From contig JANXAZ010000018.1 in assembly GCA_025062095.1 (NCBI GenBank), positions 1-32,182 of the forward strand: 32,182 bases of DNA, read 5' to 3'. Positions 1-32,182 of the stretch are shown here, one piece after another. The notes beneath the pieces are model-generated. The model was not told where the DNA came from, searched no databases, and saw only the letters and a program-made list of their open reading frames with translations. This DNA comes from Geminicoccaceae bacterium (GTDB lineage Bacteria > Pseudomonadota > Alphaproteobacteria > Geminicoccales > Geminicoccaceae). How positions within the stretch are numbered: position 1 is the first letter of the stretch; every line of letters begins with the position of its first letter. The position numbers and the translations under genes were made by a program.

Positions 1-383
1 AAGTCCCCCGCTTTCCAGCCCGCGGCCACGCTCGGTCGCTCGCCGCGCCAGAAGGCCGCGGCGCTCGTCGCGGCGACGGCGTCCAAGAGCCGACTGGCCA
101 GGACCTCGCCCCGCAAGCCCTGCTCTTCGAGGAGCCTGGGCACTTCGATGCGTTCGACGACGATCGCCTCGCGCCGCGCCTCGGTCACGATCGTCCAGCC
201 CACGACGACGAGGATGGCGATCAAAGCGGCGCTGACGAAGAAGTTGCGGAGCCGATCGAGAAGCGGGCCGAGCGCGGCCGAGGCGCGCGCGAGAGCGGAA
301 ACGAGCCGGCGCGGAGGAGACGGCTCGGAGCCGCGGGCTCCGGCAGGCTCGAAGCGGCCGGCGGCTTCTTCGAGGCGGTGCAT
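1..383 (-). CDS. membrane-anchored protein of unknown function (N-terminal part, runs off the left edge)
   Basis: Only the first 127 codons are inside the window. The ATG at 383-381 follows a strong Shine-Dalgarno sequence (GGGGAGGA). The start of the protein (MHRLEEAAGRFEPAG) is charged and rich in Pro and Gly. One membrane helix follows at about residues 48-65 (FFVSAALIAILVVVGW). After it comes a probably periplasmic segment with the pattern VERIEVPRLLEEQGL, then SRLLDAV. From memory this pattern resembles the start of membrane-anchored TPR proteins in other proteobacteria, but the TPR part would lie outside the window, so I leave the function open. A GC hairpin at 396-414 sits just before the Shine-Dalgarno sequence. 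The upstream crotonase gene is on the same strand, 93 bases away. Confidence 0.7.
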   Translation of the reverse strand, partial: MHRLEEAAGRFEPAGARGSEPSPPRRLVSALARASAALGPLLDRLRNFFVSAALIAILVVVGWTIVTEARREAIVVERIEVPRLLEEQGLRGEVLASRLLDAVAATSAAAFWRGERPSVAAGWKAGD

Positions 384-395
384 GAGGATCCTCCC

Positions 396-414
396 CGGGC
401 GCCCAGCGCGCCCG
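396..414 (-). terminator. GC hairpin between the crotonase gene and the downstream membrane-protein gene
   Basis: Read on the minus strand, a perfect 7-bp stem (CGGGCGC / GCGCCCG) encloses a 5-base loop. It lies after the crotonase gene and immediately before the GGGGAGGA ribosome site of the next gene. No T-run follows, so it is either a Rho-type or attenuating terminator or a structure that limits translation of the downstream gene. Confidence 0.35.
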
Positions 415-476
415 ATGATCTACAGTAGGGATCGAAGGCCGGCCGCGGTCAAGAACGCGCGAAGGGGCGGGCCGGT

Positions 477-1268
477 TCAGGCCCCGCACCAGACCGGGGC
501 GCGCTTTTCCAAGAAGGCGTCGATGCCCTCCGCCGCGTCGCGGGCGAGCATGTTCTCGGTCATGACGCGAGAGGCGTAATCGTAGGCCTCGGCCAGGGGC
601 ATCTCGATCTGGCGGTAGAACGCCTCCTTGCCGATCTTGAGCGTGAGCGGCGATTTGGAGGCGATGGTCGCGGCCATGCGCGCGACCTCGGCGTCGAGCT
701 CGGCTTCCGGGACCACGCGGTTGACGAGGCCGAAGCGCAGCGCGGTGCGGGCGTCGATCGCCTCGCCCAGGAGCAGCATCTCCATCGCTTGCTTGCGGCC
801 GACGTTGCGCGCGAGCGCGACCATGGGCGTGGAGCAGAACAGGCCGATGTTCACGCCCGGGGTGGCGAAGCGGGCGTTCTCCGAGGCCACGGCGAGATCG
901 CAGCTCGCGACGAGCTGGCAGCCGGCGGCGGTGGCGATCCCGTGCACGCGTGCGATCACCGGTTGTGGCAACCGCACGATGCTCTGCATGAGGCGCGAGC
1001 AGACGGCGAAGACCTCCTCGAAGAAGGCGCGGTCGTTGCGCCCCCGGAGCTCCTTGAGGTCGTGGCCGGCGCAAAAGGCGGGGCCGCGGCCTTCGAGGAC
1101 GACCACGCGCACGGCCGGGTCCTCGCGGATGCGATCGAGCTCCGCCTGCAGGGCGCGCATGAGGGCGAGAGAAAGCGCGTTGCGCGCGGCCGGCCGGTTG
1201 AGGGCGAGGCGCGCGATCCCGTCGGTGTCGCTGCGCAAGAGCTCGGGCTCGCCCGTTGTCTCCGCCAT
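477..1268 (-). CDS. enoyl-CoA hydratase/isomerase family protein, ECHDC3-like
   Basis: The protein has 263 residues, the usual size of a crotonase. The ATG at 1268-1266 follows AGGAGAGAGG; the reading frame stays open upstream, but that extension has no family similarity. The oxyanion-hole segment is FCAGHDLKEL (about 65-74) and the second one is IATAAGCQLVASCDLAVAS (111-129). The pattern ATPGVNIGLFCSTP at 135-148 is typical of ECHDC3-type proteins. The two glutamates that activate water in true enoyl-CoA hydratases are replaced: Q118 stands at the first position and G138 at the second. Ordinary hydratase activity is therefore doubtful and the substrate is unknown; binding of an acyl-CoA is the safe statement. 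It sits alone on the minus strand between the ParA/RHH pair and the truncated membrane-protein gene. Confidence 0.9.
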   Translation of the reverse strand: MAETTGEPELLRSDTDGIARLALNRPAARNALSLALMRALQAELDRIREDPAVRVVVLEGRGPAFCAGHDLKELRGRNDRAFFEEVFAVCSRLMQSIVRLPQPVIARVHGIATAAGCQLVASCDLAVASENARFATPGVNIGLFCSTPMVALARNVGRKQAMEMLLLGEAIDARTALRFGLVNRVVPEAELDAEVARMAATIASKSPLTLKIGKEAFYRQIEMPLAEAYDYASRVMTENMLARDAAEGIDAFLEKRAPVWCGA

Positions 1269-1332
1269 GGCCTCTCTCCTTTCCCACCCGCGGGCGGAGC
1301 TATAGCGCGCGCGGGGGCCGGCTGCGAAGGGT

Positions 1333-1704
1333 TCAGCGCTCCTCGCGGCAACAGGGGGCGGGGCGAGGGTCCTCGCGATCGGTTCCGGCCTCGGCGAGGC
1401 AGGCGCAGCCCTGGGCGAGATCGCCCAGAAAGCGCGCGAGGGCCTCGCGCAACAGCGCGCTCGCCGGCCGCCCGAGGCGCGCGGCGGCGATCCGGAGCCG
1501 TCGGTGCTCCTCGGGCTCGAGCCGGCAGGCGACCCGCCGCGGCCCATCGGGTTCGGGCCGCGCCCGCGGCTTCGGCCGCTTCGGCGGCGCGGTGGCGGCG
1601 AGAGCCGGTGCGGGATCGAGGAGGGCGGAGCCGTAGGTGTCGGCGATCGCCCGCGCCTCGCCGCGGCGGACGAGGAGATCGGCCGTCAGCCGCGCCGTTC
1701 TCAT
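1333..1704 (-). CDS. small ribbon-helix-helix-like partner of ParA
   Basis: The protein has 123 residues. Its ATG (1704-1702) overlaps the stop of the parA gene in an ATGA junction, and a good Shine-Dalgarno sequence (GGAGAGG) lies inside the end of parA. The two genes are therefore translationally coupled. The middle part, about residues 60-95, reads as a strand (RVACRL) followed by two helices (EEHRRLRIAAARLGRP and ASALLREALARFL). This is the layout of a ribbon-helix-helix DNA-binding fold. The N-terminal part is basic and Pro/Ala-rich, and the tail has four cysteines (CAC and CC). In plasmid and chromosomal partition modules a small RHH protein often works with a ParA ATPase as centromere binder or adaptor. 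That role is inferred here from position and fold; I do not recognise the family. Confidence 0.75.
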   Translation of the reverse strand: MRTARLTADLLVRRGEARAIADTYGSALLDPAPALAATAPPKRPKPRARPEPDGPRRVACRLEPEEHRRLRIAAARLGRPASALLREALARFLGDLAQGCACLAEAGTDREDPRPAPCCREER

Positions 1705-2432
1705 GTCACCTCTCCGAGCTCGTCGGCGCTTTCGGCCGCTTCGCCCTCGATCCGGCGACGGCCGAACCCGCCCACGGGGATGCGGCGGCGCAAGAAGGCC
1801 TCGCGGTTGGCCAGACGGGCGAGACGCTCGCGCAAGTACAGCCACAAGGCCTCGATCTCGCGCGCCGAGGGGCTCTCGGGGTGGGTCTCCATGACCGTGC
1901 GCCCGTCGATCATCGAGCTCGCCATGACGACCTTCTGGCTCACGAGCACGGGTGCCACGGTACCGTGCTGGGAGAGCGCGACGGCGGCATCGGAGGTCAG
2001 GCGCGAACGCGCGGTGGCGCCGTTGACCACGAAGACGAGCGGCCTCTGCGCGCGCTCGGCGAGATCGAGCGTCGCCCCCACCGCCCGCAGATCGTGCGGG
2101 GAGGGACGGGTCGGCACGAGGATCAGGTCGGAAAGCCGCATCACGCGCGCGATCGCCGCGCTCGCCGCGGGCGGGGTGTCGACGAAGAGGTAACGGAAGC
2201 CGCGGGCGCGCAAGCGAGCGACGTCGTCGTCGAGCGAAGCGAGGGTGGTGCGGGCGAATTCGGGTCCGGGCAGGGCACGCGCGTTCCACCATGCGGCGAG
2301 CGAGCCCTGCGGGTCGCAATCGAGGAGCACCACCGGGCCGTCGCCGATGCGGTGCGCCTGCACGGCGAGATGGCCGCACAAAGTGGTCTTGCCGGAGCCG
2401 CCCTTCTGCGAGCAGATGGCCAGGACCTGCAT
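1701..2432 (-). CDS. orphan ParA-family ATPase
   Basis: The protein has 243 residues and begins directly with the deviant Walker A motif KGGSGKTT (residues 10-17), so it has no DNA-binding N-terminal extension. Other ParA/MinD features are the DCDPQGSL motif (about 38-45), which carries the Walker A' aspartate, and FVDTPPA (about 83-89). The ATG at 2432-2430 follows GGGAG. Such ATPases dimerise on ATP and bind DNA non-specifically to position cargo such as plasmids, chromosomes, chemoreceptor clusters or polymer granules. No parB gene and no clear cargo gene is nearby; the only partner is the overlapping RHH gene. This is therefore not the main chromosomal parAB locus, and the cargo is unknown. 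Confidence 0.92.
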   Translation of the reverse strand: MQVLAICSQKGGSGKTTLCGHLAVQAHRIGDGPVVLLDCDPQGSLAAWWNARALPGPEFARTTLASLDDDVARLRARGFRYLFVDTPPAASAAIARVMRLSDLILVPTRPSPHDLRAVGATLDLAERAQRPLVFVVNGATARSRLTSDAAVALSQHGTVAPVLVSQKVVMASSMIDGRTVMETHPESPSAREIEALWLYLRERLARLANREAFLRRRIPVGGFGRRRIEGEAAESADELGEVT

Positions 2433-2552
2433 GGCGACGCTCCCGATGCACGAGGGAATGGGCCGCGAGCCGCACCCGATCCTGCCCCCGCAGCCCTTAA
2501 GATTCCGTCAACGCGCACGCGCACGGGAGGCGTCCCGCGAGCGGAGGAGCCG

Positions 2553-3017
2553 ATGGCGGGCCGGATGACGGCGGAAGAGTTCGAGGAGCTCGCGACCCGC
2601 GGCGTACCCTACGTCGGTCAGCTCGGCTGTCGGGTCCGTCGGTTCGAGCCCGGTCGGGTCGAGGTCGAGCTGCCCTGGCAGGAGATGCTCGTGCGGCCCG
2701 GAGGAACGATCTGCGGTCCGGCCATGTTCGCGCTCGCGGACATCACGCTCTACGGGGTGGTCCTGTCCCTGATCGGGCGGGTCGAGCTCGCGGTGACCAC
2801 CGATCTGACGATGCATTTCCTGAGCCGGCCGCGCCCCGGCGATCTCGCGGCCGAAGGTCGGATCTTACGGCTCGGCACGCGGTTGGCGGTGGGCGAGGTG
2901 GTGATCCGCGCCGCCGGGCGGCCGGAGCCGGTCGCCCATGCCGTGGGCACCTACGCCATCCCGCTCGAAGCCGGAGGCGGGCGCGGAGCGGTTGACAAAG
3001 ACGGGGGCGGATCCTAG
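2553..3017 (+). CDS. PaaI-type hotdog-fold thioesterase
   Basis: The protein has 154 residues. I chose the ATG at 2553 because GGAGGAG precedes it at good spacing; an in-frame ATG at 2565 is a weaker choice. The core is a single hotdog domain: PGGTICGPAMFALADITLYG (about residues 50-69) corresponds to the central helix of PaaI/YbgC-type enzymes, with the Asp of ALAD as the likely catalytic acid. VTTDLTMHFLSRP is the following strand typical of the family. These enzymes hydrolyse acyl-CoA or aryl-CoA thioesters in the cytoplasm; the substrate cannot be read from the sequence. The gene is divergent from parA, and its last codons contain the -35 element of the probable rplM promoter. Confidence 0.88.
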   Translation: MAGRMTAEEFEELATRGVPYVGQLGCRVRRFEPGRVEVELPWQEMLVRPGGTICGPAMFALADITLYGVVLSLIGRVELAVTTDLTMHFLSRPRPGDLAAEGRILRLGTRLAVGEVVIRAAGRPEPVAHAVGTYAIPLEAGGGRGAVDKDGGGS

Positions 3018-3020
3018 CTA
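2992..3020 (+). promoter_or_regulatory. probable promoter of rplM-rpsI
   Basis: A perfect -35 element TTGACA (2992-2997) is followed after exactly 17 bases by TAGCTA (3015-3020). The -10 match is weak, but a good -35 with a relaxed -10 is common in alphaproteobacteria. The promoter overlaps the end of the thioesterase gene and would give a leader of about 90 bases before the rplM start. Confidence 0.5.
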
Positions 3021-3103
3021 GGCGGTCCGCGCGGGGGCGGCGCGCTCCCGCAAAAGAGCTGTCGTTGCCGCTCGCGGCCCTGCGGCCGGCGGCACCCGCC
3101 ATG

Positions 3104-3123
3104 GATGCGAACCGATGCGAACC
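3104..3123 (+). repeat. tandem 10-bp direct repeat spanning the rplM start codon
   Basis: GATGCGAACC occurs twice in a row (3104-3113 and 3114-3123). Each copy contains an ATG; only the second (3115) is in frame with L13. The first (3105), and another ATG at 3101, open a different, long reading frame. No Shine-Dalgarno sequence stands out before any of them. Confidence 0.9.
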
Positions 3124-3591
3124 TATTCGGCGCGGCCCTCGGAGATCGAGCGCCGCTGGTGGTTGATCGACGCCGACGGGTTGGTGCTCGGCCGTCTCGC
3201 CGCGATCATCGCCGACCGACTGCGCGGCAAACACAAGCCGATCTGGACGCCGCATCTGGATTGCGGCGACCACGTGGTGGTGATCAACGCCGAGAAGGTG
3301 GCGCTCACCGGCCGCAAGCGCGAGCAGAAGGTCTATTACCGCCACACCGGCTATCCCGGCGGGATCAAGCAGGTGACCGCGGGCAAGCTCCTCGAGGGAC
3401 GTTTTCCGGAGCGGGTGATCGAGATGGCGGTGAGCCGAATGATCAGCCGCGGACCGCTGCAGCGCAAGGTCCTCAAGAAGCTCCACGTGTACAAGGGACC
3501 CGAGCATCCGCACGCGGCCCAGAAGCCGATTCCCCTCGACGTCGGCGCGATGAACCGCAAGAACAGCATCAAGGAGATCGCACATGGCTGA
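3115..3591 (+). CDS. rplM: 50S ribosomal protein L13
   Basis: The protein has 158 residues, slightly longer than the E. coli protein and usual for alphaproteobacteria. It is collinear with L13 from [16 protein letters not shown] onward, with the conserved segments [33 protein letters not shown] and YKGPEHPH. The start at 3115 is fixed by this similarity, since the neighbouring ATGs at 3101 and 3105 are in another frame. It lacks a visible Shine-Dalgarno sequence and lies in a tandem 10-bp repeat. L13 is an early-assembling protein of the large subunit and in E. coli represses its own operon through the mRNA leader; whether the leader here does so cannot be seen. It overlaps rpsI by 8 bases. 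Confidence 0.98.
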
Positions 3592-4066
3592 GACGGTGCG
3601 CTCCTTGGCCGATCTCGCGAAGCTGCGACCGGCCCCGCCCGCGCCCGTGGAAGCCCCGGCCGAGCCCAAGCTCGACGCTCTCGGGCGCGCCTACGCCACG
3701 GGGCGGCGCAAGAACGCGGTGGCGCGCGTGTGGCTCAAGCCCGGAAGCGGGCGCTTCGTCGTCAACGGCAAGGACATGGCGAGCTATTTCGCGCGCCCGA
3801 CCCTGCAGATGATCATCAACCAGCCCTTCGACGTGCTCAACCGACGCGGCCAGTACGACGTGTTGTGCACGGTCAGCGGGGGCGGGTTGTCGGGTCAGGC
3901 CGGCGCGGTCCGCCACGGCATCAGCCGGGCGCTCGTGAACTACGATCCGAGCGTGCGCCCGATCCTCAAGGCCGGCGGCTTCCTGACCCGCGACGACCGG
4001 GTGGTCGAGCGCAAGAAGTACGGCCGGCGCAAGGCCCGGCGCAGCTTCCAGTTCTCCAAGCGCTGA
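3584..4066 (+). CDS. rpsI: 30S ribosomal protein S9
   Basis: The protein has 160 residues. After an alphaproteobacterial N-terminal extension of about 35 residues rich in Ala and Pro, the S9 core starts with [18 protein letters not shown]. It ends with the basic tail [17 protein letters not shown], whose final SKR reaches into the ribosomal P site. The ATG overlaps the end of rplM by 8 bases, and the ribosome site AAGGAG at about 3569-3575 lies within rplM. The pair is the normal rplM-rpsI operon. A strong hairpin follows the stop codon. Confidence 0.98.
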
Positions 4067-4069
4067 GAC

Positions 4070-4089
4070 GTCGGGGCCCGCGCCCCGAC
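4070..4089 (+). terminator. hairpin after rpsI
   Basis: A perfect 8-bp stem (GTCGGGGC / GCCCCGAC) with a 4-base loop begins 4 bases after the rpsI stop. No T-run follows, but strong GC hairpins without a U-tract are common as terminators or 3'-end stabilisers in GC-rich genomes. The ribokinase gene starts 56 bases further on and may have its own promoter. Confidence 0.55.
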
Positions 4090-4145
4090 CCCTGGACAGC
4101 CCGGCGCGGTTCGGCCAAGAGCACGGCCGTTCGGGGAGGACGGTC

Positions 4146-5060
4146 GTGCTCGTGGTCCTGGGCTCGATCAACGCCGATCTCGTGTTCCGCGTCGAAAGCC
4201 TGCCGCGGCCGGGCGAGACGGTGTCGTGCGCGAGTTTCGCGTTCCACCACGGCGGCAAGGGCGCGAACCAGGCCTGTGCGGCCGCCCGCGCGGGCGCCGT
4301 GGTGCGCTTCGTGGGATGCGTGGGCGAGGACGCCTGGGGCCCCGTCCTGCGGCGCGGGCTCGAGGAGGCGGGGGTCGACACGAGCCTGCTCGCCACCTCG
4401 CCGCGCCCGAGCGGCACGGCGGTGATCGCGGTCGACGAGACCGGCGAGAACGCGATCCTCGTCGCGAGCGGCGCGAACCTCGACGTCTCGGCCGATCAGC
4501 TCGATCGGGCGGGGCTCGGAAAAGGCACCACGCTCTTGTGCCAGAACGAGATCCCTCTCGCGACGACGCGCGCGGGGCTCGCGCGAGGGCGCGCTCTGGG
4601 GGCGCGCACGATTCTCAACTTCGCCCCGGCCGTCGCCGGGGCGCTCGCCGTTCTCGACGAGGTCGACGTGCTCGTAGTCAACCACGGCGAGGCGACGCGC
4701 CTTCTCGACCGCGATCTGCCGCCCGAGGCGGCGGTGCGGGCGCTCGCCTCGCACACGCGTACCTGCGTGCTCACCCTCGGCCGCGACGGTGCGCTCGCCG
4801 TGGGGCCCGAGGGCGCCTGGCACGTGCCCGCGCTCCCGGTCGAGCCGGTGGACACCACGGGGGCCGGCGACACCTTCACCGGTGTGCTGGCGGCGGGTCT
4901 CGATCTCGGCCTTCCCTGGACGGAAGCGCTGGCCCGCGCGGCGGTCGCCGCGGGGATCGTCTGCGAGCGGCTCGGAGCCCGCTCGGGTCAACCGACTTCC
5001 GAAGAGGTGGCGGCGCGGCGGGCCGAGCTGCCGCCCGTGCTGCCGCTCGCGCTGTCGTGA
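4146..5060 (+). CDS. rbsK: ribokinase / PfkB-family sugar kinase
   Basis: The protein has 304 residues, the normal ribokinase length. The start is GTG at 4146, preceded by GGGGAGGA at good spacing, and gives an N-terminus (MLVVLGSINADLV) that fits the family exactly. The first PfkB signature is GGKGANQ (36-42). The second is DTTGAGDTF (about 236-244), with the catalytic base D242 and its anion hole. It would phosphorylate D-ribose to ribose 5-phosphate in the cytoplasm. No ribose transporter or deoxyribose/nucleoside gene is adjacent, so another furanose is possible. It is followed by hairpins before the convergent methyltransferase gene. Confidence 0.88.
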   Translation: MLVVLGSINADLVFRVESLPRPGETVSCASFAFHHGGKGANQACAAARAGAVVRFVGCVGEDAWGPVLRRGLEEAGVDTSLLATSPRPSGTAVIAVDETGENAILVASGANLDVSADQLDRAGLGKGTTLLCQNEIPLATTRAGLARGRALGARTILNFAPAVAGALAVLDEVDVLVVNHGEATRLLDRDLPPEAAVRALASHTRTCVLTLGRDGALAVGPEGAWHVPALPVEPVDTTGAGDTFTGVLAAGLDLGLPWTEALARAAVAAGIVCERLGARSGQPTSEEVAARRAELPPVLPLALS

Positions 5061-5068
5061 TCGGCCGC

Positions 5069-5094
5069 GACCGCGCGCGGGCGAGGGCGCGGTC
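5069..5094. terminator. hairpin after the ribokinase gene
   Basis: An 8-bp inverted repeat (GACCGCGC / GCGCGGTC) with a 10-base loop begins 8 bases after the ribokinase stop. There is no T-run. The position between convergent genes fits a terminator. Confidence 0.35.
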
Positions 5095-5148
5095 CCGGAT
5101 AGCCGGAAGAGGTCCTGTCGCCGAGAAGCCGGAGCGGGCCGCGCGGAA

Positions 5149-5174
5149 GACGACGCGCCGCTCGGAGCGTCGTC
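5149..5174. repeat. second inverted repeat in the convergent intergenic region
   Basis: A perfect 8-bp stem (GACGACGC / GCGTCGTC) with a 10-base loop lies in the middle of the 261-base gap 5061-5321. No convincing gene is seen in this gap. The stem size and loop length equal those of the hairpin at 5069-5094, so the gap may hold one terminator for each side. Confidence 0.35.
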
Positions 5175-5321
5175 GTCGCGGGCGCCCGCCGGCTCCGGGG
5201 GAGGAAGAGCCGACGGGCGCGGCGTCGAACCGACGCAGGGCGGTTGCGCCATCCTCGTTTACGGAGCCGGCAGCGGAGCGGATCACCGCGCTCGCGCACG
5301 GACCGTCGCCGTCGCGCGCGT

Positions 5322-6083
5322 TCAGGTGGGACTGCCGCGCTGGAAGGGGGCGAAGCGGACGGGCAAGAGGCGCCGGGTCTCTAGGCGCCCGTCTCGGGTC
5401 TTGCGCACGACCGTGAGATACTGGACCCCGTCGGCCGGGCCCAGGGGCAGCACGAGCCGCCCGTCGGGTGCGAGCTGGGCGAGAAGGGGCGGTGGGAGAT
5501 GGTCCACCGCTTCCTTGACGATGATCGCATCGAACGGTGCCCGCTCGGGCCAGCCGTCGTAGCCGTCGCCGACCCTGAGGGCCACGCGGCCGGGGGCGAG
5601 CTCGCTCAACAGCCGGCGCGCGATCTCGGCGAGCTCGGGCAGGATCTCCACGGTCGTCACCTCGGCCCCCATGCGGGCGAGCAGCGCCGCCTGGTAGCCG
5701 GTATCCGTCCCGGTCTCGAAGACCCGCGCACCGGGACGGATCTCGGCGGCGTGGAGCATCAAGGCGGTCAGGAAGGGAGCCGTGAGGTTCTGGGCGGGGT
5801 GGATCGGCAAGGGTCCGGGGCCGTAGGCGTGGGCCCGCAGCGCGGCGGGAACGAAGCGCTCGCGCGGGACTTCCCGCATGGCTTCGAGCACGCGGGGGTC
5901 GAGTTCGCGCACTCCCGTCAGATGCGCCGTCGCCGCGGCCTCGAGCGCGAGATGGCGGATCATCTCCTCGCGCGCTCGGGCGAAATCCGCTTCCGCGACG
6001 CGCTCGAAGGCGGGAGGGGAAATTTCCGGGGGAGCGAGCCAAGGGCCCGCCAGAAAGAGCTGGGCCAACACGAGCCCGATCAT
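5322..6083 (-). CDS. pcm: divergent protein-L-isoaspartate O-methyltransferase
   Basis: The protein has 253 residues. The ATG at 6083-6081 is preceded by GGAGG at good spacing. After a hydrophobic, uncharged N-terminus (about residues 2-16) that could be a weak export signal, the Pcm domain runs from about residue 40 to the end. The S-adenosylmethionine motif I is VFETGTDTGYQAALLA (121-136), and FDAIIVKEA is the family strand 4. Pcm repairs isoaspartyl residues in aged proteins. Two motifs deviate from E. coli Pcm: the active-site loop TISQP appears as NLTAP (99-103), and IGTGSG as TGTDTG. This marks a separate subfamily, possibly periplasmic. The gene lies 34 bases downstream of the GGDEF-EAL gene on the same strand and is probably cotranscribed with it. 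Confidence 0.8.
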   Translation of the reverse strand: MIGLVLAQLFLAGPWLAPPEISPPAFERVAEADFARAREEMIRHLALEAAATAHLTGVRELDPRVLEAMREVPRERFVPAALRAHAYGPGPLPIHPAQNLTAPFLTALMLHAAEIRPGARVFETGTDTGYQAALLARMGAEVTTVEILPELAEIARRLLSELAPGRVALRVGDGYDGWPERAPFDAIIVKEAVDHLPPPLLAQLAPDGRLVLPLGPADGVQYLTVVRKTRDGRLETRRLLPVRFAPFQRGSPT

Positions 6084-6117
6084 CGCACGTCCTCCGATGC
6101 GCCGGTCGACCCGGAGC

Positions 6118-9100
6118 TCAGGCCTCGACCGCCGGACGCCGCTCCCTCAACATGGTTTCGAGCTGCTCGGCTGTCAGCGGGCGCGCGAACAGATAGCCCT
6201 GGGCCTCGTCGCAACCCTCGCGCAAGAGGAAGTCGCGTTGGGCCGGGGTCTCGACCCCTTCGGCCAGCACCGTGAGGCCGAGCGTCTTGCCGAGCGTGAT
6301 GATGGTCCGGGCGATCGCCACGTCGTCCGGATCGTCCGGAAGATCGCTCACGAAGGATCGGTCGATCTTGATCTTGTCCAACGGGAAGCGCTTGAGATAA
6401 CTCAAAGAAGAATAGCCGGTTCCGAAATCGTCGAGCGCGACGCTCACGCCGAGCGCGTGCAAGGCCTCGAGCGTGGTGATCGCGCCGTGGCGGTCGCGCA
6501 TCAAGGTGCTTTCGGTGATCTCGAGCTCGAGGGCGGAGGCCGGCAGCCCCGTCTCGCGCAACACGCGCGCGACCGTATCGACGAGATCCTGGTAGGCGAA
6601 CTGGGCCGGGGAGAGATTGACGGCGATGCGGCCGAGGGGCAGCCCCGCCCGCCGCCAGCGGGCCGCCCGCGCGCAGGCCTCGCTCAAGACGAGCTCGCCC
6701 AGGGCCAGGATCTGAGAGCTGTCTTCCGCGACCGGGATGAACTTGTCGGGAGGCACGAGCCCGAGCTCGGGATCGCGCCAACGCAAGAGCGCCTCCACAC
6801 CTACCAGGGCGCCCGTCCGCAAGGCGACCTGCGGCTGGAAGGCGAGCTCGAAGGACCGCGATTCGAGGGCGATGCGCAGCCGCGCCTCGATCCGCTTGCG
6901 CTCGCTCAACCTGGCATTGAGCTCGGGCGAGAAGAACCGGAAGGAGCCGCGCCCCGCCGCCTTCGCGGCGAAGAGCGCGATGTCCGCGCGCCGCAACAGA
7001 TCCCCCGGTTCGAGATCGCCACCGGTGGCGAGCGCGATGCCGATCGAGGCGGAGGAGAACACCTCTTGACGGTCGATTTTGAACGGCCGCGCGAGCGCGG
7101 CGATGACCCGGCTGGCGAGCTCGGCCGCCGCCGCCGGGGTCGCGGCGTCGTGTTGGAGGATGGCGAACTCGTCGCCGCCCAGTCGGGCGACGAGATCGCC
7201 CGAGCGGACGAGGGACTGCAGACGGCGGGCGGCCTCGCGCAAGAGCGCATCGCCCGCCGCGTGACCGAGCGTGTCGTTGATGCCCTTGAAGTCGTTGAGG
7301 TCGATGCAATGGAGCGCGAGCGCGCCGCGGCCGCGGGCCGCGGCCGCGACCGCGGCGGCGAGCCGCTCGTCGAAGAGGACCCGGTTGGGGAGACCGGTGA
7401 GATAATCGTGCAGCGCGAGACGGCGCATGTGCTGCTCGGCCTCCACCCGATCGGTCACGTCCTGGGCGGTGCCGAGCAGCGAGCTCCCGAATCCCTCGCC
7501 CTCGGTCACGAGCTCGGCTTCCAGGCTCAGATATTTCGGACGCCCGTCGAGACAGCGGGCGCGCAGGACGAGAGGCGACCGACGCAGCCCGTCGCGTCCG
7601 CTCTCGGCGAGCGAGCGCAGGCGGCGACGATCCTCGGGATGCACGAGCCGCAACAACGTGCGCAAAGACACCGCGCGGGGGCCGGCTTCGAGGCCGAGCA
7701 GGCGACAGAGCTCGTCCGAGCACTCGACCGCGCGCGACCCCGGCGTCCAGCGCCAGGAGCCCAGCCGGGCGATCGCCTGGGACCGGCGCAGCATCGCCTC
7801 GCTGCGCTGCAAGCGAGCGAGCATCCGGTGCCGCTCGGTCACGTCCTCGGCCAAGGTGAGCACCCAGCGGCACGGATCGTCGCCGTGCGGCACCGCCACC
7901 TTGCGCACGCGATGCCAGCGACGGCCTTCCGCGCTCGGCTCGGCGATCTCCTGATCGATCGATTGCCCCGGCGCCGCGCGCAGCTTCGCGTCGAGCGCGA
8001 CCAGGGCCGCTGCCGTCTCGTCGCTCGCCCCGCGCGCGCCGTATCGGGCGAGAAGGCCGCTTTCGGCGGCCGGGTTGGACATCAGGATCTCGCCCGTTCG
8101 AGCGTCGGTCACCGTGAGCGCCCAGGGCAGATGAGCGACGATGGCCTCGAGGAAAGCCCGGCTCTGCGCGAGGCGCTGCTCGGCCATCAGCCGGGCGGTG
8201 ACGTCCTGGTGCAAGGAGAGGAGATGCGTGGGCGTCCCGTCCTCGTCGCGCACCACCACCTCGAGGGTCAGCAGCCAGCGCGGACCCTCCGGCCCCGGCA
8301 CCGGCTCGATGCGCTCGGCGACCGTCCGCTCGCCGCGCACGAGAGCCGCCTCGTCCCGCCGACGCGCTTCCGGGTCGCCGAGGGCGAGCTCGTCGATCGG
8401 ACGGCCGAGGACCGATTCGGGGGGCAAATCCAAAAAGCGGCAGAAGGAGGGGTTGACGCGGACGAGCCGTCCGCTCGCGAGCTCGCGCACCGCGAGCATC
8501 GCCGGCATGGTGTCGAAGAGCGCGTCGAGGAAGCGATTGGCGCGCGCGAGGGCTTCCTCGATCGCCACCTCGCGGGTGATGTCGAGATTGAAGGTCAAGA
8601 TGTACCGCGGGCGACCCTCGGCGTCGGGCACGGCGATCTTGCGCGAGAAGAACCACCGCCGCTCGCCGTCGAGCTCGCGCGGGAAGCGTCGGTCGACGGG
8701 CTCTCCCGGCCGCGCGAGGAGCGCGCTTTCGGCCTGATCGATGCGCTCGGCGAGCTCGGGCTCGTACAGCTCGGCCGCGGTACGGCCGATCAAGACGTGC
8801 GCCGGCCGGTCGCCGATCACCCGCTCGGTGCCGGTGGCGAAGAGAAAGCGCCGGGTGGCGGCGTCCTTGAGCGAGATCAGCCCGGGCATGTGATCGAGGA
8901 TGGTCTGGACGAGGGCACCGTCCACGGCGATGCCGTCGGCCGAGCGGAACCGTTCCGTGACGTCCTCGATCAGGACGAGAAGGGTCGGCTCGGGGCCGGG
9001 CAGGCGGATGCGGTGGGTGCGCAGGACCCGCTTGTCGGCCCCGCCGCGATCCTGAACGTGGCCGATGCAGCCCAGCTCCTCGCCGGCGAGCGCGCGCCGG

Positions 9101-9654
9101 TCGAAAGCGAGGAACTCCTTCACCGCCACGCCGCGCAGCGCCCGGGCCAGAGGCTCGCCCAGAAGCTCTTCCGTCTTCCGCTCGGCGAGCCGGGCCATAG
9201 CCGCGTTGCAGGCGCGCACCCGCGAACGCGCATCGAGCAGCGCCCAGGGGATCGGCAAGCGCTCGAGGAGCGGGCCGAAGCGGGCGAGCGGATCCCGAGC
9301 CTCGGGCTCCGGCCCCGCACAGCGGCGCAGCACGAGCAGGCCGCCTTCCTCGAGCGGCGTGTAGGTGACGTCGAGCGGCGGCCCGCCCGCCGGTGCCACG
9401 CGCGTTTCGAGGGCCCTTTTGGCGCGGCGCGCGGCGCGCAGACGGCGCGCCGCCCCGTCGTCGCACAACAGCCGGCGCAAGGCGGCACCCGGCCGTGCAC
9501 CCAAGAGTTCTCGGGCCGCACGATTGGCGGCGCGCACCCGTCCCCGGCCGTCGACGAGGAGCGCCGCCTCGGCGTCCCGCGCGAGCGCGAGAGGGTCGCC
9601 CCCTTCGACCGGGGGCCCGGAAGGAGACGGTTCGGGTGCCAGATCCTCGAGCAC
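6118..9654 (-). CDS. multi-PAS GGDEF-EAL protein (cyclic-di-GMP cyclase/phosphodiesterase)
   Basis: The protein has 1178 residues and no membrane segment. The start is GTG at 9654, the first start codon after an in-frame TAG; the ribosome site is weak. About six PAS-like sensor domains follow one another (about 27-85, 129-233, 248-360, 374-490, 500-605, 622-735). Several end in the DVTxR linker typical of PAS-to-PAS junctions. The GGDEF domain (about 745-900) has an intact GGDEF (826-830) and an intact inhibitory site RSGD (817-820). The EAL domain (about 915-1170) has EAL (954-956), N1013, E1045, DD (1075-1076), K1096, E1132 and Q1152. Both halves look active, so the protein could make and break cyclic-di-GMP under control of cytoplasmic signals. 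No heme or flavin ligand can be assigned by eye. It is divergent from the racemase-like gene. Confidence 0.95.
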   Translation of the reverse strand: MLEDLAPEPSPSGPPVEGGDPLALARDAEAALLVDGRGRVRAANRAARELLGARPGAALRRLLCDDGAARRLRAARRAKRALETRVAPAGGPPLDVTYTPLEEGGLLVLRRCAGPEPEARDPLARFGPLLERLPIPWALLDARSRVRACNAAMARLAERKTEELLGEPLARALRGVAVKEFLAFDRRALAGEELGCIGHVQDRGGADKRVLRTHRIRLPGPEPTLLVLIEDVTERFRSADGIAVDGALVQTILDHMPGLISLKDAATRRFLFATGTERVIGDRPAHVLIGRTAAELYEPELAERIDQAESALLARPGEPVDRRFPRELDGERRWFFSRKIAVPDAEGRPRYILTFNLDITREVAIEEALARANRFLDALFDTMPAMLAVRELASGRLVRVNPSFCRFLDLPPESVLGRPIDELALGDPEARRRDEAALVRGERTVAERIEPVPGPEGPRWLLTLEVVVRDEDGTPTHLLSLHQDVTARLMAEQRLAQSRAFLEAIVAHLPWALTVTDARTGEILMSNPAAESGLLARYGARGASDETAAALVALDAKLRAAPGQSIDQEIAEPSAEGRRWHRVRKVAVPHGDDPCRWVLTLAEDVTERHRMLARLQRSEAMLRRSQAIARLGSWRWTPGSRAVECSDELCRLLGLEAGPRAVSLRTLLRLVHPEDRRRLRSLAESGRDGLRRSPLVLRARCLDGRPKYLSLEAELVTEGEGFGSSLLGTAQDVTDRVEAEQHMRRLALHDYLTGLPNRVLFDERLAAAVAAAARGRGALALHCIDLNDFKGINDTLGHAAGDALLREAARRLQSLVRSGDLVARLGGDEFAILQHDAATPAAAAELASRVIAALARPFKIDRQEVFSSASIGIALATGGDLEPGDLLRRADIALFAAKAAGRGSFRFFSPELNARLSERKRIEARLRIALESRSFELAFQPQVALRTGALVGVEALLRWRDPELGLVPPDKFIPVAEDSSQILALGELVLSEACARAARWRRAGLPLGRIAVNLSPAQFAYQDLVDTVARVLRETGLPASALELEITESTLMRDRHGAITTLEALHALGVSVALDDFGTGYSSLSYLKRFPLDKIKIDRSFVSDLPDDPDDVAIARTIITLGKTLGLTVLAEGVETPAQRDFLLREGCDEAQGYLFARPLTAEQLETMLRERRPAVEA

Positions 9655-9761
9655 GCGCCCGAATCTGCCCCCGCTTTCCTAAGAAACGGTTGACGGGTGC
9701 GTATCGGGCGCGAGCCTGTCGCGCGCGATCGTGGGCCCGATCGCCACCGGGGAGGCACGCA

Positions 9762-10853
9762 ATGAGCCGCATCGCCGATCTCGAGGTCGCTTGTTACGCC
9801 GTCCCGCTGCCCAAGCCGCTCTCCGATGCCACGCACGGAACGATGCGCGCCTTCGAGCTCGTCGTCGTCTGGCTGCGCGATCGCGACGGAGCGGAAGGGA
9901 CGGGCTACACCTATACGGTGGGGACGGGGGGCGCGGCCGTCGCCGAGCTCGTCCGCCGCTATCTCGCTCCCGTGCTCGCGGGCGAGGACGCCGAGCGGAT
10001 CGAAGCGCTCTGGCGCAAGATGTGGTGGACGCTCCATTACGGAGGGCGCGGCGGCAGCGTCGCTCTCGCCGTATCGGCGGTCGATATCGCGCTCTGGGAT
10101 CTCCTCGCGCGCCGCCTCGGTCGCCCGCTGTGGCGCCTTCTCGGAGGACACGACCCGGCGGTGCCGGCTTATGCCGGCGGGATCGATCTCGATCTCTCCC
10201 TCGACGAGCTCCTCCGCCAGACCGAGGAGAACCTCGCCAAGGGTTTCCGCGCCATCAAGATGAAGGTCGGACGTCCGCGTCTGTCCGAAGACGTCGAGCG
10301 CGTGCGGGCGATGCGCGAGCGGCTCGGACCGGATTTCCCGCTCATGGTCGACGCCAACATGCGCTGGACGGTGGACGAGGCCATCCGCGCCGCGCGTGCG
10401 CTGGCGCCTTTCGCGCCGCTGTGGCTCGAGGAGCCGACGATCCCCGACGACGTCCACGGTCACGTGCGGATCTTGCGCGAGGGCGGATTGCCGATCGCCG
10501 CCGGGGAGAACCTCCACACGCTGCACGAGTTCGTCCACCTCATCGCTGCGGGCGGGGTGAGCTATCCCGAGCCCGACGTCACGAACTGCGGCGGGATCAC
10601 GGTGTTCATGAAGATCTGCCGGCTCGCCGAGAGCTTCAATTTGCCGGTCACCTCGCACGGTGCGCACGATCTCACCGTGCATCTTTTGGCCGCGGTCCCC
10701 AACGCCAGTTGGCTCGAGTGCCACGGCTTCGGGTTGGACCGCTTCTTGCGCCACCCGCTCGAGCTCAGGGACGGCGCCGCGATCGCACCCGAGCGGCCGG
10801 GCCACGGCCTCGAGTTCGACCGGGCCGCGCTCGAGCGCTTGCGAATCGCTTGA
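9762..10853 (+). CDS. mandelate racemase/muconate lactonizing enzyme family protein (probable acid-sugar dehydratase)
   Basis: The protein has 363 residues. The ATG at 9762 follows GGGGAGG. It is an enolase-superfamily enzyme: an N-terminal capping domain of about 125 residues, then the barrel. Every catalytic residue of mandelate racemase is present at a constant offset of two: K166 and K168 (KxK motif), metal ligands D197, E223 and E249, the D272-H299 dyad, and E319. It therefore has the full mandelate-racemase-type active site, with a Lys and a His base on opposite faces. In this subgroup the common reactions are racemisation of mandelate-like acids or dehydration of acid sugars such as galactarate, gluconate or talarate. 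The substrate cannot be told. The neighbours give no sugar pathway, and the gene seems to stand alone. Confidence 0.9.
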   Translation: MSRIADLEVACYAVPLPKPLSDATHGTMRAFELVVVWLRDRDGAEGTGYTYTVGTGGAAVAELVRRYLAPVLAGEDAERIEALWRKMWWTLHYGGRGGSVALAVSAVDIALWDLLARRLGRPLWRLLGGHDPAVPAYAGGIDLDLSLDELLRQTEENLAKGFRAIKMKVGRPRLSEDVERVRAMRERLGPDFPLMVDANMRWTVDEAIRAARALAPFAPLWLEEPTIPDDVHGHVRILREGGLPIAAGENLHTLHEFVHLIAAGGVSYPEPDVTNCGGITVFMKICRLAESFNLPVTSHGAHDLTVHLLAAVPNASWLECHGFGLDRFLRHPLELRDGAAIAPERPGHGLEFDRAALERLRIA

Positions 10854-10871
10854 ACGGGGAGGTCCGGCCGT

Positions 10872-12263
10872 TCAGGCGGCGGCCTCGGCGGCCTCGGGCC
10901 GCGCGCTCGCCTCCGAGGCTTCCGGACGGCTGTCGACCAACAAGAAAGGCGGCCGCGGGGCGAGGGCGAGCGCGCTCACCTTGGGTGGAACGCGCCAGAG
11001 CACCGCACCGAAGCGCCCGGAGGTCGAGAACGGCCGCCATTCGGGCAGGATCTCGCCCGTATCCTCGCACACCCAGGCCGGATCGGGGGGCGCTTCGCCC
11101 GCCTTCGCGAGCCAGCTCTGGACGACCGAGGCCGAAGCCCCGGCCGCCCGTTCGAGCTCGGCCATGAGCCGGTAGGCGCGCGCCGTGGCGTCGCCTTGCG
11201 CGGCCGCCTGGAGGAGCGTGCGCGCCGCATCCAACCGCCCAGCCAAAAGCGCGAGCTCGGCCAGCGCCAGGCGCGTCTCGAGATGTTCGGGGTTGCGCGC
11301 GCGCAGCCGCTCGAAGCGCTTGAGGCGGTCCGCCGGGCGTTCCTGAGGCACGAGGTCGGCGTAAGTCCGGGCGAGTTCGGGGTGCGGTGCCACCGCCCAG
11401 GCCTCCTCGAGGACGCGCCGCGCCTCGCGCTCGCGACCGAGACGATGGGCGATGCGCGCCGCGGTGATCGCCGCCGGAACGAAACCGGGCGCGGCCCGGA
11501 GCGCCTTGCGCTCTTCCTTGAGCGCATCCATCCAGCGCGTTTCCGCGGCCAAATCGAGCGCCCGCAGATGATGGAGGATGCCGCGGTAACGCGCGCCCTC
11601 GTCCACGGTCGCGAGGCCGAGCGGTGCCAGTCGGTCGACTACCGCCAAGGCCTCGGTCCACCGTCGCGCTCCCGTGAGCAGCTCGAAAAGGGCGCTCGCC
11701 GCCCAGGACGCCTCGGGAGCGCGGCGATAGGCGCGTCGGGCGAGCTCGAGCGCCCGCTCGTGCTCGCCGCTGCGCATCGCCTGGCTCAACAGACCCTTGA
11801 GCCCGACGAGCTCGCTTTCCGGAAAGGCGAGCAGCCGTTCGAAGCCCTGCGCGGCCGCGCGCTCGTCGCCCGCGAGTTGCGCCGCTTGGGCTTCCAGCAA
11901 CAAAACCGTCGGCGCCTCGCCGAGCGTCCGCCGCGCCTCGCGGGCGAGCGCGCGGGCCTCCTCGGCGTTGCCGGCAGCGGCGGCGAGAAGCCCCTCGCCG
12001 AGCGACCGATATCCGCGCGCGAGGCGCCGCTGCTGGCGGTAACGCGCGAACCGTCGCGGAGCGGTCGCGAGCGCGCGATACAGTTCGAACAGGAGCAGCA
12101 AGAGAAGGGCGAGGAGGAGGATCGCGGCCACCGCCACTGCGAGGCTCGTGCGCAGCTCGAAGCCCCGGCCGAACACGGCGACCTCGAAGGGCAGGTCGAC
12201 GAGCCAGCTCGCGCCCGAGGCGACGAGGCTCGCGGTGAGGACGAAAACGATCGCCCGTATCAT
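10872..12263 (-). CDS. hemY: HemY-like membrane TPR protein
   Basis: The protein has 463 residues. The ATG at 12263-12261 follows GAGGAGA. Two membrane helices lie at the N-terminus (about 4-20 and 41-60, the second very Leu-rich) with a short loop containing the HemY_N pattern VFGRGFELRTSLAVA. TPR-like helical repeats follow from about 80 to 370. The C-terminal tail ends in Ala/Glu-rich sequence after WVCEDTGEILPEWRPFS, typical of the alphaproteobacterial HemY family. This is the hemX/hemY-type membrane protein, not protoporphyrinogen oxidase. Its exact role in heme synthesis is unsettled. It is the last gene of the heme operon, 11 bases after the mic60 homologue, and its end is 18 bases from the convergent racemase-like gene. 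Confidence 0.9.
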   Translation of the reverse strand: MIRAIVFVLTASLVASGASWLVDLPFEVAVFGRGFELRTSLAVAVAAILLLALLLLLLFELYRALATAPRRFARYRQQRRLARGYRSLGEGLLAAAAGNAEEARALAREARRTLGEAPTVLLLEAQAAQLAGDERAAAQGFERLLAFPESELVGLKGLLSQAMRSGEHERALELARRAYRRAPEASWAASALFELLTGARRWTEALAVVDRLAPLGLATVDEGARYRGILHHLRALDLAAETRWMDALKEERKALRAAPGFVPAAITAARIAHRLGREREARRVLEEAWAVAPHPELARTYADLVPQERPADRLKRFERLRARNPEHLETRLALAELALLAGRLDAARTLLQAAAQGDATARAYRLMAELERAAGASASVVQSWLAKAGEAPPDPAWVCEDTGEILPEWRPFSTSGRFGAVLWRVPPKVSALALAPRPPFLLVDSRPEASEASARPEAAEAAA

Positions 12264-12274
12264 CGCCGATCTCC

Positions 12275-14122
12275 TCAGCCGGCGGCCACGATCTCGCGCA
12301 GGAGCCTGCGCAGCGCGTCGAGGGCCGTCTCCGCGCCGAGCCTGAGGCGCGCTTCTGCGAGCCAGGCCGCGAGCTCGCCGCTCTCGCTCGCGGGGATCGT
12401 GCCGACGACCTCCACCGCGCGGGCGAGATCGGCGCGAGCGAGGGCCTGGCGCGCCGCCGCCAGTGCCGCGTCGTGCGGCTCGCCGCCGCTGCGTTTGATC
12501 GTCACCACCGGGGCGAGCGTTTCGAGGATCCGCTCGCCCAGGCTTCCCGGCGCAGCGAGCGGCCGTTCGGGCGCCGGCGGGCCGACGACGGCGCGTTCCA
12601 GCCGCTCGCGCAGCCGCTGCAGCGTCGGTACGCCCGCCGCTGCCGGTTCGAGCAACGCGACCGCACGCGCGACGACCGGCTCGCCTTCGACGAGCGGACG
12701 CAGGATGCGCAGCGCCCGGTCGAGTCCGCTTCCTTCCGCGAGCGCCCGTTCCAGCTCGTCGATCGCGAGCACGAGGGCGCGCGGGCGGGGATCCGCCGGC
12801 TTTTCGAGGAGCGCGAGGCGTTCGGCCAGCTCGCGCAAGGATCGCGCTTGGCCCGCGAGGGTCTCGCCCAGGCCGGCGATCTCGCCGCGCGCGCCTTCGA
12901 TGCGGCCGGAAAGCGTCTCGTCGGCGCGGGCGAGCTCCAGCTGACCGACGCGCAACTGCTCGAGCGCGCTTTCGAGGGCGGCGAGCGCGGCGCGCAGCTG
13001 GGCGAGCTCGGAGGCGAAGGGACGGAGCTCCCCGCGCACCCGCTCGATCTCGCCGCGCAGCGCCCCGCCTTCGCGCTCGGCCCGCGCGAACTCCCCGCGC
13101 AAGCCGGCGAACTCGGTGCGCAAGGCGGCGAGTTCGCCTTTGAGAGCGCCCACCGAATCCGCGAGCCTGCCGACCTCGGGATGCGTCTGGCGGAGCCGAT
13201 CGAGGGCGAGGGCGAGCGCATCGACCTGGACGTCGGCGGCCCGCAACTGCTCGCGGATCTCGCCGAGCGCGGCGTCGACGAGCGAGCGATCGCGGGCGAG
13301 CCGCGCGTCGATCTGGGCCAGCCTCTGCTCGAGGGCCTTGTGCGCACCGGCGAGCGCGGCGAGCTCTCCCGGCTGCGCGGCGAGCAGCTCGACCCGCTCG
13401 CGCAGCTGGGCGAGCGCCACCTCGAGCGCCCGGGCCCGGTCTTCCGCCCGCGCCTCGGTGGCGCGCGCGAGCGCATCGAACCGCTGGGCGAGGCCCTCGA
13501 GCGCGGCCGGGAAGCCGGTCACCGCCTCGCTCTTGAGGTCGACCGCGCGCACCCGTTCGGCGAGCTCGGCGCGGGCGCGGTCGAGCTCGGCGAGCCTCTG
13601 GGCGAGGCCCGCCGCCTCTTGTGCGAGGCGAGCGAGATCGCCTTCGGTGCGCGGAAGTCGGGCGAGCTCCTGCTGGATGCGCGCGAGCTCCTGCCGGGCG
13701 GCGGCGAGCTCGCGGCGCGCCTCGCCGAGCTCGCCGGAAAGGAGCTCGAGCGCGGCGAGCCGCTGAGCGAGCGCATCGAGCCCGCTCAAGCGCTGCTCCG
13801 TCGCGGCGAGGCGCGCTTCCTGCCGATCGAGGAGGGCCAGCCGCGGCCCGATCTGCTCGAGGGCGTCCGGGCGGGCGAGCCGACGCTCGATCTCGCCCAG
13901 ACGCGCGAGCTCGCTTTCCAGGGCGGCGATCCGCCGGGCCTCCTGCGAGCGGTCCAGCTCCGGCCGCAGCCAGGCCCAGAAGAGGACGCTCGCGACTGCC
14001 GCTCCGATCAGCCCGCCCAGGATCGCGGCCGGCAGCACGCGCCTCCGGCGCGGCACCACGGTGGCGGGAAGCGGCTCGGGACCGGGCGTGGTTTCGGCTC
14101 CCGTGCCGATCGTCTCGGCCAT
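12275..14122 (-). CDS. Mic60/mitofilin-family inner-membrane protein
   Basis: The protein has 615 residues. The ATG at 14122-14120 follows GGAGACG. A short cytoplasmic N-terminus is followed by a membrane helix at about 30-52 (LPAAILGGLIGAAVASVLFW). A very long coiled-coil region made mostly of Leu, Ala, Glu and Arg follows (about 58-440). The C-terminal 160 residues have the mitofilin pattern: a helix with AIDELERALAEGSGLDRAL, then GVPTLQRLRERLE, then two helices separated by IPASESGELAAWLAEARLRL. This is the layout of mitochondrial Mic60, whose alphaproteobacterial relatives are known to sit in heme-synthesis operons and to shape intracytoplasmic membranes. It lies between hemD and hemY with short spacers. 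Confidence 0.88.
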   Translation of the reverse strand: MAETIGTGAETTPGPEPLPATVVPRRRRVLPAAILGGLIGAAVASVLFWAWLRPELDRSQEARRIAALESELARLGEIERRLARPDALEQIGPRLALLDRQEARLAATEQRLSGLDALAQRLAALELLSGELGEARRELAAARQELARIQQELARLPRTEGDLARLAQEAAGLAQRLAELDRARAELAERVRAVDLKSEAVTGFPAALEGLAQRFDALARATEARAEDRARALEVALAQLRERVELLAAQPGELAALAGAHKALEQRLAQIDARLARDRSLVDAALGEIREQLRAADVQVDALALALDRLRQTHPEVGRLADSVGALKGELAALRTEFAGLRGEFARAEREGGALRGEIERVRGELRPFASELAQLRAALAALESALEQLRVGQLELARADETLSGRIEGARGEIAGLGETLAGQARSLRELAERLALLEKPADPRPRALVLAIDELERALAEGSGLDRALRILRPLVEGEPVVARAVALLEPAAAGVPTLQRLRERLERAVVGPPAPERPLAAPGSLGERILETLAPVVTIKRSGGEPHDAALAAARQALARADLARAVEVVGTIPASESGELAAWLAEARLRLGAETALDALRRLLREIVAAG

Positions 14123-14170
14123 CGCTTCGTCTCCGCTTGCGGATCCGACCGGAACCTTTCGTCTGCGCGC

Positions 14171-14935
14171 TCAGCGGCCGCGAGCGAAAGGACCGCGTCC
14201 CGGAAAGACGCCGTGCTGGGCTATCATCGCCGCCGCGAGATCATCAAGGCAGGCCAACAGCGCCGATTGGTCGCGCCGCGCCGCGACTTCGATCGAGCGC
14301 CAGGGAAGGCGGCGAATCTCTTCGGCGATCGCTTCGGAAAGACAGACCGCGCTCGTGTGGCGCAGCTGTTCGACGAGCCCCTCGCGTTCGACGAGTTCGG
14401 CGAAGGTCCGAGCCGTGCGCGGAGAGTAGAAGAGCACGGCGTCGAGCTCGCGGCGCTGGAGGGCCTCGATCGTCCGGGGCGCGAGCCGCGTCGCCGGCTC
14501 GGCACGGTAGACCACGAGCCGCTCGTAGCGATAGCCCGCGGTCTCGAGCGCGCGCTGGAGGCCGTCGCGGACTTCCTCGCCGCAGACGTGCAAGACGATC
14601 CCCGCCGAGGGCGGGATGCGCGCGCGGACGAGCTCGGCGAGCTCGATCCCTTCCCCCGAGCCGGCGACGACATCGGTGCAGCCGGCGGCGAGCGCGGCTT
14701 GCGCGGTGGCCTGGCCGACCGCGAAGACGGGCAGGCGCCGCAGAGGCTCGTCGAGGCCGGGCAGGGCGTTGGCGCTCGTGAGCACGACCGCGGCGACGCC
14801 TTCGCCGCTGATCGGCTCGTGGGGCACGTGGCGCAGCGTGAGCATCGGGTCGATGAGCACCCGATGGCCTTTGGAATGCAACAACCGTGCCGTCGCCAGG
14901 GATTGCTGTCGGGGCCGGGTGAGCAGGATACGCAT
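14171..14935 (-). CDS. hemD: uroporphyrinogen-III synthase
   Basis: The protein has 254 residues, the usual size. The chosen ATG (14935-14933) gives MRILLTRPRQQSLATARLL, the classical HemD start, although no Shine-Dalgarno sequence is seen before it. Family features are VVLTSANAL (about 50-58), FAVGQATAQAA, VLHVCGEEVRDGL, and AVLFYSPRTARTF in the second half. The enzyme closes and inverts ring D of hydroxymethylbilane to give uroporphyrinogen III, the precursor of heme, siroheme and cobalamin. The sequence is diverged, as HemD usually is, and the assignment rests equally on position, 53 bases after hemC. Confidence 0.92.
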   Translation of the reverse strand: MRILLTRPRQQSLATARLLHSKGHRVLIDPMLTLRHVPHEPISGEGVAAVVLTSANALPGLDEPLRRLPVFAVGQATAQAALAAGCTDVVAGSGEGIELAELVRARIPPSAGIVLHVCGEEVRDGLQRALETAGYRYERLVVYRAEPATRLAPRTIEALQRRELDAVLFYSPRTARTFAELVEREGLVEQLRHTSAVCLSEAIAEEIRRLPWRSIEVAARRDQSALLACLDDLAAAMIAQHGVFPGRGPFARGR

Positions 14936-14988
14936 GATGTTGCAGACTAGCAGCGTTCGGGTGGATGCGACCAGACCCCAAGGAATGT

Positions 14989-15915
14989 TCAGCCGGCGGC
15001 CCAGGTCCGCGCCCGCGCCGAGAGCTCGGCGGCGACCTCGCGGCCGAGCCGCTCGGCGTCCTCGAGCGGCCCGCGACCGCCGAGCCGTTCCAGCCGGGAG
15101 CCGTCGGGTGTGGCGAGCAGGCCCTCGAACTCGAGGAGCGCGCCGCGCGGCCGGGCGAGGGCGGCGACGGGGGTTCGGCAGTTGCCGTCGAGCCGGGCCA
15201 GAAAGGCGCGCTCCGCCGCGACCGCGCGCATGGTCGCCGGATGCGCGAGCGGAGCGAGCAGCGCGCGCACGCGTTCGTCCTCGCGGCGGCAGGCGATGCC
15301 GATCGCACCCTGGCCGACGGCCGGCAGCATCTCCTCGGGCTCGAGCGCGACGCCTCCGGCGTTGCCGAGGCCCAGCCGGGCGAGCCCGGCCGCGGCCAAC
15401 AGGGTCGCATCCACCTCCGCGCGCGCGAGTTTGGCCAGACGCGTGTGGACGTTGCCGCGCAACGGGACGACCCGCAGATCGGGACGGGCGGCGAGGAGTT
15501 GAGCGGCGCGCCGCAAGGAGGCGGTCCCCACGCGGCAACCCCGCGGCAGCTCGGACAGCGAAAGCGCCCCGTGACGGGAACAGAGCACGTCGCGCGGGTC
15601 GGCGCGCTCGGGAACGGCGGCGATCTCGATTCCCTCCGGCAGGACCGTGGGCACGTCTTTCATCGAATGGACCGCGAGGTCGATCCGCCCTTCCAGGAGC
15701 GCTTCGTCGATCTCTTTGGTGAACAGGCCCTTGCCGCCGATCTCGGCGAGCGCGCGGTCCTGGATCCGGTCGCCGGTGGTGCGGATGACCACGAGCTCGA
15801 TCGCACCCGGAGCCGCGAGCTCGGGACGCGTGGCGGCGAGCGCCGCCCGCACGAGCTCGCTCTGGGCGAGCGCGAGCGGTGATCCGCGCGTGCCGATGCG
15901 CAACAGGCTCGTCAT
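14989..15915 (-). CDS. hemC: hydroxymethylbilane synthase (porphobilinogen deaminase)
   Basis: The protein has 308 residues. It starts at the ATG 15915-15913 with [18 protein letters not shown], the normal start of the family. The catalytic aspartate is D87 in VHSMKDVPT. The dipyrromethane cofactor is carried on C246 in [20 protein letters not shown] and [10 protein letters not shown] are the substrate-binding basic segments. The enzyme joins four porphobilinogen units into hydroxymethylbilane in the cytoplasm. It is the first gene of the operon hemC-hemD-mic60-hemY and is divergent from tsaD, with a 110-base spacer, an arrangement common in alphaproteobacteria. Confidence 0.98.
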
Positions 15916-16025
15916 CGCCGCCGCCGCTCGCTATCGGGATCGGGCAGCTCGCGCCGACACCGTCCTGGCCCTCCTCGCGGGAGCCGCTTAGCCTCCGTGC
16001 CCGGCTCGTTCCAGTGAAAATCGCC

Positions 16026-17117
16026 ATGGCTCTGCCTTCGCCGCGCGGCCGTATCGTCCTCGGCATCGAAACCAGCTGCGACGAGACCGCGGCGGCGCTC
16101 GTGCGCGACGATCGGAGCGTGCTTTCCGCCCCGCTCTTCTCCCAACTTTCGGAGCACGCCCCTTACGGGGGAATCGTGCCGGAGATCGCGGCGCGGGCGC
16201 ATCTCGAGCGGCTCGACGTACTGATCGCGCGCGCGCTCGAAGAAGCCGACACGCGTCTTGCCGATCTCGCCGCCGTGGCCGCCACCGCGGGCCCCGGCCT
16301 CATCGGTGGCCTGAGCGTGGGCTTGTTGACGGCCAAGATGCTCGCGCTCGTCCACGACAAACCGCTGATCGCCGTCAATCATCTCGAAGCGCACGCACTC
16401 ACCGCCCGTTTCACCGACGCTCTCGACTTCCCTTATCTCGTGTTGCTGATCTCCGGCGGGCACTGTCAGCTCCAGCTCGTGCGGGGCGTCGGTGCGTACG
16501 AGCGGCTCGGCACGACGCTCGACGACGCGGTCGGCGAGGCCTTCGACAAGCTCGCCAAGATGCTGGGGCTCGGCTATCCGGGCGGGCCGCGGATCGAGGT
16601 GGCGGCTCGCGGCGGCGATCCGAGCCGCTTTCCCCTGCCGCGTCCGTTCGCGGGCGAGCCGCACTGCAACTTCTCCTTCTCCGGGCTCAAGACGGCGGTG
16701 CGCCGGCTCTTGCTCGAGCTCGGGCCGGCGGCGCTCGAGCCGTCCAATCTCGCCGATCTCTGCGCGAGCTTCGAGCAGGCGATCGCGGACGTCCTCGTCG
16801 ACCGCACCCGCCGCGCCCTCGCGCGAGCACGGCAGCGCCTGGGGGCGACGCCACCGCTCGTCGTGGCGGGCGGGGTGGCGGCCAATCGGCGCATCGGCGC
16901 GGCCTTGCGCGGGCTCGCGGGCGAAGCCGGGGTCCCGATCGTCGTTCCGCCGCCGCGGCTGTGCACGGACAACGGCACGATCGTCGCCTGGGCCGGGATC
17001 GAGCGCCTCGAGCTCGGTCTCGTCGACGGCCTCGACGTTCCCGCGCGGCCGCGTTGGCCTCTGGATCCGCGCGCGGAACCGCTCTTGGGCGCCGGCGCCA
17101 AGGGCCCCAAAGCGTGA
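16026..17117 (+). CDS. tsaD: tRNA N6-adenosine threonylcarbamoyltransferase
   Basis: The protein has 363 residues. I place the start at ATG 16026; an in-frame GTG at 16014 is possible, and neither has a clear Shine-Dalgarno sequence. The N-terminus [16 protein letters not shown] is diagnostic. The metal ligands are H119 and H123 in NHLEAH and the aspartate of CTDNG near the C-terminus. [22 protein letters not shown] and [10 protein letters not shown] are further family motifs. TsaD transfers the threonylcarbamoyl group to A37 of tRNAs that read ANN codons, together with TsaB and TsaE, which are not in this window. It ends 7 bases from the convergent ABC exporter gene. Confidence 0.98.
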
Positions 17118-17124
17118 AGCCGGC

Positions 17125-18951
<1,827 letters not shown>

Positions 18952-19026
18952 GGGCTCGGGGTAGGCGCGAGCGGGGCCGAGGGCAAGCGCGCGAGCGCGA
19001 AAGCGCCCTCGTCGCGGTCGGGAGCC

Positions 19027-19045
19027 CGCTCGCCTCCGGCGAGCG
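19027..19045 (-). terminator. hairpin after TRAP operon 1
   Basis: An 8-bp perfect stem (CGCTCGCC / GGCGAGCG) with a 3-base loop lies in the 143-base gap between the end of dctM and the ABC exporter gene. No T-run follows on the minus strand. The position fits a terminator of the TRAP operon. Confidence 0.4.
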
Positions 19046-19094
19046 CCGCGACGGGCGGTCGCGCGCGGCCGGCGTCGGTCCGGGAGGCGGGGCC

Positions 19095-20453
19095 TCAGCC
19101 GTACATCTGCGCCGGCAGCCACAAGACGAGCTGCGGCCAGGTGAAGACGATGGCGACGGCCAAAAGCTGCAGGAGGACGAACGGAACGATTCCCTGGTAT
19201 ATGTCTACGGTCGTGATCGCGCGCGGGGCGACCCCTCGCAAGTAAAAGAGCGAGAAGCCGACCGGCGGCGTCAGGAACGAGGTCTGCAAACACAGGGCGA
19301 AGAGCACGACGAACCAGGTCGGCTCGAAGCCGAGGTCTTTGACCACGGGGGCCACGAGCGGCAGGATGATGAGCGTGATCTCGAGCCAGTCGAGGAAGAA
19401 GCCGGCGACGAAGGCGATGAAGAGGATGAAGATCACGATCCCGTTGGGATCGAAGGGCAGGGCCTTGAGCGTCTCGGCGACGAGCTCGTCGCCGCCCAAG
19501 GAGCGCATGACGAGAGCGAAGGCGGTAGCACCCAAGAAGATGCCGAAGATGAAAGCGGTGGTGAGCGCGGTTTCGCGGCACACCTCGCGCAAGGTGTTCC
19601 AGTCGAGCTTGCGGTTGGCGGCGGCGAGGAGCGTGGCGCCGAAGGCGCCCAACCCCGAGGCCTCGGTGGGCGTGGCGATGCCGAAGAAGATCGAGCCCAA
19701 GACGGCGAGGATCAAAAAGAGCGGAGCGAGCACGGAAAGAAGGGTGTCGCGCAAGAGCTTCCAGCTCACCGGCTCGAGGTTCGGCGGATGGGGCGCCGCT
19801 TTCGGAAAAAAGACACCCACGAGGATCACGTAGACGAGATACAGACTGCCCAAGAGCAGTCCGGGAAAGACGGCACCCATGAAGAGATCGCCGACCGAGA
19901 GGCCGAGCTGGTCGGCCATGATCACGAGCATGATCGAGGGCGGGATGAGGATGCCGAGCGTGCCCGAGGCGGCGACGACCCCGCTCGCCAGTTTCTTCGA
20001 ATAGCCCTGCTCGAGCATCACCGGGAGCGACAGCACCGACAAGAGCACGACCGAGGCGCCGACGATCCCGGTCGAGGCGGCCAGGAGAATGCCGATCAGC
20101 ACCACGGTGAGGGCGAGGCCGCCGTTGAAGCGACCGAAGAGGGCGACGAAGTTGCGCATCATGCTCTCCGCCACCCCCGAGCGGTCGAGCATGAGGCCCA
20201 TGAAGACGAAATTGGGCAGCGACACGAGCACCCAGTTCTCCATCTGGTTCCAGATGCGATCGACGATGATCGCGAACCGGGACCAGTCGGAGAGCATGAA
20301 GGTGTCGATATCGAAATAATGGGAAAGGGTGATCCCCACCCAAGCGAAAATCAGGCTCAACCCGCCCAGAAGCCAAGCGACCGGGAAACCGGTGAAGAGC
20401 GAGAGTATGAAGGAGCTCAGGAAGACGAGAACGATGATCTCGTAAGCCGGCAT
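19095..20453 (-). CDS. TRAP transporter 1, large membrane subunit (DctM/FcbT3 type)
   Basis: The protein has 452 residues with about 11-12 membrane helices. The ATG at 20453-20451 follows GGAAG. Family signatures are SLPNFVFMGLMLDRSG (about 80-95), SGTLGILIPPSIMLVIMADQ (about 163-182) and the C-terminal mirror TSFLTPPVGFSLFYLRG. The segment WNQMENWVLVSLPNF places it with the mannitol/chloroaromatic-type (FcbT3) branch. It forms the sodium-driven transport channel with the small subunit and receives substrate from the periplasmic binding protein encoded upstream. It is the last gene of the operon P-Q-M. Confidence 0.95.
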   Translation of the reverse strand: MPAYEIIVLVFLSSFILSLFTGFPVAWLLGGLSLIFAWVGITLSHYFDIDTFMLSDWSRFAIIVDRIWNQMENWVLVSLPNFVFMGLMLDRSGVAESMMRNFVALFGRFNGGLALTVVLIGILLAASTGIVGASVVLLSVLSLPVMLEQGYSKKLASGVVAASGTLGILIPPSIMLVIMADQLGLSVGDLFMGAVFPGLLLGSLYLVYVILVGVFFPKAAPHPPNLEPVSWKLLRDTLLSVLAPLFLILAVLGSIFFGIATPTEASGLGAFGATLLAAANRKLDWNTLREVCRETALTTAFIFGIFLGATAFALVMRSLGGDELVAETLKALPFDPNGIVIFILFIAFVAGFFLDWLEITLIILPLVAPVVKDLGFEPTWFVVLFALCLQTSFLTPPVGFSLFYLRGVAPRAITTVDIYQGIVPFVLLQLLAVAIVFTWPQLVLWLPAQMYG

Positions 20454-20484
20454 GGCTGATCTTCCGCTCTCGCGCGCATGCGCC

Positions 20485-21102
20485 TCACGATGCCGGCTTG
20501 GGTCTCGGCCAGCCGAAGAGCAACGCCGTGACCCGCAACAGGCGCGCGATCGCGGCCAAGAGGAGCAACGTGAAGCCCCAGAGGATGAAAGACTTGGGGA
20601 TCCAGCGATAGGGCAAGCCGCCGGGGGCGGCGGAGACCTCGTTGAACCGCCAAGAGCGCGAGACGAAGGGGATCGCTTCCAGGATCACGGCGAGGCAGAA
20701 AGGGATGAGCAAGAAGAGAAGGCCCGCGAGCTCGATCCAGCCGCGGGAGCGTACCGGCAGTCGCTCGGCGAAGACGTCGATGCGCACGTGGCGGTCGGTG
20801 ACGAGAGCATAAGAGAGGGCGAGGATGAAGCCGATTCCGTAGATGTGCCACTGGATTTCTTCGAGCATGATCGAGCCGCGGCCGAACACGTAGCGCAGCG
20901 TGACCGCGAAGACCACGACGAGGACGAGGAGTGCCCACGAGAAGGCTGCGACGTAGTTCACCTTGAGGACCACCGCCTCGAGGAGATCGGACGGTGCCGT
21001 GCGCGGCAGGCGGAAGTGATGCCGTTCTTCGAGTTCGTGGAAGACCTTCTCGGCGACCTCGCCGACGGTCTCGCCGGGACCGCGCTCGACGACGACGCTC
21101 AT
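20485..21102 (-). CDS. TRAP transporter 1, small membrane subunit (DctQ/FcbT2 type)
   Basis: The protein has 205 residues with four membrane helices (about 50-70, 83-103, 120-142 and 173-195). The ATG at 21102-21100 follows AAGGAAGG. A cytoplasmic N-terminus of about 40 residues precedes the first helix and is longer than in many DctQ proteins. VTDRHVRIDVFAERL (about 101-115) is the typical DctQ loop after helix 2. It binds DctM and is needed for transport. It starts 71 bases after dctP, separated by a strong hairpin, and 31 bases before dctM. Confidence 0.92.
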   Translation of the reverse strand: MSVVVERGPGETVGEVAEKVFHELEERHHFRLPRTAPSDLLEAVVLKVNYVAAFSWALLVLVVVFAVTLRYVFGRGSIMLEEIQWHIYGIGFILALSYALVTDRHVRIDVFAERLPVRSRGWIELAGLLFLLIPFCLAVILEAIPFVSRSWRFNEVSAAPGGLPYRWIPKSFILWGFTLLLLAAIARLLRVTALLFGWPRPKPAS

Positions 21103-21132
21103 GGTTCGCCTTCCTTCCCCTCCTCACGGAAA

Positions 21133-21153
21133 GGGCCGCCCCGGGGGCGGCCC
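21133..21153 (-). terminator. strong hairpin between dctP and dctQ of TRAP 1
   Basis: A perfect 8-bp stem (GGGCCGCC / GGCGGCCC) closes a 5-base loop whose bases can extend the pairing. On the minus strand it is followed by CTTTCC, a very short T-run. It lies inside the operon, after the binding-protein gene and before the membrane genes. This is the place where a partial terminator or an RNA-stabilising end would let the binding protein be made in excess. Confidence 0.6.
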
Positions 21154-21173
21154 CGCGCTCCGATCCTTCGCCT

Positions 21174-22241
21174 TCAGCCCCGCGGCAGAAAGCCGTAGCG
21201 CCGCCAGGGCGCGTGCGCCGCCTGGAAGGCGAGCTGGGACTCGTAGACCTTCTTGAAGAGCGGATCTTTGGCCGCCTCTTCGGCCATCACCTCCTGGGTG
21301 GCCTTTTTGAAGGCGGCGATCATCTCGTCGCTCCAGCGCACGAGCTTCACGCCTTCTTTCTCGAACTTGCTGAGCATCGGGCCCTGAAGCGCCTCGGCCT
21401 TGGCGATGGCCATGGTCACCGCCGCGGTGCAGGTGGTCTCGATGAGCGCCTGCGTTTCTTTGTTGATCGAATCCCAGGCCTTCTTGTTCACGTAGAGATA
21501 CTGGCTGGTCGAGGGCTGATGCCAACCCGGCAGATAATAATATTTGGCGACCTTGTAGAAGCCGAGCTGCTCGTCGACCGTGGGCAGGGAGAACTCGGTG
21601 CCGTCGAGCACGCCCTTTTCCAGCGCCTGGAAGAGCTCGCCACCGGGCAAGAGGGTCACCGAGGCGCCGAGCTTCTGCCAGATTTTGCCGCCCAGGCCGG
21701 CGGCGCGGAACTTGAGGCCTCTGATCTGGTCGAGAGAGGTGATCTCGAAGCGGAACCAGCCCGAGGCTTCCGGGCTGATCGTGCCGCAGAAGATCGGATG
21801 CACGTTGTGCGGGCGATAGACTTCGTGCAGGAGCTCCTTGCCGCCGCCGAAATAGAACCAGGCGGCGTATTCCCAGGGCTCCATGCCGAAGGGGACCGCA
21901 CCGAAGAGCGCCGAGGCCGGCACCTTGCCGATCTCGTAGCCCATCCAGGTGTAGCCGGCTTCGATCTTCCCTTCGCTCACCGCGTCGAACACGCCCAGTG
22001 CGGGGATCATCTTACCCGGCTCGAAGATCCGCAGATCGACCTTGCCGCCGCTGACCGCGCGCAGCTGATCGGCCACCCAGGGCATGGTGTCGCCGAGCGC
22101 GGTGAGGTTCGAGGCGAAGGCCATCGGCACCGGCCAGCGGACGCGGTCGAAATCGGCCGCGGCCGGACCGGATGCGAGCATCACCGAACACGCGAGAAGG
22201 CCTCCGGCGAGACCCGAGGCGAGTGCGTGGTACCGCGGCAT
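21174..22241 (-). CDS. TRAP transporter 1, periplasmic substrate-binding protein (TakP-like)
   Basis: The protein has 355 residues. Two ATGs lie close together (22247 and 22241); I chose 22241 because GGGAGG is then about 7 bases away. The signal peptide covers about residues 1-30 (LASGLAGGLLACSVMLASGPAAA). The segment FRAAGLGGKIWQKLGAS with the following TLLPGGELFQALEKGVLDG, and YYYLPGWHQPS, match the branch containing the 2-oxo-acid binding protein TakP and the FcbT1 proteins. This contrasts with the dicarboxylate-type DctP of TRAP 2. A 2-oxo acid or similar monocarboxylate is therefore a fair guess for the ligand, by family only. First gene of the operon, with a probable promoter at 22273-22301. 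Confidence 0.93.
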   Translation of the reverse strand: MPRYHALASGLAGGLLACSVMLASGPAAADFDRVRWPVPMAFASNLTALGDTMPWVADQLRAVSGGKVDLRIFEPGKMIPALGVFDAVSEGKIEAGYTWMGYEIGKVPASALFGAVPFGMEPWEYAAWFYFGGGKELLHEVYRPHNVHPIFCGTISPEASGWFRFEITSLDQIRGLKFRAAGLGGKIWQKLGASVTLLPGGELFQALEKGVLDGTEFSLPTVDEQLGFYKVAKYYYLPGWHQPSTSQYLYVNKKAWDSINKETQALIETTCTAAVTMAIAKAEALQGPMLSKFEKEGVKLVRWSDEMIAAFKKATQEVMAEEAAKDPLFKKVYESQLAFQAAHAPWRRYGFLPRG

Positions 22242-22272
22242 GGGCATGCCTCCCTTTTTCCGAGCTCGGCCA

Positions 22273-22301
22273 GCTATACGCAGCGGCTCGCGGGTCCACA
22301 A
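22273..22301 (-). promoter_or_regulatory. probable promoter of TRAP operon 1
   Basis: On the minus strand TTGTGG (22301-22296) and TATAGC (22278-22273) are separated by exactly 17 bases. The -10 element is one of the few A/T-rich spots in the gap before dctP. The start codon is about 32 bases downstream of the -10 element. Confidence 0.45.
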
Positions 22302-22339
22302 GGCGGCCGGGCGCTGGTCGTCCGCGCGTCCGTGCCGGC

Positions 22340-22999
22340 TCAGGCCGTGGGGGTCACGAAGATCTCGACCCGTCGGTTGAGCTGGCGGCCGGCCTCGGTC
22401 GCGTTCGTGGCCCGGGGCTCGCGCTCGCCGCGGCCTTCGGCCGAAAGCCGCGAGGCGGGCACGCCGCGGGCGATCAGCGCGTCGACCACCGCCCGCGCGC
22501 GGCGCAGGGAAAGCCCCTCGTTGTAGGCCTCCGAGCCGACCGCATCCGTGTGGCCGACCACGGTCGCGAAGGATCGATCGTATTTGATCAAGACGCCGGC
22601 GAGCTTGTCGAGGGTCGGGGCGAAAGCGGGCTTGATGTCGGCGCGGTCGAAATCGAACAAGATTTCGTTCTGGAGCGTGATCTTCAAGAGGTCCTCGCGC
22701 ACTCGCTCGACCTCCACCCGGCCGGCCTCGCGCTCGCGCGCAAGGGTGGATTTGAACTCCTCTTCTTGGCGATCGAAGAGGTAGCCGATGCCGGCGCCCA
22801 CGGCCGCGCCCACCGCCGCACCCAAGGGCACGCCCTTGCGGTCCTTTTTCGCGAGCACCGCACCCGTGACCCCGCCCACCACGGCGCCGGTGGCGGCGCC
22901 GATCACCGTCTTGTCGTAAGCCGTACCCAGACGCCGCTCGCCGTCGGCGCAACCGGAAAGGAAAAGAAGAACGAGAAGAACCGAAACCAAGCGGGACAT
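22340..22999 (-). CDS. OmpA-family outer-membrane lipoprotein
   Basis: The protein has 219 residues. The ATG at 22999-22997 starts a lipoprotein signal peptide with the lipobox LSGC (Cys 17). A glycine-zipper region follows (about 33-74: GAATGAVVGGVTGAV and GAAVGAAVGAGIGYLF). A short helical linker precedes the OmpA C-terminal domain (about 110-217) with FDFDRADIKP, VVGHTDAVGSEAYNEGLSLRRA and NRRVEIFV. The Asp and Arg that bind diaminopimelate in peptidoglycan are in place. It would tie the outer membrane to the cell wall, as YiaD/Pal-like proteins do. It is divergent from the propeller gene, with about 270 bases between, and precedes TRAP 1 on the same strand, probably as its own unit. Confidence 0.93.
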   Translation of the reverse strand: MSRLVSVLLVLLFLSGCADGERRLGTAYDKTVIGAATGAVVGGVTGAVLAKKDRKGVPLGAAVGAAVGAGIGYLFDRQEEEFKSTLAREREAGRVEVERVREDLLKITLQNEILFDFDRADIKPAFAPTLDKLAGVLIKYDRSFATVVGHTDAVGSEAYNEGLSLRRARAVVDALIARGVPASRLSAEGRGEREPRATNATEAGRQLNRRVEIFVTPTA

Positions 23000-23210
23000 G
23001 GCCGAATTCCGCAGTCGCAAGGCTCGCTCGGGACCGGAGCGCGATCGGCCGCAGATATGGTGACGCCCGACCGCCGCCGCAGGGGGCGAGGACGATCTGC
23101 GCGGATCCGTCCGAGCGCGCGCACGGCGCGCCTCGCATTGGCCGCGGTGCGGGTGCCGCGGAGCGCGCGACGAACCTCGAGCGAAGCGGACGAGGCGAAG
23201 CTTCCGCTGC

Positions 23211-23239
23211 TTGCGCGTTCTCGTGAAGGAGCTGATAAA
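23211..23239 (+). promoter_or_regulatory. possible promoter of the propeller-GTPase unit
   Basis: TTGCGC (23211-23216) and GATAAA (23234-23239) are 17 bases apart, and the stretch 23231-23252 is unusually A/T-rich for this window. The match to consensus is modest. The start codon lies about 30 bases downstream. The rest of the gap 23000-23269 shows no gene I can support. Confidence 0.3.
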
Positions 23240-23269
23240 GAATTTCCGAATGTTCGTGGGGAGGCGGTC

Positions 23270-24559
23270 GTGATCGAGGAATCGAATGTTATATCGTTGC
23301 GTCTTCGGCGCCGGCAGGCGTTGCTCGCCGCCGGTTTCGTCTCGGTGGCGCTCGCGGCACCCCGGCTCGCCCCGGCGCGGAGCGGCGCGGGAGCGGTCTT
23401 CGCGCTGCGGGGCGACGGCAAGGTCGTGGTCATCGATCCCGCGACCGACACGATCCTCCGGGTTCTCGAGACCGGCGGAAAAGGCGGCACGCTCGGATCG
23501 CTTTCCGCCGACGGGCGGCTGCTCTTCGTCGCCAACAACGCCGCCGGGCAGCGCACGGTCACGGTGATCGACGCCGAGAAGCTCGACATCAGAGCCCAGC
23601 TCGAAACCGGCAACCGACCCAAGCACCCGGTCTTGTCGCCCGACGGCACGACGATCGCGCTCAATCATTCCGGGCTCGACGAGGGCAAACTGCGGATCAC
23701 CTTCATCGACGCGGCGACGGCGCGACCGATGCGCACCGTCGAACTTCCCGTCGACAATACGGCGGGTCAGAGCGATGCGAGCATGCACGGGGGTTGGTCC
23801 CCGGACGGGCGCGTGTTCGCGGTCGGATCTTATTTCGACAACGCGATCTTCTTCGTGCGGCCCGACGGCGGGTTCGCGAAGGTCGCATCCGTCGGCAACC
23901 CGCACTACTTCGACTGGTTCGGCCGCGAGATGTGGGCGGTGATCGAGGCACCCGAGCCGAAGGGCGAAGGAGCATCGGCGCGGATCGAGATCTGGAACCT
24001 CGCGGACCTTTCCGCCCCGAGGCTCGAAGCCGCTCTCGCCATGGGTCGCACGGCCAAGGAGAGCGAGCTCCTCGACCGCATCGAGGGCCATCACGGTGTC
24101 TTCACCCAAGACGGGCGCTTCTACGTCGTCTGCAACCGGGGAAGCGGCAAGGCGCTCGAGGGGAGCTCGGTGGAGATCTGGGAGCGCGCGAGCCGCAGCC
24201 GCGTCGCGGCCGTCGATTCCGGTGTCGCGGGGGTCGGCCACGCCTATCTCGCTCCCGACGGTCGCTACGCCGTGCTCACGCAGTACAACGACACCAAGCT
24301 CCCGATCCTCGACCTCGCCGAGCGGAAGATCGTAGCCGTGATCGATGCCGGCCAAGGCGGACATCTGGGGCACGCGGCCTTCGCGAACGGCAAGATGTAC
24401 GTCAACAACCGCAAGGCCGACGAAGTCCTGGTGATCGATCCCGCTCGCTGGGCGATCGTCAAACGCATCCAGACCGCGGCCGGCGGTCAAGCGCAGGCCA
24501 TGGTGCTGGCCGCACCTTACGGTGTCTTCGAGCGGGTCGTGAATCCGTACCTCGCGTGA
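23270..24559 (+). CDS. Tat-exported YVTN-type beta-propeller with a histidine at matching places in six blades
   Basis: The protein has 429 residues. I chose the GTG at 23270 because GGGGAGG stands 5 bases before it; the longer open frame upstream has no similarity. The N-terminus has a twin-arginine-like signal: LRLRRRQALLAAGF (10-23), a hydrophobic stretch, and probable cleavage near 36-40. The rest is a seven-bladed propeller of YVTN type, with blade turns SADG, SPDG, SPDG, TQDG and APDG. Six blades carry a His just before the turn: H119, H173, H212, H275, H324 and H368. In four of them the His-to-Asp distance is exactly six. Blade 1 has L75 instead; H274 and H365 are extra. Such a ring would face the central channel and could hold a metal. 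No known family is assigned. The overlapping downstream gene is a metal-chaperone-type GTPase. Confidence 0.85.
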   Translation: MIEESNVISLRLRRRQALLAAGFVSVALAAPRLAPARSGAGAVFALRGDGKVVVIDPATDTILRVLETGGKGGTLGSLSADGRLLFVANNAAGQRTVTVIDAEKLDIRAQLETGNRPKHPVLSPDGTTIALNHSGLDEGKLRITFIDAATARPMRTVELPVDNTAGQSDASMHGGWSPDGRVFAVGSYFDNAIFFVRPDGGFAKVASVGNPHYFDWFGREMWAVIEAPEPKGEGASARIEIWNLADLSAPRLEAALAMGRTAKESELLDRIEGHHGVFTQDGRFYVVCNRGSGKALEGSSVEIWERASRSRVAAVDSGVAGVGHAYLAPDGRYAVLTQYNDTKLPILDLAERKIVAVIDAGQGGHLGHAAFANGKMYVNNRKADEVLVIDPARWAIVKRIQTAAGGQAQAMVLAAPYGVFERVVNPYLA

Positions 24560-26019
24560 GGCGAGAAACCGCCGCCCCCGATGCGCTCTTGCTCACCGGG
24601 CCGCTGGGCGCCGGCAAGACGACGCTCCTCGAGCGCTCGCTTCTGCCGGCGCTCGCCGGCCGGCGCGTCGCGGTGTTGGTCAACGACGCCGGCCCCGTCC
24701 CCTTCGACTCGCTCCTCCTGAGCGATACGCCGATCCCGATCCTGGGGGTCGCGGGCGGTTGCTTCTGTTGCCGGGCGGGCGGGCGGCTCCTCGAGGCCCT
24801 GGCCGAGATCCGCGATCGCCTCGCACCCGATCTCGTCGTCCTCGAGGGCTCGGGTCTTTCGCCGCCGGGACCGCTCGCGCGGGCGCTGCAGGAGGAAGGC
24901 TACCGGTTGCTCGGAACGATCGCGGTGATCGCGGCGGCCGGGCTCGAGCGCGCCCTCCGCGATCCGCTCGTGCGCGCCCAACTCGCGGCTTCGGGGCTCG
25001 TCGTGCTGACCGGTGCGGATCGGCTCGACCGCGCGGCCTTCGAGAAAGCCCGCTCCGCTCTGCAGCGCCTCGCGCGCGCGCCCGTTCTCCCCGCCTTCGA
25101 GGGGGTCGTACGCGGTCCTGTCGCGGTACTCCTCGCCCCGGGAACGGCGGGTGCGCCCTCGGGCTCCGGTGTGTTGCACGCGGGCGTGCGCAGCGCGACG
25201 CTCCGGCTCGCGGGCCTGCCCCGTCGCGCAGAGCTGTGCGCTTGGCTCGCCCGCGCACCGAAAAGGGTGCTGCGGGTCAAAGGAATCGTCCAATGTGCCG
25301 AGCACTGCGCGCCCCTCGCTCTCAACCACGCCCTCGGCGAAACCGACCTCAGGCCGGTTGCCGCGGCTTCCGAGTGGTCGGAGCTGTGGGTCGCGCATAC
25401 GGACGAAGAGCCGCGCGCCTGGTTCGCGCGTCTCCCCCGAGGCTGCGCACCGGACGACTGGCAGGAGCTCGAGGCCACGCTCGCGCCTCTCGGCGAGGTC
25501 GACGCGCGGACGGATGCGGCTTTCGCGGACGGCCGGCGCACCGATCCCCTCGAGGCGGCGCAACTGCTGCTCGATCGGCTCGCGGCCGCGACACGGCCGG
25601 TGCTCGTGACCTCCGCGGCTCGACGGGCGGAGACCGCGGCGCGCTGGCGGGGGGCGATCGCCGAGATCGCGGTCGTACCCGATGCCCGGGCGCGGACCAT
25701 CGATGCGCTGGTCGCGCGTCTTTCCGGCGACGTTCTTCTGTTCGCGGGTCTGCCGGATGCACTCGCCGAGCGCGCGGCCGCACGCCGCGCCGATCTCTGT
25801 GCGCTGCATCTCGCGCAACGCTTCGCTCTGCCGGGGCCGAGCGTCTCGCTGCGCATCGATCCCGAACGCGAAGCGACGCTCGCGGCGTTGGCCCGCCGCG
25901 AGCGGCCCCGGAGCGATCCGGTCGTCTCAGCGGCCGATGAGCCGCGGCAGTCCCAGGCTCAGGACCGGAAAGAGAAGGAGGAGCACGATCCGAACACCCT
26001 CGCTCGCCAGGAACGGTAA
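24556..26019 (+). CDS. COG0523/G3E-family GTPase (CobW-like, putative metallochaperone)
   Basis: The protein has 487 residues. The GTG at 24556 overlaps the propeller stop in a GTGA junction, so translation is coupled. Walker A is GPLGAGKT (15-22). The family metal motif CxCC is CFCC (69-72). LEGSGLSPP (96-104) corresponds to the switch region. The guanine motif is unusual: LTGADRLD (151-158) has G where N/TKxD has Lys. A CobW C-terminal-like part (about 205-290) contains VLRVKGIVQC and a C247-H250-C251-H258 cluster that could bind metal. About 190 further residues are not recognised. COG0523 proteins deliver Zn, Co or Fe to client enzymes. The last 93 bases are antisense to the end of the TRAP 2 dctM gene; no earlier stop codon exists. 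Confidence 0.85.
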   Translation: MRRETAAPDALLLTGPLGAGKTTLLERSLLPALAGRRVAVLVNDAGPVPFDSLLLSDTPIPILGVAGGCFCCRAGGRLLEALAEIRDRLAPDLVVLEGSGLSPPGPLARALQEEGYRLLGTIAVIAAAGLERALRDPLVRAQLAASGLVVLTGADRLDRAAFEKARSALQRLARAPVLPAFEGVVRGPVAVLLAPGTAGAPSGSGVLHAGVRSATLRLAGLPRRAELCAWLARAPKRVLRVKGIVQCAEHCAPLALNHALGETDLRPVAAASEWSELWVAHTDEEPRAWFARLPRGCAPDDWQELEATLAPLGEVDARTDAAFADGRRTDPLEAAQLLLDRLAAATRPVLVTSAARRAETAARWRGAIAEIAVVPDARARTIDALVARLSGDVLLFAGLPDALAERAAARRADLCALHLAQRFALPGPSVSLRIDPEREATLAALARRERPRSDPVVSAADEPRQSQAQDRKEKEEHDPNTLARQER

Positions 26020-27314
26020 GACCCCGCGCACGGTCTCGCGCATCGGCACGTGGGGGGCGAGCGAGCCGATGATGAACAGGTTGAGCCCCACGGGCGGGGT
26101 CACGAGACCCAACTCGACGACGACGAGGGCGAGGATCCCGAACCAGATCTTGAGTTCTTCCGCGTCGAGCCCGTAGGCCGCCGCCGAGGCCGCCACCTCT
26201 TCCCCGCCGTTGAGCTCGAGGAGCACGGGCCAGAAGAAGGGCAGCACGACCACGATCATCGACAAGGACTCGAGAAAGCAGCCGAGCACGATCAAAAGCA
26301 CGAGCATGGCCGCGAGCACGAGCCAGGGATCGAGGCCGGATTGCGCGGCCGCGCTCGCGATCGCCGCCGGAAGCCCGGTGCGGGCGAAAAAGCCTTTCAA
26401 GACCTCGGCCGCGAACAGAATGAAATAGATCATCGAAGAAGTGACGGCAGTGTCGAGGACGGCGCGGCCGATCTCCAGCCGGCCGATCCCGCCCAGGCCG
26501 AAAGCGCGCAAGACGAGGCCGTAGAGGAGGATCAGACAGACCCCGACCCCGGCGGCGGGCGTGGGCGTGAACAGCCCCATCCCGAGCCCCAGAATGATCG
26601 CGCCGAACAAGAGGAGAACGGGCAACAAGCGCAACAGAGCCGCGCGGCGCTCCGGCTCGGAGAGCGGAGCGGCGGCGGGGGCGAGAGAGGGATCGCGCCC
26701 GACCTGGATCGCGATCACGACGAGAAAGAACAGCACGGCGAGAAGGCCGGGAAGGATCGCCGCCTGGAACATCTCGAGGATCGAGGCCTCGACCACGATC
26801 GCGTAAATCACGAGCGGGACGGAGGGCGGGATGAGGATGCCGAGCGTGCCGCCGGCGGCGAGCGCTCCGGTGGCGAGACGCGGATGATAGCCCAACCGCT
26901 GGAGCTCGGGCAGCGCGACCCTGCCCATGGTCGAGGCGGTCGCGAGCGAGGAACCGCAGACCGCGCCGAACCCGGCGCAGGCTCCGATCGCCGCCATCGC
27001 CACCCCGCCGCGCCGGCGGCCGACGAGGGCCTGGATACCGGCGAAGAGGTCGCGGGCGAGCCCGCCGTGGCTCGCGAGATAACCCATGAGGACGAACAAC
27101 GGCACGACCGAGAGGTCGTACGAAGCCACCGTGTTCCAGAAAAGCGTCTTGAACTGGCGCAGATAGGGCTCGAAGCGCAGGAACGGCGCGACGAGCGAGA
27201 GCACGAAGCTGCCCCCGATTCCCACCAGGAGCATCGCCACCGCCACGGGCAGCCGCAGCAAGAGGAGGATCAGCAGGGCGGCGAGCGCGCCCAGACCCAC
27301 GAGCTCGCGATCGC

Positions 27315-27318
<4 letters not shown>
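25927..27318 (-). CDS. TRAP transporter 2, large membrane subunit (DctM type)
   Basis: The protein has 463 residues with about 12 membrane helices. The start is GTG at 27318, which overlaps the dctQ stop in a GTGA junction; an upstream in-frame ATG (27399) would lie inside dctQ and add 27 non-hydrophobic residues. Typical motifs are SVVPLFVLMGYLASHGGLA (about 68-86), AGGTLGILIPPSVPLVIYAI (about 153-172) and the C-terminal mirror GLVTPPVGLNLFIIG. It forms the sodium-driven channel of the transporter. Its last 93 bases overlap the convergent GTPase gene. There is only moderate similarity to the DctM of TRAP 1, so this is a separate system and not a recent duplication. Confidence 0.94.
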
Positions 27319-30138
<2,820 letters not shown>

Positions 30139-30152
30139 ATCGAGCGCGGACC

Positions 30153-30962
30153 ATGTCTCGTTTCCCGCCCGAGCGGATCGTGTGCCTCACCGAGGAGACG
30201 GTGGAGACGCTCTATCTTCTGGGCGAAGATGCGCGCATCGTCGGGGTTTCGGGCTACGCCGTCCGCCCGCCGCGGGTACGACGGGAAAAGCCGCAGGTGA
30301 GCGCGTTCGCGAGCGCGGACATCGCCCAGATCCTCGCTCTCGAACCGGATCTCGTCCTCGCCTTCTCGGATATCCAGGCCGAGATCGTGCGCGATCTCGT
30401 CAAAGCCGGGGTGGCGGTGCACGCCTTCAATCAGCGCCATCTCGCCGGTATCTTCGCCATGATCCGGACCCTGGGCGCGCTCGTGGGCGCCTTCGAGAAG
30501 GCGGACGCGCTCGCCCGCGGGCTCGAGGGACGCGTCGCGCGCATCCGGGCCGCCACCGCCGGCAAGCCGCCTCTGCGGGTGTGGTTCGAGGAATGGGACG
30601 AGCCTTTGATCTCGGGGATCGGCTGGGTCTCGGAGCTGATCGAAGTCGCCGGCGGGCGCGACGTCTTCCCCGAACTCGCACGACAGAAGTCGGCCAAGGA
30701 CCGGATCGTGTCGCCCGAGCGGGTGATCGCCGCCGCACCCGAGGTCGTCCTCGCTTCGTGGTGCGGGAAAAAGGTGCGCCCGGAAAAGATCGCGGCGCGT
30801 CCCGGCTGGGAGGCGATCCCGGCGGTGCGGGAGGGTCGGATCCGCGCGATCCCCGCGCCGATCATTCTCCAGCCCGGACCGGCGGCGCTCACCGACGGGC
30901 TCGATGCGATCCTCGTGGCTCTGTGGGGCGAGGAGGAAGGGCGGCGGCTCGCCGCGGGCTGA
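30153..30962 (+). CDS. signal-less BtuF/FepB-like periplasmic-binding-fold protein
   Basis: The protein has 269 residues. The ATG at 30153 gives MSRFPPERIVCLTEETVETL, with no signal peptide, so it should be cytoplasmic. The fold is that of BtuF-type cobalamin or siderophore binding proteins: an N-terminal lobe with SAFASADIAQILALEPDLVL, a long linking helix (about 108-135), and a C-terminal lobe with SGIGWVSELIEVAGG and PERVIAAAPEVVLASWCGKK. The W and C in SWCGKK and the IILQPGPAALTDGLDA tail are conserved in a group of proteobacterial proteins that also lack a signal peptide. Their role is unknown; no ABC transporter is adjacent. Its place 14 bases after pobA suggests cotranscription. Its stop codon directly abuts the stop of the convergent fumarase. 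Confidence 0.85.
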   Translation: MSRFPPERIVCLTEETVETLYLLGEDARIVGVSGYAVRPPRVRREKPQVSAFASADIAQILALEPDLVLAFSDIQAEIVRDLVKAGVAVHAFNQRHLAGIFAMIRTLGALVGAFEKADALARGLEGRVARIRAATAGKPPLRVWFEEWDEPLISGIGWVSELIEVAGGRDVFPELARQKSAKDRIVSPERVIAAAPEVVLASWCGKKVRPEKIAARPGWEAIPAVREGRIRAIPAPIILQPGPAALTDGLDAILVALWGEEEGRRLAAG

Positions 30963-32182
30963 TCAACCGCGCGCGTAGAGATCGTTGCCCTTGTCGTCGA
31001 TGACGAGAAAGGCGGGGAAAGATTCCACCCGGATGCGGCGGACGGCCTCCATGCCGAACTCGGGAAAGTCGATCACCTCGACCGAGCGGATGCGGTCCCG
31101 CGCGGTCACCGCCGCGGCACCGCCGATGCCGGCGAGATAGAAGCCGCCGTTCGTCTTGCAGCTCGCGACCACGAGCGCCGAGCGGTTGCCCTTGCCGACG
31201 GTGACGAGGGCTGCTCCCTCGGCCTGGAACTCGGGCATGTAGGGGTCCATGCGGGCGGCGGTGGTGGGTCCGAAGGAGCCCGCCGGGAACCCGTCCGGCG
31301 CGCGTGCCGGTCCCGCGTGGTAGATCGGATGGTCGCGCAGGTAAGCCGGCAAGCGCTCGCCCGCGGCGCGGCGTTCGGCCAGCGCCGCGAAGACCCGATC
31401 GCGGGCGACTATCATCGTGCCCGTGAGCAGCACGGGCGCCCCGACCGGAAGCCGCGCGAGGTCGGCGCGGATCGCGTCCATCGGCCGGTCGAGGTCGATG
31501 TGCACCGCTTCCCCGAGCTCGACCGGACGATCGGGCAGGAAACGCGCGGGGTCGTGCTCCAGTTCTTCGAGGAAAACCCCCTCGGCGGTCACGAGCGCTT
31601 CGATCTGGCGATCGGCCGAACACGACACGCCCAGTCCCACGGGAAGCGACCCGGCGTGACGGGGCAGGCGGATCACCCGCACGTCGTGGCACAGGTATTT
31701 CCCCAGGAACTGCGCGCCGATCCCCATGCTTCGGGTGAGCGCGAGCAGCCGTTCTTCCGTCTCGCGGTCGCGGAACGGCCGACCCGAGGCGTCGCCGGTG
31801 GCGGGCAGATCGTCGAGGGCGCGCGCGGAGGCGAGCTTGACCGTCTCGAGACAGTGCTCGGCCGAAAGCCCGCCGACCACGACCGCCAAGTGATAAGGCG
31901 GGCAGGCGGCGGTGCCGAGGGTGCGGATCTTCTCGTCGAGAAAGGCGAGGAGCCGGTCGGGGTCCAACAGGCGCTTGGTTTCTTGGAAAAGAAAAGTCTT
32001 GTTGGCGGAACCTCCGCCCTTGGCGAGAAAGAGAAGCCGCAAACGATCGCCGGTCGTCGCGTAGAGCTTGATTCGAGCCGGGAGATTGGTGCCGGTGTCC
32101 TTCTCCTCGTACATCGAGAGCGGGGCGAGGTGCGAGGAGCGCAGGTTGCGCGTGGCCCAGCAGCGGACGATCCCGGCCTCGA
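30963..32182 (-). CDS. class I (Fe-S) fumarate hydratase, C-terminal part (runs off the right edge)
   Basis: About 406 codons are inside the window; the N-terminal 100-140 residues, with the first cluster cysteine, lie outside. The frame is open to the edge, and the residues before the internal Met ([20 protein letters not shown]) are collinear with class I fumarases. Cluster ligands visible are the Cys of AACPPYH and the Cys of [27 protein letters not shown] and KGNRS are further family motifs. It interconverts fumarate and malate with an oxygen-sensitive 4Fe-4S cluster. It is the fused, single-chain form (alpha and beta parts together). L-tartrate dehydratase relatives are usually split in two, which favours fumarase. 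Confidence 0.93.

Follow-up and report, generated by a model that had tools for sequence, protein, structure and literature searches.

A histidine-ring beta-propeller paired with a CobW GTPase in a Geminicoccaceae bacterium: a probable metal protein not described before, with a possible role in sulfur metabolism

Nitrous oxide reductase (NosZ) is a propeller with a histidine-held metal site, and the heme-d1 propellers NirN, NirF and NirS have an eight-bladed fold. GTPases of the G3E family are linked to zinc, cobalt, nickel and iron rather than to copper, and we know of no established client for most COG0523 proteins. AztD (PDB 6N01) is an eight-bladed periplasmic propeller that carries zinc on three pore histidines, and its gene often has a CobW gene and a ZnuA-type gene as neighbours (PMC6689063, in part). 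For COG0523 subfamily 5, Haas et al. 2009 (PMC2770081, in part) report gene clusters that include WD40 propellers and znuABC, an arrangement that resembles the locus described here in joining a GTPase to a beta-propeller; zinc transport genes belong to those clusters, and the excerpt of the source does not state that the propeller family is the same. Thiocyanate dehydrogenase (TcDH; PDB 5F75, 8Q9X) is, like the protein described here, a propeller of sulfur-oxidising hosts with a Tat-type route to the periplasm and a His-His pair (PMC6504805, PMC5328954, both in part). Its active site consists of K103, H135, H136, Q156, H206, E288, D314, H381, H437, H482, H528, D529 and R544 (PMC6504805, in part), it has seven blades and three coppers (PMC9456337, in part), and genes of a sigma54 two-component system lie in its operons alongside those of ABC transporters (PMC5744179, PMC5328954, both in part). 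The name L-NosZ is explained in PMC13122619 and the ligands of MtoX are treated in PMC5739008 (both in part).

The window analysed here is a stretch of 32,182 nucleotides (contig JANXAZ010000018.1 of the Geminicoccaceae assembly GCA_025062095.1), in which a single ORF of 429 amino acids encodes the propeller protein, a member of what we call family I (Table 1). Its GTG start is backed by three of the four congeners: an ATG or GTG codon occupies this position in each of them, with a GGAGG site at equal spacing, and the congener locus L009 has ATA instead. A short stretch, GCTGATARA, stands just 5' of the ribosome-binding site in the window and in L008, L009, L010 and L016 (five genomes, one genus). 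The sequence-only reading had called the protein Tat-exported; the motif on which this depends, a twin arginine followed by a hydrophobic stretch, is present, with the arginine pair occurring in none of the four family-II rows, and the export step itself is a prediction from that motif.

Table 1. Features in and around the propeller gene; positions are those of the 32,182-nucleotide window.
Feature	Position	Strand	Basis or remark
TRAP-type transporter operon	19095-22241	-	by eye
OmpA-type lipoprotein gene, divergent from the propeller gene	22340 to about 23000	-	by eye
GCTGATARA stretch	about 23229-23240		
Ribosome-binding site GGGGAGG	23258..23264	+	read from the sequence; GGAGG equally spaced in congeners L005, L006, L007
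Propeller gene, family I: GTG start, eight-bladed, histidine ring, Tat-type signal	23270..24559	+	ORF, congeners, AlphaFold, alignment
Tat-type signal, residues 1 to about 39, RR = R14-R15	23270..23386	+	RR in 14/14 family-I rows; N-terminus of low pLDDT
Ring His119	23624..23626	+	18/18 invariant; inner strand 117-122
His133	23666..23668	+	18/18 invariant; overlooked by the sequence-only reading
Ring His173	23786..23788	+	18/18 invariant; directly ahead of inner strand 174-176
Ring His212	23903..23905	+	18/18 invariant; inner strand 211-217
His274-His275 pair (EGHHG), ring member His275	24089..24094	+	both 18/18 invariant; directly ahead of inner strand 276-278
Ring His324	24239..24241	+	18/18 invariant; inner strand 322-327
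His365	24362..24364	+	His in all family-I rows (14/14), Arg in all family-II rows (4/4)
Ring His368	24371..24373	+	18/18 invariant; directly ahead of inner strand 369-372
CobW/COG0523 (G3E) GTPase	24556..26019	+	PF02492 3.5e-29, PF07683 2e-05, both above cut-off
CxCC motif of CobW (C69, C71, C72)	24760..24771	+	invariant in 14/14 rows
TRAP-type transporter operon	25927 to about 28700	-	by eye

By profile, the propeller belongs to no NCBIfam family other than the YVTN repeat, whose model is the only one above its cut-off; the best family models are TIGR03866 (56 bits, cut-off 287) and L-NosZ (NF052460, 43 bits, cut-off 700). Four Pfam models, DUF5074, Cytochrom_D1, YNCE and PD40, pass their cut-offs, each over a short stretch, and we take all these Pfam and NCBIfam matches as repeat-level. 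For Cytochrom_D1 (PF02239; 39.1 bits at a gathering cut-off of 25.5, residues 43-129 against profile positions 8-91 of 368) this follows from the fact that DUF5074, YNCE and PD40 pass as well. Weak NCBIfam matches to L-NosZ were found in all 18 family members (best E 2e-18), to MtoX in three of 18 (9e-6) and to Sec-dependent NosZ in one of 18 (8e-4). Membership of L-NosZ was rejected at a score so far under the cut-off, and no cupredoxin domain appeared in the Pfam scan, which bears out the earlier statement that the protein is not NosZ.

The AlphaFold2 model of the window propeller (12 rows; mean pLDDT 86.7, pTM 0.84) has eight inner strands, 75-78, 117-122, 174-176, 211-217, 276-278, 322-327, 369-372 and 409-413, and therefore reads as eight-bladed. 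A second model, built for a family-II protein from 15 rows (pLDDT 87.6, pTM 0.86), likewise reads eight-bladed, and the seven blades of the sequence-only reading are corrected to eight. In a Foldseek search with the window model, 1L0Q, NirN, NirF, hydrazine synthase beta and many WD40 proteins were among the best rows; a second structure alignment placed a designed propeller and WD40 proteins on top (Z 34) and gave cd1 nitrite reductase at Z 33 over 347 residues (3.2 A). NosZ and SBP56 structures were absent among the matches listed in the fold searches, an absence that carries no meaning.

The window propeller contains nine histidines (119, 133, 173, 212, 274, 275, 324, 365 and 368), all of which are invariant across 14 family-I rows, and eight of which (all but H365) are invariant across 18 rows that include four family-II sequences with 33-35% identity to the window protein. 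Given nine histidines overall, finding eight in the 54 invariant columns of 429 has a hypergeometric p of 3.2e-7. Six of them, His119, 173, 212, 275, 324 and 368, lie at or next to the start of an inner strand in six consecutive blades of the AlphaFold model, and their family-II counterparts H113, H166, H206, H261, H310 and H353 lie at or near inner-strand starts in the second model; a reading of the register puts Leu75 and Gln409 at the ring position of the remaining two blades. The register and pseudo-symmetry of the model suggest that the six histidines form a ring. The sequence-only reading had placed the same six at equivalent positions of the blades, four of them six residues ahead of the turn Asp (these are H119, H173, H275 and H324), and had named H274 and H365 as additional; all of this is confirmed. 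It had also looked to homologues, where free variation of the histidines would speak against a metal site, and the six ring positions turned out to be free of any variation in the 18 rows. Because the histidines are invariant down to 33% identity, a metal site in the propeller channel is very likely, as judged from alignment and model; the earlier proposal of a metal in the channel gains this strength from the six conserved histidines at inner-strand starts together with a partner from a metal-chaperone family of GTPases.

This partner is encoded directly downstream, with a start codon overlapping the propeller stop by 4 bases. Its P-loop, like its CxCC motif, is invariant in 14 rows, and its score of 68 bits against the cobalamin-synthesis CobW model TIGR02475 (cut-off 332) places it outside that family. 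Wherever the flanking sequence suffices, at 14 loci from 14 different genomes, a long CobW adjoins the propeller, in both gene orders (the window, L008, L009, L010, L011, L012, L013, L014, L015, L016, L017, L042, L043 and L044); the order is reversed in L014, where cobW precedes the propeller, and L018, which ends at a contig edge, stands outside the 14. In Aquificaceae, six of 64 genomes contain the long CobW (552-586 bits), always beside the propeller. Another 42 contained shorter CobW matches only, of which the best scores 213 bits and covers positions 3-277 of 440 and no listed match extends past position 294, and 16 had no CobW at E<=1e-15, including G418, whose propeller is cut by a contig end. 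The association of CobW and propeller is significant in this family (6/6 versus 0/57, G418 left out; Fisher p = 1.5e-8), also when G418 is scored as lacking the gene (p = 9e-8). Since the query alignment included the six positives, their scores arise by construction, and the absence from the 57 genomes is the informative part. Taken as one statement, a metal-binding propeller with a dedicated CobW is highly probable in our judgement.

By eye, two TRAP-type transporter operons, each with a large permease, a small permease and a binding protein, flank the propeller-cobW pair in the window, and both or parts of them also occur in the congener loci L008, L009 and L016. The divergent OmpA-type lipoprotein gene has counterparts at the equal place in L009, L010 and L016.

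The propeller was found in five genomes among 96 relatives (E<=1e-20), namely the own genome and four of its five congeners, and in two of 385 genomes of the class (E<=1e-40), both within the genus. A contig scan with two exact peptide patterns, by which distant members are missed, yielded 11 loci: the four congeners again and seven new loci at 49-54% identity. The latter are L012, L017 and L018 (titled Aquificaceae), L011 (titled Acidobacteria), L013 (a Pseudomonadota MAG), L014 (Thioalkalivibrio sulfidiphilus ALJ17) and L015 (a Chromatiaceae MAG). The MAG of L011 (RFFP01000006.1) was grouped with an Aquificaceae genome, in the family of L017, so that its Acidobacteria title is probably wrong. 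In the family of L017 (Aquificaceae), the propeller occurs in seven of 64 genomes. Five of the 47 genomes in the family of L014 (Thioalkalivibrio) carry it, one with a family-I protein (L014) and four with family-II proteins, which are 69-81% identical to L064. No propeller match was obtained in a plasmid search at E<=1e-8. The two families differ in their context: family I combines the RR motif (14 of 14 rows) with an adjoining CobW, whereas family II has no RR motif (0 of 4) and no CobW was noticed alongside it.

The sequence-only reading had suggested a metalloenzyme or a metal sensor; here the gene context offers two leads, one to sulfur oxidation and one to metal import. We propose that the propeller is probably an undescribed metal protein and perhaps one of sulfur metabolism. 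As the first gene of a two-gene unit, it would encode a periplasmic metalloprotein with one or more metal ions bound to the histidine ring inside the channel; the metal would be inserted in the cytoplasm by the CobW GTPase, and the Tat system would then export the folded, loaded propeller. Its periplasmic task would be to help oxidise reduced sulfur compounds, probably either as a metalloenzyme or as a metal-dependent partner of the Sox/flavocytochrome system. Family II, with no RR, no adjacent CobW and a ZrgA-type importer at the one locus tested with Pfam, would fit loading of the metal in the periplasm, and the two families may accordingly represent two loading routes for one kind of site, before and after export, as far as the few lineages tell. 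As a whole, the statement that a CobW-loaded, Tat-exported periplasmic metalloprotein serves sulfur oxidation has, in our estimate, a little less than an even chance of being right.

The sulfur part of this statement has two footings: a single family in which a promoter element is shared with soxX, and a single apparent operon. The operon is that of L013, where the propeller, cobW, a gene for cytochrome c (by eye) and fccB (PF21706 8.6e-44, PF09242) follow each other on one strand, apparently as one transcription unit. The family is that of L014, whose gene order starts with a response regulator (bearing, by eye, a GAFTGA motif) and continues with soxX, soxA, cobW and the propeller; soxX (TIGR04485) and soxA (TIGR04484) are both above cut-off. 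L063 has soxX and soxA (by eye), the family-II propeller, DUF3299, ZrgA, an ABC ATPase and an FtsX permease, behind which a RimK-like gene (by eye) lies as it does in L014. At all five loci of this family a GAFTGA-type regulator, identified by eye, is encoded no more than 3.5 kb from the propeller, and soxXA is at the propeller locus in three of the five (L014, L063 and L065). A PstS-like binding protein, accompanied by a sensor kinase (by eye) and the regulator, is encoded near the propeller at four of these loci (L014:172-1155, L064:10721-11755, L065:4401-5345, L066:4938-5894); the L014 copy matches TIGR02136 weakly (35 bits, cut-off 207). The ligand of this protein may be the inducing signal.

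The promoter element is the palindrome GGGGCA-nnn-TGCCCC, which occurs 5' of the propeller or the cobW-propeller unit at all five loci of the L014 family, with at least one exact site each, and also 5' of soxX in three of three cases (one with a mismatch); no further site with up to one mismatch was found within the five loci. Genome-wide, exact palindromes number 5 in G415, 4 in G492, 3 in G496, 2 in G500 and 5 in G520; of these, 2, 0, 2, 1 and 2, respectively, have a core made up of A and T only. All seven A/T-core sites lie at the propeller locus (G415, G496, G500 and G520), the chance expectation being about 0.05 per genome if a G+C content of 65% is assumed; the core was picked after the local sites had been seen. 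A control with the reversed pattern gave 17, 0, 1, 0 and 1 sites in the same order of genomes, so that the G/C-core sites may well be chance. Sigma54 -24/-12 matches (one mismatch at most) stand 5' of soxX in three of three cases.

Several observations count against a sulfur role. Of the five L014-family loci, four carry family II instead of family I, L013 and L015 lack the palindrome, G492 has it without an A/T-core site, a -24/-12 match lies 5' of the propeller unit in one of five loci only (L064), and the importer genes beside the propeller in L043, L044 and L063 fit metal uptake. By eye, no sulfur genes adjoin the pair in the window, the four congeners or the seven Aquificaceae loci. SoxB was found in 13 of 13 genomes (12 above cut-off), comprising 12 of 12 family-I propeller carriers and G001, which lacks the propeller. 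Among the relatives, SoxB is present in five of five carriers versus 12 of 91 others (p = 1e-4), the five carriers all belonging to one genus, as does G001. In Aquificaceae, 54 of the 64 genomes have SoxB (p = 0.58), so that its presence in seven of seven carriers there says nothing. As proof of a sulfur role this co-occurrence is weak, since SoxB is common in Aquificaceae and the carriers among the relatives are one genus. The propeller was also considered as a replacement of SoxCD, which is thought unlikely because the sox cluster of the own genome (L046) appears to hold soxC and soxD (by eye). Neither "propeller" nor "CobW" occurs in the excerpt of PMC6382920 on the sulfur genes of Thioalkalivibrio, and no paper joining CobW, thiosulfate and propeller was found in the open PMC literature. 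In its fullest form, the proposal would describe a new periplasmic sulfur-oxidation metalloenzyme with a polynuclear centre on six to nine histidines, built up by a dedicated G3E GTPase in the cytoplasm ahead of Tat export and acting with SoxXA and flavocytochrome c, and a sister family whose site would be completed in the periplasm by means of a ZrgA-type ABC system; this we regard as doubtful.

Alternatively, the propeller could be an AztD-like zinc protein, whose channel histidines store zinc or pass it to the binding protein of an ABC importer while CobW handles zinc inside the cell. AztD is the closest functional precedent, and this precedent of a metal-binding, non-enzymatic periplasmic propeller was left unweighed by the sequence-only reading. 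The blade number is shared in both AlphaFold models, AztD stands at rank 48 (6n01_C, E 6e-12) in the Foldseek search with the window model, and the frequent CobW neighbour of AztD and the subfamily-5 gene clusters described above would fit as well. The zinc reading depends on two lineages. One is represented by L044, where a ZnuA-family binding protein (PF01297 1.2e-39; best NCBIfam match AztC, 94 bits at a cut-off of 350) and an ABC-3 permease (AztB as second NCBIfam match) follow 3' of propeller-cobW on the same strand, all AztC and AztB matches being under cut-off, and by L043, with such neighbours by eye on the opposite strand; the propellers of L044 and L043 are 80% identical, and the ZnuA-type context therefore counts as one lineage. 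An outer-membrane-like protein adjoins the ZnuA-type gene and propeller-cobW in these Aquificaceae loci (L044:4234-5652, L043:10858-12189) and in L044 separates propeller-cobW from the importer genes, with no Pfam match at E<=1e-5 for the L044 copy. The other lineage is the family-II locus L063, in which ZrgA (PF10986 4.5e-58), the ABC ATPase and the FtsX permease come after the propeller; the ZrgA system imports zinc in Vibrio (PMC9820375, in part). These neighbours point to zinc, or another metal of zinc/manganese-type importers, as the metal. Zinc precipitates in sulfidic habitats, which would explain a link to sulfur oxidisers.

However, no convincing homology connects the propeller to AztD. 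The window protein is not listed at E<=1 with the AztD profile NF038015 (cut-off 400 bits), one of 18 propeller family members matched it (E 0.0062), and hhalign against AztD gave a probability of 29% and E 0.0006 over 113 columns, results by which AztD membership was ruled out. AztD uses three pore histidines and six stand here at inner-strand starts, a comparison made by position. Site 2 of AztD (His-x2-His-x-Asp) is lacking, since the H365-x2-H368 spacing is present with Ala370 in place of Asp. The nine conserved histidines would exceed the need of a three-histidine site, and the RR signal and, in the L014 family, a promoter palindrome common to soxX set the propeller further apart. A Zur palindrome gave best matches of 7-12 of 15 bases upstream of 21 starts (12 in the AT-rich L042), so that Zur regulation was dropped as a candidate; the TGTTATA near the start of the window propeller lies within the gene and is not kept in congeners. 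No paper joining YVTN, CobW and Zur was found in the open PMC literature. No AztD match was obtained at E<=1e-20 in genome G000. A diverged AztD relative (L061, G004:C16:22-1032; 131 bits, cut-off 400) is encoded in a congener that also bears the histidine-ring propeller, and the two can thus coexist. On balance, the zinc storage or transfer role is possible, if on the unlikely side.

A copper enzyme akin in mechanism to TcDH, NosZ or methanethiol oxidase, with multinuclear histidine-held copper that would oxidise or reduce a small sulfur or nitrogen substrate, is improbable. The seven active-site histidines of TcDH include a His-His pair, as do the nine here; TcDH structures make up eight of ranks 14-27 in the Foldseek search with the family-II model; and the H119 stretch, 77 positions long and the only part that aligns, corresponds to TcDH 440-518, with H119 falling by counting 1-2 residues from TcDH His482. 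The sigma54 system and ABC transporters of TcDH operons and the weak matches to L-NosZ, MtoX and Sec-dependent NosZ would fit as well. However, TcDH has seven blades where eight are seen here, its chain is longer (548 aa), it has copper genes nearby where the window has CobW, and its sequence similarity to the propeller is repeat-level (E 0.0006-0.006). The partner is a G3E GTPase, of a family not known to be tied to copper, and reading through the loci by eye brought no Cop, Cus, Sco or Nos gene to notice. A search of G492 with alignment A3 gave no match attributable to TcDH at E<=1.

It is very improbable that the histidines are structural or bind an organic ligand (a tetrapyrrole, for example) or an anion, with no metal ion of their own, for although the heme-d1 proteins NirN, NirF and NirS are among the close folds and Cytochrom_D1 exceeds its cut-off, that match spans about a fifth of the propeller like the other repeat-level matches, no nir family is among the window's NCBIfam matches and no nir gene was noticed by eye among the neighbours, every histidine is kept in family I, CobW is the partner and metal importers adjoin in two lineages.

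Taken together, the earlier observation of a propeller with a histidine ring is partly confirmed and its interpretation partly supported. If the proposed metalloprotein of sulfur oxidation is real, it would add an unrecognised metal protein to this metabolism, and it would offer a clear example of a COG0523 GTPase dedicated to a single, identifiable client. Family I, with RR and CobW, and family II, with no RR and with ZrgA and an ABC system at one tested locus, would then constitute a natural experiment on the site of metal assembly. Even as a mere zinc chaperone, the propeller would represent a second propeller family for this task, one without convincing profile homology to AztD.
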